Below are positions 1-60,999 of a stretch of 60,999 bases of DNA, piece by piece; positions within the stretch are counted from its first letter, which is position 1, and every line of letters begins with the position of its first letter. Where the stretch lies: contig CACJKN010000005.1 in assembly GCA_902594005.1 (NCBI GenBank), positions 1 through 60,999 on the forward strand, in the 5' to 3' direction. The notes beneath the pieces were generated by a model. That model saw nothing but the letters and a program-made list of their open reading frames with translations, was not told the DNA's origin and did not search any database. The translations under genes were made by a program, and so were the position numbers. The stretch is from an uncultured SAR86 cluster bacterium. Lineage in GTDB: Bacteria; Pseudomonadota; Gammaproteobacteria; Magnimaribacterales; D2472.

Positions 1-1
1 G

Positions 2-124
2 TCAGGTGTAATATTCGATGGCAATCCAGTTGCAGGAACTATTGGGGCAGGGCTTGTTGAATACATTTGTATTCTCCCTTGGATGTACATCTACTTTAGC
101 TTATATAAATCTATAAAGAGCTAA
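2..124 (+). CDS. C-terminal fragment of a membrane protein (5' end outside the window)
   Basis: Frame 2 is open from the window edge to a TAA at 122-124 and encodes 40 residues ending in LYKSIKS. The last 20 or so residues (EYICILPWMYIYFSLY) form a hydrophobic, aromatic-rich membrane segment with a short basic tail, which suggests the cytoplasmic end of an integral membrane protein. The family cannot be named from this fragment. It lies directly upstream of the tRNA-Ile promoter on the same strand. Confidence 0.55.
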   Translation, partial: SGVIFDGNPVAGTIGAGLVEYICILPWMYIYFSLYKSIKS

Positions 125-129
125 ACGTA

Positions 130-158
130 TTGTTGTGATTGCATTTGGAGGGTAAAAT
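130..158 (+). promoter_or_regulatory. Putative promoter of tRNA-Ile with GC-rich discriminator
   Basis: TTGTTG (130-135) and TAAAAT (153-158) are separated by 17 bases. The box is followed by GCTCC (159-163), a GC-rich discriminator of the kind seen at stringently controlled stable-RNA promoters. Transcription would begin about 10 bases before the tRNA. The -35 box is poor, so this is a motif-level inference. Confidence 0.45.
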
Positions 159-176
159 GCTCCTTCCAATTTAATT

Positions 177-254
<78 letters not shown>

Positions 255-272
255 CTAAGGTATTAGAACAGC

Positions 273-285
273 TATAATAACTGGT
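273..285 (+). promoter_or_regulatory. Consensus -10 box immediately before the phosphatase start (leaderless candidate)
   Basis: A perfect TATAAT at 273-278 ends 7 bases before the ATG at 286, and no Shine-Dalgarno sequence lies between. If it is used, transcription would start at or next to the start codon. No good -35 is visible, because the tRNA 3' end occupies that place, so read-through from the tRNA promoter is an alternative. Confidence 0.4.
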
Positions 286-1839
286 ATGAAAAAGTTTACT
301 TTTCTTCTCTTTATTTTTCTCTGTTTAAACTTAGTAGCTCACCCAAATGGAGCTACAAAGGAATATTCAAAAGAGTTGGCGCATTACCCATCACCACTGC
401 CAGATAGGGTAGTCTTAACTTGGAATGATGATCCTGCAACAACCCAAGCAGTAACATGGAGAACTGATACATCTATCGAAGTCGGACTTGCACAACTTGC
501 TGTAGCAAATGCAAATGGTAGAGCTCTGAGGCCAGACGAATTCAAAGCAGAAACAAGTTATTTCAAAAGTGATATTAATGAGGCTCATTATCACAGTGTT
601 ACTTTTAAGAATCTTCAACCCAATACTCTATATGCCTATAGAGTTGGAGATGGAGTAAATTGGACAGAGTATTATCATTTTAAAACTGCGAGCTCTGAAG
701 AAGATCCTTTTAGTTTCATTTATTTTGGTGATGCTCAAAACGAGGTCAAGACTCACTGGTCAAGAGTTTTTAGGGAAGCTTTTCGTGATGCGCCAAGAGC
801 TGCATTTACTCTCCACGCTGGTGATTTGATTGATATCCATAATATGGACTCACAATGGGGTGAATGGCATCAAGGCCCTGATTGGGTTAATGGAACGATT
901 CCGGTTATAGCAACTCCAGGTAATCACGAGTATCAAAAAGACTCAGAGACAAAACGTATTTGGACAACTAAAGATAAAAGGAATATCAATATCGATATAA
1001 CTTCATTAGATAACAATGAGGGAGTTTTGGTAGTAAGCATTGAGGATCCAGAGGGCAGAGAAGGAGTTATGAGGGTAAGTGAAGTCGGGATAATAATTGA
1101 TGCTGATAAAGGTATCGAAACAATTACAGGATTTAAAAAAGATGAATTAGTGAATAAGTTAATTTTAGGAGGGCAGGCGCCGTTATATGATCGCTTACGT
1201 AATCCATCAAATATAGAGATTGTAAGCAATCATTGGAGACCTCAGTTTTCTTTCCCAATACAAGATGTTCCTGACGAAAGGCTTCAAGAAACCACTTATT
1301 TTATTGATTATCAAGGAGTAAGGTTTATTTCACTTGATTCAAACATTGCAATAGAAGAACAAAAGCCATGGCTTCGAAAAGTACTTCAAGACAATCCTAA
1401 CCGTTGGACAATTTTGACCTTTCATCATCCGCTTTATTCTCCTGCATCAAGCAGAGACAATGTGGCTATTCGAGAGCAGTGGAAGCCTATTTTAGATGAG
1501 TTTAGGGTAGACCTTGTTCTCAGCGGACATGATCATAGCTATTCGAGAACGGGATTTGTCGATACCAAAAGTATAAAAAATGTTCCAGCTGGATATAAGC
1601 AAGCTTATGATCGAGAAATAGGAACCGTTCATGTTGTTTCAGTTAGTGGACCCAAACTTTATGAGATCACAAAAGGTAAATTTGCTAAAAAGTTAGGCGA
1701 AAATACTCAGCTTTATCAAATTATAGATATTGAGAAAAATAATTTGAGATTTCGTGCTTTTACAGCCACAGGCAAACTTTTTGATGAATTTCTTCTACAG
1801 AAGCAATCAAATAAGCCAAATAAACTAATCGAGAAATAG
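286..1839 (+). CDS. Secreted purple-acid-phosphatase-like metallophosphoesterase
   Basis: The 517-residue protein begins with a signal peptide (residues 1-19). A fibronectin-III-like purple-acid-phosphatase N-terminal domain follows (about 38-135, ending YHFKT). The metallophosphatase domain shows FGDAQ (147-151), HAGDLID (177-183), GNHEY (212-216), FHHP (379-382) and GHDHSYSR (414-421), the usual two-metal ligand set. It probably hydrolyses phosphate esters outside the cytoplasm. Residues about 224-310 are an insertion between the GNHE and FHHP motifs; part of it (IIDADKGIETITGFKKDEL) reads like a PAS-domain fragment. The substrate cannot be read from sequence. It converges on the next gene with a 14-base gap. 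Confidence 0.85.
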   Translation: MKKFTFLLFIFLCLNLVAHPNGATKEYSKELAHYPSPLPDRVVLTWNDDPATTQAVTWRTDTSIEVGLAQLAVANANGRALRPDEFKAETSYFKSDINEAHYHSVTFKNLQPNTLYAYRVGDGVNWTEYYHFKTASSEEDPFSFIYFGDAQNEVKTHWSRVFREAFRDAPRAAFTLHAGDLIDIHNMDSQWGEWHQGPDWVNGTIPVIATPGNHEYQKDSETKRIWTTKDKRNINIDITSLDNNEGVLVVSIEDPEGREGVMRVSEVGIIIDADKGIETITGFKKDELVNKLILGGQAPLYDRLRNPSNIEIVSNHWRPQFSFPIQDVPDERLQETTYFIDYQGVRFISLDSNIAIEEQKPWLRKVLQDNPNRWTILTFHHPLYSPASSRDNVAIREQWKPILDEFRVDLVLSGHDHSYSRTGFVDTKSIKNVPAGYKQAYDREIGTVHVVSVSGPKLYEITKGKFAKKLGENTQLYQIIDIEKNNLRFRAFTATGKLFDEFLLQKQSNKPNKLIEK

Positions 1840-1853
1840 ATCTAAGAATCTGC

Positions 1854-2405
1854 TTACTTCCACTTAATGTTGCATCCCATCGAAGGGAATTGATCAGGAT
1901 TAACCTCTTTATTATTTAGCACATTCTCTATGGCATTCCTGAGGTCTTTACCTGTCGGCTCTGATCCAGAGTTAGGGGAGCTTTCATCAAGTCTTCCACG
2001 ATATACAAGCTTCTGAGATGAATCAAAGAGATAAAACTCTGGTGTACACTCAGCCTTATACTGTTTTGCAACATCTTGAGTTGAATCAAATAGATAAGGA
2101 AATGATAGTCCAAGCTCTACCCACAATTCTCTCATTTTATCTGGACCGTCCTGAGGATATTCTCCAACGTCATTCGAACTTATTGCCACCATATTAATAG
2201 TGTTATCAAAATCATTTGCAAGACGCTTAATTTCGTCATGATAATGAATGACATAAGGGCAATGATTACAAATAAACATTATTAACGAAGGTTTTGCTTC
2301 ATCAAGTTCACTTGAAGAAAAGTTTTTACCACTGTAGGTATCTAGAAGATTGAATTCTTCTAAGCTAGAGCCAAGTTCTAACATGCTTGAATATGTTAAT
2401 GCCAT
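1854..2405 (-). CDS. Thioredoxin-fold (PRX-like) redox protein
   Basis: The 183-residue protein has a thioredoxin fold with active-site CNHCPY at about residues 46-51 and the cis-proline segment ECTPEFYLFD near 118-127. It lacks a signal peptide. The CxHCPY motif is typical of the AhpC/TSA-related thioredoxin family proteins annotated as PRX_like1. A thiol-disulfide or peroxide-related role in the cytoplasm is likely; the partner is unknown. A -10-like TAAAAT lies 6 bases before the start codon with no Shine-Dalgarno, so it may be translated from a leaderless mRNA. Confidence 0.8.
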   Translation of the reverse strand: MALTYSSMLELGSSLEEFNLLDTYSGKNFSSSELDEAKPSLIMFICNHCPYVIHYHDEIKRLANDFDNTINMVAISSNDVGEYPQDGPDKMRELWVELGLSFPYLFDSTQDVAKQYKAECTPEFYLFDSSQKLVYRGRLDESSPNSGSEPTGKDLRNAIENVLNNKEVNPDQFPSMGCNIKWK

Positions 2406-2436
2406 TCGACTATTTTAGTATATTTAACTTAGGAAT

Positions 2437-2456
2437 GGGCTGACCGAAGCCAGCCC
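2437..2456 (-). terminator. Strong UUCG-capped hairpin after the cadherin/cupredoxin lipoprotein gene
   Basis: On the minus strand GGGCTGGC and GTCAGCCC form an 8-bp stem (one G-T pair) capped by TTCG, giving a very stable cUUCGg hairpin. It begins 22 bases after the stop codon of the upstream minus-strand gene. No long T-run follows, so it may terminate poorly or act as a 3'-end stabiliser. Confidence 0.6.
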
Positions 2457-2478
2457 GAGGAGGCTTTATAGCCAAAAC

Positions 2479-4374
2479 TTAGTAGTGCGACTTTGTTTTA
2501 AACTTAGTTTGCCCCGATGAATTTGTTGCACCGTGATAGCCTTGGTCAGCAGGCATATAGAATGTTAGTCCTGGTAACTCATGGAACTGATGTTCATGAT
2601 AATCTGAACCTGCATCTGCAGCTCTCAAATAAACAGTATGTGTATTACCTGAAGCGCCTTTATAAGGACTAACCGAGACTGTTCCGCTAACTTCTAAACC
2701 GTTACTAGCAGATGTAATATCAATAAGTGATTGATCGAATGTCGTAACAATTTCAATTCTTCCATTGGTATACATGCCAGCGTGGACCCCACAATGAGGA
2801 TAAAGAGTTGTAGGCGTGGAGTCCGTTACTGTCAATGTGTGAGAATTTTGATCCCATCCTTCACTCATACCAATATTGCTTGATCCATTTGTATCATTAG
2901 CACTCGTAGAAATTTCAAATGGATGTGCAGAAAAAACGCTGTTCGCTGTTGGTTCAAATACTATAGTGTCTCCAACTCTTGCATATATTATTAATGCATT
3001 TGAATCAGCATTGATACCATCAACTGTATAGTAAGCTGAGCCACTATTCCCAACTGTATAGGTTGTTGTTCTGAAGTCCTCTACATCTGTCAGGCCTGTT
3101 CTTGAACTCTTGTCTGAAACCCACTGTAAAGTATCAAAGATTATTTGATCAATTTCAGCACTATCAACGGTATCATCCAAGATCCCTTTTAGAAGGGGAG
3201 TTACATAGTCTCGGGCAGTCATAGAGAAGTATGCTTGTTCATTATCTGAATCGACATAAACTTTTTGTAAGAACGAAGAAAAACTTCCTGATAAGTTTTC
3301 TAGCTGTGTATTTGTGACCGTATAGTTAGGTAAATTAAGATTCAACAAAACATCTCTTACTAGAGTCGTATCTCCAAGAGAGGTTTCAGTTGATGCATCT
3401 CGATTAAAAATAGCATCATTTATTGTTGCAACTGCCGTTAGGTTATCTGCACCAGACATACTTTGAAGAACACTCAAAGACTCATACATCATAAGCAGTT
3501 GTGTATTAACCAATGCAGCTTTATTTGATGCAGCGTCATTGACGCTTTGGTATGGATCATCAAAGCGGATCATAAAGTTTGAATCTACCCCAAGTTTTTC
3601 TTTAAGAGAGGTAAATGAGAATCGATTGTCTAGATATAGTGTTGAACTTAGTGGAGAAATTACAAAGTTTTGATCAATAGTAGGATCAGCTATAGCCATT
3701 GTGAAAGCATCTCCGTCATTAGTGACAGGATTAAAGCCATCCTCCGCTATTATTTCTATTGTTGCAGGAGCGCTATCGTCTACCTCTAATGAGAATGACC
3801 CATCCGAAGAAGTCGTTGTTGTATATGTAGCTCCTTCGCAAGTTGCATCTCCATCTGAATCAGTAACAGGAATACATATAGTTGCTGATTGGATATAACC
3901 ATCTCTAATTAATACTCCATCATAGTTTGAGGTTACTGGATCATCAGCTGTGTCATTGGTCACAGTTACTTCAAAAGCCATCGAATCAGAGGCTGTTCCG
4001 TCTGATACCGATACGGTAAGTTGATAAACATTATCAGAGTTACTATCAGCCGGGTTCTCGAAATCAGGCGCTGCATTGAAAGTTACATTTCCACTAGTGC
4101 TAACGTCAAACATGCTGGCATCAACTCCTGAGGAAATTGAATAGCTTAAGGTATCTCCATCGGAATCAGATGCAGTAACAGTAAAAGCAGCAGTTTGATT
4201 TTCTAGCGCAGAATAAACAGAAGTTGAATTTGTAATAGTCGGTGGATTGTTGCCGTAGCCACCACCGCCACCACCGCCACCATAGTCGCCACCGCCACCA
4301 CCGCCACCACCACAGGCAGCAAGAATAGCAGTCGCTAAAATAACCGTTGAATACTTTTGAATCGATCTATACAT
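2479..4374 (-). CDS. Cadherin-domain lipoprotein with a type-1 copper (cupredoxin) domain
   Basis: The 631-residue protein starts with a lipoprotein signal peptide; the lipobox LAAC places the lipidated Cys at 21. A Gly tract (22-41) is followed by a cadherin-like repeat (about 45-140, with DSDGDTLSY and a matching VTN end). A long middle part (150-430) is not recognised. Residues about 435-545 form a cupredoxin domain: His484 in HPFEIS, then Cys528-x2-His531-x2-Met534, the amicyanin-type ligand set. The last 50 residues are His-rich (DYHEHQFHELPG). It is presumably an outer-membrane or surface-anchored copper electron-transfer or copper-binding protein. A good AGGAGG Shine-Dalgarno precedes the start. 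Confidence 0.8.
   Translation of the reverse strand: MYRSIQKYSTVILATAILAACGGGGGGGGDYGGGGGGGGYGNNPPTITNSTSVYSALENQTAAFTVTASDSDGDTLSYSISSGVDASMFDVSTSGNVTFNAAPDFENPADSNSDNVYQLTVSVSDGTASDSMAFEVTVTNDTADDPVTSNYDGVLIRDGYIQSATICIPVTDSDGDATCEGATYTTTTSSDGSFSLEVDDSAPATIEIIAEDGFNPVTNDGDAFTMAIADPTIDQNFVISPLSSTLYLDNRFSFTSLKEKLGVDSNFMIRFDDPYQSVNDAASNKAALVNTQLLMMYESLSVLQSMSGADNLTAVATINDAIFNRDASTETSLGDTTLVRDVLLNLNLPNYTVTNTQLENLSGSFSSFLQKVYVDSDNEQAYFSMTARDYVTPLLKGILDDTVDSAEIDQIIFDTLQWVSDKSSRTGLTDVEDFRTTTYTVGNSGSAYYTVDGINADSNALIIYARVGDTIVFEPTANSVFSAHPFEISTSANDTNGSSNIGMSEGWDQNSHTLTVTDSTPTTLYPHCGVHAGMYTNGRIEIVTTFDQSLIDITSASNGLEVSGTVSVSPYKGASGNTHTVYLRAADAGSDYHEHQFHELPGLTFYMPADQGYHGATNSSGQTKFKTKSHY
4258..4313 (-). 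repeat. Poly-glycine coding microsatellite (GGN repeats)
   Basis: Two near-identical runs of glycine codons, GG(C/T/A/G) in a trinucleotide pattern, are separated by Asp-Tyr and sit right after the lipidated Cys of the lipoprotein. They code a flexible tether. Trinucleotide slippage could change its length in frame without breaking the gene. Confidence 0.85.
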
Positions 4375-4509
4375 ATAAGCCTCCTAAACAAATATTTATA
4401 GAGAGAATTTCCCTTTAAGTTTTCTATATTCGTAATACTGGGCGTTCGAGATATGTAAGATTTAAGCGTGCCCGCTTTAAATCAAGATCCTGACAAGGCA
4501 GTAATTAAT

Positions 4510-4549
4510 TAACTTATGGCTCAAAAAAAAAATTTCAAGCCATAAGTTA
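4510..4549. terminator. Long inverted repeat downstream of katG
   Basis: TAACTTATGGCT (4510-4521) pairs with AGCCATAAGTTA (4538-4549), a perfect 12-bp stem with a 16-base loop that contains nine or more A residues on the plus strand (T-rich on the minus strand). It lies 14 bases after the katG stop and before the lipoprotein gene, both read leftward. The T-run lies in the loop, not after the stem, so it is not a textbook terminator. It may still separate the two transcripts. Confidence 0.55.
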
Positions 4550-4562
4550 TAAAAAAGATGGA

Positions 4563-6713
<2,151 letters not shown>

Positions 6714-6784
6714 TCAATTTATATATTATTTAAAGATTCTAAACTTTTTTTCAATTTAATTTAATAGAAATCAATGATTTTTTG

Positions 6785-7678
6785 CTAATTTATAACCATC
6801 AAATCTTCAGCAACAATAACTTCCCCATCATAGACAGATGAAATCTCTTTATATATCTCATCTGGAGTCGACCCCCAAAATAAAATATGCGATAGAACCA
6901 ACTTATTTGGCTTTATTCTTTTAGCTATTTCGCCTAATTCAAGAGTGGAAGTGTGATGACCTTTGTGATATTTCTGCCAATCTGGAGTTTTATTCAAGAA
7001 ACCAGCATATGAGTAAACCTCATGAACTAAAATATCAGCATCTTTAGCGTAACTTTCTAAAATATCTGATGGCCCTGTATCGCCTGAAAAAACAATCACT
7101 TTATCTGCAGATGTAAACCTAAAGCCATATGATTCATGAAGTCCTCCATGATCGACTCTAAAGGATTCAACTTTAACATCTTCATTTTGAAAAATTACGC
7201 CATTTTTCAATTCATTAAAGTTAAATTTATAACCTAATTTATTTGCTGGCTGAGTTCCATAAATACGATAATCAATATCTGTTTTGTATGCTTTGAGAAT
7301 ACTTGTTGCCATATTCTCAAGATCTTTAGGGCCAAAAAGTTCGACTTTTTCATCTCTGCCCATGATCCAAGGAGTTATCAAGAAATCTGATAACCCCATA
7401 GTGTGATCAGAGTGAATATGAGTTAAAAATGCATACTTTAACCTGGCAGGAATTAATGCATCTATTTCTCCACCCCAGTTCGATGATAGTTCAGCCGCTC
7501 TTCTGATTACTCCGGGACCAAAGTCCACTAAGTATGCACTATCATTTACTATTACCGCATAAGCAGATCCCATTCTTTGAGGATCTGGGTTTGGAGTGCC
7601 TGATCCCAAGATAGCCAAACGAGTTTCAGCCCCCAAAAGACTTGAAAAAAACAAAAATGACGTCAATATAAATTTCAT
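6785..7678 (-). CDS. Exported metallo-beta-lactamase-fold hydrolase (RNase Z/arylsulfatase-like)
   Basis: The 297-residue protein has a short N-terminal signal peptide (MKFILTSFLFFSSLLGAE), then the lactamase fold: LGSGTPNPDP (24-33), HIHSDH (87-92) as the HxHxDH zinc motif, FSGDTGPS with the bridging Asp, HEVYS, and a late SHILFWG His. The GTGTP-type opening and motif spacing resemble the RNase Z / AtsA branch. Export argues against tRNA processing and for hydrolysis of a small ester in the periplasm. The substrate is unknown. It is divergent from the following SDR gene. Confidence 0.8.
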   Translation of the reverse strand: MKFILTSFLFFSSLLGAETRLAILGSGTPNPDPQRMGSAYAVIVNDSAYLVDFGPGVIRRAAELSSNWGGEIDALIPARLKYAFLTHIHSDHTMGLSDFLITPWIMGRDEKVELFGPKDLENMATSILKAYKTDIDYRIYGTQPANKLGYKFNFNELKNGVIFQNEDVKVESFRVDHGGLHESYGFRFTSADKVIVFSGDTGPSDILESYAKDADILVHEVYSYAGFLNKTPDWQKYHKGHHTSTLELGEIAKRIKPNKLVLSHILFWGSTPDEIYKEISSVYDGEVIVAEDLMVIN

Positions 7679-7731
7679 TACTTAATTCTTAAATTAATAG
7701 TCAATTTAGAATTTACACCACTGAATTTTTT

Positions 7732-8454
7732 ATGACAAATAAAAATATATTAATAATTGGTTCCTCAGGCGGAATTGGCAAAGCTTTCGTTGATATTTTT
7801 GCAAAACAACATGCCAATAATAAGATTATTGGCCTATCAAGATCAGAAAACAAAGACATTGAAAACCTTCATGCCCACCATTTCTTAGATTTAGAAGATG
7901 AGAACTCTATTGAGAGTGCTGCAAGGCAGGCAGAGGCATATGGGCCTTACCAATTAATAATTGTTGCAACAGGAGTTCTTCATGGCGATGATTTCTCTCC
8001 AGAAAAAAGCTTGAAGCAAATATCAGCTGATAACTTTAAGAAAGTTCTTAACATAAATACCATTGGACCTGCCTTAGTTGGCAAATCTTTTTTACCCTTG
8101 CTAGATAATAAAAATCCTAGTGTTTTTGGTTTTTTGAGTGCAAGAGTTGGTAGCATTTCAGATAATAATTTGGGTGGATGGCATGCATACAGAGCTAGCA
8201 AAGCTTCACTAAACATGCTGATTAAAAATTTTGCAATTGAATTAGCTAGAACTAATAAATTAGCGAAAGTTATTGGACTTCATCCAGGCACAGTTGATAC
8301 TGAGTTGAGTAAACCATTTCAAAAAAATGTTCCAGACAAAAAACTTTTCACTCCACAGTTTTCTGCAGATGCCATGATTAATGTTATAGATGGATTGAAA
8401 GAAGGTGATTCAGGATCAGTTTTTGCATTTGATGGGAGTAAAATAGAAAGTTAG
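7732..8454 (+). CDS. Short-chain dehydrogenase/reductase (CsgA-like)
   Basis: The 240-residue protein is a classical SDR with the nucleotide motif GSSGGIG near residues 10-16, an NINTIGP segment, and the catalytic YRASK at about 151-155 preceded by a Ser in the FLSARVG strand. The closest described relatives by pattern are the CsgA-type SDRs often found next to photolyase genes. Its stop codon abuts the photolyase ATG with no gap, so the two are almost certainly cotranscribed and translationally coupled. The substrate is not evident. Confidence 0.85.
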   Translation: MTNKNILIIGSSGGIGKAFVDIFAKQHANNKIIGLSRSENKDIENLHAHHFLDLEDENSIESAARQAEAYGPYQLIIVATGVLHGDDFSPEKSLKQISADNFKKVLNINTIGPALVGKSFLPLLDNKNPSVFGFLSARVGSISDNNLGGWHAYRASKASLNMLIKNFAIELARTNKLAKVIGLHPGTVDTELSKPFQKNVPDKKLFTPQFSADAMINVIDGLKEGDSGSVFAFDGSKIES

Positions 8455-9867
8455 ATGAGAAATTTAGTTTGGTTTAGAAATGATCTAAGGGTTTATGACA
8501 ACCCAGCTTTGGATGCAGCATGCAATGCTAACAATGAAGTTGTAGCTGTCTATATTGTTAGTGAATCACAGTGGGATGAGCATAATGATTCTGTAAATAA
8601 GATTTCATTTTGGTTTAGATGCTTGGTTGAGCTCGAGAAAGAGCTTAAAAAAATAAATATTCCTCTAATCATTTTAAAATCAGATCTTTATAAAGATCAT
8701 CCAAAAAAACTTCTAGAGTTTTCAACTGAAAATAATTTAGACAACATCTTCTTTAATATTGAATATCCTGTAAATGAAAGAAAAAGAGATGAAGAAGTTA
8801 CTCAGACTTTCGAAAATCAAAATAAGGGAGTATTTTCATTCCATGATCAGGTTATTCATAAACCTGGAACATTAAAAACAAAAGCTGGAGGAGATTTCTC
8901 AGTTTACAGTCCCTTTAAAAGATGTTGGTTTGCTGAATTAGATTATGCAATGCTTGAAGAAATTCCTATTCCTTCACCAGTAAGTCAGATAAATATTTCT
9001 CATCAGAATGAATTTGATATTCATAACTATGATAAATCTGAAATAAACCAAGATCTTTGGCCTGTCGGTGAGACTAATGTTCAGATAATGATCTCAAATT
9101 TCTTAGAGAAAAAAGGGACTTTGTATAAAACTGATAGGAACTTTCCTTCGATGAAAGCAACATCTATGGCTTCCCCTTATTTGAATACAGGTGTTGTTTC
9201 ATCAAAGTGGTGCCTGAATCAGTCAAGAAATTTTAATTACGATGCTTTAGACGAGGGAGATAAAGGAATTGTTCACTGGGTGTCTGAAATACTCTGGAGA
9301 GAATTCTATCGGCACATAATATTTAACTACCCAAGAGTATCAAAAGGCAAACCTTTCCAAATGCGTTATGAGAATATCCCTTGGGAGAATAATCCAGATT
9401 TTATCGAAGCATGGAAAAATGGGAGAACGGGTATACCTATAGTTGATGCAGGAATCAGGCAAATGATTGAAACAGGGTGGATGCATAATAGATTAAGAAT
9501 GATTGTGGCAATGTTCTTATCTAAGAATTTGCTGGTGGATTGGAAAATAGGCGAAGAATTTTTTATGAAGCATCTTATAGATGGCGATATTGCTTCAAAT
9601 AATGGTGGTTGGCAGTGGAGTGCTTCTACAGGGACTGATGCTGCTCCGTATTTCAGAATAATGAATCCAGAAACTCAATCACTAAGATTTGATGAAACAG
9701 GCGAATATATTAGGAAATATGTTAAAGAACTTCGAGATTGCCCAAATAAAGAAGTTCACATGCCAAGTAATCCAAAAGATCTTGGCTATGTTGAGCCAAT
9801 TGTTGATTTGAAGACTTCAAGACAAAAAGCCATCGACGTATTTGGCAGTATTAAAAAAGATAATTAA
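8455..9867 (+). CDS. phrB: Deoxyribodipyrimidine photolyase (class I)
   Basis: The 470-residue protein matches class I photolyases over the full length. The antenna-binding Rossmann domain opens with LVWFRNDLRVYDNPAL. The FAD domain contains TSMASPYLNTG, the segment WREFYRHI, GWMHNRLRMIVA, and the FAD-site signature NNGGWQWSASTGTDAAPYFRIMNP. It repairs cyclobutane pyrimidine dimers with blue light, fitting a sunlit-water lifestyle. The SDR upstream is directly abutting. A cryptochrome role is possible but less likely given the conserved repair-type pocket. Confidence 0.95.
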   Translation: MRNLVWFRNDLRVYDNPALDAACNANNEVVAVYIVSESQWDEHNDSVNKISFWFRCLVELEKELKKINIPLIILKSDLYKDHPKKLLEFSTENNLDNIFFNIEYPVNERKRDEEVTQTFENQNKGVFSFHDQVIHKPGTLKTKAGGDFSVYSPFKRCWFAELDYAMLEEIPIPSPVSQINISHQNEFDIHNYDKSEINQDLWPVGETNVQIMISNFLEKKGTLYKTDRNFPSMKATSMASPYLNTGVVSSKWCLNQSRNFNYDALDEGDKGIVHWVSEILWREFYRHIIFNYPRVSKGKPFQMRYENIPWENNPDFIEAWKNGRTGIPIVDAGIRQMIETGWMHNRLRMIVAMFLSKNLLVDWKIGEEFFMKHLIDGDIASNNGGWQWSASTGTDAAPYFRIMNPETQSLRFDETGEYIRKYVKELRDCPNKEVHMPSNPKDLGYVEPIVDLKTSRQKAIDVFGSIKKDN

Positions 9868-9941
9868 ATATCTTTTTTGCTATGCTAGAACAATAGATTT
9901 ATATAAAAATTTTAATTGCTTGTATTCATTAAGGAGATTTT

Positions 9942-10358
9942 ATGAATAAATATCTAGACGCAATGGCAAAACCTTTTATGCCTATAACTCCTTGGCTGCT
10001 TAGACTTGGTCTTGGGATAGCATTTATCTATCATGGAATAGGTAAGTTTCCATTACCACCTGAAAGAATGGTTACCTGGTTTGAAAGCATGGGCTTTATG
10101 TACCCGGAGATTGTTACAAGTCTTGTTGCTTTGGGTGAAGTAGGGGCTGGTGCTGGAATAATTTTGGGAGGACTATTACCAGGAAATTTTGGTAATTTAG
10201 TTACAAGACTATCCGGAGGAGCAGTTGTAGTAATAATGATTGGTGCTATTTATTTAGCTCATATGGATTGGTTTGCTGATTTGAGGAAGTTGTTCACAAG
10301 TGAACAAATCTTCTTATTTATTATTGGTTTATATTTTACGATAAGAGGGAATAACTAA
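9942..10358 (+). CDS. DoxX-family membrane protein
   Basis: The 138-residue protein has four predicted membrane helices. The DoxX-like opening (LLRLGLGIAFIYHGIGKF) has the usual Gly/Lys pattern, followed by a periplasmic loop and GEVGAGAGIILGG. A good Shine-Dalgarno (AAGGAG) precedes the ATG. DoxX proteins are linked to redox or sulfur chemistry in some bacteria, but no specific function can be assigned here. It precedes the Fur-box-controlled receptor on the same strand; the Fur box lies after it, so it is probably regulated separately. Confidence 0.8.
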   Translation: MNKYLDAMAKPFMPITPWLLRLGLGIAFIYHGIGKFPLPPERMVTWFESMGFMYPEIVTSLVALGEVGAGAGIILGGLLPGNFGNLVTRLSGGAVVVIMIGAIYLAHMDWFADLRKLFTSEQIFLFIIGLYFTIRGNN

Positions 10359-10388
10359 AAAAGTAAAAAAATACTTGTAAATCTAAAT

Positions 10389-10407
10389 GAGAATCATTAT
10401 CATTCTC
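10389..10407 (+). promoter_or_regulatory. Fur box upstream of the siderophore receptor
   Basis: GAGAAT-CATTAT-C-ATTCTC fits the 6-6-1-6 Fur hexamer arrangement and is close to the classical 19-bp consensus. The outer hexamers are inverted copies of each other. It ends 30 bases before the receptor ATG. This is strong motif evidence that ferric iron represses the receptor gene through Fur. Confidence 0.85.
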
Positions 10408-10437
10408 ACTATCACTTAACATAAAAGAGGTAGTTTT

Positions 10438-12540
10438 ATGAAACAAGTATTATTTTTAAGCTTAATCGCTGTATGCGGTTTTTTCATTTCTGGTTCAGTT
10501 TCTGCTCAAGATGCTGAAATAGAAGAAGTTGTAGTAAAAGGTAAAGTGCTCCAATCAGATCAAGTAAACGCTCTGAAGACACCAACACCTATTATTAATG
10601 TTCCCCAATCTCTAACAATTGTTACTGACGAAGAGATGCTTGAGAAAGGCATGAGATCTATCGGTGACATAATAAGATATACACCTGGTGTAAATACATC
10701 ACAAGGTGAAGGTCATCGTGATGCCGTAGTTTTCAGAGGTGTAAGATCTACAGCTGACTTTTTCCAAGATGGCGCCAGAGATGATGTTCAATATTATCGT
10801 TCACTATACAACGTTGAACAGGTTGAAATCTTAAGAGGGCCTAATGCGCTTCTATTTGGAAGAGGCGGAACAGGTGGAGCTCTTAACAGGGTATCAAAAA
10901 AAGCTATGGTCGGAGATGATTTCAGGACAGTTAATGTGGGTATGGACTCATTTGGTGCTTTTGATTTAGCTGCTGACATAAATATGGACATGGGCGACAC
11001 AATGGCACTTCGTATAAATGTTCATAGCGACACTCTTGAAAATCACAGAGATTACTATGAAGGCGACAGATTGGGCTTTAATCCGACGCTTAGAATGAAG
11101 TTAAGTTCTGATACAACATTGGATCTTTCATATGAGCATATTGATCATGAGAGATTTATTGATAGAGGTATACCAACAGCTAACAATGTGCCGGTAAAAG
11201 ATTTTGCAGGTATTGTTTTCGGAGATAAAGACAATAATATTCATACTGTTGAAGCTTCTGTTTTTCGAGCAACTGTAAGTCATGTTTTCTCAGATACAAG
11301 AAAAGGAAACCTATCTATGACATCAAGCAGTTTTGAAAAGATGTATCAGAATACTTATGCTGCATCGCACACTGCTGGAAGTGGTGTGGTAACTATGGAT
11401 GGCTATCATGATCCAACAGAAAGAGATAACTTTATACTTTCTGGTAGCTTAGTTAATGAACTTACAATTGGAAACACTACTCACACAGTTCTTGCAGGTT
11501 TTGAAAGCATTGAAACAGAAAATAGTAACTTTAGATTTAACACTTACTGGACTTCAAAAGATTGCTCAGCAAGCGGTTATGATCAAGAGTCTTTCAATAT
11601 TTCTGACCCAATGGATTTCACTGTAACTGCAGGCGGGGCTCCAACATCAGTAGAATATACAAATCCTTGTTCGCTTAAATCAAGTACAGAGACTGATATC
11701 AGCGTTACTTCTTTCTTTATACAGGATCAAGTTGATGTTACTGATAACTTAATTCTTGTTCTGGGTGGAAGACATGACACTTTTGATGTGACTGTAGATG
11801 ATATTAAGAATGGAACATCAGCAGCTAGAGAAGATAGCGAATTTTCTCCAAGAATGGGGCTAATATATAAACCAAGAGACGCTGTATCTGTTTACTATAG
11901 TTATAGTGAAAGTTTTGCACCGAGATCTGGTGAACAGTACAAAAAACTTACTGGCGGATCTCCTGGTTCTGGTGAAACTTTACGACCTGATTATTTCGAG
12001 AATACAGAAGTAGGTGTAAAAGTTGACTTAACTTCTGATCTCAGCTTAACCGCTGCTTACTTTGACAGCAAAGCTGATAAGGCTGGTTATGATGGGTCAA
12101 GCGCTGAATATATAGTTGAAAGAGGTCTTGAAGTTAATGGAATGGAGCTAGAGCTTAAAGGGAGAGTTAACGACAAGCTAGACCTAACTCTTGGCCTTTC
12201 AAATATCATAGATGCAAAGAATGGTTCAAAAGATGCGAGAGAAGTTCCTGAAACAACAGCTTCAATGTGGGCAAACGTTTCAGTGAATCCTAAGCTTGGA
12301 TGGGCTGTAGGTGTTATGCATCAGGGCGACTCACTTATTAAGGATGGCGGCACACAAATGCTACCTGCTTATACAAGAGTTGATGCTGCGCTTTACTATA
12401 TGCTTTCTGATGATTTCAGACTTCAGCTAAATATGGAAAATTTAACAGATAAGTTATATTTCCCACATTCACACAGTACTCATCAAGTTTCAGTAGGAAG
12501 AGAAAGAAACGTAAGACTTTCTCTAACACGAAGCTTCTAA
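10438..12540 (+). CDS. TonB-dependent siderophore receptor (Fiu-like)
   Basis: The 700-residue protein has a signal peptide ending SVSAQ. A TonB box region (EEVVVKG) follows, then a plug domain (about 45-150, with IPQS-like NVPQSLTIVT, YTPGVNTSQGEGHRD, FQDGARDD and VEILRGPNALLFGRGGTGG), and a 22-strand barrel ending in a C-terminal Phe (RLSLTRSF). The plug sequence matches the catecholate siderophore receptor subfamily (TIGR01783-type, Fiu-like). It imports ferric siderophore across the outer membrane using TonB-ExbBD. A Fur box and a GAGG Shine-Dalgarno precede it. No siderophore biosynthesis genes are nearby, so it probably takes up xenosiderophores. Confidence 0.93.
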   Translation: MKQVLFLSLIAVCGFFISGSVSAQDAEIEEVVVKGKVLQSDQVNALKTPTPIINVPQSLTIVTDEEMLEKGMRSIGDIIRYTPGVNTSQGEGHRDAVVFRGVRSTADFFQDGARDDVQYYRSLYNVEQVEILRGPNALLFGRGGTGGALNRVSKKAMVGDDFRTVNVGMDSFGAFDLAADINMDMGDTMALRINVHSDTLENHRDYYEGDRLGFNPTLRMKLSSDTTLDLSYEHIDHERFIDRGIPTANNVPVKDFAGIVFGDKDNNIHTVEASVFRATVSHVFSDTRKGNLSMTSSSFEKMYQNTYAASHTAGSGVVTMDGYHDPTERDNFILSGSLVNELTIGNTTHTVLAGFESIETENSNFRFNTYWTSKDCSASGYDQESFNISDPMDFTVTAGGAPTSVEYTNPCSLKSSTETDISVTSFFIQDQVDVTDNLILVLGGRHDTFDVTVDDIKNGTSAAREDSEFSPRMGLIYKPRDAVSVYYSYSESFAPRSGEQYKKLTGGSPGSGETLRPDYFENTEVGVKVDLTSDLSLTAAYFDSKADKAGYDGSSAEYIVERGLEVNGMELELKGRVNDKLDLTLGLSNIIDAKNGSKDAREVPETTASMWANVSVNPKLGWAVGVMHQGDSLIKDGGTQMLPAYTRVDAALYYMLSDDFRLQLNMENLTDKLYFPHSHSTHQVSVGRERNVRLSLTRSF

Positions 12541-12573
12541 TTTGGGAGTTTGATAAGTTTTAAGTTGAGGATA

Positions 12574-12622
12574 AAGAGTTAATCGGGTAATACTTCCTTT
12601 AATCACACACCCCTTAACTCTT
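12574..12622. repeat. Inverted repeat in the receptor 3' region
   Basis: AAGAGTTAA (12574-12582) pairs with TTAACTCTT (12614-12622), a 9-bp perfect stem with a 31-base loop. It lies 33 bases after the receptor stop codon and before two further hairpins. Its role is unknown; it could be part of the receptor mRNA 3' untranslated region or of a small RNA. Confidence 0.45.
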
Positions 12623-12633
12623 CATTTTGAAAA

Positions 12634-12654
12634 AAGGGCGACTTAGTCGCCCTT
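12634..12654 (-). terminator. Hairpin with a terminator-like U-tract on the minus strand
   Basis: AAGGGCGACT and AGTCGCCCTT form a near-perfect inverted repeat with a minimal loop. On the plus strand the stem is preceded by A residues and followed only by TTAACTTA. On the minus strand it would be followed by six T residues, the intrinsic terminator layout. It may be bidirectional. A minus-strand transcript ending here is not otherwise explained. Confidence 0.65.
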
Positions 12655-12730
12655 AACTTAAAACTCTCATAATGGTTAGAATGCAATATACTTTCCCCTT
12701 TTTGACGGTTATTCTCTCTAATCATTCACT

Positions 12731-12757
12731 GGGGTGACTAACAGTCACCCCTTTTTT
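12731..12757 (+). terminator. Rho-independent terminator
   Basis: GGGGTGACT (12731-12739) and AGTCACCCC (12743-12751) form a 9-bp GC-rich stem with a 3-base loop, followed at once by TTTTTT (12752-12757). This is the clearest intrinsic terminator of the window and would end plus-strand transcription from the receptor gene or from a small RNA in 12541-12730. Confidence 0.9.
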
Positions 12758-12803
12758 GTTTTAAAAATTGTATTATCTAAAAAAATCCATATAGAATCTT
12801 AAT

Positions 12804-13247
12804 ATGACTAAATATATAGTTAAGAGTTATTTAGCCCTAGTAAATAGATTTGAAGCTTTTGCAAAAAATCTTGGGAGCTTTGGTTTGGCAGTGATTTATA
12901 CCATTGGCCATATATGGATTGCTATTCTTTGTGCTGCTTACATATTTGAAGCACCACTTAACCTTGCTGCAATAGATGCTTTTATCGAACCTGTTATAAA
13001 TGGCTTTTGGTTTTATGCGCTACACAAAGCTTGTTCTGAGATTTTAGGTAAAGTTACTTTGACCATTGTATACACCGTGGGACATATTTTTATTGCAACA
13101 ATGTGTGCGGTAATAATATTCTCAGCTTCGGTCAATCTAGCTGCTATTGATGCTTTCGTAGAGCCAATAATTAATGCATTTTGGTTCTATTTTTTGCATA
13201 GCATTTATGGATCTTATTCAGAAAAAAGAGAGGTTTCTTATGAGTAG
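12804..13247 (+). CDS. Small membrane protein with two tandem DUF2061-like units
   Basis: The 147-residue protein is an internal duplication. Residues 31-75 (YTIGHIWIA ... NLAAIDAFIEP ... FWFYALHK) and 89-133 (YTVGHIFIA ... NLAAIDAFVEP ... FWFYFLHS) align without gaps. Each unit holds two hydrophobic segments, giving about four membrane helices. The pattern resembles the DUF2061 family, whose members normally have one unit; function is unknown. It overlaps the PsiE-like gene by 8 bases (ATGAGTAG), implying translational coupling. A TAGAAT box lies 6 bases before the ATG with no Shine-Dalgarno. Confidence 0.7.
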   Translation: MTKYIVKSYLALVNRFEAFAKNLGSFGLAVIYTIGHIWIAILCAAYIFEAPLNLAAIDAFIEPVINGFWFYALHKACSEILGKVTLTIVYTVGHIFIATMCAVIIFSASVNLAAIDAFVEPIINAFWFYFLHSIYGSYSEKREVSYE

Positions 13248-13650
13248 AAAAACTAACCCAATTCAATCATCTATTTGGATGGCTGAACAAGCAATTTTGC
13301 TTGTTATTGCGGTGGCAACTATTGGAGCAACCATAATTGAGCTAGTGCGAATATTTGATGTGATGACTGTTAATTTAAGTGATCTATTTCTATTATTTAT
13401 TTATGCTGAAGTCCTTGGTATGGTCGGGGTGTTTTATAGAGACAATAGGATCCCAGTTACACTTCCTATTATTATTGCTATTACTGCATTAACAAGAATG
13501 ATAATTCTTCAGAGTAAAGGCCTTGATGCAATAAATATTATTTATGAGGCATCGGGTATTTTATTGCTGTCAGTTGCGGCCTATATTATGAGCCTTAAAG
13601 ATAAAAACAGCCTGTCAAAACTAAAAATTAGAGAAGAACAACAGTCGTAA
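13240..13650 (+). CDS. psiE: PsiE-family (phosphate-starvation-inducible E) membrane protein
   Basis: The protein is 136 residues from the ATG at 13240, which I prefer over an ATG in the same frame 66 bases upstream because that one lies inside the preceding gene and a GAGAGG Shine-Dalgarno sits 6 bases before 13240. Four membrane segments are visible. The PsiE-type core reads LFLLFIYAEVLGMV, then RIPVTLPIIIAITALTRMIIL. E. coli PsiE is induced on phosphate limitation, but its biochemical role is unknown. Coupled to the duplicated DUF2061-like gene, it may function with it in the membrane. Confidence 0.8.
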   Translation: MSRKTNPIQSSIWMAEQAILLVIAVATIGATIIELVRIFDVMTVNLSDLFLLFIYAEVLGMVGVFYRDNRIPVTLPIIIAITALTRMIILQSKGLDAINIIYEASGILLLSVAAYIMSLKDKNSLSKLKIREEQQS

Positions 13651-13654
13651 GTAT

Positions 13655-13730
13655 TGGTGGAGCTACGCGGGATCGAACCGCGGACCCCCTGCTTGCAAAG
13701 CAGGTGCTCTCCCAGCTGAGCTATAGCCCC
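13655..13730 (-). tRNA. tRNA-Ala (anticodon TGC)
   Basis: Read on the minus strand, the acceptor GGGGCTA pairs with TAGCTCC. The anticodon stem CCTGC/GCAGG encloses TTTGCAA with anticodon TGC (complement of 13695-13697). The T-arm has GGTTCGATCC, and an encoded CCA is present at 13655-13657. Like tRNA-Ile(GAT) at 177, this species usually lies in the rRNA operon spacer; here it is isolated between protein genes. Confidence 0.97.
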
Positions 13731-13784
13731 ACATTAGTTTGCATATTGTATATATATTAAGCGAATAAAAAAAGAAAAAGAGAT

Positions 13785-14645
13785 TTAAGTTAAAGCTTTT
13801 ATTATATTTGCAGACTGACTTTCGCAATTAGGACCCATAAGATGAACTCCATCAATGCCTGGAAGGTCTTTGATTTGATGAATGAGCTCAACGCATATCT
13901 TTTCACCTTCTGAAATTGGATCCTCACTTTTATCTAATCGTTCTACAATTTCATCAGAAATATTTATACCCCAAAGATTTTTTCTCATCCAATCTGCCTG
14001 TTTTGCAGATTTTAATGGACCCATGCCAACTAATACTTTCCAAGAATCATCTTTCCCATTATTTAAAAGTAAATCTGAATAGAACTTTATAATATCTATA
14101 TCAAAGCAATATTGAGTTTGTACAAACTTTGCGCCTGAATTTATCTTGGACATCAAGGAACCGATTGCCTCTGGCTTGGATTGGTGGGTATACAAATCAT
14201 CTGCGGCTCCTGCATAGATTTCTTTTGGGGAAGCAATCTGTGTTCCATCTGTTATTTTTCCTGAATTGAGTGTATCAATTAACTCAATAAGAGAAGCACC
14301 ATTAAATTCATTTACAGCTTTAGGACCATTTTCACCAGGTTGGTCACCGGTCAAACAAAGAACCTTATTTATATCTATTGAAGCAGCACCAATTATTTCA
14401 GATTCAATGGCAATCCTATTCCTATCTCTTCCTGTTAATTGCAGAATAACATCTAGTCCTTTTTTCTTGATTTCTGCAGCTACAAGAATACTTGATAGCT
14501 TAGTTTTGCAGTTTGGAGAATCAGTAATATTCACAGCATCTGCTAAACCAACTAAAGGGATAATTTTATTGACACTGCTTTCTAAATCCATAGAGAGATC
14601 CGGAGTTGTTTCCGCAGTAAAAATTAATTCTCTATCATCAAACAT
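13785..14645 (-). CDS. metF: Methylenetetrahydrofolate reductase family protein (MetF-like)
   Basis: The 286-residue protein has the TIM-barrel MetF pattern: an early Glu in FTAETTPD, NITDSPNCK, QLTGRDRNR, LCLTGDQPGE (FAD-site segment) and FVQTQYCFDID. It interconverts 5,10-methylene- and 5-methyl-tetrahydrofolate. It starts 2 bases after the stop of the GcvT-family gene, so the pair forms an operon. That arrangement suggests this copy oxidises 5-methyl-THF made by a demethylase rather than feeding methionine synthesis. Symbol is by family; another metF may exist elsewhere. Confidence 0.85.
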   Translation of the reverse strand: MFDDRELIFTAETTPDLSMDLESSVNKIIPLVGLADAVNITDSPNCKTKLSSILVAAEIKKKGLDVILQLTGRDRNRIAIESEIIGAASIDINKVLCLTGDQPGENGPKAVNEFNGASLIELIDTLNSGKITDGTQIASPKEIYAGAADDLYTHQSKPEAIGSLMSKINSGAKFVQTQYCFDIDIIKFYSDLLLNNGKDDSWKVLVGMGPLKSAKQADWMRKNLWGINISDEIVERLDKSEDPISEGEKICVELIHQIKDLPGIDGVHLMGPNCESQSANIIKALT

Positions 14646-14647
14646 TT

Positions 14648-15769
14648 CTAACCTGTTGGTATATTTTTTTCTTTATCATGGAACGGTAAGTCACATATCT
14701 TAACATCATGAATGCCTGAGCTATTTTTTAATTTGGCTTCACTAACATTCTCCAAATCACAATTTAATTGCACTATGGCAATACCTGTTTCAAGAAAAGG
14801 AGACCACGCTCCAGCTGTAACGGATCCAATAATTTTTCCATCAAGTGACTGTAACTCATCATCAACAACTGGTTTTACAGAAGGGCTCTTAATGCCCCTA
14901 ATTTTTATAGGACTTTTCTCTTTTTTTAATAACGCTTCTTTTCCAATAAAATCATTTTTATCAAAATCTATAAATTTCTGTAACCCAAGATCAAAAGGAT
15001 CAAACCTTTGATCAAAATCTGTACCATAATCTAGTATTCCAGCCTCAATCCTTCTTATATGCATAGATGCAATATCTGAGGCAATGAGTTCGTCATCTTT
15101 TCCAGCTTCAAGAAGATAATTCCACAGCTCTTCTCCTGAAAAATTATCTCCATCTGAATATAGTTCAAAACCTTTTTCTCCAGTCCAACCAGATCGGGAA
15201 ACATAAAAATCTTTATTAAGTATTTTTACTTTAGAGCATGAATAATATGTAAATTCTTTTAGATTGATATCAGTAATCTTTGAGAGAACATCTAGTGAGG
15301 TTGGTCCTTGTATTTGAAGAACCCAAGAATTAAAGTCGTCTATTTTTACATCAAGATTACCTATATTCGCAGTTGCCCAATTAACGAAATCACCATTTGC
15401 TTGAACATAGATAAATTCATCCCTGCCTGGATGCATCAAAACTCCATCCATCAATATTCCACCATCATGATTACATGCGAACGCATATACAGCCCTACCA
15501 GTTTTGATCTTATCTATATTTCTAGTAAATATTTTTTCTAAGAACTTTTTTTTATCCTTGCCAGTTATTCTTAAAGGAGTTTCAGGTACGTCATACAAGC
15601 AACAGTATTTTCGGAGATGCTTGTAATGATCTTGATCATCATATCCGCAGCTAAGCGGATATAGCCTATTATTATAAACCCCATAAAGAACATCTTCATG
15701 ATGATAGCAGTCAAAAAAAGGAGACCTGAGAAATCTACGATCTGATATTACTAAGTTTGAATTCTTCAT
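14648..15769 (-). CDS. GcvT-family folate-dependent methyltransferase, DmdA-like
   Basis: The protein is 373 residues from the ATG at 15769; an in-frame TTG at 15781 is less likely. The opening (RRFLRSPF ... YNNRLYP) and LQIQGPTSLDVL, SRSGWTGEKGFELY and RRIEAGILDYGTDF follow the GcvT fold. The N-terminal pattern resembles dimethylsulfoniopropionate demethylase DmdA more than glycine-cleavage T protein, and no gcvH or gcvP is nearby. It would pass a methyl group from a donor to tetrahydrofolate, with the adjacent MetF oxidising the product. The donor (DMSP, a methoxy group or an N-methyl compound) cannot be read. It overlaps the upstream hydroxylase gene by 35 bases. Confidence 0.75.
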   Translation of the reverse strand: MKNSNLVISDRRFLRSPFFDCYHHEDVLYGVYNNRLYPLSCGYDDQDHYKHLRKYCCLYDVPETPLRITGKDKKKFLEKIFTRNIDKIKTGRAVYAFACNHDGGILMDGVLMHPGRDEFIYVQANGDFVNWATANIGNLDVKIDDFNSWVLQIQGPTSLDVLSKITDINLKEFTYYSCSKVKILNKDFYVSRSGWTGEKGFELYSDGDNFSGEELWNYLLEAGKDDELIASDIASMHIRRIEAGILDYGTDFDQRFDPFDLGLQKFIDFDKNDFIGKEALLKKEKSPIKIRGIKSPSVKPVVDDELQSLDGKIIGSVTAGAWSPFLETGIAIVQLNCDLENVSEAKLKNSSGIHDVKICDLPFHDKEKNIPTG

Positions 15770-16985
15770 ATTTACCAGCAAAAGTTATTTGATAAACAAA
15801 GAATAATATATTTATCAAACTAGTGAATAATGTAAATTGCGTAGCAAGGGCTTGAAGAGGGACTAGGCCAGATAAACAAACAATCAAAATAGCTAAATTT
15901 AAGGCACCCACGCTTAGAAGAGCAAAAGGGCTATTTTGCATCAATAATGCAGTTATTGTTGGAATGACAACTAAAATGGCACCAAATATTGCAACCTGCT
16001 CATATGAAAAACTGTTTATATTTAGAAATAATGAATTAGAAATCAAAATCATCGCTAGCATCTGTATTGCAGCAAAGACTTTGGTTGAAGTTGACATAAA
16101 AGGATTATATTTATTCTTTAAATCAACTGGCTTACTTGGATACTTTTCTTCAACATCACTTGGACGCCAATAAGTTGGAGCATACCAAACTTTAAATTTA
16201 TCTGAGAGTTTTTTAGTTCTCATAGAATCCAAGAACATATTGTAGAAAACTTGGAAATTTGCCCAGACGGGATTCCAGCTATTTAACGCTTTAACAGTTC
16301 CATATACAGGTTTAATATCATCTTTTTCCTCGATGTAAGTTCCAAAGATTCTGTCCCATATAATAAAAACGCCTCCATAGTTTGCATCAATATATTCAGG
16401 ATTTTTTGCATGATGAACTCTATGATTCGACGGGGTAATGAAAATCTTTTCCATCCAGCCTAGTTTAGGAATATGTTCAGTATGAACCCAGTATTGGTAT
16501 AGAAGATTAATTCCACCCACTGTTGCAAATACTTCCGCAGGTATCCCAACCACCATCATAGGAACATAAAACATCCATTTCCAAAGGAAGCCTGTACTTG
16601 TCTGCCTCAAAGCGGTCGCTAGGTTATATTCTTCACCATGATGATGAACAACATGCGTAGCCCACAAGATTTTTATTTCGTGGTGTAGTCTATGTTGGAT
16701 ATAGTAGGTTAGGTCATACATTAAGAAAGCTATAACCCAAGTTACCCAGCTATCCAATGGAAGCAGTTTAAGATTGAAGGTTGTAGCCGCTAACGTAAAA
16801 AGGAAAGCATTAAAGCCTAAATTTAATATAACCGGGAACCTGCTAATTAAACCAATAGAGATACTGACAAAAGTATCATTAATTCTATATGTATTATTTT
16901 TAACAATGAGGCCATAGATAAATTCTATTATTATCAATAGAAAAAAAACTGGTATTGCATAAAAAATTAATACTGATTTATCCAT
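15735..16985 (-). CDS. Fatty acid hydroxylase / sterol desaturase superfamily membrane protein
   Basis: The 416-residue integral membrane protein carries the eight-His di-iron signature in three clusters: HRLHH and HVVHHHGEE near residues 98-118, and NHRVHHAKN near 187-195, plus a single His (HTEH) between. The N- and C-terminal thirds are membrane helices. Family members hydroxylate or desaturate lipids, sterols or ether lipids using O2. Its 3' end overlaps the GcvT-like gene, so a joint pathway is likely. A TAAAAT box sits exactly 6 bases before the ATG with no Shine-Dalgarno. Confidence 0.88.
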   Translation of the reverse strand: MDKSVLIFYAIPVFFLLIIIEFIYGLIVKNNTYRINDTFVSISIGLISRFPVILNLGFNAFLFTLAATTFNLKLLPLDSWVTWVIAFLMYDLTYYIQHRLHHEIKILWATHVVHHHGEEYNLATALRQTSTGFLWKWMFYVPMMVVGIPAEVFATVGGINLLYQYWVHTEHIPKLGWMEKIFITPSNHRVHHAKNPEYIDANYGGVFIIWDRIFGTYIEEKDDIKPVYGTVKALNSWNPVWANFQVFYNMFLDSMRTKKLSDKFKVWYAPTYWRPSDVEEKYPSKPVDLKNKYNPFMSTSTKVFAAIQMLAMILISNSLFLNINSFSYEQVAIFGAILVVIPTITALLMQNSPFALLSVGALNLAILIVCLSGLVPLQALATQFTLFTSLINILFFVYQITFAGKYEEFKLSNIRS

Positions 16986-17090
16986 AAAATTATTTTAAAT
17001 GTTTTCTAATCAAAAATCTAAATTGAAAGGCTTCGCTTAAACTTAGGATCAAAAAGTATACACGTTATTCCACTCAAATAAAAAAGATAG

Positions 17091-17456
17091 CTATTCTTCT
17101 TTAGATAAAATTAATAATCCGGCTAGGATACCCAAATTCTTCACAAAATTTTGTGTTTCATGAGCTTGATTTGGGTCTCCACTTAAATTCCAAAAATCAT
17201 GAATATAAAAGTTTATGAGCAAGGTAGTTATTGCTAAAGCAATAGAGCTAACTTTTAGATGCTTCCCAAATATAATAAATGATCCCCATATGATTTGAGC
17301 CATTGCAACAATAGACAAAGAAAAGACCGGGAAGGGCACTTCTTTTGCAATAACAACTTCTAAGTTTGCTGAAAAAAGGAATACCTTTGCAATTCCTGGT
17401 AATAGGAAATATATGCCAATTAGCACTCTTCCTATGGAGAAAAGATTAATAGACAT
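17091..17456 (-). CDS. DoxX-like membrane protein (second copy in the window)
   Basis: The 121-residue protein has four hydrophobic segments and a DoxX-like opening (IGRVLIGIYFLLPGIAKV). It is clearly diverged from the DoxX at 9942. It follows the DUF305-LVIVD gene by 15 bases on the same strand and should be cotranscribed with it. Function is unknown; the pairing suggests work at the cell envelope. Confidence 0.7.
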   Translation of the reverse strand: MSINLFSIGRVLIGIYFLLPGIAKVFLFSANLEVVIAKEVPFPVFSLSIVAMAQIIWGSFIIFGKHLKVSSIALAITTLLINFYIHDFWNLSGDPNQAHETQNFVKNLGILAGLLILSKEE

Positions 17457-17471
17457 ATCTATTGACTATAG

Positions 17472-19688
17472 CTATTCAGATCCAGCACTTGGCCAAACTA
17501 AAGGTACTTGTTGCTGAGGATTGAATACTCTGGGACCTTGAGCTGGATAGGCATTTGCTGCAGCACTTATTTCCTCTTTACTTAGGTATTCACTTGGTAA
17601 GAGCTTAAAGACGTCTAAACCTCTTTTAATCTCTGTACCGTATATATAACCTTCATAATAATAAGTCGACCAATAGCCCCCAGATATTAAGAGATCTTTA
17701 AGAATCGGACCTCTATCGAAGTAAGCTATCTCGATAGGGTTTGAAGAATCTGTAAAATCCATTATTGAAAGCCCGCCTTGATACCAAGCTTGAACAAAGA
17801 TATCGCGATTTGGTATTGGAATTATTGAGCCATTATGCGCAACACAATTTTCTGTTTCCATTTGCGGTGCTGGCATTTTGTAATGACTTCTAAATTCTAA
17901 TTTATTATCAACAATATCGTATATAGCGTCAGCTCCCCAATCTAATGGATCCCATGCTCTGCATCTAGCTCTTCCTCCTCCACCCCATTCATCGGTGAAG
18001 ATAACTTTAGTTCCATCATTATTAAAAGTAGCTGAATGCCAATATGCAAAACCTATATCAGTAACAACATCTAATCTCTTTGGATTATATGGATCAGAAA
18101 TATCAAAAAGAATTCCATTTCCAGAACAAGCTCCTGCAGCTATCTTAGCTGATGGGAAAACTGTAATATCATGACACTGATCAGTCCTCCTAGTATCTTG
18201 AGTATCGTCTCCGTGATCTCCGCCTCGCCATAGACCAGCTAGTGATCCAGTTTCAGGGTCGGCAAATACAGCTGGGCTTGATACGATCCTCGACTTAGAG
18301 GGATCTGCAACTGGTATTTCTATAACATCAATCCTAAACAATGCCGTTCTTTGGTCACCCGCAATATTGCCTATACATTCTTCCATTTCTTCATCATCTC
18401 TAACTCCTCCGGTCCCGGAGTTATAGACAATTATTTTTCCATCCGCTGTTGGACCATCAACTACAGAGTGAGTATGTGAACCTCTACAGGTTTGAACTGC
18501 ACCGACTTGCTTTGGTCTTTCTAAGTTTGAGATATCAAATATTCTTATTCCTCTAAACCTTTCAGGACTTGCATCTCTGCTAACACCTTCAAGCCCACAA
18601 TCTATCCTACTTCTGTTTTCTTCAACAGACATGATAAGTATGTCACCAACGATTGATACATCGCCTTGACCACCTGGACAAACAACCGATGATATAAGAT
18701 TTGGGATTCCATTGGAGTCAATCTTATACATGTTGAAGCCGTGATAACTTCCTGCCACTAATAAGTCATCTCTAAACGCCATATCAGTATTCGAAAAACT
18801 TAGCATGGGCGATCTAAGAGATCTTGATATTTCAGCAGTAGTTTTACCTTCATTATCTTCAGTAAGGTCTTCTGAGCCTTTACCTGTTGGATTAGTTGGA
18901 TCATAAAAACCTGTTGGTTTTCTTAATGAAGCTATTAATTCCAAGTTGAGAATTGCTTCATCTGCAGTATATAAACCATGAGCAAGCCCAGATCTTGGAT
19001 CATCAGATAAACCAACAGCTATGGTATTCATTCTTTCAATTTCCACTCCCTGATCATTTACAAGGTCAGAAACAAATTCATTCAAGATTGGGTCATATGC
19101 AGCACCTGAGAACTTTTTAAGATCTTTTACCATTTCAAGAGCCCCATCATGGTGAGCAATCATTAACTGAAGGAAAAGCCTGTCAAAGTCAGTACTTTTT
19201 GAGTTTTCTAGTTGCTTTAACTGTTTTGGGCTAGCCATGCCAACCATATCAAGGTGCATGCTCATATCATGATGTCCCATGTCATGATGATCATTCCCAT
19301 GATGATCCATCATAGAGTGTTCATTTTCTCCAGGAATATTCTCACCTCTGTCTTCAAGCCAACCCTCCATAAAGCTAATTTCATCTTCTTGAGATGCGTC
19401 AATTCGATCAGCTAAATCAACAATAGTAGGGTTATTTGTTCTTTTACCAACCATGCTTGACATAAGTATTGCCTGCTCGTGATGCACTATCATTCCTTGA
19501 AGGAACTTAACATCAGCTTCAATATATGATGTATTAGCAATATTTGTCGCATCCTCCGCATCCAAATTCTTAGATTCCTCACCAGGCGCTCCTGGCAAAA
19601 TAATTGGTGCATCATTTGCAGCCAACTCTGAATAGAAAAATAAAAGACAAATTGAAAATAAAGTTTGTAGTGATACGCTCTTTAACAT
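17472..19688 (-). CDS. Secreted DUF305 - His/Met-rich linker - LVIVD-repeat protein
   Basis: The 738-residue protein has a signal peptide (1-24). A first DUF305 helix pair carries GMIVHHEQAILMS (about 65-77). A His/Met-rich stretch follows (124-148, HSMMDHHGNDHHDMGHHDMSMH), then a second DUF305 pair with LMIAHHDGALEMV (175-187). From about 250 on it is a beta-propeller-like LVIVD-repeat region (FDISNLERPKQVG, FDISDPYNPKRLD, MDFTDSSNPIEIA). Some DUF305 proteins bind copper (for example CopM of Synechocystis); the His/Met content supports metal binding. AGGA precedes the ATG. A periplasmic or surface metal-handling role is inferred. Confidence 0.8.
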   Translation of the reverse strand: MLKSVSLQTLFSICLLFFYSELAANDAPIILPGAPGEESKNLDAEDATNIANTSYIEADVKFLQGMIVHHEQAILMSSMVGKRTNNPTIVDLADRIDASQEDEISFMEGWLEDRGENIPGENEHSMMDHHGNDHHDMGHHDMSMHLDMVGMASPKQLKQLENSKSTDFDRLFLQLMIAHHDGALEMVKDLKKFSGAAYDPILNEFVSDLVNDQGVEIERMNTIAVGLSDDPRSGLAHGLYTADEAILNLELIASLRKPTGFYDPTNPTGKGSEDLTEDNEGKTTAEISRSLRSPMLSFSNTDMAFRDDLLVAGSYHGFNMYKIDSNGIPNLISSVVCPGGQGDVSIVGDILIMSVEENRSRIDCGLEGVSRDASPERFRGIRIFDISNLERPKQVGAVQTCRGSHTHSVVDGPTADGKIIVYNSGTGGVRDDEEMEECIGNIAGDQRTALFRIDVIEIPVADPSKSRIVSSPAVFADPETGSLAGLWRGGDHGDDTQDTRRTDQCHDITVFPSAKIAAGACSGNGILFDISDPYNPKRLDVVTDIGFAYWHSATFNNDGTKVIFTDEWGGGGRARCRAWDPLDWGADAIYDIVDNKLEFRSHYKMPAPQMETENCVAHNGSIIPIPNRDIFVQAWYQGGLSIMDFTDSSNPIEIAYFDRGPILKDLLISGGYWSTYYYEGYIYGTEIKRGLDVFKLLPSEYLSKEEISAAANAYPAQGPRVFNPQQQVPLVWPSAGSE

Positions 19689-19702
19689 AATTAATTCCTA
19701 GG

Positions 19703-19825
19703 TCATTTAAACCTGTTGATGCGATCTTCCCTATCTGTTTGTTTTTTTGATGCTTTTACTTTTCCAAGTTTAAAAAAAACAAACAGTGATAGTGCAGCGA
19801 GAATTATAAAAAATAAGTTTTCCAA
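19703..19825 (-). CDS. Possible 40-residue single-pass membrane protein (TTG start)
   Basis: In the gap between the Bax-inhibitor and DUF305 genes a minus-strand frame runs from TTG at 19825 to TGA at 19703-19705. It encodes one hydrophobic helix (LFFIILAALSLFVFFKLG) and a basic, charged tail (KVKASKKQTDREDR). A GAG sits 7 bases before the TTG, next to the stop of the preceding gene. The helix-plus-tail layout resembles the N-terminus of Tim44-like proteins, but the rest is absent, so it may be a real small protein or a remnant. Confidence 0.4.
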   Translation of the reverse strand: MENLFFIILAALSLFVFFKLGKVKASKKQTDREDRINRFK

Positions 19826-19828
19826 GAC

Positions 19829-20563
19829 CTATCTCGATCTAAGTTTTGCTAAAAGTCTGAGGATCTCAAGATAAAGCCAGACTAAGGTTACCATTAATGA
19901 AAATGCTCCATACCATTCCATATATTTTGGAAGTCCAACCTCTGAACCTTCTTCAATAAAATCAAAATCTAAGACAAGATTAAGTGAAGCAATGCCTACA
20001 ACAAAAAGAGAGAATGCTATGCCGCCGATCCCATTTGAATGAATGAATCCAATACTATTCCCAAAAAAGGACATAATAATATTTACTAAATATAAAATAA
20101 AAATACCGCCAGTTGCTGAAACAACCATTAAACGAAAGTTTTCAGTAGGCTTAACAATTCCACTTTTATAACAAAATAGTAGCGTAGCTAAGATTCCAAA
20201 AGTTAGGCCAATTGCTTGGATGCCTATTCCAGGATACATAGATTCAAATACCGCAGTTATTGCCCCGAGAGCGACTCCCTCAATAGCAGCATAAGCGGGC
20301 GCTGTATAAGGAGAATTTTTAGGTCTGAAGATTGTGAAAAGAGCTATACCAAAGCCTATTAATATTGCAGGCATTATTAAAGCTTGAGCATTCCATCCAA
20401 GATAGGCTCCTCCAAAACACAAGGCTAATAAAATGCCTGTTTTATTTACAGTTCCATCAAGAGTCATTGCCTCACCGACAACATTTTGATTATCATTGAA
20501 GTGTTTTTGAAAAGCAGGGTTTCCCGATCTTCCAAAGTTATTAAGTGCTGAATGTTTAGACAT
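19829..20563 (-). CDS. Bax inhibitor-1 / YccA family membrane protein
   Basis: The 244-residue protein has a polar N-terminus (MSKHSALNNFGRSGNPAF) and about seven membrane helices. The BI-1-like pattern includes YAAIEGVALGAI, LNLVLDFDFIEEG and the terminal MEWYGAFSLMVTLVWLYLEILRLL. Members are proposed to be ion (Ca2+/H+) leak channels or membrane-protease partners; function here is inferred only by family. It lies 18 bases after the di-iron protein gene on the same strand. Confidence 0.88.
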   Translation of the reverse strand: MSKHSALNNFGRSGNPAFQKHFNDNQNVVGEAMTLDGTVNKTGILLALCFGGAYLGWNAQALIMPAILIGFGIALFTIFRPKNSPYTAPAYAAIEGVALGAITAVFESMYPGIGIQAIGLTFGILATLLFCYKSGIVKPTENFRLMVVSATGGIFILYLVNIIMSFFGNSIGFIHSNGIGGIAFSLFVVGIASLNLVLDFDFIEEGSEVGLPKYMEWYGAFSLMVTLVWLYLEILRLLAKLRSR

Positions 20564-20581
20564 ATATTTACCTATATAAGA

Positions 20582-21682
20582 TTAAACTGGGATTTTTTCA
20601 AATTCTTCAAGCGGTTTTCTCATCTCTGCCCAATCACACTCAAAATCATCTGGAGCATTTTCATATTCTAATAGACCAAGAGCCTCAAATTTTGGCCTCA
20701 CTTCGTCAGTAAGAAGACCAATTCTTGAAAGATTAGGTATAACTCTTGAGAAGAGGAAGTTTCTGAACATTTCAAAACTTCCAGTATTTAATTGGAACTC
20801 TCTAGCTTCTTCCTCTGTCATATTTAAAAAGCGTTGTTGAGACTTTGTATTGATAAGTCTTTCTCGTGAAATCACACAAGCTTCATATGCAAACTCGGCT
20901 CTTTCATTTATTTCTTCTGGACTCAAAGTTTTAATAAAATCTTCTAAATAATTAATGCCAAAAGTTACATGCCTAGCTTCATCTCTAATAACGTAGTGAA
21001 GTAACTGCTTTAAAAGAGGATCTTTTGATGTAGATTTCAGCATAGAGAAAGCTGCAAGAGCAAGACCTTCAATAATTATTTGCATCCCTATAAATTTAAG
21101 GTCCCATCTTTCATCAGTAAGGATTTTATCAAGCAGTGACTTTAATGCAGGATTAATAGGGTAGTGAATACCTATCTTTTCTTGAAGATATCTATTGAAA
21201 ACTTCAACATGTCTTGCTTCATCAAATGTTTGTGATGCTGCATAGAGCTTAGCATTATAGGTAGGTGCACAACTTGCTAATTGAGAAGCAACAAGGAGGG
21301 CACCTTGCTCACCATGCAAGAATTGACTCATTAATTCAGCAACATCATGTCTATCAAAAAGGATTTTTTCTTCATCCGATAGATTTTCATATGCTTCTAG
21401 TGTCTCATGAGGTAGCTCATCATCAGTCTCAAGGATTCTTTCATCTGCGGGATGCGTATAATCCCAGTTAAGATCAATTGACCCATTCCAGTTTAATTCT
21501 TTACCAAGCTCATAAAGCTTTTTAATTCTGTTATCTGCAACTGTGTAGTCCCAGTTATATGATCCAGTTAAAGGAGTTTTGAATATTTCAACTACATCCT
21601 CTACTTGTGATTGTGAGAGAGGAAGATCATCATCAAAATAAATTAAATCACTAGGTGGTCCGCTTTGTTTTTTTATTTTCAT
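20582..21682 (-). CDS. Ferritin-like di-iron oxidase/oxygenase of unknown substrate
   Basis: The 366-residue protein has a four-helix di-iron core with all six ligands visible: Glu125 (HGEQGAL), Glu155 and His158 (DEARHVE), Glu205 (IIEGLAL), Glu235 and His238 (DEARHVT). The spacing is like ribonucleotide-reductase R2-type and AurF/CmlI-type oxygenases, but no tyrosyl-radical context is evident. It is cytoplasmic. It lies 15 bases after cobT, yet has its own promoter inside the cobT 3' end. Position next to a CobS/CobT AAA+/VWA pair suggests these could load or remodel its metal site. The substrate is unknown. Confidence 0.75.
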   Translation of the reverse strand: MKIKKQSGPPSDLIYFDDDLPLSQSQVEDVVEIFKTPLTGSYNWDYTVADNRIKKLYELGKELNWNGSIDLNWDYTHPADERILETDDELPHETLEAYENLSDEEKILFDRHDVAELMSQFLHGEQGALLVASQLASCAPTYNAKLYAASQTFDEARHVEVFNRYLQEKIGIHYPINPALKSLLDKILTDERWDLKFIGMQIIIEGLALAAFSMLKSTSKDPLLKQLLHYVIRDEARHVTFGINYLEDFIKTLSPEEINERAEFAYEACVISRERLINTKSQQRFLNMTEEEAREFQLNTGSFEMFRNFLFSRVIPNLSRIGLLTDEVRPKFEALGLLEYENAPDDFECDWAEMRKPLEEFEKIPV

Positions 21683-21688
21683 AAATTA

Positions 21689-21718
21689 ATTATAAAGTTA
21701 TTCAAAAAGACCAGTCAA
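21689..21718 (-). promoter_or_regulatory. Near-consensus promoter giving a leaderless di-iron oxidase mRNA
   Basis: On the minus strand TTGACT (21713-21718) and a perfect TATAAT (21689-21694) are separated by 18 bases. The -10 box ends exactly 6 bases before the ATG at 21682, so the transcript should start at the start codon. It overlaps the 3' end of cobT (stop at 21698). No Shine-Dalgarno is present. Confidence 0.65.
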
Positions 21719-23440
21719 TTCATCTAACAGCGTTTCACCAAGACTGTCTGCATTACTTATTGTAATCGCATGATTATAGTATTTGGTAACATCATGACCG
21801 ATACCTATTGCTAATAACTCTATTTGATCTTTTTCATAAATATCCGCAATAACTTCTCTAAGATGATTATCAAGATAATGAGGATTATTTGCAGATAGAG
21901 AACTATCATCAACGGGAGCACCATCAGATATTACTATCATTATTTTTCTATCTTCAAATCTTTTTTGTAATCTTTTATTTGCCCACTGCAAAGCTTCGCC
22001 ATCTATGTTCTCTTTCAATAAACCATCTTTCAAGATAACGCCAAGAGATTTTCGTGATTTCCTCCAGCTATCCTCTGCTGATTTAAAAACGATGTGTCTC
22101 AAGTCATTTAATCTTCCTGGATGTGAAAAACCACCTCTTTGCAACCAACTCTTTCTTGAATCTCCACCTTTCCAATGTTTTGTTGTATAACCAAGAACTT
22201 CTGTTTTCACAGAACACCTCTCAAGCGTCGTTCCTATGATTTCAGCACAAACAGCAGCAAGATTTATTGATCTTCCCCTCATTGATCCTGAGCAGTCAAT
22301 CAATATTGATATTACGGTATCTTTAAAATCACTTTGCTTCTCTTCTTTAAAGCTTAATGGCTTGTTTGAATCAGTAATTATCCTAGTAAGCTTTGATGTA
22401 TCTAAAATTCCCTCATCTAGATCAAACTTCCAAGATCTATTCTGTTTCGCAAGTAATAAGCGCTGAAGCCTATTTGCTAATTTTCCAATTGTTTGCAAGT
22501 GGGGCTGAATGAGTTTATCTAACTGAATTCTTAGTCGGTTGATTTCTTTTAGATTTGAAAGTTCTGCTGCAGAAATAATCTCATCATACTTAGTGGTAAA
22601 AATAGAGTAATCAGAGCTTTCCTTTCCTATTTGATTATCATCAAAATCAACATTTGCTTCTAACTCTTCATCAATCGATATCTCAGCTTCTTGCAATATT
22701 TCTTGATCATCTGGGATTTCATCAACAAGAGATTGCATAAGATCTATTTCGTTATTAGGCTCCTCATCACTTTCAATTTCACTCATGTCATCAGATAAGC
22801 TCTCTTCATTTTCATCACTTTGTTCATCAAATTTTTCATTTTCTTCATGCTCATCTGACTTTTCGTGCTCCAATAATTTAAGAGCATCAAGTAAGGATAA
22901 TGAGCTTTTGAGAAAAGACTCTTCATTTTTCATTTTAGAAATCATATCTTCTGAAATTTTTTGAGCATTTCTTGAATTTATATTTGGGATTTGATCAATT
23001 AATCTTCTTTGCTCTTTGTCTAACTTAAATCCATTTAGATTTTTAAACCAAAGATTAATTAATGTAGGTAGCTGAATCTCATCATCGGCTAAATTTTTAG
23101 TAATATCGGATGAAAAATTTTGGATATTTAACTTAGCTCCGCTATATTCTTCAGAGCCTAAAATTTCTGCTCTTGCCATTTTAAGCTCATCAAAGATCTC
23201 ACCAGCTTCTCCAGGCAAAGTCTTTTTTATTTGATTATGTTGCAACCAAAATGCTTGCCTATCTGTTCTGCCTTTCCATGCAGATAATTTTCTCTTAATT
23301 CTTGGAGGATTTTTTAGATTTAATTTGGAACCTCTGGGAATAAGCCTATTGGAGTTCTCAGCAACAATCTCTTTATTTTTAGTTAATGCCTTAGTCCAGG
23401 ATAAAGCCGCATTTTGTTGTTCCTCACTATTAATAGCCAT
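21698..23440 (-). CDS. cobT: Cobaltochelatase CobT-like protein with VWA domain
   Basis: The 580-residue protein follows the CobT plan. The helical N-terminal half is followed by an acidic low-complexity stretch (about 191-270, rich in Glu/Asp). A C-terminal von Willebrand A domain has the MIDAS motif Asp382-x-Ser384-x-Ser386 (DCSGSMRG), and SDGAPVDD later. In aerobic B12 synthesis CobT works with CobS and CobN to insert cobalt. No cobN or other cob gene is in this window. It overlaps cobS by one base. Confidence 0.85.
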   Translation of the reverse strand: MAINSEEQQNAALSWTKALTKNKEIVAENSNRLIPRGSKLNLKNPPRIKRKLSAWKGRTDRQAFWLQHNQIKKTLPGEAGEIFDELKMARAEILGSEEYSGAKLNIQNFSSDITKNLADDEIQLPTLINLWFKNLNGFKLDKEQRRLIDQIPNINSRNAQKISEDMISKMKNEESFLKSSLSLLDALKLLEHEKSDEHEENEKFDEQSDENEESLSDDMSEIESDEEPNNEIDLMQSLVDEIPDDQEILQEAEISIDEELEANVDFDDNQIGKESSDYSIFTTKYDEIISAAELSNLKEINRLRIQLDKLIQPHLQTIGKLANRLQRLLLAKQNRSWKFDLDEGILDTSKLTRIITDSNKPLSFKEEKQSDFKDTVISILIDCSGSMRGRSINLAAVCAEIIGTTLERCSVKTEVLGYTTKHWKGGDSRKSWLQRGGFSHPGRLNDLRHIVFKSAEDSWRKSRKSLGVILKDGLLKENIDGEALQWANKRLQKRFEDRKIMIVISDGAPVDDSSLSANNPHYLDNHLREVIADIYEKDQIELLAIGIGHDVTKYYNHAITISNADSLGETLLDELTGLFE

Positions 23441-24414
23441 TAACTATTTTCTACTTCCAGCTCTTCGGCGAAACACCTCTGGAAATATTCGGCAACTATA
23501 GGTTTTTCAAGATCATCACATTTATTGAGAAAAGATAGTTTAAAAGATTCTTGAATATCCTTAAAAATAATAAAGTTTTCGGCCCAGGTTAAAAGTGTTC
23601 TAGGAGACATAAGATTTGATATATCACCATTGATGAAGCCCTGTCTTGTTAAGTTGCAAAGTTTAATCATATTAGAAAGTATTAATTTCCTTTTTGCAGA
23701 ATTAAAGCCTTTTAGTTTTCCAAGAACCAATTTTGACTCATGTTCAGGAGTTAAATAATTCAAAGTAGATAAAATATGCCATCTATCCATTTGGCCTTGA
23801 TTAATTTGTTGAGTTCCATGGTAAAGGCCTGTTGAGTCGCCCATTCCAATTGTATTTGTAGTCGCAAAAAGCCTAAAGTTCGAATGTGGTCTTAAAACTC
23901 TATTTTGATCCAATAAAGTAAGCTTCCCTTCGACTTCTAAAATCCTTTGTATTACAAACATAACATCAGGTCTTCCAGCATCATACTCATCGAAAACAAG
24001 AGCAACAGGATTTTGAATTGACCATGGAAGAATACCTTCTACAAATTTGGTAATCTGTTTTCCATCCTCTAGTTTAATAGCATCTTTACCAAGTAAATCT
24101 AATCTACTAACATGACTATCCAAATTAATTCTGATGCACGGCCAGTTCAATCTTGCTGCAACTTGTTCTATATGCGTTGATTTACCAGTTCCATGATAGC
24201 CTTGGATAATTACTCTTCTGTCATGCTCAAATCCAGCTAATATTGATAAGGTAGTTTTTTCATCAAATATATAAGAATTATCTATTTCTGGAACCCATTC
24301 AGTTTTTTCACTAAAGCCTTTTACAGTTAAATCAGAATTAATTTTAAAAGTTGACCTTACATTAACCTTTTGATCTGGCTTTTTTGGTAGATTAATTTTT
24401 TCTTCAGTATTCAT
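23440..24414 (-). CDS. cobS: Cobaltochelatase CobS-like AAA+ ATPase
   Basis: The 324-residue MoxR-type AAA+ protein has Walker A at 72-80 (GYHGTGKST), Walker B in VALVFDEYDAG near 137-147, sensor-1 Asn in ATTNTIG, and the arginine segment GQMDRW. The stretch around HVSRLDLLGKDAI is characteristic of CobS. It partners with the VWA protein CobT in the cobaltochelatase. The two genes overlap by one base. The upstream gap to the divergent SDR gene contains a 13-bp palindrome. Confidence 0.88.
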   Translation of the reverse strand: MNTEEKINLPKKPDQKVNVRSTFKINSDLTVKGFSEKTEWVPEIDNSYIFDEKTTLSILAGFEHDRRVIIQGYHGTGKSTHIEQVAARLNWPCIRINLDSHVSRLDLLGKDAIKLEDGKQITKFVEGILPWSIQNPVALVFDEYDAGRPDVMFVIQRILEVEGKLTLLDQNRVLRPHSNFRLFATTNTIGMGDSTGLYHGTQQINQGQMDRWHILSTLNYLTPEHESKLVLGKLKGFNSAKRKLILSNMIKLCNLTRQGFINGDISNLMSPRTLLTWAENFIIFKDIQESFKLSFLNKCDDLEKPIVAEYFQRCFAEELEVENS

Positions 24415-24453
24415 CTTATAAGCAATTTTTGAGTCCTGTATACTACATCCTGA

Positions 24454-24466
24454 GAAGTTAAACTTC
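24454..24466. promoter_or_regulatory. Palindrome in the cobS/SDR divergent intergenic region
   Basis: GAAGTT-A-AACTTC is a perfect 13-base palindrome in the 84-base gap between the divergent cobS and SDR genes. Its position makes it a plausible operator for a dimeric regulator acting on one or both genes. No matching known consensus is recognised, and an AT-rich gap can yield such a palindrome by chance. Confidence 0.35.
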
Positions 24467-24498
24467 CACTAATTATAAAATGTTTTTGAGTTTATAAA

Positions 24499-25254
24499 AT
24501 GAGTAATAGAGTAAAAAATAAAGTTGGTTTAATAACTGGAGCCGCCCAAGGTTTGGGCAAAGAAATGGCTAGATTATTAATTGAGGAAGGCGCCAAAATA
24601 GTCATGACTGATATAAATGAAGAGCTTTTGAAGAAGAGCGCAGAAGAGCTCAATGCCCCTTACTATGTTTTAGATGTTACCAAGCCAGAGGATTGGCAGA
24701 GTGTTTTAGGTAATATTGAAACTGAGTTCTCTCAACTCAATATTTTAATAAACAATGCCGGCATAGGAGGTGGCGGAGATGTTGAATCTTGTGATCTAGA
24801 AACATGGGATCAGGTTCACAAAGTTGATTTAGACTCAGTATTTTATGGATGTAAGTTTTCTCTTCCATTGATGAGGAAATCAGGGAATGGCTCGATTATA
24901 AATATTTCTTCAATTTCTGGGATTGTTGCAGGACATAACTTCTCAGCCTATAACTCAGCAAAAGCTGGAGTAAGGCATTTATCGAAGTCAGTTGCTCTAC
25001 ACTGCGCAAGAACTACCGATCTAGTAAGATGTAATTCTATTCATCCTGTTTTTACAAGAACAGAAATTCTGAAAGGTCTTTTTGATATGAACCCAGATGC
25101 TGACATAGAAGGAAAGCTTATAAAACAGATTCCAATAAGGAGATTGGGTGAGCCTATCGATATTGCTTATGCTGCATTATTTTTAGCATCAGATGAATCT
25201 TCAATGATAACGGGTACTGAACTTGTTATTGATGGAGGTTTAAGTGCCCAATAA
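24499..25254 (+). CDS. Short-chain dehydrogenase (NAD-dependent, FabG-like)
   Basis: The 251-residue protein has the classical SDR motifs: TGAAQGLG (14-21), NNAGIGG near 88-94, catalytic Ser in INISSISG, YNSAKAG at about 153-159, and a C-terminal EPIDIAYAALFLASDESSMITG followed by IDGG. An Asp ending the second strand (VMTDIN) favours NAD(H). It overlaps the thioesterase gene by 11 bases, so the pair likely works in acyl or hydroxyacid metabolism. The substrate is not defined. Confidence 0.87.
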   Translation: MSNRVKNKVGLITGAAQGLGKEMARLLIEEGAKIVMTDINEELLKKSAEELNAPYYVLDVTKPEDWQSVLGNIETEFSQLNILINNAGIGGGGDVESCDLETWDQVHKVDLDSVFYGCKFSLPLMRKSGNGSIINISSISGIVAGHNFSAYNSAKAGVRHLSKSVALHCARTTDLVRCNSIHPVFTRTEILKGLFDMNPDADIEGKLIKQIPIRRLGEPIDIAYAALFLASDESSMITGTELVIDGGLSAQ

Positions 25255-26127
25255 AAAGGCTATAAAAAGTACTTTAGGGCTATTTAATTTGGATAGAATT
25301 GACAGAGATGTCTTCCAATGGAGAGGTCAAAACTTTGGCTGGCAAAGAATTTATGGCGGCCAAGTCATGGCGCAATGCCTTATTGCCGCAGATCATACTG
25401 TAGAAGCCCCTCATCATGCTCATTCTTTCCATTCTTATTTTTTAAGACCAGGAATTATGGAGGAATCAATATTATTTGATGTTGATAGAATCAGGAATGG
25501 AAAAAGTTTTACTACTAGAAGAGTTAGAGCTATCCAAAATGGCGAGGCAATATTTGCATGTTCAATTTCTTTCCAAAAAGAAGAAAAAGGATTTGAGCAT
25601 CAGATTGATATAGACCTTAACGAAATTCCAAAACCTGAAGATCTTCCAAGCGACTGGGAGCTAAGAAATAAAGCAATTGAACAACTTCATGGGAAAAAAA
25701 AGGATAAGTTCTTTTTAAGAGAGCAAGAAATTGAAATGCGAGCCACTCAAAACTTTGACTATGTTCAACCAAAAAAGAGTGAGCCATTAAGGGATATTTG
25801 GATGAGACCAAATGGTGAAATTCCTAGTGACTTAGTGATTAATCAAGCACTATTATTGTATGCATCAGACCGTGGCTTGCTTGGCACTGCTCAACTGCCC
25901 CATGGAATTAATTTTATGTCTAAGTATTTTCAAAGCGCTAGCTTAGATCATGCTATGTGGTTTCATTCAAAGGTAGATTTTTCAGACTGGATGCTTTATC
26001 GAATTGATAGCCCTATAGCAAGGAATGCAAGAGGATTCTCAAGAGGATCTATTTTTGATTCTAAAGGCAAACTAGTTGCAAGTTGCGTTCAGGAAGGATT
26101 AATGAGGATGTGGGACAAGCCGAAAGA

Positions 26128-26131
<4 letters not shown>
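25244..26131 (+). CDS. tesB: Acyl-CoA thioesterase II (TesB)
   Basis: The 295-residue protein is a double hotdog thioesterase. The first half has RIYGGQVMAQ and HSFHSYFLRPG. The second half has the conserved Asp in YASDRGLL, HSKVDFSDWMLY, ARGFSRGSIFD and the Gln in VQEGLMRM. The E. coli active-site Thr position is taken by the S-P of DSPIAR, as in some other family members. It hydrolyses acyl-CoA to free acid. The start is GTG, fixed by GGAGGT (25234-25239) four bases upstream, inside the SDR gene. It converges on hemE, overlapping it by 4 bases. Confidence 0.92.
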
Positions 26132-28846
<2,715 letters not shown>

Positions 28847-28847
28847 T

Positions 28848-28853
28848 TATGAT
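28848..28853 (+). promoter_or_regulatory. -10-like box for gltB
   Basis: TATGAT lies 20 bases before the gltB ATG, matching the -10 consensus in five of six positions. The -35 region would fall on the AGTATGACA repeat and is not TTGACA-like, which would fit activator dependence. This is the only space for a gltB promoter outside the gltD coding region. Confidence 0.35.
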
Positions 28854-28873
28854 AAAATCTATTCCCTTCCATT

Positions 28874-31800
28874 ATGCTATTTAATAAAAATCTTGAGAAA
28901 GACAACTGTGGATACGGTCTAATCTGCAATAGAAATGGGAAGCCCTCCAGAAAAGTAGTAGAAAAATCAATTGATGCACTATCAAGCATGGCCCACAGAG
29001 GAGGTGTTGGTTTTGATGGAAAAACTGGAGATGGCTCAGGTTTACTATTTGATATAAACAAGGACTTTTATAAAAAGACAATAAAATCTGAGTTATCTAT
29101 AGCATTACCAGAAGAATTTGCTATTGGCTGCTTTTTTTCTAAAAAAGGATTGAAAGACAAACTGCAGAGCGACTTAAAAAAGATTTTTAGATCTGAAAAT
29201 CTTAAAGTAATTTGTTTTAGAAATGTTCCCATAGATACATCTGTTCTTGGGGAAGAAGCTAAAGATACTCTCCCTGATATTTTTCAGGTATTTCTTGAAC
29301 AAAAAGATAATAGTTCTGATTCATCTCTGCGATCATCTCTGTTTCAAGCATTGAAAATCATCGAGAACAGATATTTAAATTACGAAGAATTTTATGCATG
29401 CAGTCTTTCAAATGAAACCATCGTTTATAAAGGACTTATGATGCCAGAAGACCTTAAAAGCTTTTATTTAGATATTAAAAATAAGAAGTTTATAGCTTCA
29501 ACTTGTCTGTTCCATCAAAGATTCTCCACTAATACAGCTCCAAAGTGGCATTTAGCCCAACCTTTTAGACTGCTTGCTCACAATGGAGAAATTAATGCTA
29601 TTAGAGGTAATAGAAACTGGGCAAAAGCACGTAGCTCCTTGTTTAAGTCAAAGCTGCTACCAGATTTGCACATGCATGAGAATCTCATCAATATTGATGG
29701 TTCAGATTCATCAGCGCTTGATAATATGATTCAACTTCTTGTTGAAGGAGGTATGAGTTTATTTAGGGCTATTAGAGCTGTAATACCTCCGGCTTGGCAG
29801 AATATACAAATACTTGACCCAGATATAAGAGCATTCCATGAATATAATTCTATGCACATGGAGGCATGGGATGGGCCGGCAGGCATTGCCCTTGCAAATA
29901 AGAGATATGCAGTAAGCTTCCTCGATAGGAATGGCATGCGCCCGTCAAGATATCAGATTGAAAGAGATGGGACAGTAACGGTAGCCTCAGAAACTGGGGT
30001 AAACCCAGTAAGCGCAACAAAGATTGAAGCTAAAGGAAGGATATCTCCAGGGGGAATATTTGCAGTTGATAAAGAGACTGGAAAAATCTTAACTGAAACT
30101 GATATTGACCAAGAACTTGCTTCTAAATACCCATATAGAGATTGGTTAAAAGAGCATTCAAATTATGTTGAATCTAAACTTGATCAATCCGAAGGTAGTG
30201 GACTGAAAAAGATATCTCCTGAGAAATATACTCTTGCAACAAAGATTTTTTCCTTATTCTTGGAAGAAAGAACAAGCGTCATTAAGGTTCTTGGAGCTGC
30301 AGCACAAGAAGGGACAGGCTCAATGGGAGATGATACAGCTCTTGCAGTGCTAAGTAGACAAAATAGACAAATATATGACTATTTTAGGCAACAATTTTCT
30401 CAGGTCACAAATCCACCAATTGATTCATTAAGAGAACAATCAGTGATGTCTCTAGAGACATGTTATGGGCCTGAACTCAATATATTTGAACCATCATCCG
30501 GGCATGCAAAACGTTTAGTTACATACTCTCCAATTCTTTCTTATAAAAAACTTGATTGGATTTTAAAAAATAAGATTTTTAAAGTTAAAACTTTTGATCT
30601 TGAATATGGTGAAAGTAGTTCAATTTCAGATGCAATTGATAAACTCATTTTAGATGTTTCTTCATCCATAGATAAAGGCGCAACAATTATTCATCTAAAT
30701 GAAGCACTCCCATCAAAAAATAAATTATCTTTGAATGCTTTGATGGCAACCGGAGCTCTTCATCAAGCTCTAATAGAGCAAAGAAAGAGAACTAAAGTAA
30801 ATATTATTGTCAGCACTGGTTCTGCCAGAGATACTCATCAAATTGCTTGTCTTATTGCTTTCGGTGCGACCTCCGTTTATCCGTGGCTCGCATACCAAAC
30901 AATCTTAGACCTTAGCCATAAAACAGAATTGAAAGGCGATCCTTTTGAAAATTGCGCAAAGTATAGGAAGGGAATTAATAAAGGCTTATTAAAAATAATT
31001 TCAAAGTTAGGCATTTCATTAATTTCTAGCTATAGAGGATCTCAACTTTTTGAAATCGTTGGACTATCAAATGAAGTTGTAGATAAATGTTTTACAAATA
31101 CGGATAGCAGAATTGGTGGAAAGAACTTTAGAAATCTTGAAAATGAAAACAGGAATATTTCATTATTTGCAAAGTCAAATATATCCGATGTAAGCGTTGG
31201 TGGGTTATTAAAGTTTATTCATGGTGGTGAATACCATAGTTATAACCCTGATGTAGTGAAAACATTACAAGAAGCAGTGAGAAGTGGAGATGAAGATGAA
31301 TATAGAAAATATTCTAATTTAGTAAATTCAAGACCAGCTTCCATGCTAAGAGATCTTTTAAAGTTTAAGAGTAAAAAACCAAAGATCAAAAAATCAAAAG
31401 TTGAACCACAAAAACATATTCTAAAAAGATTTGATTCAGCAGGGATGAGTTTAGGCTCATTATCACCAAAAGCTCATGAAACTCTTGCTGAAGCTATGAA
31501 TTCTATTGGCGGTAGATCGAATTCAGGTGAAGGAGGTGAAGCAAAAGAAAGATATGGAACAAATAAACGCTCAAAAATAAAGCAAATTGCCTCTGGAAGG
31601 TTTGGCGTCACTCCTGAATATTTAGTAAGTGCAGAGGTGCTTCAAATAAAAATTGCACAGGGGGCAAAGCCTGGTGAGGGAGGGCAACTTCCAGGCGGAA
31701 AAGTTAATGAGCTAATTGCTAGATTAAGATATTCAACTCCAGGTATCACTCTGATATCTCCTCCACCGCATCATGATATTTATTCAATAGAAGATCTCGC

Positions 31801-33298
31801 ACAATTAATTTTTGATCTTAAACAAGTAAATCCCAAAGCTCTTGTGTCAGTAAAGTTAGTTTCTGAGCCAGGAGTTGGAACAATTGCTTGTGGGGTTGCT
31901 AAAGCTTATGCCGATTTAATAACAATTTCTGGTCATGATGGAGGAACTGGGGCCAGCCCTATTTCCTCAATAAGATATGCAGGGTCTCCATGGGAATTAG
32001 GTTTATCTGAAACTCATCAAGCTCTGAGAGAAAGTGGATTAAGAGGAAGAGTAAGATTGCAAGTTGATGGCGGCTTAAAGACCGGACTAGATGTAGTTAA
32101 AGCTGCGGTTATGGGTGCTGAATCTTTTGGCTTTGGGACTGGTCCAATGATAGCTATGGGATGCAAGTATCTTAAAATATGCCATCTCAATAATTGTGCA
32201 ACAGGTGTTGCAACGCAGCGATCTGACATAATTGACAGACATTTTGTTGGAGAGAAAGAAAGAGTTGTAAATTACTTTAAATTTATAAGTAATGAGGTGC
32301 GTGAAATTCTTGCTGAACTTGGGGAACAAAAGCTTGAGGATATAATTGGAAACACCGAACTTTTAGATGTTATCAAAGATATGCCTGAAAGGTATGGTGA
32401 CTTAGATTTAAGCCCAATCTTAGCTTCTAATAAAAAGTCTTTACAGCCTTACTTTTGTAATTCAAGTAGGAATAAGCCTTGGGATAAAGGCCAACTAAAT
32501 AGAGAGATTTTATCAAAAGCGAAAAAAAGTATTATTTCAAATAAATCAAAGACTTTAAAATTTAACATTACAAATAGCGATAGGTCTGTAGGGGCATCTA
32601 TTTCTGGATTCATTGCAGAAAATTTTGGAGAAGATGGCCTAGATAATAAAATTAGTTTAAATTTCAATGGCTCAGCAGGACAAAGTTTTGGTTGTTGGAA
32701 CATTAAAGGTTTGAATTTAAAAGTCGAAGGTGATGTAAATGATTATCTTGGAAAGGGGATGAACGGCGGAAGAATAGTTGTTAAGCCACCTAAAAGGCTA
32801 GAAAAGAATCTAAACAATATAGTTGCAGGAAATACAGCGCTTTACGGAGCAACTGGAGGAAAATTATTTGTTTCAGGCGGGGCTGGAGAACGTTTTGCAG
32901 TTAGAAACTCTGGAGCAACTGCAGTCATTGAGGGAGCTGGAGATCATTGTTGTGAATACATGACAGGAGGACAGGTTGTTATTTTAGGTGAAGTTGGAGC
33001 AAATTTTGGAGCAGGAATGACGGGTGGATTCTCATATGTATTGGATGAAAAGAGATCATTCTTCGACAAATGCAATCGTGAATTGATCAATTTGGACAGA
33101 GTTTTAAGCGAAACTATGGATCCACATAGACAAAATCTTAAACTTCTTATCGAGGAACATTACAAGAATACCAAGAGCATGAAAGCAAAAGAAATATTAG
33201 ACGATTTTGAAAGATATCTGCCAAATTTTTGGCTTGTTTCTCCAGTCGCTCTTAGTGTGAACGATCTCCTTAAAGCTACAACAGCCAGCGCTGCCTAA
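28874..33298 (+). CDS. gltB: Glutamate synthase large subunit GltB
   Basis: The 1474-residue protein has all domains. The class II glutaminase has the nucleophile Cys12 after a short propeptide (LEKDNCGYG), with HQRFSTNT and NGEINAI. A central domain follows, then the FMN synthase domain (KPGEGGQLPG, GHDGGTGASP, GADSFGFGT-like GAESFGFGT) with the 3Fe-4S segment CHLNNCATGVATQ. The GXGXG domain ends it (GGRIVVKPP, GGQVVILGEVGANFGAGMTGG). It makes two glutamates from glutamine and 2-oxoglutarate with GltD. Orientation is opposite to gltD and aroB, and the 3' end overlaps aroB by 4 bases. Confidence 0.98.
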   Translation: MLFNKNLEKDNCGYGLICNRNGKPSRKVVEKSIDALSSMAHRGGVGFDGKTGDGSGLLFDINKDFYKKTIKSELSIALPEEFAIGCFFSKKGLKDKLQSDLKKIFRSENLKVICFRNVPIDTSVLGEEAKDTLPDIFQVFLEQKDNSSDSSLRSSLFQALKIIENRYLNYEEFYACSLSNETIVYKGLMMPEDLKSFYLDIKNKKFIASTCLFHQRFSTNTAPKWHLAQPFRLLAHNGEINAIRGNRNWAKARSSLFKSKLLPDLHMHENLINIDGSDSSALDNMIQLLVEGGMSLFRAIRAVIPPAWQNIQILDPDIRAFHEYNSMHMEAWDGPAGIALANKRYAVSFLDRNGMRPSRYQIERDGTVTVASETGVNPVSATKIEAKGRISPGGIFAVDKETGKILTETDIDQELASKYPYRDWLKEHSNYVESKLDQSEGSGLKKISPEKYTLATKIFSLFLEERTSVIKVLGAAAQEGTGSMGDDTALAVLSRQNRQIYDYFRQQFSQVTNPPIDSLREQSVMSLETCYGPELNIFEPSSGHAKRLVTYSPILSYKKLDWILKNKIFKVKTFDLEYGESSSISDAIDKLILDVSSSIDKGATIIHLNEALPSKNKLSLNALMATGALHQALIEQRKRTKVNIIVSTGSARDTHQIACLIAFGATSVYPWLAYQTILDLSHKTELKGDPFENCAKYRKGINKGLLKIISKLGISLISSYRGSQLFEIVGLSNEVVDKCFTNTDSRIGGKNFRNLENENRNISLFAKSNISDVSVGGLLKFIHGGEYHSYNPDVVKTLQEAVRSGDEDEYRKYSNLVNSRPASMLRDLLKFKSKKPKIKKSKVEPQKHILKRFDSAGMSLGSLSPKAHETLAEAMNSIGGRSNSGEGGEAKERYGTNKRSKIKQIASGRFGVTPEYLVSAEVLQIKIAQGAKPGEGGQLPGGKVNELIARLRYSTPGITLISPPPHHDIYSIEDLAQLIFDLKQVNPKALVSVKLVSEPGVGTIACGVAKAYADLITISGHDGGTGASPISSIRYAGSPWELGLSETHQALRESGLRGRVRLQVDGGLKTGLDVVKAAVMGAESFGFGTGPMIAMGCKYLKICHLNNCATGVATQRSDIIDRHFVGEKERVVNYFKFISNEVREILAELGEQKLEDIIGNTELLDVIKDMPERYGDLDLSPILASNKKSLQPYFCNSSRNKPWDKGQLNREILSKAKKSIISNKSKTLKFNITNSDRSVGASISGFIAENFGEDGLDNKISLNFNGSAGQSFGCWNIKGLNLKVEGDVNDYLGKGMNGGRIVVKPPKRLEKNLNNIVAGNTALYGATGGKLFVSGGAGERFAVRNSGATAVIEGAGDHCCEYMTGGQVVILGEVGANFGAGMTGGFSYVLDEKRSFFDKCNRELINLDRVLSETMDPHRQNLKLLIEEHYKNTKSMKAKEILDDFERYLPNFWLVSPVALSVNDLLKATTASAA

Positions 33299-34356
33299 GA
33301 AAAAGATTTTTTGAAATTCTCAAAATTAAATTTTTGAGTCTGGAATGACAGGCCAATTCCTTTTAAAAGTATTAAATTAATATTCCCACCTTTGACCTTC
33401 TTGTCACTCAAAATAAACTTCTTTAGGTCTGAATAATTATTTGATGTATTTTTAGGAAAGTTAAGAGCATCAAAAACATTAATTATTTTTTTATAAGCCT
33501 TTTCATTTAAGTGACCCTCTAACATGGACATTTTAGAAGCCATTCTCATGCCCATAGCCACAGCTTCTCCATGTAGAATGTTTTTGTAATTATTTATTGC
33601 TTCTATTGCGTGACCGTAGGTGTGCCCGAAGTTCAATATAGCTCTTATGCCTAACTCTCTCTCATCCTCAGTGACAATTTTTGCTTTTGTTTTAACTGAC
33701 TCATGAATAAGTTCTTCAATTACTCTTTGATTTCTTTTCAGAATTTGCTGATGCTGTTTATCAAAAATATTGAATATTTTCTTGTTATGAATTAGCCCAT
33801 ACTTAATTATTTCTGCTATTCCAGATTTGAATTCTCTCTCCGGGAGTGATTTTAATAAGGCTGAAGATATCAACACTAACTTTGGATTCTTAAAAGCTCC
33901 GACAAGATTTTTTCCGGACTCAATGTTAATGGCAGTTTTTCCTCCTACTGATGAATCAACTTGAGCAAGAAGTGAGGTTGGTATTTGAATATAATCTATG
34001 CCTCTCATAAAGCTTGCAGCTACAAAACCACTCAAGTCCCCAACAACGCCACCTCCAATGGCAACTATACAATCCGATCGATCATATTTCTTTTTAGCAA
34101 GCTTATTGAGGATCATTTGAAAGTTAGTAAATGATTTTGATTCCTCTCCAGGCTTAATTTTAAGCAAATCAATTACTTTATTAGAAGGAATCGATTTTTT
34201 TATGAGTTCAATATATGCAGTAGGGATATTTTTATCGGTAATAATAAATATTTTATTATTCTTTGATACTGCGCTGGAAAGATAATCTTTAAAGATCTTA
34301 TTCTTACCAATAAGAACCTTATATTTTTCATCACCAACTAAAACTTTTTTAATCAT
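33295..34356 (-). CDS. aroB: 3-Dehydroquinate synthase AroB
   Basis: The 353-residue enzyme converts DAHP to 3-dehydroquinate in the shikimate pathway. NAD-site GGGVVGDLSGFVAA, IPTSLLAQVDSSVGGKTAIN (metal and phosphate binding), FNFGHTYGHAIE-like NFGHTYGHAIE, and HGEAVAMGM are all visible. Family length is normal. It follows aroK with a one-base overlap, the common aroKB operon, and converges on gltB. Confidence 0.97.
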   Translation of the reverse strand: MIKKVLVGDEKYKVLIGKNKIFKDYLSSAVSKNNKIFIITDKNIPTAYIELIKKSIPSNKVIDLLKIKPGEESKSFTNFQMILNKLAKKKYDRSDCIVAIGGGVVGDLSGFVAASFMRGIDYIQIPTSLLAQVDSSVGGKTAINIESGKNLVGAFKNPKLVLISSALLKSLPEREFKSGIAEIIKYGLIHNKKIFNIFDKQHQQILKRNQRVIEELIHESVKTKAKIVTEDERELGIRAILNFGHTYGHAIEAINNYKNILHGEAVAMGMRMASKMSMLEGHLNEKAYKKIINVFDALNFPKNTSNNYSDLKKFILSDKKVKGGNINLILLKGIGLSFQTQKFNFENFKKSFS

Positions 34357-34862
34357 TATTTATTCTTAATAATATTTATTATTTGATCTGCAACCTCTTG
34401 ACTAGATTTATCAATCGTTTGAATTGCATAGTCAGATACCTCTTTATATAAGTGTTCTCGCTCACTATTAAGTTTTGTAAGTATTGATTCCGGATCACCA
34501 TCTTTTAATAAGGGCCTATCTTTATCTTTACTTGTTCTCTCAACTTGAATTTTTATGGGAGTTTCTAAGTAAATAACAACTCCTCTAGCACTAAGAAGAT
34601 TTCTATTGTGATCAGATAAAATAATTCCACCACCAGTAGCAACAACATGAGAATTTAGTTGTACTATCTTTTCAAGCTCAGCCGTCTCTCTTTTTCTAAA
34701 TCCTTCCTCTCCTTCAAGATCAAAAATCCAATCAATACTAGCACCTGTTGTTTTTTCTATCTCTTCATCAGAGTCCAAGAAATCTAAAAAAAGCGAGCGA
34801 GCTACTATTTTACCAACAGTAGATTTACCTGATCCCATAGGCCCAACAATATAAATATTCAT
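34356..34862 (-). CDS. aroK: Shikimate kinase AroK
   Basis: The 168-residue P-loop kinase has Walker A GPMGSGKSTVG at 7-17, the shikimate-binding DSDEEIEK, FRKRETAELE and ATGGGIIL, plus the lid Arg in KDKDRPLL. It phosphorylates shikimate. It overlaps aroB by one base and diverges from mrcA with a 58-base gap. In Pseudomonas-type genomes pilMNOPQ lies between ponA and aroK; it is missing here. Confidence 0.96.
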   Translation of the reverse strand: MNIYIVGPMGSGKSTVGKIVARSLFLDFLDSDEEIEKTTGASIDWIFDLEGEEGFRKRETAELEKIVQLNSHVVATGGGIILSDHNRNLLSARGVVIYLETPIKIQVERTSKDKDRPLLKDGDPESILTKLNSEREHLYKEVSDYAIQTIDKSSQEVADQIINIIKNK

Positions 34863-34920
34863 AAAAGATTTTTCACTAAGCTGCGAATTTTAGCACCTAA
34901 ACATATAAAATATTAAAATT

Positions 34921-37362
34921 ATGGTTAGTAGGCTTTTAGAGTTATTCCTGAAAGTTGCAATTTTTGTTGCAACCTTTATTGGCGTAATAATACTCTCAAC
35001 ATACCTTTATTTATTATCTGAACTTCCAAGGGTAGATAATGTTGATCAATCAAAACTTCAAATACCTCTAAAAATTTATACATCCGATGAGAAATTAATT
35101 GGAGAATTTGGAGAAAAGAAAAGGAGACCATTAGGATTTGAAGAAATACCTGAAGATTTGAAGAATGCATTTCTAGCTGCAGAGGATGATGGCTTTTTTG
35201 AGCATAGAGGTGTTTCGTATCCAAGTTTGATAAGAGCTTTTTCTCAATATATTAGAGTAGGCCTTGATGCAACTGGTGGTGGAACAATTACAATGCAAGT
35301 TGTTAGAAACTATCTTTTAACTCGAGAAAAGAAAGTAAGGAGAAAGATTAAAGAAATCTTTTTAGCATTTCACCTTGAAAGTGCATTCTCAAAGGAAGAG
35401 ATTTTCGAGATATATGTAAATACAATCTTTCTAGGCAATAGATCTTATGGCATTGAGGCAGCTGCTAATACTTATTTTGGTAAATCGGTTGGAGAATTGA
35501 CGGTAGCTGAATCAGCTTTAATAGCCTCTCTTGCCCAGCTTCCATCAAGAGTAAATCCGATTAGAAATCCAGAGAGAACTAAAGCTAGAAGGAATTGGGT
35601 TTTATACAGAATGAAACTTTTAGACTTTATCTCTGAGCAAGATTATCAGGCTGCAATAAATAGTGAAATAAACCTTCCCATATCTATCAATAATTATGAT
35701 CTTGAAGCTAGCCATCTTGCTGAACTTGCAAGATTTGAAGTAATTAACAGATATGGTATCAGAGCATATGAGGAAGGCTGGTCTGTATATACAACTGTTG
35801 ATTCTGGACTTCAAGAAAGTGCAAACGAAGCAATAACAAAAAGGCTATTTGAGTATGATAAAAGGCATGGCTGGCGAGAAAAGAATAATTATATTGATAG
35901 GCTAGGTGATGAATTCTTTAAATCAATAGAAAGCGAAGATTTTAATTTCTTATTATCTCAAGACTATGTAATTCAATCTGATCCAATTAATTACCAAAAT
36001 ATATCAGAGGAGTTACTTCGTGATATTTTTGAAGAAAATCCATTTATTCAATCTCATCAAAGAGCTATTGTTATTGAAGTTTGGGATTCAGGATTTACAG
36101 CTATTGATGAGAAATTTAATTTTGAAACTATCCAATGGGATGAAAGTTATTCTTGGGCTAGAGAATTTTTAGATGAGAACAGGAGAGGAAGAGCGCCAAA
36201 AGGATTCATGGATTTATTGGATGTTGGAGATCTAGTTTATCTGTCTGCAGAAAATGATCAGGTTAAGTTGGATCAAATACCTCAAGTACAGTCGTCTTTA
36301 ATTTCTTTCAACCCAAAGACCGGCGAGGTACTCTCCTATGTTGGCGGCTCAGTATTTAATGATTCTCAATTTGATAGAGTTAGACAGTCTTATCCTCAAT
36401 CAGGATCAGTCTTCAAGCCATTCATTTATGCATCAGCTTTCAGCGATGGTTATAATCCATCATCTTTAATTAATGATGCACCAATTATTTTTGAAGATGA
36501 AAATCTCGAAACTTTTTGGAGACCTGAAAATTATTCAGGTAAATTCTATGGCTTAACAACTCTCAGGGAAGCTCTTGTTCAATCAATAAATATTGTTTCG
36601 ATAAAGCTTTTAAGAGAAATCGGTATTAAAAAGTCATCTGAAACCGTTGATAATTTTGGTTTTGGCATAGAGAGACTGCCTCAAGATCTTAGTTTAGCTT
36701 TGGGATCAGGAAATTTTTCTCCCGCAGAGGTTGCCAGAGGCTTTAGTGTATTTGCAAACGATGGAATGATTTCCGATATTCATTATGTAAGTCAGATTAA
36801 GGATAAGAATGGAGATATCATTTTCGATCACTCAGAAATAGATATTGTAAATATTTCCAGTATTTCTGCTTTTCCATGGCTAAACACAGTTCAGCTGGAT
36901 GCATCAAAACCATATTTTCTTTTGCCACCTCTCAATAAATCAGATCCTGTTATTGACCCAAGAGTAGCATTTATGGTGAAAGATATTCTAAAAGAAGCTT
37001 CCCAAAGGGGATCAAATGGAAGGCTTACACGATATTTAGAGAGAAAAGATTTTGCTGGGAAGACAGGAACTACAAACGATGCTGTAAGCACATGGTTTAG
37101 TGGTTTCAACTCAAATGTTGTAACAACGGTTTGGGTTGGGAATGATGATTTTACATCTCTTGGTGACAATGAGTTTGGTTCTACAACAGCATTACCAATC
37201 TGGGTAGATTACATGAATTCTGCTTTTAAAAAGACTGATTTAGATGAATTCACTCTTCCAGATGGCATTTCTTATGTGAGGATAAATAAAAAAACTGGAG
37301 AGCTTAGCAAGTCTGCAGAAGACGAAAGCTATTTCGAGCTTTTTTTAAGTGAAGATTTATAA
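34921..37362 (+). CDS. mrcA: Penicillin-binding protein 1A (bifunctional transglycosylase/transpeptidase)
   Basis: The 813-residue protein has an N-terminal membrane anchor (9-31). The GT51 domain has Glu88 in AAEDDGFFEHRGV, GGGTITMQ and EIYVNTIFLG. An OB-like insert of about 290-450 is typical of PBP1A. The transpeptidase has Ser496-x-x-Lys499 (GSVFK), the SIN triad in VQSINIVS and KTGTTND. It polymerises and crosslinks peptidoglycan. The position opposite aroK is the conserved ponA/mrcA location. TATAAA lies 11 bases before the ATG with no Shine-Dalgarno. It ends 2 bases before the convergent slmA. Confidence 0.96.
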   Translation: MVSRLLELFLKVAIFVATFIGVIILSTYLYLLSELPRVDNVDQSKLQIPLKIYTSDEKLIGEFGEKKRRPLGFEEIPEDLKNAFLAAEDDGFFEHRGVSYPSLIRAFSQYIRVGLDATGGGTITMQVVRNYLLTREKKVRRKIKEIFLAFHLESAFSKEEIFEIYVNTIFLGNRSYGIEAAANTYFGKSVGELTVAESALIASLAQLPSRVNPIRNPERTKARRNWVLYRMKLLDFISEQDYQAAINSEINLPISINNYDLEASHLAELARFEVINRYGIRAYEEGWSVYTTVDSGLQESANEAITKRLFEYDKRHGWREKNNYIDRLGDEFFKSIESEDFNFLLSQDYVIQSDPINYQNISEELLRDIFEENPFIQSHQRAIVIEVWDSGFTAIDEKFNFETIQWDESYSWAREFLDENRRGRAPKGFMDLLDVGDLVYLSAENDQVKLDQIPQVQSSLISFNPKTGEVLSYVGGSVFNDSQFDRVRQSYPQSGSVFKPFIYASAFSDGYNPSSLINDAPIIFEDENLETFWRPENYSGKFYGLTTLREALVQSINIVSIKLLREIGIKKSSETVDNFGFGIERLPQDLSLALGSGNFSPAEVARGFSVFANDGMISDIHYVSQIKDKNGDIIFDHSEIDIVNISSISAFPWLNTVQLDASKPYFLLPPLNKSDPVIDPRVAFMVKDILKEASQRGSNGRLTRYLERKDFAGKTGTTNDAVSTWFSGFNSNVVTTVWVGNDDFTSLGDNEFGSTTALPIWVDYMNSAFKKTDLDEFTLPDGISYVRINKKTGELSKSAEDESYFELFLSEDL

Positions 37363-37364
37363 GT

Positions 37365-37934
37365 TTATTTAAAAAGAGATATTTCTAAGAGTGTCCAAAT
37401 ATTTTCAATATATGAGCTTGGCTTCTCTTTAAACTTTGATCTTATATATCTTGAGATTGTGCCTTCAAGAGAAGTGATTAATAGATGAGATGATATCCCC
37501 GGCTGCGTTAATAGCGAATCAGAGTCTTTTTGTAAAATTTGTTTAAAGTTAAGTTCCAGTCTTTCATAGAACTGGTTGGTAGCATCAACTACATTTTGTT
37601 CGTTTGCACTCAAAGCCTCTCTTGATAGAAGTCTCGCAAAGCCCTTATTTTTTTCAATAAATAATATACAAAACATAAATAGGTTTTTTGCATTTTGTTT
37701 CGTGCTATCTTTGCTTTTCTTGATTTCAGAAGACTTTGAAATTATTGTTTCATCACAAAAGGAAAACAATTCTAAATAAATAGATCTTTTGCTTGGGAAA
37801 TGTCTATATAAAGCTGCTTCTGTAATTGAAGATTTTTCTGCTAATAGAGCAGTTGTAACTTTGGAAAGATTTCTTTCTTCTAGAAGACTTGCTAGCGACT
37901 GAAGAATGATTTGTTTCCTATTTTCTTTAGGCAT
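37365..37934 (-). CDS. slmA: SlmA-like nucleoid occlusion factor (TetR family)
   Basis: The 189-residue TetR-type protein has an N-terminal HTH (KVTTALLAEKSSITEAALYRHFPSK at about 20-45, split KVTTALLAEKSS / ITEAALYRHF). RKQIILQSLASLLEE before it and the C-terminal EGTISRYIRSKFKEKP match SlmA, which binds DNA and blocks FtsZ assembly over the nucleoid. The position next to algC (with dut/coaBC-type neighbours in other gammaproteobacteria) supports SlmA over a drug-type TetR regulator. It ends 2 bases from mrcA. Confidence 0.82.
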   Translation of the reverse strand: MPKENRKQIILQSLASLLEERNLSKVTTALLAEKSSITEAALYRHFPSKRSIYLELFSFCDETIISKSSEIKKSKDSTKQNAKNLFMFCILFIEKNKGFARLLSREALSANEQNVVDATNQFYERLELNFKQILQKDSDSLLTQPGISSHLLITSLEGTISRYIRSKFKEKPSSYIENIWTLLEISLFK

Positions 37935-37939
37935 CTATA

Positions 37940-39307
37940 TTATTCTAAATTAATATCTTCATTTGGTAAGAATTTTTTTAATTCTTCTATAAAGTTTTTT
38001 TGGATCATCTCTAGCGACACTTTACTATCTGCTTCAAATCTCAAGACGAGCTTTGGGGTCGTATTTGATGCCCTTAGGAGAGCCCAACCATTATTAAATG
38101 AGGCTCGGAGACCGTCAGTAAAATCCTTTTCTCCATCAATTGATGCATTTTCAATGAAATCCTCAATTATTTTAAACTTAATCTGCTCAGGAACATCTAT
38201 ATTTAATTCGGGAGTTGAATAAGAAATAGGAAGGCTATCCAATAAATCATCCAGAGATAATCCTGTTTCATTCATGATGTCTAAAAGCCTTATTGCAGAA
38301 TAATGACCATCATCAAAACCATGCCAAATATCATTAAAGAAAATATGACCACTCATTTCTCCACCCAGTACGGCATTATGTTTTTTTATATTATTTTTAA
38401 TATGAAAGTGCCCAGTAGGACTCATAAATGGTATCCCACCATTTTCCTTAATTATTTGAGGAAGGAAATCTGAGCACTTAACATCAAAAACAATAGTCTT
38501 ATCTTCCTTATCTGAAAGTATTTTTCTTGAGAATAACATCATCATTTGATCGGGATAGATTAATCTTCCCGATGAAGTTACTGCTCCAAGCCTGTCTCCG
38601 TCACCATCAAAAGCAATACCGATATCTGCAGAGACCTCTTTTACTTTTTCAATAAGATCAACTAAATTCTTTTCTTTTCCTGGATCCGGATGATGATTTG
38701 GGAAATTTCCGTCAACATCACAGAATATTTCAACAACCTCGCAGCCAACTGCTCTCAATAAATCTGGAGCAATAATTCCCGCTGCACCATTTCCACAATC
38801 AATAACCACTTTGAGTTTTTTAAAATTAAAGCTATTTTTAACTTCGTTTATATAGTCTTCTTTTATATCTAAAAATCTATTTTTACCTTTTGAGTCTCCT
38901 GAAGATATATCTGTTTTAGAAAGCTCAAATATTTCAGTACCTGATACCGGTTTATCATCTATAACAAGCTTAATTCCATTATAGTTTTTAGGATTGTGAC
39001 TCCCTGTAATCATAATTCCAGACTTAGAAACTTGTTTTTTTGCTGCATAGTAGAGAAGAGGGCTTGTTGCAAGCCCTAAATTTATAGTATTAATTCCATA
39101 TGCATTTAGAGATTTTTGGAGAGACTCTAAAAGAGATGGACCAGACAATCTTCCGTCTCGAGCAATTACAACTTCATCAACAGATTCTTCAAGACATTTG
39201 TAAGCTATGGATTTAGCAATTTTTGCAATTGAATCTTTATTAAGCTCATCTGGGAAAATACCTCTAATATCATATTCTCTAAATATTGATTTTATAAGTT
39301 CTGACAT
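37940..39307 (-). CDS. algC: Phosphomannomutase/phosphoglucomutase (AlgC type)
   Basis: The 455-residue enzyme has the four PMM/PGM domains: FREYDIRGIFP at the start, catalytic phosphoserine loop TGSHNPKNYNG, metal loop FDGDGDRLGAV, sugar loop GEMSGHIFF and phosphate loop RASNTTPKLVLR. It interconverts hexose 6- and 1-phosphates for LPS and exopolysaccharide precursors. slmA follows 5 bases downstream on the same strand. Product choice (mannose or glucose) cannot be told from sequence. Confidence 0.94.
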   Translation of the reverse strand: MSELIKSIFREYDIRGIFPDELNKDSIAKIAKSIAYKCLEESVDEVVIARDGRLSGPSLLESLQKSLNAYGINTINLGLATSPLLYYAAKKQVSKSGIMITGSHNPKNYNGIKLVIDDKPVSGTEIFELSKTDISSGDSKGKNRFLDIKEDYINEVKNSFNFKKLKVVIDCGNGAAGIIAPDLLRAVGCEVVEIFCDVDGNFPNHHPDPGKEKNLVDLIEKVKEVSADIGIAFDGDGDRLGAVTSSGRLIYPDQMMMLFSRKILSDKEDKTIVFDVKCSDFLPQIIKENGGIPFMSPTGHFHIKNNIKKHNAVLGGEMSGHIFFNDIWHGFDDGHYSAIRLLDIMNETGLSLDDLLDSLPISYSTPELNIDVPEQIKFKIIEDFIENASIDGEKDFTDGLRASFNNGWALLRASNTTPKLVLRFEADSKVSLEMIQKNFIEELKKFLPNEDINLE

Positions 39308-39373
39308 TTACTTTTGATTTGATAGCTTGTTTGTCATAATACCTTCGATTTTATTAATTATAAATGTAATAGA

Positions 39374-40297
39374 GTGTTTGACTTAACGTACAAAAATAAA
39401 AAGATTTGGAAAAATGGAGACCTAGTTTCATGGGAAGAATGTAATGTTCATTCTTTGACACATACACTGCATTATGGTGTTGGTGTTTTCGAAGGAGTCC
39501 GTGCATACAATACAGATAATGGGCCAGCCATTTTTAGAGTAAAAGAGCATACAGAAAGACTTTTTGAGGCCTCAAAAATAGTAAATATAGATATTCCATA
39601 TTCTATTGAGGAAATTATTGAAGCTCAAAAGACTGTGTTGCTTAAAAATAATTTTGATGAGGCATATATAAGACCAATAATTTACTTGGGAAATGAATCT
39701 CTTGGTCTTAGAGCAGAAGATTTATCAGTAAATGTGATTGTGGCAGCATGGGAATGGCCCTCATATATGGATCCTGAATCAAAACAAAAAGGTATTTCTG
39801 TGGTTAAGTCTCCATATAAACAATACAAGAATCCGAATTGGTCAAACTATAAGATAACTGGGACTTATGTAAATTCAATTGTAGCCTTGCAAGATGCGGT
39901 TGCTAAAGGAGCTGATGAGGCATTAATTCTTGATAATGATGGTTATATTTCAGAGGGTAGTGGGGAAAATATTTTCTTTTTAAAAGATGGTCTAATAATG
40001 ACGCCGACAACAAAGAATTGTTTAAATGGAATCACTCGACAATCGGTTATAGAGATTGCAAAAGATATTGGCCATAAAGTTGAAGAGGGAGATTGGTCAT
40101 ATGAACAAATTATCGAATGTGATGAGGCATTTTTCACTGGTACAGCAGTAGAGGTTACCCCAATTACAAAGATAGATGAAAAGGTAATCTCTAATGGAAC
40201 TGTTGGCTCAATTACAAAAGAAATACAAACAAATTATGATAATGCAGTTCTTGGAACTGACGATAACTCAAGAAACTGGCTGACATACATCAAATAA
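39374..40297 (+). CDS. ilvE: Branched-chain amino acid aminotransferase
   Basis: The 307-residue class IV PLP enzyme starts with GTG (MFDLTYKNKKIWKNG). HTLHYGVGVFEGVRAY, the PLP lysine in SNYKITGTYVNS, EALILDNDGYISEGSGENIF and FFTGTAVEVTPI are typical of IlvE. It performs the last step of Val, Leu and Ile synthesis. It begins the stretch of LPS-type genes, as ilvE does in Pseudomonas. TATAAA ends 9 bases before the GTG and no Shine-Dalgarno is evident. Confidence 0.95.
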   Translation: MFDLTYKNKKIWKNGDLVSWEECNVHSLTHTLHYGVGVFEGVRAYNTDNGPAIFRVKEHTERLFEASKIVNIDIPYSIEEIIEAQKTVLLKNNFDEAYIRPIIYLGNESLGLRAEDLSVNVIVAAWEWPSYMDPESKQKGISVVKSPYKQYKNPNWSNYKITGTYVNSIVALQDAVAKGADEALILDNDGYISEGSGENIFFLKDGLIMTPTTKNCLNGITRQSVIEIAKDIGHKVEEGDWSYEQIIECDEAFFTGTAVEVTPITKIDEKVISNGTVGSITKEIQTNYDNAVLGTDDNSRNWLTYIK

Positions 40298-40301
40298 TAT
40301 T

Positions 40302-41549
40302 TTGCATCAACTAAAAATTGCACTACTAAGTTATAGAAGCGCACCTTTCTCGGGCGGCCAAGGTATTTTTGTTAAAGAACTTTCAAACGCTCTTTTTAAA
40401 AGGGGGCATAAGATAGACGTTATTTCAGGGCCTCCTATGCCAATGCTCGATCCAGGAATCAAATTAATAAAATTGGAAGGTTTAAATTTATTTGAAACAT
40501 TTAGTTTTAGAGATAGGGTTTCAAAGCTTTGGAACAAAAAGGATAAAGACTTTCTCGATTATTATGATTTTTTTAAAACCTTGATAGGCGGTTTCCCAGA
40601 GATGTACTCTTTTGGAGAAAGGGTGAAGAAATATCTTTCACAAAAAAAAGACTATGACATCGTTATCGATAATCAGTCTCTAAGTTCAGGGATGTTGGAA
40701 ATTCAAAAAAATTATCCTTTCGTTGAAATAATTCATCATCCTATAACGAAAGACTTTAAATATGATCTTATTTATTCAAATGGCTATATACAAAGATTTT
40801 TTAAAAAAAGATGGTATTCATTCCTTAAAATGAATAAAAAAGTAGCACCCAAGCTTAAAAAGATTATTACAGTCTCTCTAAATTCAAAGAAAGACATTGC
40901 CATTGACTTTAAGGCTGATTCAAAGAGAATCCACGTTATTCCTAATGGACTAGATCTAAAAGTTTTTAAGAAAAATGATTTATTAGAGAGAGAAAATTTT
41001 AAAATCGTAACTGTGGCAAGTGCTGACGTTCCTTTAAAAGGACTAGATACTACACTTAAAGCTATTTCATTAATTCTAGATAAATATCCAAATACAAAAC
41101 TTTCAGTTGTTGGAAATCCCAGAGAAAATGGTCATACAGAAAGACTTATTAGACAACTCAATCTTACTAACCATGTTTCCTTTAAAACAAATCTTTCTAA
41201 AGAAGAAGTTGCATATGAATATCAGTCTAGCTCTCTTGCAGTTATCAGTTCTTTATATGAAGGTTTTGGTTTTCCTGCAGCTGAGGCAATGGCATGCGGA
41301 ACACCAATAATTTCTTCAAATTCCTCTGCACTCCCTGAAATTGTTCAAGACTTTGGACAGTTATATGAGCCTGGTAATTCAGATGCCCTGAAAGAGTGCA
41401 TAGAAAATTTTTATCTAAATAGACCTTCATTTAATAATCTTGCTCAAAAAGGATCTCTGTATGCAAATGAAACTTTTAATTGGGAGAAAATTGCATTAGA
41501 TTACGAAGAACAATTTTTAGAGACAATAGAAAAGTTTAATTCATGTTAA
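40302..41549 (+). CDS. GT4-family glycosyltransferase
   Basis: The 415-residue protein has a GT-B fold. The N-terminal half opens KIALLSYRSAPFSGGQGIFVKEL. The C-terminal half has TVASADVPLKGLDTTLKA, the donor motif SSLYEGFGFPAAEAMACGTP (E-x7-E) and SNSSALPEIV. It probably adds a sugar to a lipid-linked or LPS-core acceptor. The start is TTG, 4 bases after the ilvE stop. It overlaps the methyltransferase gene by 7 bases, forming a cassette with the next two genes. Confidence 0.88.
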   Translation: MHQLKIALLSYRSAPFSGGQGIFVKELSNALFKRGHKIDVISGPPMPMLDPGIKLIKLEGLNLFETFSFRDRVSKLWNKKDKDFLDYYDFFKTLIGGFPEMYSFGERVKKYLSQKKDYDIVIDNQSLSSGMLEIQKNYPFVEIIHHPITKDFKYDLIYSNGYIQRFFKKRWYSFLKMNKKVAPKLKKIITVSLNSKKDIAIDFKADSKRIHVIPNGLDLKVFKKNDLLERENFKIVTVASADVPLKGLDTTLKAISLILDKYPNTKLSVVGNPRENGHTERLIRQLNLTNHVSFKTNLSKEEVAYEYQSSSLAVISSLYEGFGFPAAEAMACGTPIISSNSSALPEIVQDFGQLYEPGNSDALKECIENFYLNRPSFNNLAQKGSLYANETFNWEKIALDYEEQFLETIEKFNSC

Positions 41550-42247
41550 CGTTTAATTTTAATAATATTAGTCCAGAAAAAGATTCTTTTATGCTTGATG
41601 CTGGATGTGGTCCTGGTAGGCATGTTTTTGGTTTCATGGATCAGTTTCCTGATATAACTTGTGTTGGAGTTGATTTAGACTCTGATTCGCTTCAAGAAGG
41701 GAAAACAAACTTAACTTTATTTAGCTCTATCTCTAATAAAGAATCAACATTCCTTCAAGGGTCTGTTTATAACTTACCCTTTAGTGACAATGCCTTTGAG
41801 ACAATAATTTGTTCTGAAGTTTTAGAACATGTTGCAGATGTCGACGCTACTCTCAAGGAATTAACAAGACTTCTTAAGCCTGGTGGTAATCTGCTTATAA
41901 GTGTTCCATCTTATTTTCCCGAAAAGATTTGTTGGTTACTTTCTAAAGATTATCAAAATATGCCAGGCGGCCATGTAAGAATTTTCAGAAAAAGCGTACT
42001 TCAAGAGAAAGTTGAAGAAAAAGGTTATAACTTAGAGAGAACTGAGAAGTATCATGCCTTGCACAGTCCTTATTGGTGGCTTAGATGTCTATTTTGGTCA
42101 TCACAGGAAAGTAATTTTCTTGTTAAAGTATATAAAAAGATATTAGAGATACAAATTTTAAGAAATCCTATGATTTTGAGGGCCTTAGATAATCTTCTTA
42201 ATCCATTTTTAGGAAAAAGTACTTCTTTCTATTTTAAGAAGTTATGA
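41543..42247 (+). CDS. Class I SAM-dependent methyltransferase
   Basis: The 234-residue protein carries the SAM-binding LDAGCGPGRHV near residues 18-28, an acidic loop VGVDLDSD, and VYNLPFSDNAFETIICSEVLEHV, the pattern of UbiE/Methyltransf_11 enzymes. The substrate is unknown; coupling (7-base overlap) to the glycosyltransferase suggests a sugar or lipid. It overlaps the next gene by ATGA. Confidence 0.85.
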   Translation: MLTFNFNNISPEKDSFMLDAGCGPGRHVFGFMDQFPDITCVGVDLDSDSLQEGKTNLTLFSSISNKESTFLQGSVYNLPFSDNAFETIICSEVLEHVADVDATLKELTRLLKPGGNLLISVPSYFPEKICWLLSKDYQNMPGGHVRIFRKSVLQEKVEEKGYNLERTEKYHALHSPYWWLRCLFWSSQESNFLVKVYKKILEIQILRNPMILRALDNLLNPFLGKSTSFYFKKL

Positions 42248-43212
42248 AAATGATTAAACATCAATTAGTTCCTGCTAAGAATTGGATAATTGAGAATCAA
42301 AATAAGAGCGGATCAATAAACTGGGACCACAGAGGAAAATGTGATCCCTGGGATCACTGCGAGTGCTTAATAGCTCTTGCAATATATGAAGAGTGGGATG
42401 CATTTAATAAGGGCATTGAATGGTTCTTTAAAAATTTAAATGCTGATGGAGAAATCGCACCAGAATTTATCAATGAAAAAGTTACTAAGAACCATTTCGA
42501 AAGTCATCATTCGCCTTATATTTTTCTGCCTCTATACCAAAAATTTTTAATTGATAATGATATTGATTACTTACTTAAGTATAAAAAAGAAATACGGGAT
42601 ATATATAATTCGACCTTAACTTTTGCAGATTCAGATGGATTCTTATTTTGGGCAAAAGATAAAGATGGATTTTCTGATAACTCCCTAATAACAGCATCAT
42701 GCTCAGTTCATATCTCATTAAAAATATATGAAAACATTGCTGATATTTTAGATTTAGATTCTAGCCATGAAAAAATACTATTGAATCAAGAAAAAATTAA
42801 TTCAAAGAAATTTGATCGAGATGGCGTAAGCAGGAAAAGGTTCTCTATGGATAATTATTATCCTTTTTTATGTGGTATAGGAAACGATGAGCTCATTAAT
42901 AAGACTATTAGTAATTTTTACCATGAAGGATTAGGAATTAAATGTGTTATTGAAGAGCCGTGGGTAACTTTTGCGGAATCATCAGAATTTATAATTAGCT
43001 TAGTAAAAATGAACAGAAAAGAGGATGCTAGAAAAATTTTAGAAGAAATAATTAGATTCCAAGATAACAGAGGAATATTCCCAACTGGCTATCAATATAA
43101 ATTGGATATTTTATGGCCTGATGAGTTTTCAACTTGGACAAATGCTGCAGTTATCATTGCTGCAGATTGTGTATTTGGGATCTCACAAAAAAGAAATGTA
43201 TTCTTAGTCTAG
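42244..43212 (+). CDS. Alpha/alpha-toroid (prenyltransferase/cyclase-like) protein of unknown function
   Basis: The 322-residue protein has repeated helical units with short W/H/D-rich motifs (GSINWDHRGKCDPWDHCECLIAL, NADGEIAPEF, SHHSPYIFLPLY, DNRGIFPTGYQY, DEFSTWTNAAVIIAA). The layout resembles the alpha/alpha barrels of terpene cyclase, prenyltransferase and glycoside hydrolase folds. No signal peptide is seen. It overlaps the methyltransferase by 4 bases and ends 9 bases inside the convergent methyltransferase gene. Similar proteins are found beside GT4 and methyltransferase genes in other bacteria, but I know of no established function. Confidence 0.6.
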   Translation: MKMIKHQLVPAKNWIIENQNKSGSINWDHRGKCDPWDHCECLIALAIYEEWDAFNKGIEWFFKNLNADGEIAPEFINEKVTKNHFESHHSPYIFLPLYQKFLIDNDIDYLLKYKKEIRDIYNSTLTFADSDGFLFWAKDKDGFSDNSLITASCSVHISLKIYENIADILDLDSSHEKILLNQEKINSKKFDRDGVSRKRFSMDNYYPFLCGIGNDELINKTISNFYHEGLGIKCVIEEPWVTFAESSEFIISLVKMNRKEDARKILEEIIRFQDNRGIFPTGYQYKLDILWPDEFSTWTNAAVIIAADCVFGISQKRNVFLV

Positions 43213-43818
43213 CTTTCTGAGAGCAACTAAGCTTTGAACTCTATCTATTAGCTCAAAGTTTTCAACTAATGCTTTTTCATAAATTTCTTTAGGAGCTTGG
43301 CCTCCCTCTAATTCTGAGTCATAAATATCATGAATAGCTAGGATACCGCCAATTCTTATTTTATCTCTCCATGAAAAATAATCAGTTCTTGCTGACTCAA
43401 AGGTGTGACTTCCATCAATAAAAACAAGGTCTAATTCATCTTCAATTTTTTTTGATGCTTCCTCAGAATTATCAATAACTGGAATAACAGTATCAATGAG
43501 ACCAAATTTTTTTATATTGCTTATAAAAAGAGGATAGGTATCAACTCTTTTCTTTTCATAATCGTAGATCTCTTCATCAAAGTACTCTTCACCAAATTGT
43601 TGCTCTTCCGATCCTCTATGATGATCAATAGAAAATAACTTTGTATCATTTTCTTTACAAGCTAAACCAATATAGCAGGCAGATTTACCGCAATAGGAGC
43701 CAATCTCGACAGCAAATCTCTCTCTACATTCTCTTGAAGAGAGTTCATAAAGGAATTTTCCTTCATCTGGGTGAAGAAAACCTTTTATGTTCTTAAACCG
43801 ATCTAACTTAGCGCTCAT
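43204..43818 (-). CDS. Class I SAM-dependent methyltransferase (Methyltransf_24/TylF-like)
   Basis: The 204-residue protein has the SAM motif AVEIGSYCGKSACYIG near residues 36-51, the acidic second strand FSIDHHRG and LVFIDGSHTFESARTDYFSW, typical of the Methyltransf_24 group of O-methyltransferases. It overlaps the acyltransferase by 11 bases (upstream) and the toroid gene by 9 (convergent). The substrate is unknown; a sugar or lipid of the LPS is a reasonable guess. Confidence 0.82.
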   Translation of the reverse strand: MSAKLDRFKNIKGFLHPDEGKFLYELSSRECRERFAVEIGSYCGKSACYIGLACKENDTKLFSIDHHRGSEEQQFGEEYFDEEIYDYEKKRVDTYPLFISNIKKFGLIDTVIPVIDNSEEASKKIEDELDLVFIDGSHTFESARTDYFSWRDKIRIGGILAIHDIYDSELEGGQAPKEIYEKALVENFELIDRVQSLVALRKLD

Positions 43819-44665
43819 AAAAACTTTCCTTTCCCAAAGTTGATTTGAATCTTCTGTGTTGCCATAAATATTCTGACGGCTTCTCTCTAATTCTAGCCTC
43901 GATATGTGACGAGATATCTTGAATCATCAATTTTGAATCTGAGATGCTTATCTCTTCAACAGAAAGAATTAATTTGTCTGAGTCATAATATGAATTTAAA
44001 AACAAAACGTTGCATTGAGTTGCATCTACAATTTTGACAGGAGCATTTGTAGTAGCTGTTTTAATGCCAAAAAAATCTACATTCGAACTATTCTTTAAGC
44101 CATAATCTTGATCAATGGCATAAAGAACAGTTTTATTTTTCTTGAGCCATTTAATGAATGTAATTGGTGATTTCTTATCGGCGAGAGCATTAAGCCCTTT
44201 CAATCTTCCCATGCTTTGCACTTTCTGCATGAAGGGTGAGTTATGTGCTCTTTCTACCCCGTAAAGCTCGCAATGCATTCCAAGTATTCTTGAGTCCAGC
44301 TCTAAATGATGAGAGTGTTTAAAAATGAGAAGGTTACCTTTTGTTGGAATAAGCTTATTTAAACCAAATATCTCATATTTAATTAAAGAATTTATCTTTG
44401 AATCATTCCAAAACCATGCTTTACCAGTATCAAATATTCCATGAATCATCGACTTGAGATTTTTATTAAAAAGATCTCTTTTTTCTTGTTTATTCAAGTT
44501 AGGGAAAGCAGCATCAATATTTTTTCTACTAAAAATATTTCTTTTAAGATTGGGATTTTTTAGAAGGAAAAATAAAATATTTGTTAAAACATTTTGAAAG
44601 CTTGTCGGAAGAGCAATAATTAGCTTCCAAAAAAATACGCCTATCTTTTGATTGATAAATTTCAT
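43808..44665 (-). CDS. Lipid A acyltransferase family protein (LpxL/HtrB-like)
   Basis: The 285-residue protein has an N-terminal hydrophobic segment and the HX4D/E catalytic motif in KHSHHLELD near residue 119-124. Later it has VERAHNSPFMQ, a tight YAIDQDYG and a C-terminal EYLWQHRRFK, matching the lipid A late acyltransferase family. It would add a secondary acyl chain to lipid A or a related lipid at the inner membrane. An AGGA precedes the ATG. It diverges from waaA with a 45-base gap, supporting a lipid A role. Confidence 0.85.
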   Translation of the reverse strand: MKFINQKIGVFFWKLIIALPTSFQNVLTNILFFLLKNPNLKRNIFSRKNIDAAFPNLNKQEKRDLFNKNLKSMIHGIFDTGKAWFWNDSKINSLIKYEIFGLNKLIPTKGNLLIFKHSHHLELDSRILGMHCELYGVERAHNSPFMQKVQSMGRLKGLNALADKKSPITFIKWLKKNKTVLYAIDQDYGLKNSSNVDFFGIKTATTNAPVKIVDATQCNVLFLNSYYDSDKLILSVEEISISDSKLMIQDISSHIEARIREKPSEYLWQHRRFKSTLGKESFYER

Positions 44666-44710
44666 TTAAATCCTGTTACGCAGTTATTATACTAACCAGA
44701 GTAATAAACT

Positions 44711-45955
44711 ATGCTTATCTTTATCTATAATCTCATTTTTCTGATTTTAACCCCAGTATTTATTATTAGGATCTTTTTCAAAGCAATTGGAGATCCAGGT
44801 TATTTAAGGAATCTAAAAAACAGGTTTGGCGTCTTATCAACTTCTATGGAACCTGGCCTTGAATCAATATGGTTTCATTCAGTAAGTTTAGGAGAAGTAA
44901 TTTCTTCGAGTGATTTAGTTAGAAAGCTATCAAAGGATCATAAAGTCATTCTTACTACAACAACTGGAACAGGATTTAAAAAAGCAAACCAACTTTTTTT
45001 TGATAATAAACAAGTTGATATTGCATATGCGCCATTTGATTTTTATTTTTTTACTTTGTTCTTTCTAAATAAAGTAAAACCTAAGGCAGCTATCTTTTTT
45101 GAGACAGAAATTTGGCCAAACTCTATCCATTTATGCAAGGCACTGGAGATACCATCTATTATTAGCAATGGAAGACTATCTAAAAAGAGTTTTAAAAAAT
45201 ATATGAAGCTTAATATCTTTTTAAAAAAAGTTTTCTCTAATCTTGATCTTGTCATGGCTCAAGGAGATGAAGATAAGAATTACTATCATCAGCTTGGCTG
45301 CAAAAATATTCACGTCACAGGCTCAGTTAAATTTGACCAAGGATCTAATTTTAGTAAATCAAAATCACTAAGTTTTAAAAAGTTTTTAGAGCACCCATAT
45401 TTTCTCGCTGCATCCACCCATGAGGGAGAGGATAAAATTATTTTGGAATCTTTTAACCTGATAAAAAGAAATTTTCCATCAGTTAAGTTAGTTGTTGTGC
45501 CTCGTCATCCAGAGCGGGCAAATAAAATTAAAGCCCTTTTTCTTAATATGGGATCAAATTCAATTTATGAAAATGAAGAGGAGACTTCATCAGATATTTT
45601 AATAGTTAAATCGCTTGGAATTCTTCCCACACTTTACGCAGATGCTCAGCTAGCTTTTGTTGGAGGAAGCTTAGTAAAGAGAGGAGGCCATAATATTATT
45701 GAACCTGCAATAGCTCAGTGCCCATTTATATTGGGAGAACACTATTTTAATTTTAAAAATATTGTTGAATCTTTCATAAATGCTAATGCAACACACATTG
45801 TGAGAACTCCATTGGATATATTTGAACTTTTTTGCAAAACCTATAAGAATCAAGAAGACTTTAGAGAAGGTATGATTAGTAATGCAAACACAGTTGTTGA
45901 AAAGAATATCGGAGCAACCATGCGCCAACTTTCATTGATTAGAGCTAGTTTGTAA
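44711..45955 (+). CDS. waaA: Kdo transferase WaaA
   Basis: The 414-residue protein has an N-terminal membrane helix and the KdtA pattern: IWFHSVSLGEV, TTTTGTG, YAPFDF, KAAIFFETEIWPN, SNGRLSKKS and the C-terminal GGSLVKRGGHNIIEPA. It transfers Kdo from CMP-Kdo to lipid IVA. The next gene starts with TTG one base after its stop, so miaA appears to be cotranscribed. TATACT on the plus strand ends 17 bases before the ATG. Confidence 0.95.
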   Translation: MLIFIYNLIFLILTPVFIIRIFFKAIGDPGYLRNLKNRFGVLSTSMEPGLESIWFHSVSLGEVISSSDLVRKLSKDHKVILTTTTGTGFKKANQLFFDNKQVDIAYAPFDFYFFTLFFLNKVKPKAAIFFETEIWPNSIHLCKALEIPSIISNGRLSKKSFKKYMKLNIFLKKVFSNLDLVMAQGDEDKNYYHQLGCKNIHVTGSVKFDQGSNFSKSKSLSFKKFLEHPYFLAASTHEGEDKIILESFNLIKRNFPSVKLVVVPRHPERANKIKALFLNMGSNSIYENEEETSSDILIVKSLGILPTLYADAQLAFVGGSLVKRGGHNIIEPAIAQCPFILGEHYFNFKNIVESFINANATHIVRTPLDIFELFCKTYKNQEDFREGMISNANTVVEKNIGATMRQLSLIRASL

Positions 45956-45956
45956 A

Positions 45957-46895
45957 TTGCAGAATAGCAAGATTAAAAAGAAAATAATTACTCTGATTGG
46001 ACCAACTGCATGCAATAAAACTTCTAATGCAGTTCATTTAATAAAAAAATTTCCAATTTCAATCATAGGCGTAGACTCAGTTCAAATTTATAAAAGATTT
46101 AATATTGGATCTGCTAAGCCTCCCAAAGAAATCCTTGAAAAATACAAGCATCACTTAGTTGATAGTGCTGATCCAGAAAATATTTTTTCAGTAAAAGATT
46201 TTTATGATCAGGCCTACAGAATTGTCATGCAAGCGCATTCAAATAATAGGATTCCTTTGCTTGTTGGGGGAACAATGATGTACTTCAATGCACTATTTAA
46301 GGGAATAAATGATATACCTGAAGCAAATGAAGCTATCAGGGAGGAGCTTCAGCGAGAGCTTGATAATCGAGGAGTGGATAAACTATTTAATGAAATGAAA
46401 GAAATAGATCCAGAGTCAGCTAAAACTATAAAGAAAAATGATAAACAGAGAATAATGAGGGCTCTAGAGGTCTTCAAAATATCAGGTAAGAAGATTTCTG
46501 ATTTCAAAAAAGAAGATACTGAAAATATCTTTGAAGAATTTGAGTTTATAAATTTAGGAATTTTTCCAAGCGATAGAGAGATTCTTCAAGCAAGGATACG
46601 AGAAAGAATAGTAGAAATGATAAACATGGGCTTAATTAAAGAAGCTCAAGAAATAATTAAATTAGACAATATCGCAAAAAATCATCCAGCTCTTAATTCA
46701 ATTAATTACAAAGAAGCAATTCAAGTAATTAATGGAGAATTAGATGCCAATGAGCTTGAGGAGAAGTGCGTCATTGCCACTAGACAATTGGTAAAAAGAC
46801 AGCTTACTTGGATGAGGGGTTTTAATTTCTCAAAAACTTTTGATATCAACTCAGCTATTGAAATTGAGAAATATTTAGAAGAGCAAATTTTTTAA
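45957..46895 (+). CDS. miaA: tRNA dimethylallyltransferase MiaA with altered P-loop
   Basis: The 312-residue protein aligns with MiaA: VDSVQIYKRFNIGSAKP, HHLVDSADPEN, LLVGGTMMYF, NDKQRIMRALEVF and TRQLVKRQLTWMR. It prenylates A37 of tRNAs reading UNN codons. The P-loop, usually GPTASGKT, reads GPTACNKT (residues 15-22), replacing the conserved Gly before Lys by Asn. The usual GYR/GYK motif reads NYK (SINYKEAIQV). The start is TTG. Activity is therefore not certain, but the frame is intact. It is not followed by hfq. Confidence 0.93.
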   Translation: MQNSKIKKKIITLIGPTACNKTSNAVHLIKKFPISIIGVDSVQIYKRFNIGSAKPPKEILEKYKHHLVDSADPENIFSVKDFYDQAYRIVMQAHSNNRIPLLVGGTMMYFNALFKGINDIPEANEAIREELQRELDNRGVDKLFNEMKEIDPESAKTIKKNDKQRIMRALEVFKISGKKISDFKKEDTENIFEEFEFINLGIFPSDREILQARIRERIVEMINMGLIKEAQEIIKLDNIAKNHPALNSINYKEAIQVINGELDANELEEKCVIATRQLVKRQLTWMRGFNFSKTFDINSAIEIEKYLEEQIF

Positions 46896-46945
46896 AATAA
46901 TTTGTTTAATTATCTTCTTTCATCCATATATTAATGTTAAACATA

Positions 46946-46951
46946 TATAAT
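46946..46951 (+). promoter_or_regulatory. Consensus -10 box for hflK (leaderless candidate)
   Basis: A perfect TATAAT ends 7 bases before the hflK ATG at 46959, with no Shine-Dalgarno between. No clear -35 is visible. If used, the hflKC-purA transcript would begin at or within a base or two of the start codon. Confidence 0.45.
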
Positions 46952-46958
46952 AAGCGTT

Positions 46959-47999
46959 ATGAATTGGGATAATCAGGATAACAAAGACCCTTGGGGCAAT
47001 CGCTCCAATGGAAATGATCAAGACTTTGATGATCTTCTAAAGAGATTTTCTTCTATCTTAGGCAGCAAGTCTGGTGGAGGAAAAGGCTCATCATCAGGCG
47101 GCGGTTTTAATTTTTCACCCAGTAGATTTCTTGGTTATGGATTTTTTATATTAGCAGTCGTCTATCTATCTGCATCCATCTATACAGTTCAGCCTGGTGA
47201 AAGGGTAGTTATCTTAAGACTTGGCGAGTATCACAAAGAAACAACAGAAGGTCTTAACTTTATGTTATTTGGAATTGATCAAAGATTTAAAGAGGATGTA
47301 GCCCTTACGAGAAGATATTCTCAAACAGCAAATATGCTTACACAAGACGAGAATTTAGTCGATGTCACAGTTTCAGTTCAATACAGAATAAGCAATATCA
47401 AAGACTTTGTTCTCAATGTTAGAGATCCGGAAGCAAGCCTTAGAAAGGCTACGGAGAGCGCATTGAGATTTGTTGTAGGCGATAATTCATTGGAACAAAC
47501 ATTAACAGTAGGAAGAGAGAAGATAGCTCAAGATGTTGGAGACAGGCTTCAAGAATACCTTGATATTTATCAAGCTGGATTAATTGTTCAACAAGTTAAC
47601 ATTGAAAAAACTGATCCGCCGGTTGCTGTAAAAGCTGCTTTTGATGATGTGGTTGCTGCAAGAGAAGACAAGATTAGGCTTCAAAATGAGGCTGAAAGAT
47701 ATGCTCTTACTATTGTCCCTGAAGCAAGAGGTCAGGCTGAGGCAACTATTAAAGCTGCTGAAGCATATAAAGAACAAGTAATACTTACTGCCGAAGGTGA
47801 AGTTGTCAGATTTAATGAAGTTTATGATGAGTATAAAAAGAATCCTGAAGTAGTTAGAAAGAGAATCCATCTTGATGCTATGAAAAAAGTTTATTCAGAT
47901 TCAACCAAAATAATGATTGATGTCAACGACGGAAGCAATATAACACTTCTTCCCTTAGGTGATATTTTGCAACAAACACAAGATGAGGATGAGGATTAA
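46959..47999 (+). CDS. hflK: HflK, membrane-anchored SPFH protein
   Basis: The 346-residue protein has a cytoplasmic Gly/Ser-rich N-terminus (WGNRSNGNDQDFDDLLKRF), one membrane helix near 54-72, then the band-7/SPFH domain (TVQPGERVVILRLGEY, DVTVSVQYRI) and a coiled-coil tail with AERYALTIVPEARGQAEA. With HflC it forms the periplasmic cage that controls the FtsH protease. hflC begins 2 bases after its stop. Confidence 0.95.
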   Translation: MNWDNQDNKDPWGNRSNGNDQDFDDLLKRFSSILGSKSGGGKGSSSGGGFNFSPSRFLGYGFFILAVVYLSASIYTVQPGERVVILRLGEYHKETTEGLNFMLFGIDQRFKEDVALTRRYSQTANMLTQDENLVDVTVSVQYRISNIKDFVLNVRDPEASLRKATESALRFVVGDNSLEQTLTVGREKIAQDVGDRLQEYLDIYQAGLIVQQVNIEKTDPPVAVKAAFDDVVAAREDKIRLQNEAERYALTIVPEARGQAEATIKAAEAYKEQVILTAEGEVVRFNEVYDEYKKNPEVVRKRIHLDAMKKVYSDSTKIMIDVNDGSNITLLPLGDILQQTQDEDED

Positions 48000-48001
48000 G
48001 T

Positions 48002-50096
<2,095 letters not shown>

Positions 50097-50107
50097 ATTT
50101 ATCTCAG

Positions 50108-50509
50108 CTAAATTTTATCTAAACTCGCATTTATAAATTTATATGATTCAGGATTAGAGAATTTTTTTGTTAACCTTATACATTCATCAATGACAACAGT
50201 TCTTGGTGCCATTTCATTATTCATTTCTATTATGCCAAGACACAAGATTGCTTTATCAATAAGTTCAATTTCGTTTTCTTTAATTTTCATTTTTTTTGAA
50301 ATAGTTTTCTCAATAACCTCGTTGTCTTTAATGAGTGCATCTACACAAAGTTTAAATCTTTTGAAGTCTACTTTTCCAGACCGATGTTCTTTTCTAAATT
50401 GTTCTAATATTTCTTTAGAAGAAGTTTTCTCAAATAAATGCTGATAAATTGCTTGAACTAGGACTTCTCTAGTTTTAACAGCTATTTTATGTTTCGCTAG
50501 ATTTTTCAT
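50108..50509 (-). CDS. nusB: Transcription antitermination factor NusB
   Basis: The 133-residue all-helical protein has the NusB pattern: an N-terminal Arg/Lys helix with VLVQAIYQHL and the C-terminal IDKAILCLGIIEMN...PRTVVIDECIRLTKKFS...KFINASLDKI. It binds boxA RNA with NusE during rRNA transcription. It overlaps ribH by 23 bases. Elsewhere nusB is followed by thiL and pgpA; here the latter lie 7 kb away on the other strand. Confidence 0.93.
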   Translation of the reverse strand: MKNLAKHKIAVKTREVLVQAIYQHLFEKTSSKEILEQFRKEHRSGKVDFKRFKLCVDALIKDNEVIEKTISKKMKIKENEIELIDKAILCLGIIEMNNEMAPRTVVIDECIRLTKKFSNPESYKFINASLDKI

Positions 50510-50912
50510 TAATGAGAGCTATTAATGCATTGGCATTATTTGTCGTTGTAGTGATATATCTTTTTTCAAGTTGATCTTTGTTATCTACACAAATTACGCC
50601 ATTTATTATTGATATATCAGGATAATCAAGAGCTAGTTGTCCCAGTGATCTAAAAGTTTCATTACTGACCAAGTCATAATGTGATGTTTCACCTCTTATG
50701 ACAATTCCTATAGCAAGAATTCCTTTTGTTTTAGAGGTAATCTTTGCTTTGGCTAAGGCTGGAATTTCAAGTGACCCAGGTGCTTTAAAGGATTTAATCA
50801 TACAATCCTCAGATCCTAATCTTTCCAAAGCCGCGCCCGTCATCTCATTAATAAAATCTGTATACCAGCTGGTATAGATAATCAGGATTTCATCATTTTT
50901 AGTCATTTTCAA
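50487..50912 (-). CDS. ribH: 6,7-Dimethyl-8-ribityllumazine synthase RibH
   Basis: The 141-residue protein has the lumazine-synthase motifs YTSWYTDFINEM, KAPGSLEIPALAKA and the active-site IVIRGETSHYDLVSNE with its His. It condenses the ribityl pyrimidine with 3,4-dihydroxy-2-butanone 4-phosphate. It overlaps ribBA (14 bases) and nusB (23 bases). It is shorter than E. coli RibH (156). Confidence 0.93.
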   Translation of the reverse strand: MKMTKNDEILIIYTSWYTDFINEMTGAALERLGSEDCMIKSFKAPGSLEIPALAKAKITSKTKGILAIGIVIRGETSHYDLVSNETFRSLGQLALDYPDISIINGVICVDNKDQLEKRYITTTTNNANALIALINEKSSET

Positions 50913-51969
50913 AACCTACTATTTCAATGTTAAATCCAGAAATATTATTATATTGAGTTGGGGTACCTAAAACTTTTATTTTTGTGAGTCCCAGATCTCT
51001 TAAAATTTGAGATCCGGCTCCAATAACTCTTCTGCTTTTTTTTGTTAGCTCTTTACCTTCAAGTAAAGAGAGCCAATAACTACTAGCATCTCTATGATTT
51101 ATTAAAACAAACACACCTGCTTCAGATTTTGATATCTTTTCCAGGGAATTCCTAACTGACCACTTCTTTCCAAGATCATTAATTGCTAACGTGTCTTGTA
51201 AAACGCTTTGCGTTTGAACTCTGACTAATGGTGCATCTATATTTTGGATATCACCTTTCGATAAAGAAAAATGGAAGTTTTTTTCTAGCATATCTTCCCA
51301 AATCCTTAACTCAAATTCTCCAAAGTCTGTTTCAACAGATCTTTTTTCAACCTCCTTTACAGTTGCTTCAGTTGTCAGTCTAAAATCAATTAAATCAGCA
51401 ATAGTACCAATCTTTAAACTATGTTTTTTAGCGAACTCAATAAGATCATCTCTTCTTGCCATTGAGCCGTCATCATTCATGATTTCGCAAATGACACCTG
51501 ATGGAGAATATCCTGCAAGTTCTGCAAGATCGCAAGAAGCTTCGGTATGACCGGCTCTTGCTAGAACACCGCCGTCCATTGCTTGCAGTGGAAAAACATG
51601 GCCAGGTTGAGCAATGTCTTTTTTAGTTGCATCTGGGTTAACAGCTGCAAGAATAGTTGTAGCTCTGTCTTGAGCAGAAATTCCTGTAGTTATACCTTCT
51701 TTTGCCTCTATGGATACAGTAAAAGCGGTTTTATTACTGGATTCATTAGAATCAGTCATTTGTTTTAAGCCCAGAACAGAGCACTTTTCTTTGGTAAGCG
51801 TTAGACAAATTAAGCCTCTTCCATGCTTTGCCATAAAGTTAACAATATCTGAATCAACTTTATCTGCTGCACAAACTAGGTCGCCCTCATTCTCCCTATC
51901 TTCATCATCGACGATAATAACCATTTTCCCTTCTTTAAGGTCATCAATGATTTCTTTTGTTGTATTCAT
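50899..51969 (-). CDS. ribBA: 3,4-Dihydroxy-2-butanone 4-phosphate synthase fused to a degenerate RibA-like domain
   Basis: The 356-residue protein has an N-terminal RibB domain that is complete: VDDEDRENEGDLV (20-32), FMAKHGRGLICL, GHTEASCDLAELAG and CEIMNDDGSMAR. The C-terminal half (about 205-356) has the GTP-cyclohydrolase-II fold outline (HRDA, GAGSQILRDLG) but lacks the Cys-rich zinc motif, so it should not act on GTP. Such RibB-RibA-like fusions are common in gammaproteobacteria. It overlaps ribD by 4 bases. Confidence 0.92.
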   Translation of the reverse strand: MNTTKEIIDDLKEGKMVIIVDDEDRENEGDLVCAADKVDSDIVNFMAKHGRGLICLTLTKEKCSVLGLKQMTDSNESSNKTAFTVSIEAKEGITTGISAQDRATTILAAVNPDATKKDIAQPGHVFPLQAMDGGVLARAGHTEASCDLAELAGYSPSGVICEIMNDDGSMARRDDLIEFAKKHSLKIGTIADLIDFRLTTEATVKEVEKRSVETDFGEFELRIWEDMLEKNFHFSLSKGDIQNIDAPLVRVQTQSVLQDTLAINDLGKKWSVRNSLEKISKSEAGVFVLINHRDASSYWLSLLEGKELTKKSRRVIGAGSQILRDLGLTKIKVLGTPTQYNNISGFNIEIVGFEND

Positions 51970-52970
51970 GGTGTTTTTAAATAAGTTTCTTTACTATCAT
52001 CATTAATTTTAAAAGAGGATTTTAAATCAAAACCTAAGCTTTCTATAGTTTTATTTTTAAACCAAGAAACCCCTTCATCTCCCAATGTAATATTAGACTT
52101 ATATATAATTATTTCATCAACTAAATCGTTATACAGAAAAGCATTTACCAAATTTGGACCCGCTTCAACTAAAATTGAATTTATTTCTGTATTTGATAGC
52201 TCTGTAATTACTTTATTTAAATCAGATGAGCGGTTAATTATTACATCTCCACTTTTAAAGAAATTTGATTCTTTATTAATTTCTTGAGAAGTTAAAAGTA
52301 TTTTTTGAGGCTGATTAACTTCGAAATCAACTCTAGCATTCATCCTAGGATTATCATTCCTGAGTGTATTGCCGCCAGTAAGGATTGCATCGAATCCTGC
52401 TCTTACAATTTGCACATCATCTCTTGATTGTTCAGAGGTAATCCAAGTAAATGTATTATCTTTTCTGTGAGACATTCCATCTGCTGAGGAAGCAATTTTT
52501 ACAGCTATGTAGGGCCTGTTATAAGTATTTTTGAAAAAGAAATGTTTATTAAGTTCAATCAATTCTTCTTCAAAAAAACCAGACAGAACCTCAATACCAT
52601 TATCCTCTAATTGTTTGATACCAGATCCAGAAACCTTTGGGTTTGGATCTTTGATCCCGATTACAACCTTCTTAATACCAGACTTAATTATTGCATCTGT
52701 GCAAGGTCCAGTTTTACCATGATGACAGCAAGGTTCTAGCGTGCAGTATAAAGTAAGCTGTCTAAATTCTGCTTCGGAAATATTATTATTTTTATTAAGA
52801 TCCTCAAGCGCATTTATTTCTGCATGATTAGAGCCATATTTCATATGGTGCCCCTCTGCAATTACTTCGCTGTCTTTGACTATAACGCAACCAACCATAG
52901 GGTTAGGTTTAGTTAAATATTTTCCTTTACGAGCTAGATCAATAGCCCTTTTTAAAAAAATTTCATGCAT
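51966..52970 (-). CDS. ribD: Bifunctional riboflavin deaminase/reductase RibD
   Basis: The 334-residue protein has an N-terminal zinc deaminase domain with HAEINAL (His and Glu) and CTLEPCCHHGKTGPC (Cys ligands), then a C-terminal reductase domain (RPYIAVKIASSADG, TGGNTLRNDNPRMNAR, EAGPNLVNAFL). It carries out the second and third steps of riboflavin synthesis. It overlaps nrdR by one base. No riboflavin synthase gene (ribE/ribC) lies between it and ribBA, the usual place. Confidence 0.95.
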   Translation of the reverse strand: MHEIFLKRAIDLARKGKYLTKPNPMVGCVIVKDSEVIAEGHHMKYGSNHAEINALEDLNKNNNISEAEFRQLTLYCTLEPCCHHGKTGPCTDAIIKSGIKKVVIGIKDPNPKVSGSGIKQLEDNGIEVLSGFFEEELIELNKHFFFKNTYNRPYIAVKIASSADGMSHRKDNTFTWITSEQSRDDVQIVRAGFDAILTGGNTLRNDNPRMNARVDFEVNQPQKILLTSQEINKESNFFKSGDVIINRSSDLNKVITELSNTEINSILVEAGPNLVNAFLYNDLVDEIIIYKSNITLGDEGVSWFKNKTIESLGFDLKSSFKINDDSKETYLKTP

Positions 52971-53446
52971 TATTTCTTTTTAGATTTTTTCTTATCTTCT
53001 TTACTTAGCGACTTTATTTCATCTGAAAAATCACTGATATCTTGGAAATCTCTATAAACAGACGCAAATCTAACATATGCAACTTGATCAACATCTTTAA
53101 GAGCATTCATCATAATCTCTCCTATTTTTTCAGAGTGAATCTCTCTTTCTCCAAGCACTCTTATATCACTTAAGATCTTTGAAAAGAGGGCATCTGTTTT
53201 CTCAGCCGAAAGAGGTCTTTTTTCAAGGGCTCTAAGCATCCCCTTTTTTAACTTAGAACCATTAAACTCTTGTCGCTTCCCATCATTCTTAATAATCTTT
53301 GGAAGAGCTAGATCAGCAACCTCAAATGTTGTAAATCTTGCGTTGCAAACATCGCATTTTCTTCTTCTTCTGATTTGAGAGCCATCTGCAAATATTCTTG
53401 AATCAACAACTTTTGTATCTTCTGCTTGGCAAAAAGGACAATACAT
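52970..53446 (-). CDS. nrdR: Transcriptional repressor NrdR
   Basis: The 158-residue protein has the N-terminal zinc ribbon CPFC...CDVC with RRRRKCDVCNARFTTFE, followed by an ATP-cone domain (LPKIIKNDGKRQEFNGSKL). It senses dATP/ATP and represses ribonucleotide reductase genes. One-base overlaps with glyA and ribD show tight coupling. A Lys-rich tail (KEDKKKSKKK) ends it. Confidence 0.96.
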   Translation of the reverse strand: MYCPFCQAEDTKVVDSRIFADGSQIRRRRKCDVCNARFTTFEVADLALPKIIKNDGKRQEFNGSKLKKGMLRALEKRPLSAEKTDALFSKILSDIRVLGEREIHSEKIGEIMMNALKDVDQVAYVRFASVYRDFQDISDFSDEIKSLSKEDKKKSKKK

Positions 53447-54741
53447 TACTTATATACTGGGAATTCTTTGCATAAAGACAAAGCTTTATTTTTAATTCCC
53501 TCAATTTTTTTTTCATTATCTAAATCAAGGACTATGTCGCAGATCCAATTTGAAATTTGAATAATTTCATCCTCTTTAAAGCCTCTTGTTGTAACTGCAG
53601 GAGTTCCAAGTCTTATTCCTGATGTTACAAAGGGAGACTGTGGGTCATTAGGAACAGCATTCTTGTTTACTGTGATATTAGCTAAACCAAGTTTATATTC
53701 AGAGTCCTTTCCTGTTATCCCTTTATTTCTAAGGTCGACAAGAATCATATGATTTTCAGTGCCACCTTTTACTATATCGACTCCTCTTCCAATAATAGTC
53801 TTCGCCATAGTTTTAGCATTACTAATAACTTGAGACATATAGGTTTTAAATTCAGGTTCAAGAGCTTCTTTAAAACAAACTGCTTTAGCAGCAACAACAT
53901 GCATCAAAGGGCCTCCTTGTGATCCTGGAAAAACTGCGGAGTTTAGTTTTTTTTGTATATCTTCATTCTCTCTTGCAAGAATAATCCCAGACCTTGGACC
54001 TCTTAGTGTTTTGTGAGTCGTAGATGTCACAACATCTGCATACGGAACAGGTGATGTATACATGCCTGCCGCTACAAGTCCCGATATGTGGGCCATATCT
54101 ACCAAGAAATAAGCATTAACCTCATCAGCAATTTCTCTAAATATACTCCAATCAACTAAACCAGAGAAAGCTGAAAACCCAGCAATTATTAGTTTTGGGT
54201 TATGTTTTTTTGCTAAATCACGAACTTGGTCATAATCAATATCATGTGTTTCAGGATTTAAACCGTATTGAAAAGATTTATAGTTTCTTCCTGAAAAATT
54301 TACTTTCGATCCATGTGTAAGGTGTCCTCCATGATCAAGACTCATTCCAAGTATTGCATCATTTGGTTCAAGTAATGCTAAATATGCAGCAGCATTTGCA
54401 GAGGAACCAGAATGAGGCTGAACGTTGGCATAATCAGCCTTAAAAAGCTCCTTGGCTCTATCTATTGCTAACTTCTCAGCAATATCAACAAACTCACAGC
54501 CGCCATAATATCTTTTGTCAGGATATCCTTCAGCATATTTATTTGTTAATACAGAACCCTGAGCCTGAAGCACTCTTTGACTTGCATAATTTTCTGAAGC
54601 TATAAGTTCAATATGTTCTTCCTGTCTAACCATTTCCTTTTCAAAGGATTCCCAAAGCTCAGCATCGTAAAGCTCTATATCTTTTTTATTTGAAAAGATT
54701 GCATCAGTTTTAAGGTTAGATTTCTTATCAAGCAAAGACAT
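53446..54741 (-). CDS. glyA: Serine hydroxymethyltransferase GlyA
   Basis: The 431-residue PLP enzyme shows [62 protein letters not shown] and the PLP lysine in [12 protein letters not shown]. It converts serine to glycine and methylene-THF. The N-terminus is about 15 residues longer than in E. coli; a GGAG about 11 bases upstream of the ATG supports the chosen start. It heads the glyA-nrdR-ribD-ribBA-ribH-nusB operon. Confidence 0.97.
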
Positions 54742-54803
54742 TTTTAAAGTTTCTCCAAAACAGAAGGTTACAATTTATAAAAGTTAAGTACATTTTAAAT
54801 GAA

Positions 54804-55457
54804 CTATGGTTTTTTGTGGATAAAAGTTTTTTTTCTATTAGGTGATGTTTGTTTACAAATTTTACACTCTAATCCAAAGCATTCTCTAGCTTGACAATAC
54901 TCTCTTCCCCAAAAAATGAACTGCAAATGTAAATCATTCCAGTCTTCAGATGAGAATACTTTCTTTAAATCTTTTTCTGTTTGCACTACATTCTTTCCTG
55001 AAGTAAGCCCCCATCTTTGAGCTAACCTGTGAACATGAGTATCTACAGGAAAAGCAGGTTCACCAAAAGCCTGACTCATCAAAACAGATGCAGTCTTGTG
55101 CCCAACTCCTGGTAATTTTTCTAACTCATGAAAGCTTTCAGGAACTTTGCTGTTATGCTCCTTGACTAATATTTTTGATAACTGTTTTATGGCTTTTGAT
55201 TTTTTAGGACCTAGACCACAAGGCTTGATAATAGAATATATTTTCTTTTCAGATAGTTTTGACATCTCAAGAGGGCTTTTTGCTAACTTAAATAACTTTG
55301 GGGTTACCTGATTTACTCTTTCATCAGTGCACTGAGCTGATAGTAAGACGGCTATCAAAAAAGAAAAGTTATTGAAATGATTAAGAGGTATAGGTGGATT
55401 AGGGTATTTTTTGCCTAAAATCTTTTTAACTATTAATGCTCTCTCTTTTCTTGTCAT
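54804..55457 (-). CDS. nth: Endonuclease III (Nth) with unusual C-terminal cysteine spacing
   Basis: The 217-residue HhH-GPD glycosylase has LSAQCTDERVNQVTP, the helix-hairpin-helix LPGVGHKTASVL with the catalytic Lys, and the catalytic Asp in FPVDTHVHRLAQRWGL. It excises oxidised pyrimidines. The iron-sulfur loop normally has C-x6-C-x2-C-x5-C; here Cys residues read YC-QARE-C-FGLE-C-KI-C, a different spacing. The start lies only 26 bases from the divergent small gene. Confidence 0.92.
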   Translation of the reverse strand: MTRKERALIVKKILGKKYPNPPIPLNHFNNFSFLIAVLLSAQCTDERVNQVTPKLFKLAKSPLEMSKLSEKKIYSIIKPCGLGPKKSKAIKQLSKILVKEHNSKVPESFHELEKLPGVGHKTASVLMSQAFGEPAFPVDTHVHRLAQRWGLTSGKNVVQTEKDLKKVFSSEDWNDLHLQFIFWGREYCQARECFGLECKICKQTSPNRKKTFIHKKP

Positions 55458-55483
55458 ATAATAAATATTTAAATTAATTCTAA

Positions 55484-55789
55484 ATGATCAAGTATAGGAA
55501 ATATCTACTGAAGCTTAAAGATGCATTTTTAGAAGAAAATGTACAAAACACGAAAATGTTAGATTTATATCTGAAATATCTTGAGGGCGAGGCTTCGGAA
55601 CAAGATCTAGAAGATGCGAACAAACAGCTTGCAGAGATACTTAAAAGCTTAGGTATGGGCGTACTTGTGGTTTTACCTTTTAGCCCCGTTAGCATTCCTT
55701 ATCTTGTTAAAAAAGCTAAAGAAAATAATATAGATATAATTCCTAAGTGGTATAAAGCTTTAAGAGAGCAGGATGATAGATTAGAATAA
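55484..55789 (+). CDS. Small LETM1-like protein of unknown function
   Basis: The 101-residue protein is mainly helical. An N-terminal charged coiled-coil part (KYRKYLLKLKDAFLEE ... LEDANKQLAEILKSLG) is followed by GVLVVLPFSPVSIPYLVKKAKENNIDIIPKWYK. The PFS-P-S-IPY...IDIIP segment recalls the LETM1-like domain seen in some short bacterial proteins. It has no signal peptide; one short hydrophobic stretch could be buried or membrane-associated. It lies 23 bases before the thiolase gene on the same strand. No function is assigned. Confidence 0.6.
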   Translation: MIKYRKYLLKLKDAFLEENVQNTKMLDLYLKYLEGEASEQDLEDANKQLAEILKSLGMGVLVVLPFSPVSIPYLVKKAKENNIDIIPKWYKALREQDDRLE

Positions 55790-55812
55790 CAATGTAAATT
55801 TTGGAGTAGATT

Positions 55813-57006
55813 ATGAAAACAGCTGTAATAGTAGATAGTGTTAGAACAGGACTAGCTAAGTCATTTAGAGGTGGATTTAATATGACTAGGCCCGATGAAA
55901 TGTTGGCACATATTATAAATGCAACATTGGAGAGAAATCCCAATTTACCTCCAGAAGCTGTTGAAGATATCATAATGGGGTGTGGAAATCCTGAAGGTGC
56001 TCAGGGGCATAATGTTGGAAGAAACGCTGCGGTTCTCTCTAATCTACCTATAACTACTGGAGGAACAACTATAAACAGATATTGTTCTTCTGGAATGCAG
56101 TCAATATCCATGGCGGCATCTCAAATTATGGCTGGTTGCTATGACACTGTTATTGCTGGTGGAGCAGAAACAATTTCTATGATGCAAGGAAAGCAAAACA
56201 TGGATAATTTTGTTAATGAACGACTTGCTGAAAAGTCTCCAGGAATATACTACCCAATGGGAATGACTGCTGAAGTCGTTGCAAAAAGATATAACGTATC
56301 TAGGGAAGCTCAAGACGAGTATGCTTTCGAAAGTCAAATGAGAACAGCAGCAGCTCAGCAAGCTGGAGCATATGATGATGAAATTATTCCAATGGAAACA
56401 AAAATGCTTCTTATGAATAAAGAAACTGGCGACTCAAAAGAAATTGATTATTGTGTAGAAAAAGATGAGTGCAATAGACCAGAAACAACGCTTGATGGAT
56501 TGGCTTCTTTAAAACCAGTCTTTGATCCAGAAAATGGATCAGTTACTGCTGGAAATTCTTCACAATTATCAGATGGCGCATCTGTTACCTTAGTAATGTC
56601 TGAAGATAAAGCACTTGAGCTTGGTCTTAAGCCATTAGCTTATTTTAGAGGATTTACAACAATGGGATGTGAGCCAGATGAAATGGGTATAGGCCCCGTT
56701 TTCTCCGTTCCAAAACTTTTAAATAACTATAATCTTTCAATGGACGATATAGATATTTGGGAGCTTAATGAGGCCTTTGCAGTTCAGGTAGTCTATTGCA
56801 GAGACAAGCTTGGTATTCCAATGGAAAAACTCAATCTAGATGGAGGGTCAATATCTATAGGCCATCCATTTGGTATGACTGGCTCAAGACAAGTAGGGCA
56901 TATAGTTAGACAGCTTCATTCTCATGATAAGCAATTTGGTGTTGTAACTATGTGTATTGGTGGCGGTATGGGAGCAAGTGGATTGTTTGAAAGATATCCT
57001 TCTTGA
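55813..57006 (+). CDS. Acetyl-CoA acyltransferase (thiolase)
   Basis: The 397-residue protein has the thiolase catalytic set: nucleophilic Cys in INRYCSSGMQSIS near residue 87, His in SIGHPFGMTGSRQ, and the final Cys in CIGGGMGASGLFERY. NEAFAVQ is also present. It cleaves or forms 3-ketoacyl-CoA; degradative (FadA-like) versus biosynthetic role is not clear. GGAG lies 6 bases before the ATG. Its stop overlaps the TTG start of thiL. Confidence 0.9.
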   Translation: MKTAVIVDSVRTGLAKSFRGGFNMTRPDEMLAHIINATLERNPNLPPEAVEDIIMGCGNPEGAQGHNVGRNAAVLSNLPITTGGTTINRYCSSGMQSISMAASQIMAGCYDTVIAGGAETISMMQGKQNMDNFVNERLAEKSPGIYYPMGMTAEVVAKRYNVSREAQDEYAFESQMRTAAAQQAGAYDDEIIPMETKMLLMNKETGDSKEIDYCVEKDECNRPETTLDGLASLKPVFDPENGSVTAGNSSQLSDGASVTLVMSEDKALELGLKPLAYFRGFTTMGCEPDEMGIGPVFSVPKLLNNYNLSMDDIDIWELNEAFAVQVVYCRDKLGIPMEKLNLDGGSISIGHPFGMTGSRQVGHIVRQLHSHDKQFGVVTMCIGGGMGASGLFERYPS

Positions 57007-57896
57007 TATCTGAATCTGACATTCTTAAATGCTTTCAACACCTTGTTGACAGTACTTATCACAAAGATTCTATTCTATTAGGTTCAGGAGATGATGCTGC
57101 TGTAATAGATACTCAAGGCAGACAGTTAGTTCACTCTGTTGATATCTCAAAAATAGGGGTTCACTTCCATGAAAGCATGAGACCCGAAGATATCGCTTAT
57201 AGGTCTATAACTACAGCGCTGAGTGATTTAGCAGGAATGTGCTCTTTTCCCTCTTTTATTTCTATTGCACTGACTTGCGATATTAAGGAAATCTCTTGGT
57301 ATGAAAAATTCTCTAATGGCATCAAGGAAGCTTTAGATGAGTTTAGTATTGACCTCGTTGGTGGAGATATTACCAATGGAGAATTAAATATTTCGGTAAA
57401 TGTTTTTGGGTATCCATTTAAAAAACCAATACTCAGAAATGGTGCGATCCCTGGAGACTCTATCTATGTAACAGGTCAGTTAGGAAAAGCAAAACAAGGT
57501 CTAAATGATTGGCTCAATAAAAAAGATTCAATATATTGCAAGGACTTTCTTAGACCAAAGCCACAATTCCAGAAAGCAAAAGAACTTTCAGATTTTGCAA
57601 CTTCGTGTATTGATATATCGGATGGACTTATTAAAGATTTAGGTGATATCTGCAAACAGTCAAATGTAGGTGCTGAATTATGTTATGAGGATATTCCCAT
57701 TCTCAATGACCATAAAGACTTAACTCATGGAGATGATTATGAGCTTTGTTTTACAGCGCCATGCCATCTTGATGATCAGCTAAAAAACCAAGGATTCTTT
57801 CTTATTGGGAAAATAATACAAAAGTTAGGTCTTTCAGTTAAAAAGGGTGGCTCTGAAATAACATTTGAGAAAAATGGATGGGACCCATTTGAATAA
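57003..57896 (+). CDS. thiL: Thiamine-monophosphate kinase ThiL
   Basis: The 297-residue protein has the ThiL N-terminal GSGDDAAVID near 27-36 and VHSVDISKIGVHF. It continues with ITTALSDLAGM, DLVGGDIT, DISDGLIKDLGDI and a late THGDDYELCFTAP. It phosphorylates TMP to TPP. The start is TTG within the thiolase stop region. The usual neighbours nusB (upstream) and pgpA (downstream) are partly displaced: a GlpD-like gene lies between thiL and pgpA. Confidence 0.92.
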   Translation: MISESDILKCFQHLVDSTYHKDSILLGSGDDAAVIDTQGRQLVHSVDISKIGVHFHESMRPEDIAYRSITTALSDLAGMCSFPSFISIALTCDIKEISWYEKFSNGIKEALDEFSIDLVGGDITNGELNISVNVFGYPFKKPILRNGAIPGDSIYVTGQLGKAKQGLNDWLNKKDSIYCKDFLRPKPQFQKAKELSDFATSCIDISDGLIKDLGDICKQSNVGAELCYEDIPILNDHKDLTHGDDYELCFTAPCHLDDQLKNQGFFLIGKIIQKLGLSVKKGGSEITFEKNGWDPFE

Positions 57897-58944
57897 TAAA
57901 ATTGGTATTGTTGGTGGCGGAATAACAGGTCTCATCTCCGCATATTTTTTATCTCTAGAGGGATATAAAGTTGATTTATATGAAAAGAAAACACTCTTGA
58001 GTGAGACAAGCTCTAAGACAACTAAGCTAATACATGGTGGTATAAGATACTTAGAAAATTTGCAATTTCATGAAGTAAAAAATGGAATTAATGATAGAAA
58101 ATGGTGGCTTGAAAATTTTCCTGATGAAACAAAACTTCAGGAAATTATAATTCTTTCAAAAAAAAAATTATCTCCTGAAATTTTTAAGTTTTTCTTTGGT
58201 ATAAAAGTCTATGAGACATTTGCCGGCCGATCAAATATTAAAACTGGCAGGTTATATAAGCAGGATGATCTCTTATCTTTAGGTATAAAAAATAATATTT
58301 CAGCAGGTATATCTTTCTATGATGGTTTGATGCAAGAAAGTGTAGGGCAAGAAATTATAAAAAGATGTAAAAGTAATGGAGTAAATTTCTATGAGAATAA
58401 TGAAATAAAGAGCATAAGATCGGAAGGGCGTATTGAAGAAAAACAATATAAAAAAATTATCATTGCTACTGGTCCTTGGGCATCTTCATTTCTAAAACAA
58501 AATAAAATTGATACAAATAAAACTATTGATTATATAAAAGGCAGTCATTTGATAATTAATAGGAAAATTAAAAAGGGTCTTATGTTCAGAGACCAAAAAA
58601 AACATAGATATATATTTGCTCTTCCTTACCAAGGCAATCTTCTACTTGGAACAACTGAACAGAGAGTGAGATCACCTGAAGATAACCATGTATTAGATTC
58701 AGAAGTTAATTATCTTTTAGAGAGTATTAATATTTATATTGATAGACCTATTAACAAAGATGAAATAATTAAAAGTTATTCAGGAGTTAGGCCGCTTATT
58801 AAGTCAAAGGCTCAAGATTTTCATTCATCATCAAGAGATTTTTATATACAAAAAGACCATAATTTATTGAGTCTTTTTGGGGGTAAATGGACTACAGCAC
58901 CTTCAATAGCAAGAAATATTGTTAGAATTGTTAATAATGAATAA
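57874..58944 (+). CDS. FAD-dependent oxidoreductase, short GlpD-like
   Basis: The protein is 356 residues from the ATG at 57874, chosen over a TTG at 57865. The FAD motif IGIVGGGITGLISAYFLS follows at once, then SSKTTKLIHGGIRYL, IIATGPWAS and the C-terminal LLSLFGGKWTTAPSIARNIV. These match the FAD domain of glycerol-3-phosphate dehydrogenase GlpD. The roughly 130-residue C-terminal GlpD domain is absent. It overlaps the ends of thiL and pgpA (23 and 8 bases). It may oxidise glycerol-3-phosphate, feeding the phospholipid steps that PgpA belongs to; this is inference. Confidence 0.8.
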   Translation: MDGTHLNNKIGIVGGGITGLISAYFLSLEGYKVDLYEKKTLLSETSSKTTKLIHGGIRYLENLQFHEVKNGINDRKWWLENFPDETKLQEIIILSKKKLSPEIFKFFFGIKVYETFAGRSNIKTGRLYKQDDLLSLGIKNNISAGISFYDGLMQESVGQEIIKRCKSNGVNFYENNEIKSIRSEGRIEEKQYKKIIIATGPWASSFLKQNKIDTNKTIDYIKGSHLIINRKIKKGLMFRDQKKHRYIFALPYQGNLLLGTTEQRVRSPEDNHVLDSEVNYLLESINIYIDRPINKDEIIKSYSGVRPLIKSKAQDFHSSSRDFYIQKDHNLLSLFGGKWTTAPSIARNIVRIVNNE

Positions 58945-59422
58945 TAGGAAAACATTAAAAAATCCAATTTTCTTTATCGCTTCATTAGGTGGAATTGGAT
59001 TAATAAGATTTGCACCTGGTACATTTGGTTCTATTTTTGCGTGGTTCTTATTTATTCTCTTATCTCACTATGTAAATATGATCCTCTTAACCTCTTTGGC
59101 ATTCTTGTTAGCAATTTGGATTTGTGAATATATTTCGAAAGATCTTGAAGAAAAAGATGATAAATCAATCGTTATTGATGAGCTGGTAGGAATGTGGATT
59201 GCACTGATGCCAGCTATCTATTTTGCTGACACTCAGTCTGAAAGAACGATAATCGCAATCCTTGCTTTAATCTTATTTAGAGTCTTCGATATTTTGAAAC
59301 CATTCCCAATAAATTATTTTGATCAAAGATTCAAGAATGGTTTTGGCATAGTAATAGATGATGTTATAGCAGGAATAATTACTCTTCTAATTCTAATCCC
59401 TCTATCTCTTTTATTATTCTAG
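58937..59422 (+). CDS. pgpA: Phosphatidylglycerophosphatase A
   Basis: The protein is 161 residues from the ATG at 58937; a TTG 18 bases upstream is less likely. Membrane helices and the conserved PgpA residues appear in GLIRFAPGTFGSIFAWFL, VIDELVGMWIALMP, RVFDILKPFPI and IVIDDVIAGI. It dephosphorylates phosphatidylglycerol phosphate. Its 3' end overlaps the convergent dxs by 44 bases, the largest convergent overlap in the window. Confidence 0.93.
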   Translation: MNNRKTLKNPIFFIASLGGIGLIRFAPGTFGSIFAWFLFILLSHYVNMILLTSLAFLLAIWICEYISKDLEEKDDKSIVIDELVGMWIALMPAIYFADTQSERTIIAILALILFRVFDILKPFPINYFDQRFKNGFGIVIDDVIAGIITLLILIPLSLLLF

Positions 59423-60999
59423 AAGCTTTTAAGCCAGATTCTTCAATCATTTCCTCTCTCGATTGATGTTCAATGAATATATCAGGTATGCCAAAAAGTT
59501 TAGACTTAACATTTATATTATTATCTGAGCAGAATTCTTGAACAGCACTTCCGGCGCCACCAGCAACTGACCCATCCTCAATTGAAACAAATGCTTGTGC
59601 CTCAGATAGATATTTTCTAAGAATATCTTCATCAAGAGGTTTCACAAAACGCATATCGATTAGAGTAAGACCTAAAGTATCTGCAACTTCTTCTGCTTGG
59701 TCAAGCAAAGCTCCAAAATTGATAACAATTAAATTTTTTGATCCCTCTTTAATCAATCTTCCTTTACCTATTTCAACAGGTGAAAGATCATTCTCAACAA
59801 CAACATTAGGACCAGATCCTCTTGGATACCTTATTGATGCAGGGCCATTATGAAAAAAACCAGTTGTTAAAAGCTTTCTAGTTTCATTTTCATCTGAGGG
59901 AGTCATCACGATCATATTAGGTATGCACCTTAAGTAAACCAGATCATAGTTTCCCGAATGAGTAGGCCCATCCTCACCAACTAGTCCAGCTCTATCAATA
60001 GCAAAAGTAACATTTAAGTTTTGAAGTGCTACATCATGAATCAGTTGATCATAGGCTCTTTGAAGAAATGTAGAATAGATTGCTACCACAGGCTTCTTTT
60101 TTTCACAGGCTAATCCAGCAGATAAAGTAACAGCATGCTGTTCAGCTATTGCAACATCAAAATATCTCTCTGGAAACTCTTTACTAAATTCAACTAATCC
60201 TGATCCTTCCCTCATAGCTGGTGTTATTGCAACAAGATCAATATCTTCTCTAGCCATGTCTACTACCCATTTGCTAAATATATCTTGATATTTTGGTTTT
60301 GTTTTTGCTTTATTTTTTGAGGTATTAGTTTTAGATATTGCATGATATTTAATTCTGTCCTCTTCAGCTAAATCATATCCAGCACCTTTTTTTGTAATTA
60401 TATGAAGGAACTGTGGCCCCTCAAAATTCTTTAGATTTCCAATTACATTCAAAAGTTGATCTATATCATGACCATCAATTGGCCCAATATAATTTAGTCC
60501 AAGCTCCTCAAAAATAGCTCCTGGAGCTACCATTGTTTTCATATGAGTCTCAACAGTGCGGGCTAGATGATGAGCAGCAGGGATATTCTTTAAAAACTTT
60601 TTACCATTACTTTTAATCCCTTTATAAAGTTTGGAAGCCCATATTCTTGAGAAGTAATTATTTAGGCCTCCAACATTCTCAGAGATTGACATGTCATTAT
60701 CATTTAAAATTATCAGCATATCTGGCTTTATGCCTCCAGCATGTTGCATTGCTTCGAAAGCCATTCCGGCAGTCATTGCACCGTCTCCAATAACAGCTAC
60801 TGTTTTTTTCTCTCCCTCATTTAATTTGTTAGCAATAGCCATGCCAACTGCTGAACTTATAGACGTACTTGAATGTCCCGCACCAAAAGCATCAAAATCA
60901 CTCTCATTTCTTGATGGAAAGGGAGCTAGGCCATCTTTTGATCTTATTGAGCTAATTTGATTCTTACGACCAGTCAATATCTTATGGGGATAAGCTTGG
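59379..60999 (-). CDS. dxs: 1-Deoxy-D-xylulose-5-phosphate synthase (5' end outside the window)
   Basis: The frame stays open to the window edge; the first visible residues QAYPHKILTGRK match the internal Dxs motif, so about 85 N-terminal residues are missing. Visible are GAGHSSTSIS, the TPP-binding GDGAMTAGMAFEAMQHAG with NDNDMSIS, AEQHAVTLSAGLA with the catalytic Glu, and DRAGLVGEDGPTHSG. It makes DXP from pyruvate and glyceraldehyde 3-phosphate for isoprenoids, thiamine and pyridoxal. It sits convergent to pgpA, as part of the conserved thiL/pgpA/dxs neighbourhood. Confidence 0.97.
   Translation of the reverse strand, partial: QAYPHKILTGRKNQISSIRSKDGLAPFPSRNESDFDAFGAGHSSTSISSAVGMAIANKLNEGEKKTVAVIGDGAMTAGMAFEAMQHAGGIKPDMLIILNDNDMSISENVGGLNNYFSRIWASKLYKGIKSNGKKFLKNIPAAHHLARTVETHMKTMVAPGAIFEELGLNYIGPIDGHDIDQLLNVIGNLKNFEGPQFLHIITKKGAGYDLAEEDRIKYHAISKTNTSKNKAKTKPKYQDIFSKWVVDMAREDIDLVAITPAMREGSGLVEFSKEFPERYFDVAIAEQHAVTLSAGLACEKKKPVVAIYSTFLQRAYDQLIHDVALQNLNVTFAIDRAGLVGEDGPTHSGNYDLVYLRCIPNMIVMTPSDENETRKLLTTGFFHNGPASIRYPRGSGPNVVVENDLSPVEIGKGRLIKEGSKNLIVINFGALLDQAEEVADTLGLTLIDMRFVKPLDEDILRKYLSEAQAFVSIEDGSVAGGAGSAVQEFCSDNNINVKSKLFGIPDIFIEHQSREEMIEESGLKASRIIKEIEGLELEE

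Follow-up and report, generated by a model that had tools for sequence, protein, structure and literature searches.

In SAR86, among the most abundant of ocean bacteria, cobS and cobT form one operon-like block with a gene for a predicted di-iron protein, and B12 synthesis is not the task of the pair. Our tentative reading, to which we give a probability of roughly 0.4, is that this orphan CobST has been reused as an activator of the MoxR/VWA type, for which the adjoining di-iron oxygenase would be the likeliest client. With more reserve still we put forward a narrower statement: in SAR86 and in AqS3, a gammaproteobacterium that does not belong to SAR86, CobST would serve a ferritin-fold di-iron oxygenase as its dedicated AAA+/VWA activator. 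Three steps here are inference: the existence of a protein client of CobST, its identity with the di-iron protein, and metal loading or reactivation as the act performed on it.

The window, by which we mean the whole 60,999-nucleotide stretch of SAR86 DNA analysed, contains the following features:

20582..21682, minus strand: gene for an AurF-like ferritin-fold di-iron protein of 366 aa, a predicted oxygenase or oxidase
21698..23440, minus strand: cobT, 580 aa, with an N-terminal domain, a linker and a C-terminal VWA domain
23440..24414, minus strand: cobS, an AAA+ ATPase of the cobaltochelatase CobS family, 324 aa
24415..24498, no strand: divergent gap of 84 bases between cobS and the SDR gene, where the operon promoter presumably lies
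24499..26131, plus strand: genes for an SDR and an acyl-CoA thioesterase (TesB-like, named by eye), used as synteny markers

The gene neighbourhood described in the initial annotation is real: its coordinates, the one-base overlap of cobT and cobS and the 15-base spacing between cobT and the di-iron gene were all confirmed. A consensus scan listed no promoter candidate in the 84-base gap, and counts in the promoter and terminator scan fell below the shuffled mean. The flanking SDR and thioesterase genes lie outside the proposed CobST/di-iron system.

From its sequence, the product of 20582-21682 is predicted to be an AurF-like ferritin-fold di-iron oxygenase or oxidase. It passes the Pfam AurF cut-off (43.6 bits vs 29.6), and the full E-ExxH-E-ExxH di-iron site previously assigned to it holds up, with the presumed ligands E125, E155xxH158, E205 and E235xxH238 unchanged in all 84 homologues of the alignment. 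Its fold matches ADO (aldehyde-deformylating oxygenase), R2lox and VlmB at Z 18-20, with only 14-19% identity in the fold alignments, and the NCBIfam R2lox and ADO cut-offs are far from reached (34.3 bits vs 194 for the best of these models). The genome of the window, like many others of SAR86, also carries an unlinked second di-iron paralogue. Neighbouring thioesterase, SDR and enoyl-CoA-hydratase-like genes (partly read by eye) hint at lipid or acyl-CoA chemistry, with nothing firm to be said on the substrate of the di-iron enzyme.

In 69 of the 72 CobT-bearing SAR86 genomes, cobT is followed on its own strand by the di-iron gene; each of the three other CobT matches is either a fragment or placed at the end of a contig. 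Because 25 of 27 window neighbour pairs also stay no more than 6 kb apart in another SAR86 genome, G003 (a control that covered 800 kb of G003 plus one short stretch), this linkage carries little weight, and we rejected it as proof of function: SAR86 gene order is conserved anyway. The same control in parts of G008, a genome of SAR86 family f4, kept one of four pairs. A CobT match is missing from 8 of 80 f1-f3 genomes. Seven of these (all but G100) were tested: six are also without the adjoining thioesterase gene, and in the other, G045, that gene lies near a contig start. The assemblies therefore probably lack the cobST region, and these genomes give no information on whether cobST and the di-iron gene were lost together in f1-f3.

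Better evidence than the SAR86 counts for a link between CobST and the di-iron protein is its recurrence in AqS3, which has the same trio in another orientation, the di-iron gene being divergent and beside cobS-cobT. When a 19-kb AqS3 locus was compared with the SAR86 proteins of 41 loci, only members of the trio matched at their own place; the SAR86 flanking genes included in the comparison are all absent from the AqS3 locus. CobS and CobT of 11 SAR86 loci and AqS3 fall in one clade (97/92), and we estimate the chance adjacency of the di-iron gene and cobS in AqS3 at about 0.2%, given 3 copies and some 3,000 genes. The linked AqS3 di-iron copy and that of the window are not orthologues; the former groups with first copies of f2 at only 27/53, a grouping that we did not use. 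(The first di-iron tree was built without L110, L111 and the shortened second copy of L042; L109 was left out of both the residue-signature alignment and the tree with the linked AqS3 copy, and L108 out of that tree only.)

By contrast, the idea that the di-iron enzyme depends on CobST is not supported, because f4 keeps the gene without CobST, most genomes outside SAR86 have it without CobT, and linked copies share no distinguishing residues. CobT is absent from all 21 f4 genomes, yet a di-iron match occurs in 19 of these and is strong in 18, and in four of seven f4 loci the TesB, SDR and di-iron genes stand together with only cobST missing. Outside SAR86, 35 genomes have the di-iron gene; 32 of these lack a CobT match, and only one of the three CobT-bearing genomes has CobT within 6 kb of that gene. 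Three alignment columns separate linked from unlinked copies, compared with 10 to 74 for natural subgroups; this count left out three 'out' rows (two AqS3 copies and one G113 copy) that were retained in the 84-row ligand count. We also considered whether the di-iron protein diverged faster once cobST had been lost. Its identity to f1 is 61% in f4 and 75% in f3, and 14 other gene groups, drawn from parts of G008 and G003 only, differ by +5.8 to -17.5 points. Because f2 second-position copies, which occur with CobST, are likewise only 59-64% identical to the window's copy, we rejected the f4 divergence as a signature of CobST loss.

These observations bear on a second reading, which is possible though we lean against it: CobST would serve some other, unlinked client (a metalloprotein or complex), and the di-iron neighbourhood would be inherited operon structure without functional dependence. 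The general conservation of SAR86 synteny, the f4 genomes, the di-iron relatives without CobT and the missing residue signature all fit, as does the company that CobST keeps elsewhere, where it adjoins Xsc- or Pta-like genes (read by eye) or, in Pandoraea, a urease cluster. AqS3 argues the other way, since there the di-iron gene adjoins cobS without the compared SAR86 flanks and at a small estimated chance. It is unlikely that CobST and the di-iron protein merely share a pathway without direct contact, for example because a third enzyme is served by both or because the di-iron protein is itself an accessory; the common operon, its recurrence in AqS3 and the hint of acyl-CoA or lipid chemistry nearby are compatible with this, but the comparison of SAR86 loci with the AqS3 locus turned up no third gene that they share.

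That the pair is an orphan was borne out. The window's own assembly (79% complete) contains neither CobN nor CbiC; CobN was found in 0 of 72 CobT-bearing SAR86 genomes, and CbiC/CobH, our marker for the corrin pathway, in 0 of 61 SAR86 genomes. The one partial CobN match among 101 SAR86 genomes is in G080, which is 64% complete and without CobT. Further, 33 of 41 CobT-bearing SAR86 genomes have no match to the B12-binding protein PF02310 (E 1e-8). We did not encounter the combination that the initial annotation had set against its own proposal, namely CobN elsewhere in the genome together with no conserved linkage. A passage of PMC9296465, citing another paper, states that the only sequenced genome of one SAR86 subclade encodes B12 biosynthesis; the SAR86 genomes analysed here have CobST, no CobN where CobT is present, and no CbiC.

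A continued role of CobST in the metallation or repair of cobalamin or another tetrapyrrole, with an unrecognised large subunit, is accordingly very improbable. CobS and the CobT VWA domain are close to cobaltochelatase subunits (the VWA is 58-60% identical to that of four alphaproteobacterial CobT, and CobS residues 8-319 align with PDB 9ujv), and hemE (26128-27174, named by eye), the nearest tetrapyrrole gene noticed, is 1.7 kb away. Beside the gaps in the pathway, however, both subunits fall under their NCBIfam equivalog cut-offs in a comparison without true CobS or CobT as control: CobS matches TIGR01650 at E 8e-154 (511.7 bits vs 558.55) and CobT matches TIGR01651 at E 2e-146 (488.9 bits vs 759.05).

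The pair (Pfam AAA_5 and CobT_C) has the make-up of a MoxR AAA+/VWA system, in which a Walker A/B ATPase is encoded beside a MIDAS-bearing VWA protein. Walker A (GYHGTGKS in the window) and Walker B (FDEYDA) are each kept in 23 of 23 CobS, and the MIDAS (DCSGSM, in the C-terminal VWA domain) in 22 of 22 CobT. The least probable reading, that cobST is a vestige, now in decay, of a B12 pathway since lost, draws on the absence of cobST from f4 and the low score of the CobT N-domain against its Pfam model, but all copies checked retain these motifs, none of the 72 SAR86 CobT matches has an internal stop, and the N-domain is predicted to be folded (pLDDT 71-91 per ten-residue block, residues 1-190).

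In CobT, the N-terminal domain (about 1-190) is followed by an acidic, low-confidence linker (about 190-290) and the VWA domain. The window's N-domain scores 44 bits, compared with 313-325 for Rhizobium and Cereibacter and 154-184 for two CobN-bearing gammaproteobacteria. For NorD, a passage of PMC9976466 suggests that this domain confers client specificity. We dropped that idea for CobT: because PDB 21vu pairs a CobT N-terminal chain with a CobS C-terminal chain, the domain may bind CobS instead, and this pairing, with the two low-scoring CobN-bearing genomes, led us not to take the divergence as the mark of a new client. A self-made sensor-1-like pattern (7 of 23 CobS, too narrow) and an MDRW motif (21 of 23) were set aside as evidence. 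NorD VWA chains rank 2, 5 and 6 among the fold matches listed for the CobT model, but complement and integrin VWA domains fit about equally well, which makes this a match to VWA domains in general rather than to NorD; PDB 9uka is not among the best 50 listed.

If CobST is an activator, the operon would combine an orphan CobS/CobT, detached from CobN and B12 synthesis, with an AurF/ADO-like di-iron oxygenase. CobS would be the AAA+ motor and CobT the N-domain/linker/VWA partner, most likely working like NorQ/NorD: the CobT VWA domain would grip an acidic site on the client, and ATP hydrolysis would remodel the client so that its metal site is loaded or restored. In the SAR86/AqS3 lineage the neighbouring di-iron oxygenase would be the likeliest client, its activity improved by CobST rather than requiring it. 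The repurposing proposed in the initial annotation thus survives in part: the orphan state, the intact motifs and the recurrence in AqS3 speak for it, and a dependence of the oxidase on CobST is not supported.

To our knowledge, a di-iron client of the cobaltochelatase motor family would, if true, be the first. Among the matches listed from the open-licence literature, we found no published link between CobST and a di-iron protein, and none describing an orphan SAR86 CobST. If our reading is true, cobST annotations in SAR86 are no sign of B12 synthesis; if CobST serves an iron enzyme, this familiar marker pair is unsafe for predicting vitamin B12 makers, and AAA+/VWA motors service a wider set of metal enzymes.

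Among known systems, the window's di-iron protein shares the ferritin-fold di-iron core of AurF, ADO, R2lox and VlmB, but is distant in sequence from the last three and lies under the NCBIfam equivalog cut-off for R2-like ligand-binding oxidase; we know of no AAA+ activator needed by enzymes of these types. CobST resembles the aerobic cobaltochelatase CobNST in its two subunits, their gene order cobS-cobT and long alignments to the solved subunits PDB 9uka and 9ujv, and departs from it in the missing CobN and CbiC and the strongly diverged CobT N-domain. NorQ/NorD, the MoxR AAA+/VWA chaperone of NO reductase, is described in passages of PMC13036017 and PMC9976466 as essential for non-haem iron insertion into that enzyme. 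Unlike it, the SAR86 pair is of the cobaltochelatase family by sequence, and its proposed client is a ferritin-fold protein and not NO reductase. Like NorQ/NorD as described there, it joins an AAA+ protein to a VWA partner with an N-domain/linker/VWA layout and a MIDAS, and its genes adjoin that of an iron enzyme.

The cobS and cobT genes of the window adjoin a gene encoding an AurF-like ferritin-fold di-iron protein:

23440-24414, minus strand, cobS
21698-23440, minus strand, cobT, overlapping cobS by one base
20582-21682, minus strand, di-iron protein gene (366 aa), 15 bases from cobT

Because of this one-base overlap and 15-base gap, the three genes are likely one operon. The genome belongs to SAR86: the named SAR86 record AG-894-D08 (L196) has the same trio, with 99% identity to the window's CobS, 93% to CobT and 99% to the di-iron protein. 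The initial annotation described an orphan cobS/cobT pair beside a di-iron gene, and this description stands: the trio shares the minus strand, and CobN has no match in the window's own assembly (0.99 Mb, 79% complete).

CobS and CobT can be aligned to solved cobaltochelatase subunits over most of their length. Walker A and B motifs are present in 23 of 23 CobS proteins of SAR86 and the gammaproteobacterium AqS3, and the MIDAS motif in 22 of 22 CobT proteins. The CobT VWA domain is conserved, with a family score of 273 bits in the window and 268 to 370 in ten others. The N-terminal family score is 313-325 in Rhizobium and Cereibacter, 154-229 in four other proteins (two from CobN-bearing genomes), 120 in AqS3, 60-109 in three SAR86 proteins, and lowest, 44, in the window. 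The window's CobT model (mean pLDDT 66, pTM 0.38) comprises an N-domain predicted to be folded, then a linker of low confidence, then the VWA domain. Plasmid and phage collections gave CobT-like matches in 959 plasmid records (Klebsiella, Escherichia or Acinetobacter in 721 cases) and in 45 phage records; all cover less than 80% of the SAR86 protein, and they are probably phage or phage-plasmid versions.

The di-iron protein passed as a Pfam AurF match, and its six presumed ligands are invariant in 84/84 homologues. Its predicted structure (mean pLDDT 77, residues 1-50 unsure) matches R2-like ligand-binding oxidases, aldehyde-deformylating oxygenases and VlmB with Z of 18 to 20 over ~205 to 245 residues; Foldseek E-values are weak, about 1e-3. 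A second paralogue lies in a housekeeping locus near dnaB (L059 6982-8073, G000:C12; L060 6833-7909), in L059 in the order dnaB-alr-[di-iron]-pyrG-kdsA-eno, gene names being assigned by eye.

Among 101 SAR86 genomes, CobT is found in 72 and the di-iron gene in 96. A di-iron gene lies 3' of cobT and in the same orientation in 69 of these 72; among the matches listed, the two are within 173 bases in 57 genomes and 1.2 to 2.2 kb apart in 12. In the sole fetched locus of those 12 (G005, L048), a first tandem di-iron copy fills the gap. The remaining three are G088 and G039, whose matches lie at contig ends, and G091, whose match is a fragment. Loci of family f2 have two tandem di-iron genes at that place; in G030 the tandem second copy (L042 10766-11617) has a shortened N-terminus (283 aa). 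Read by eye, the genes downstream vary by family: a carotenoid-oxygenase-like gene in one f2 locus (L047 12232-13656), beta-helix and cytochrome-like genes in one f1 locus (L046 4628-6887). Taken alone, linkage within SAR86 is weak evidence, because 25 of the 27 neighbouring window pairs that have matches in the SAR86 genome G003 lie within 6 kb of each other there anyway.

AqS3 (G145), which we take to be a sponge symbiont, has no CobN match and three di-iron genes, one adjoining cobS-cobT and divergent from them. When its 19-kb locus was compared with the proteins of 41 SAR86 loci (40 fetched loci plus the window), matches at their own place were confined to CobS, CobT and the di-iron protein; one extra match, on the opposite strand within cobT, goes back to an ORF antisense to a SAR86 cobT. 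In a 29-row CobS+CobT tree, AqS3 joins 11 SAR86 loci in one clade (support 97/92). The shared trio and this clade suggest, from one outside lineage, that the association probably predates the SAR86-AqS3 split. The AqS3 di-iron copy falls outside the clade of the window's di-iron protein (100/98).

Several observations speak against a need of the di-iron protein for CobST. In SAR86 family f4, CobT is found in 0/21 genomes and the di-iron gene in 19 (18 strong matches); four of seven f4 loci (L057, L058, L123, L124) keep the order TesB-SDR-di-iron with cobST missing in place. We infer that f4 lost cobST rather than never having had it. Among the best 80 of 497 di-iron loci, 42 are SAR86-like, 29 of them with CobT; the other 38 encode di-iron proteins <74% identical to those of SAR86, and only AqS3 has cobST in the locus. 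Of the genomes behind these 38, 35 were searched, including Alcanivorax and Halieaceae (L144, L192 and L208 were left out, the last two coming from genomes already included), and three have a CobT match: AqS3, MT_MAG1 and a MAG titled Caulobacteraceae. Residues marking CobST-linked versus unlinked di-iron proteins amount to 3 columns, versus 10 to 74 for natural subgroups, and give no separation. That CobST serves a client not linked to it is nearly as likely as service to the di-iron oxygenase.

A role in B12 synthesis is very unlikely given the CobN, CbiC and B12-binding searches. The initial annotation noted no cobN nearby; genome-wide, the CobN search gave one partial match in 101 SAR86 genomes (in G080, 64% complete), and that genome lacks CobT. 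CbiC is found in 0/61 SAR86 genomes and a B12-binding domain (E 1e-8) in 11/61, with none in 33 of the 41 CobT-bearing genomes of that set; the same searches of 14 named control genomes found CobN in 5, CbiC in 7 and the B12-binding domain in 12. PMC9296465, citing another paper, attributes B12 biosynthesis to the sole genome sequenced from a SAR86 subclade; for the genomes searched, the CobN and CbiC results lend this no support. Repurposing of CobST for the di-iron enzyme, as the initial annotation proposed, is plausible.

CobT without CobN also occurs outside SAR86: in the wider class, 14 of 274 genomes carry CobT, and CobN is present in 3 of the 14. On the Pandoraea oxalativorans plasmid pPO70-1 (L219 4213-7050), the sole near-identity plasmid record for its cobS-cobT, ureG of a urease cluster precedes cobS-cobT with an 11-base overlap. 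Read by eye, gammaproteobacterial CobST lies near Xsc (sulfoacetaldehyde acetyltransferase) or Pta (phosphotransacetylase) in L103 (genome with CobN), L104 and L105 (without CobN), and near MttB-like and corrinoid protein genes in L096 and L097. These neighbourhoods hint at repeated reuse of CobST, its clients perhaps including different metal enzymes.

We tentatively favour, at a probability of roughly 0.4, a role for CobST in which ATP would drive the activation or metal loading of a client, most likely the predicted di-iron oxygenase encoded next to it. The nearest worked-out machine is NorQ/NorD, described in PMC13036017 and PMC9976466 as a hexameric AAA+ ring with a VWA partner (N-domain, linker, MIDAS) that probably powers the insertion of iron into NO reductase. 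This reading is favoured because CobT shares the NorD layout of N-domain, linker and MIDAS-bearing VWA domain, and NorD VWA chains are among the fold matches of its model, which also include complement and integrin VWA domains.
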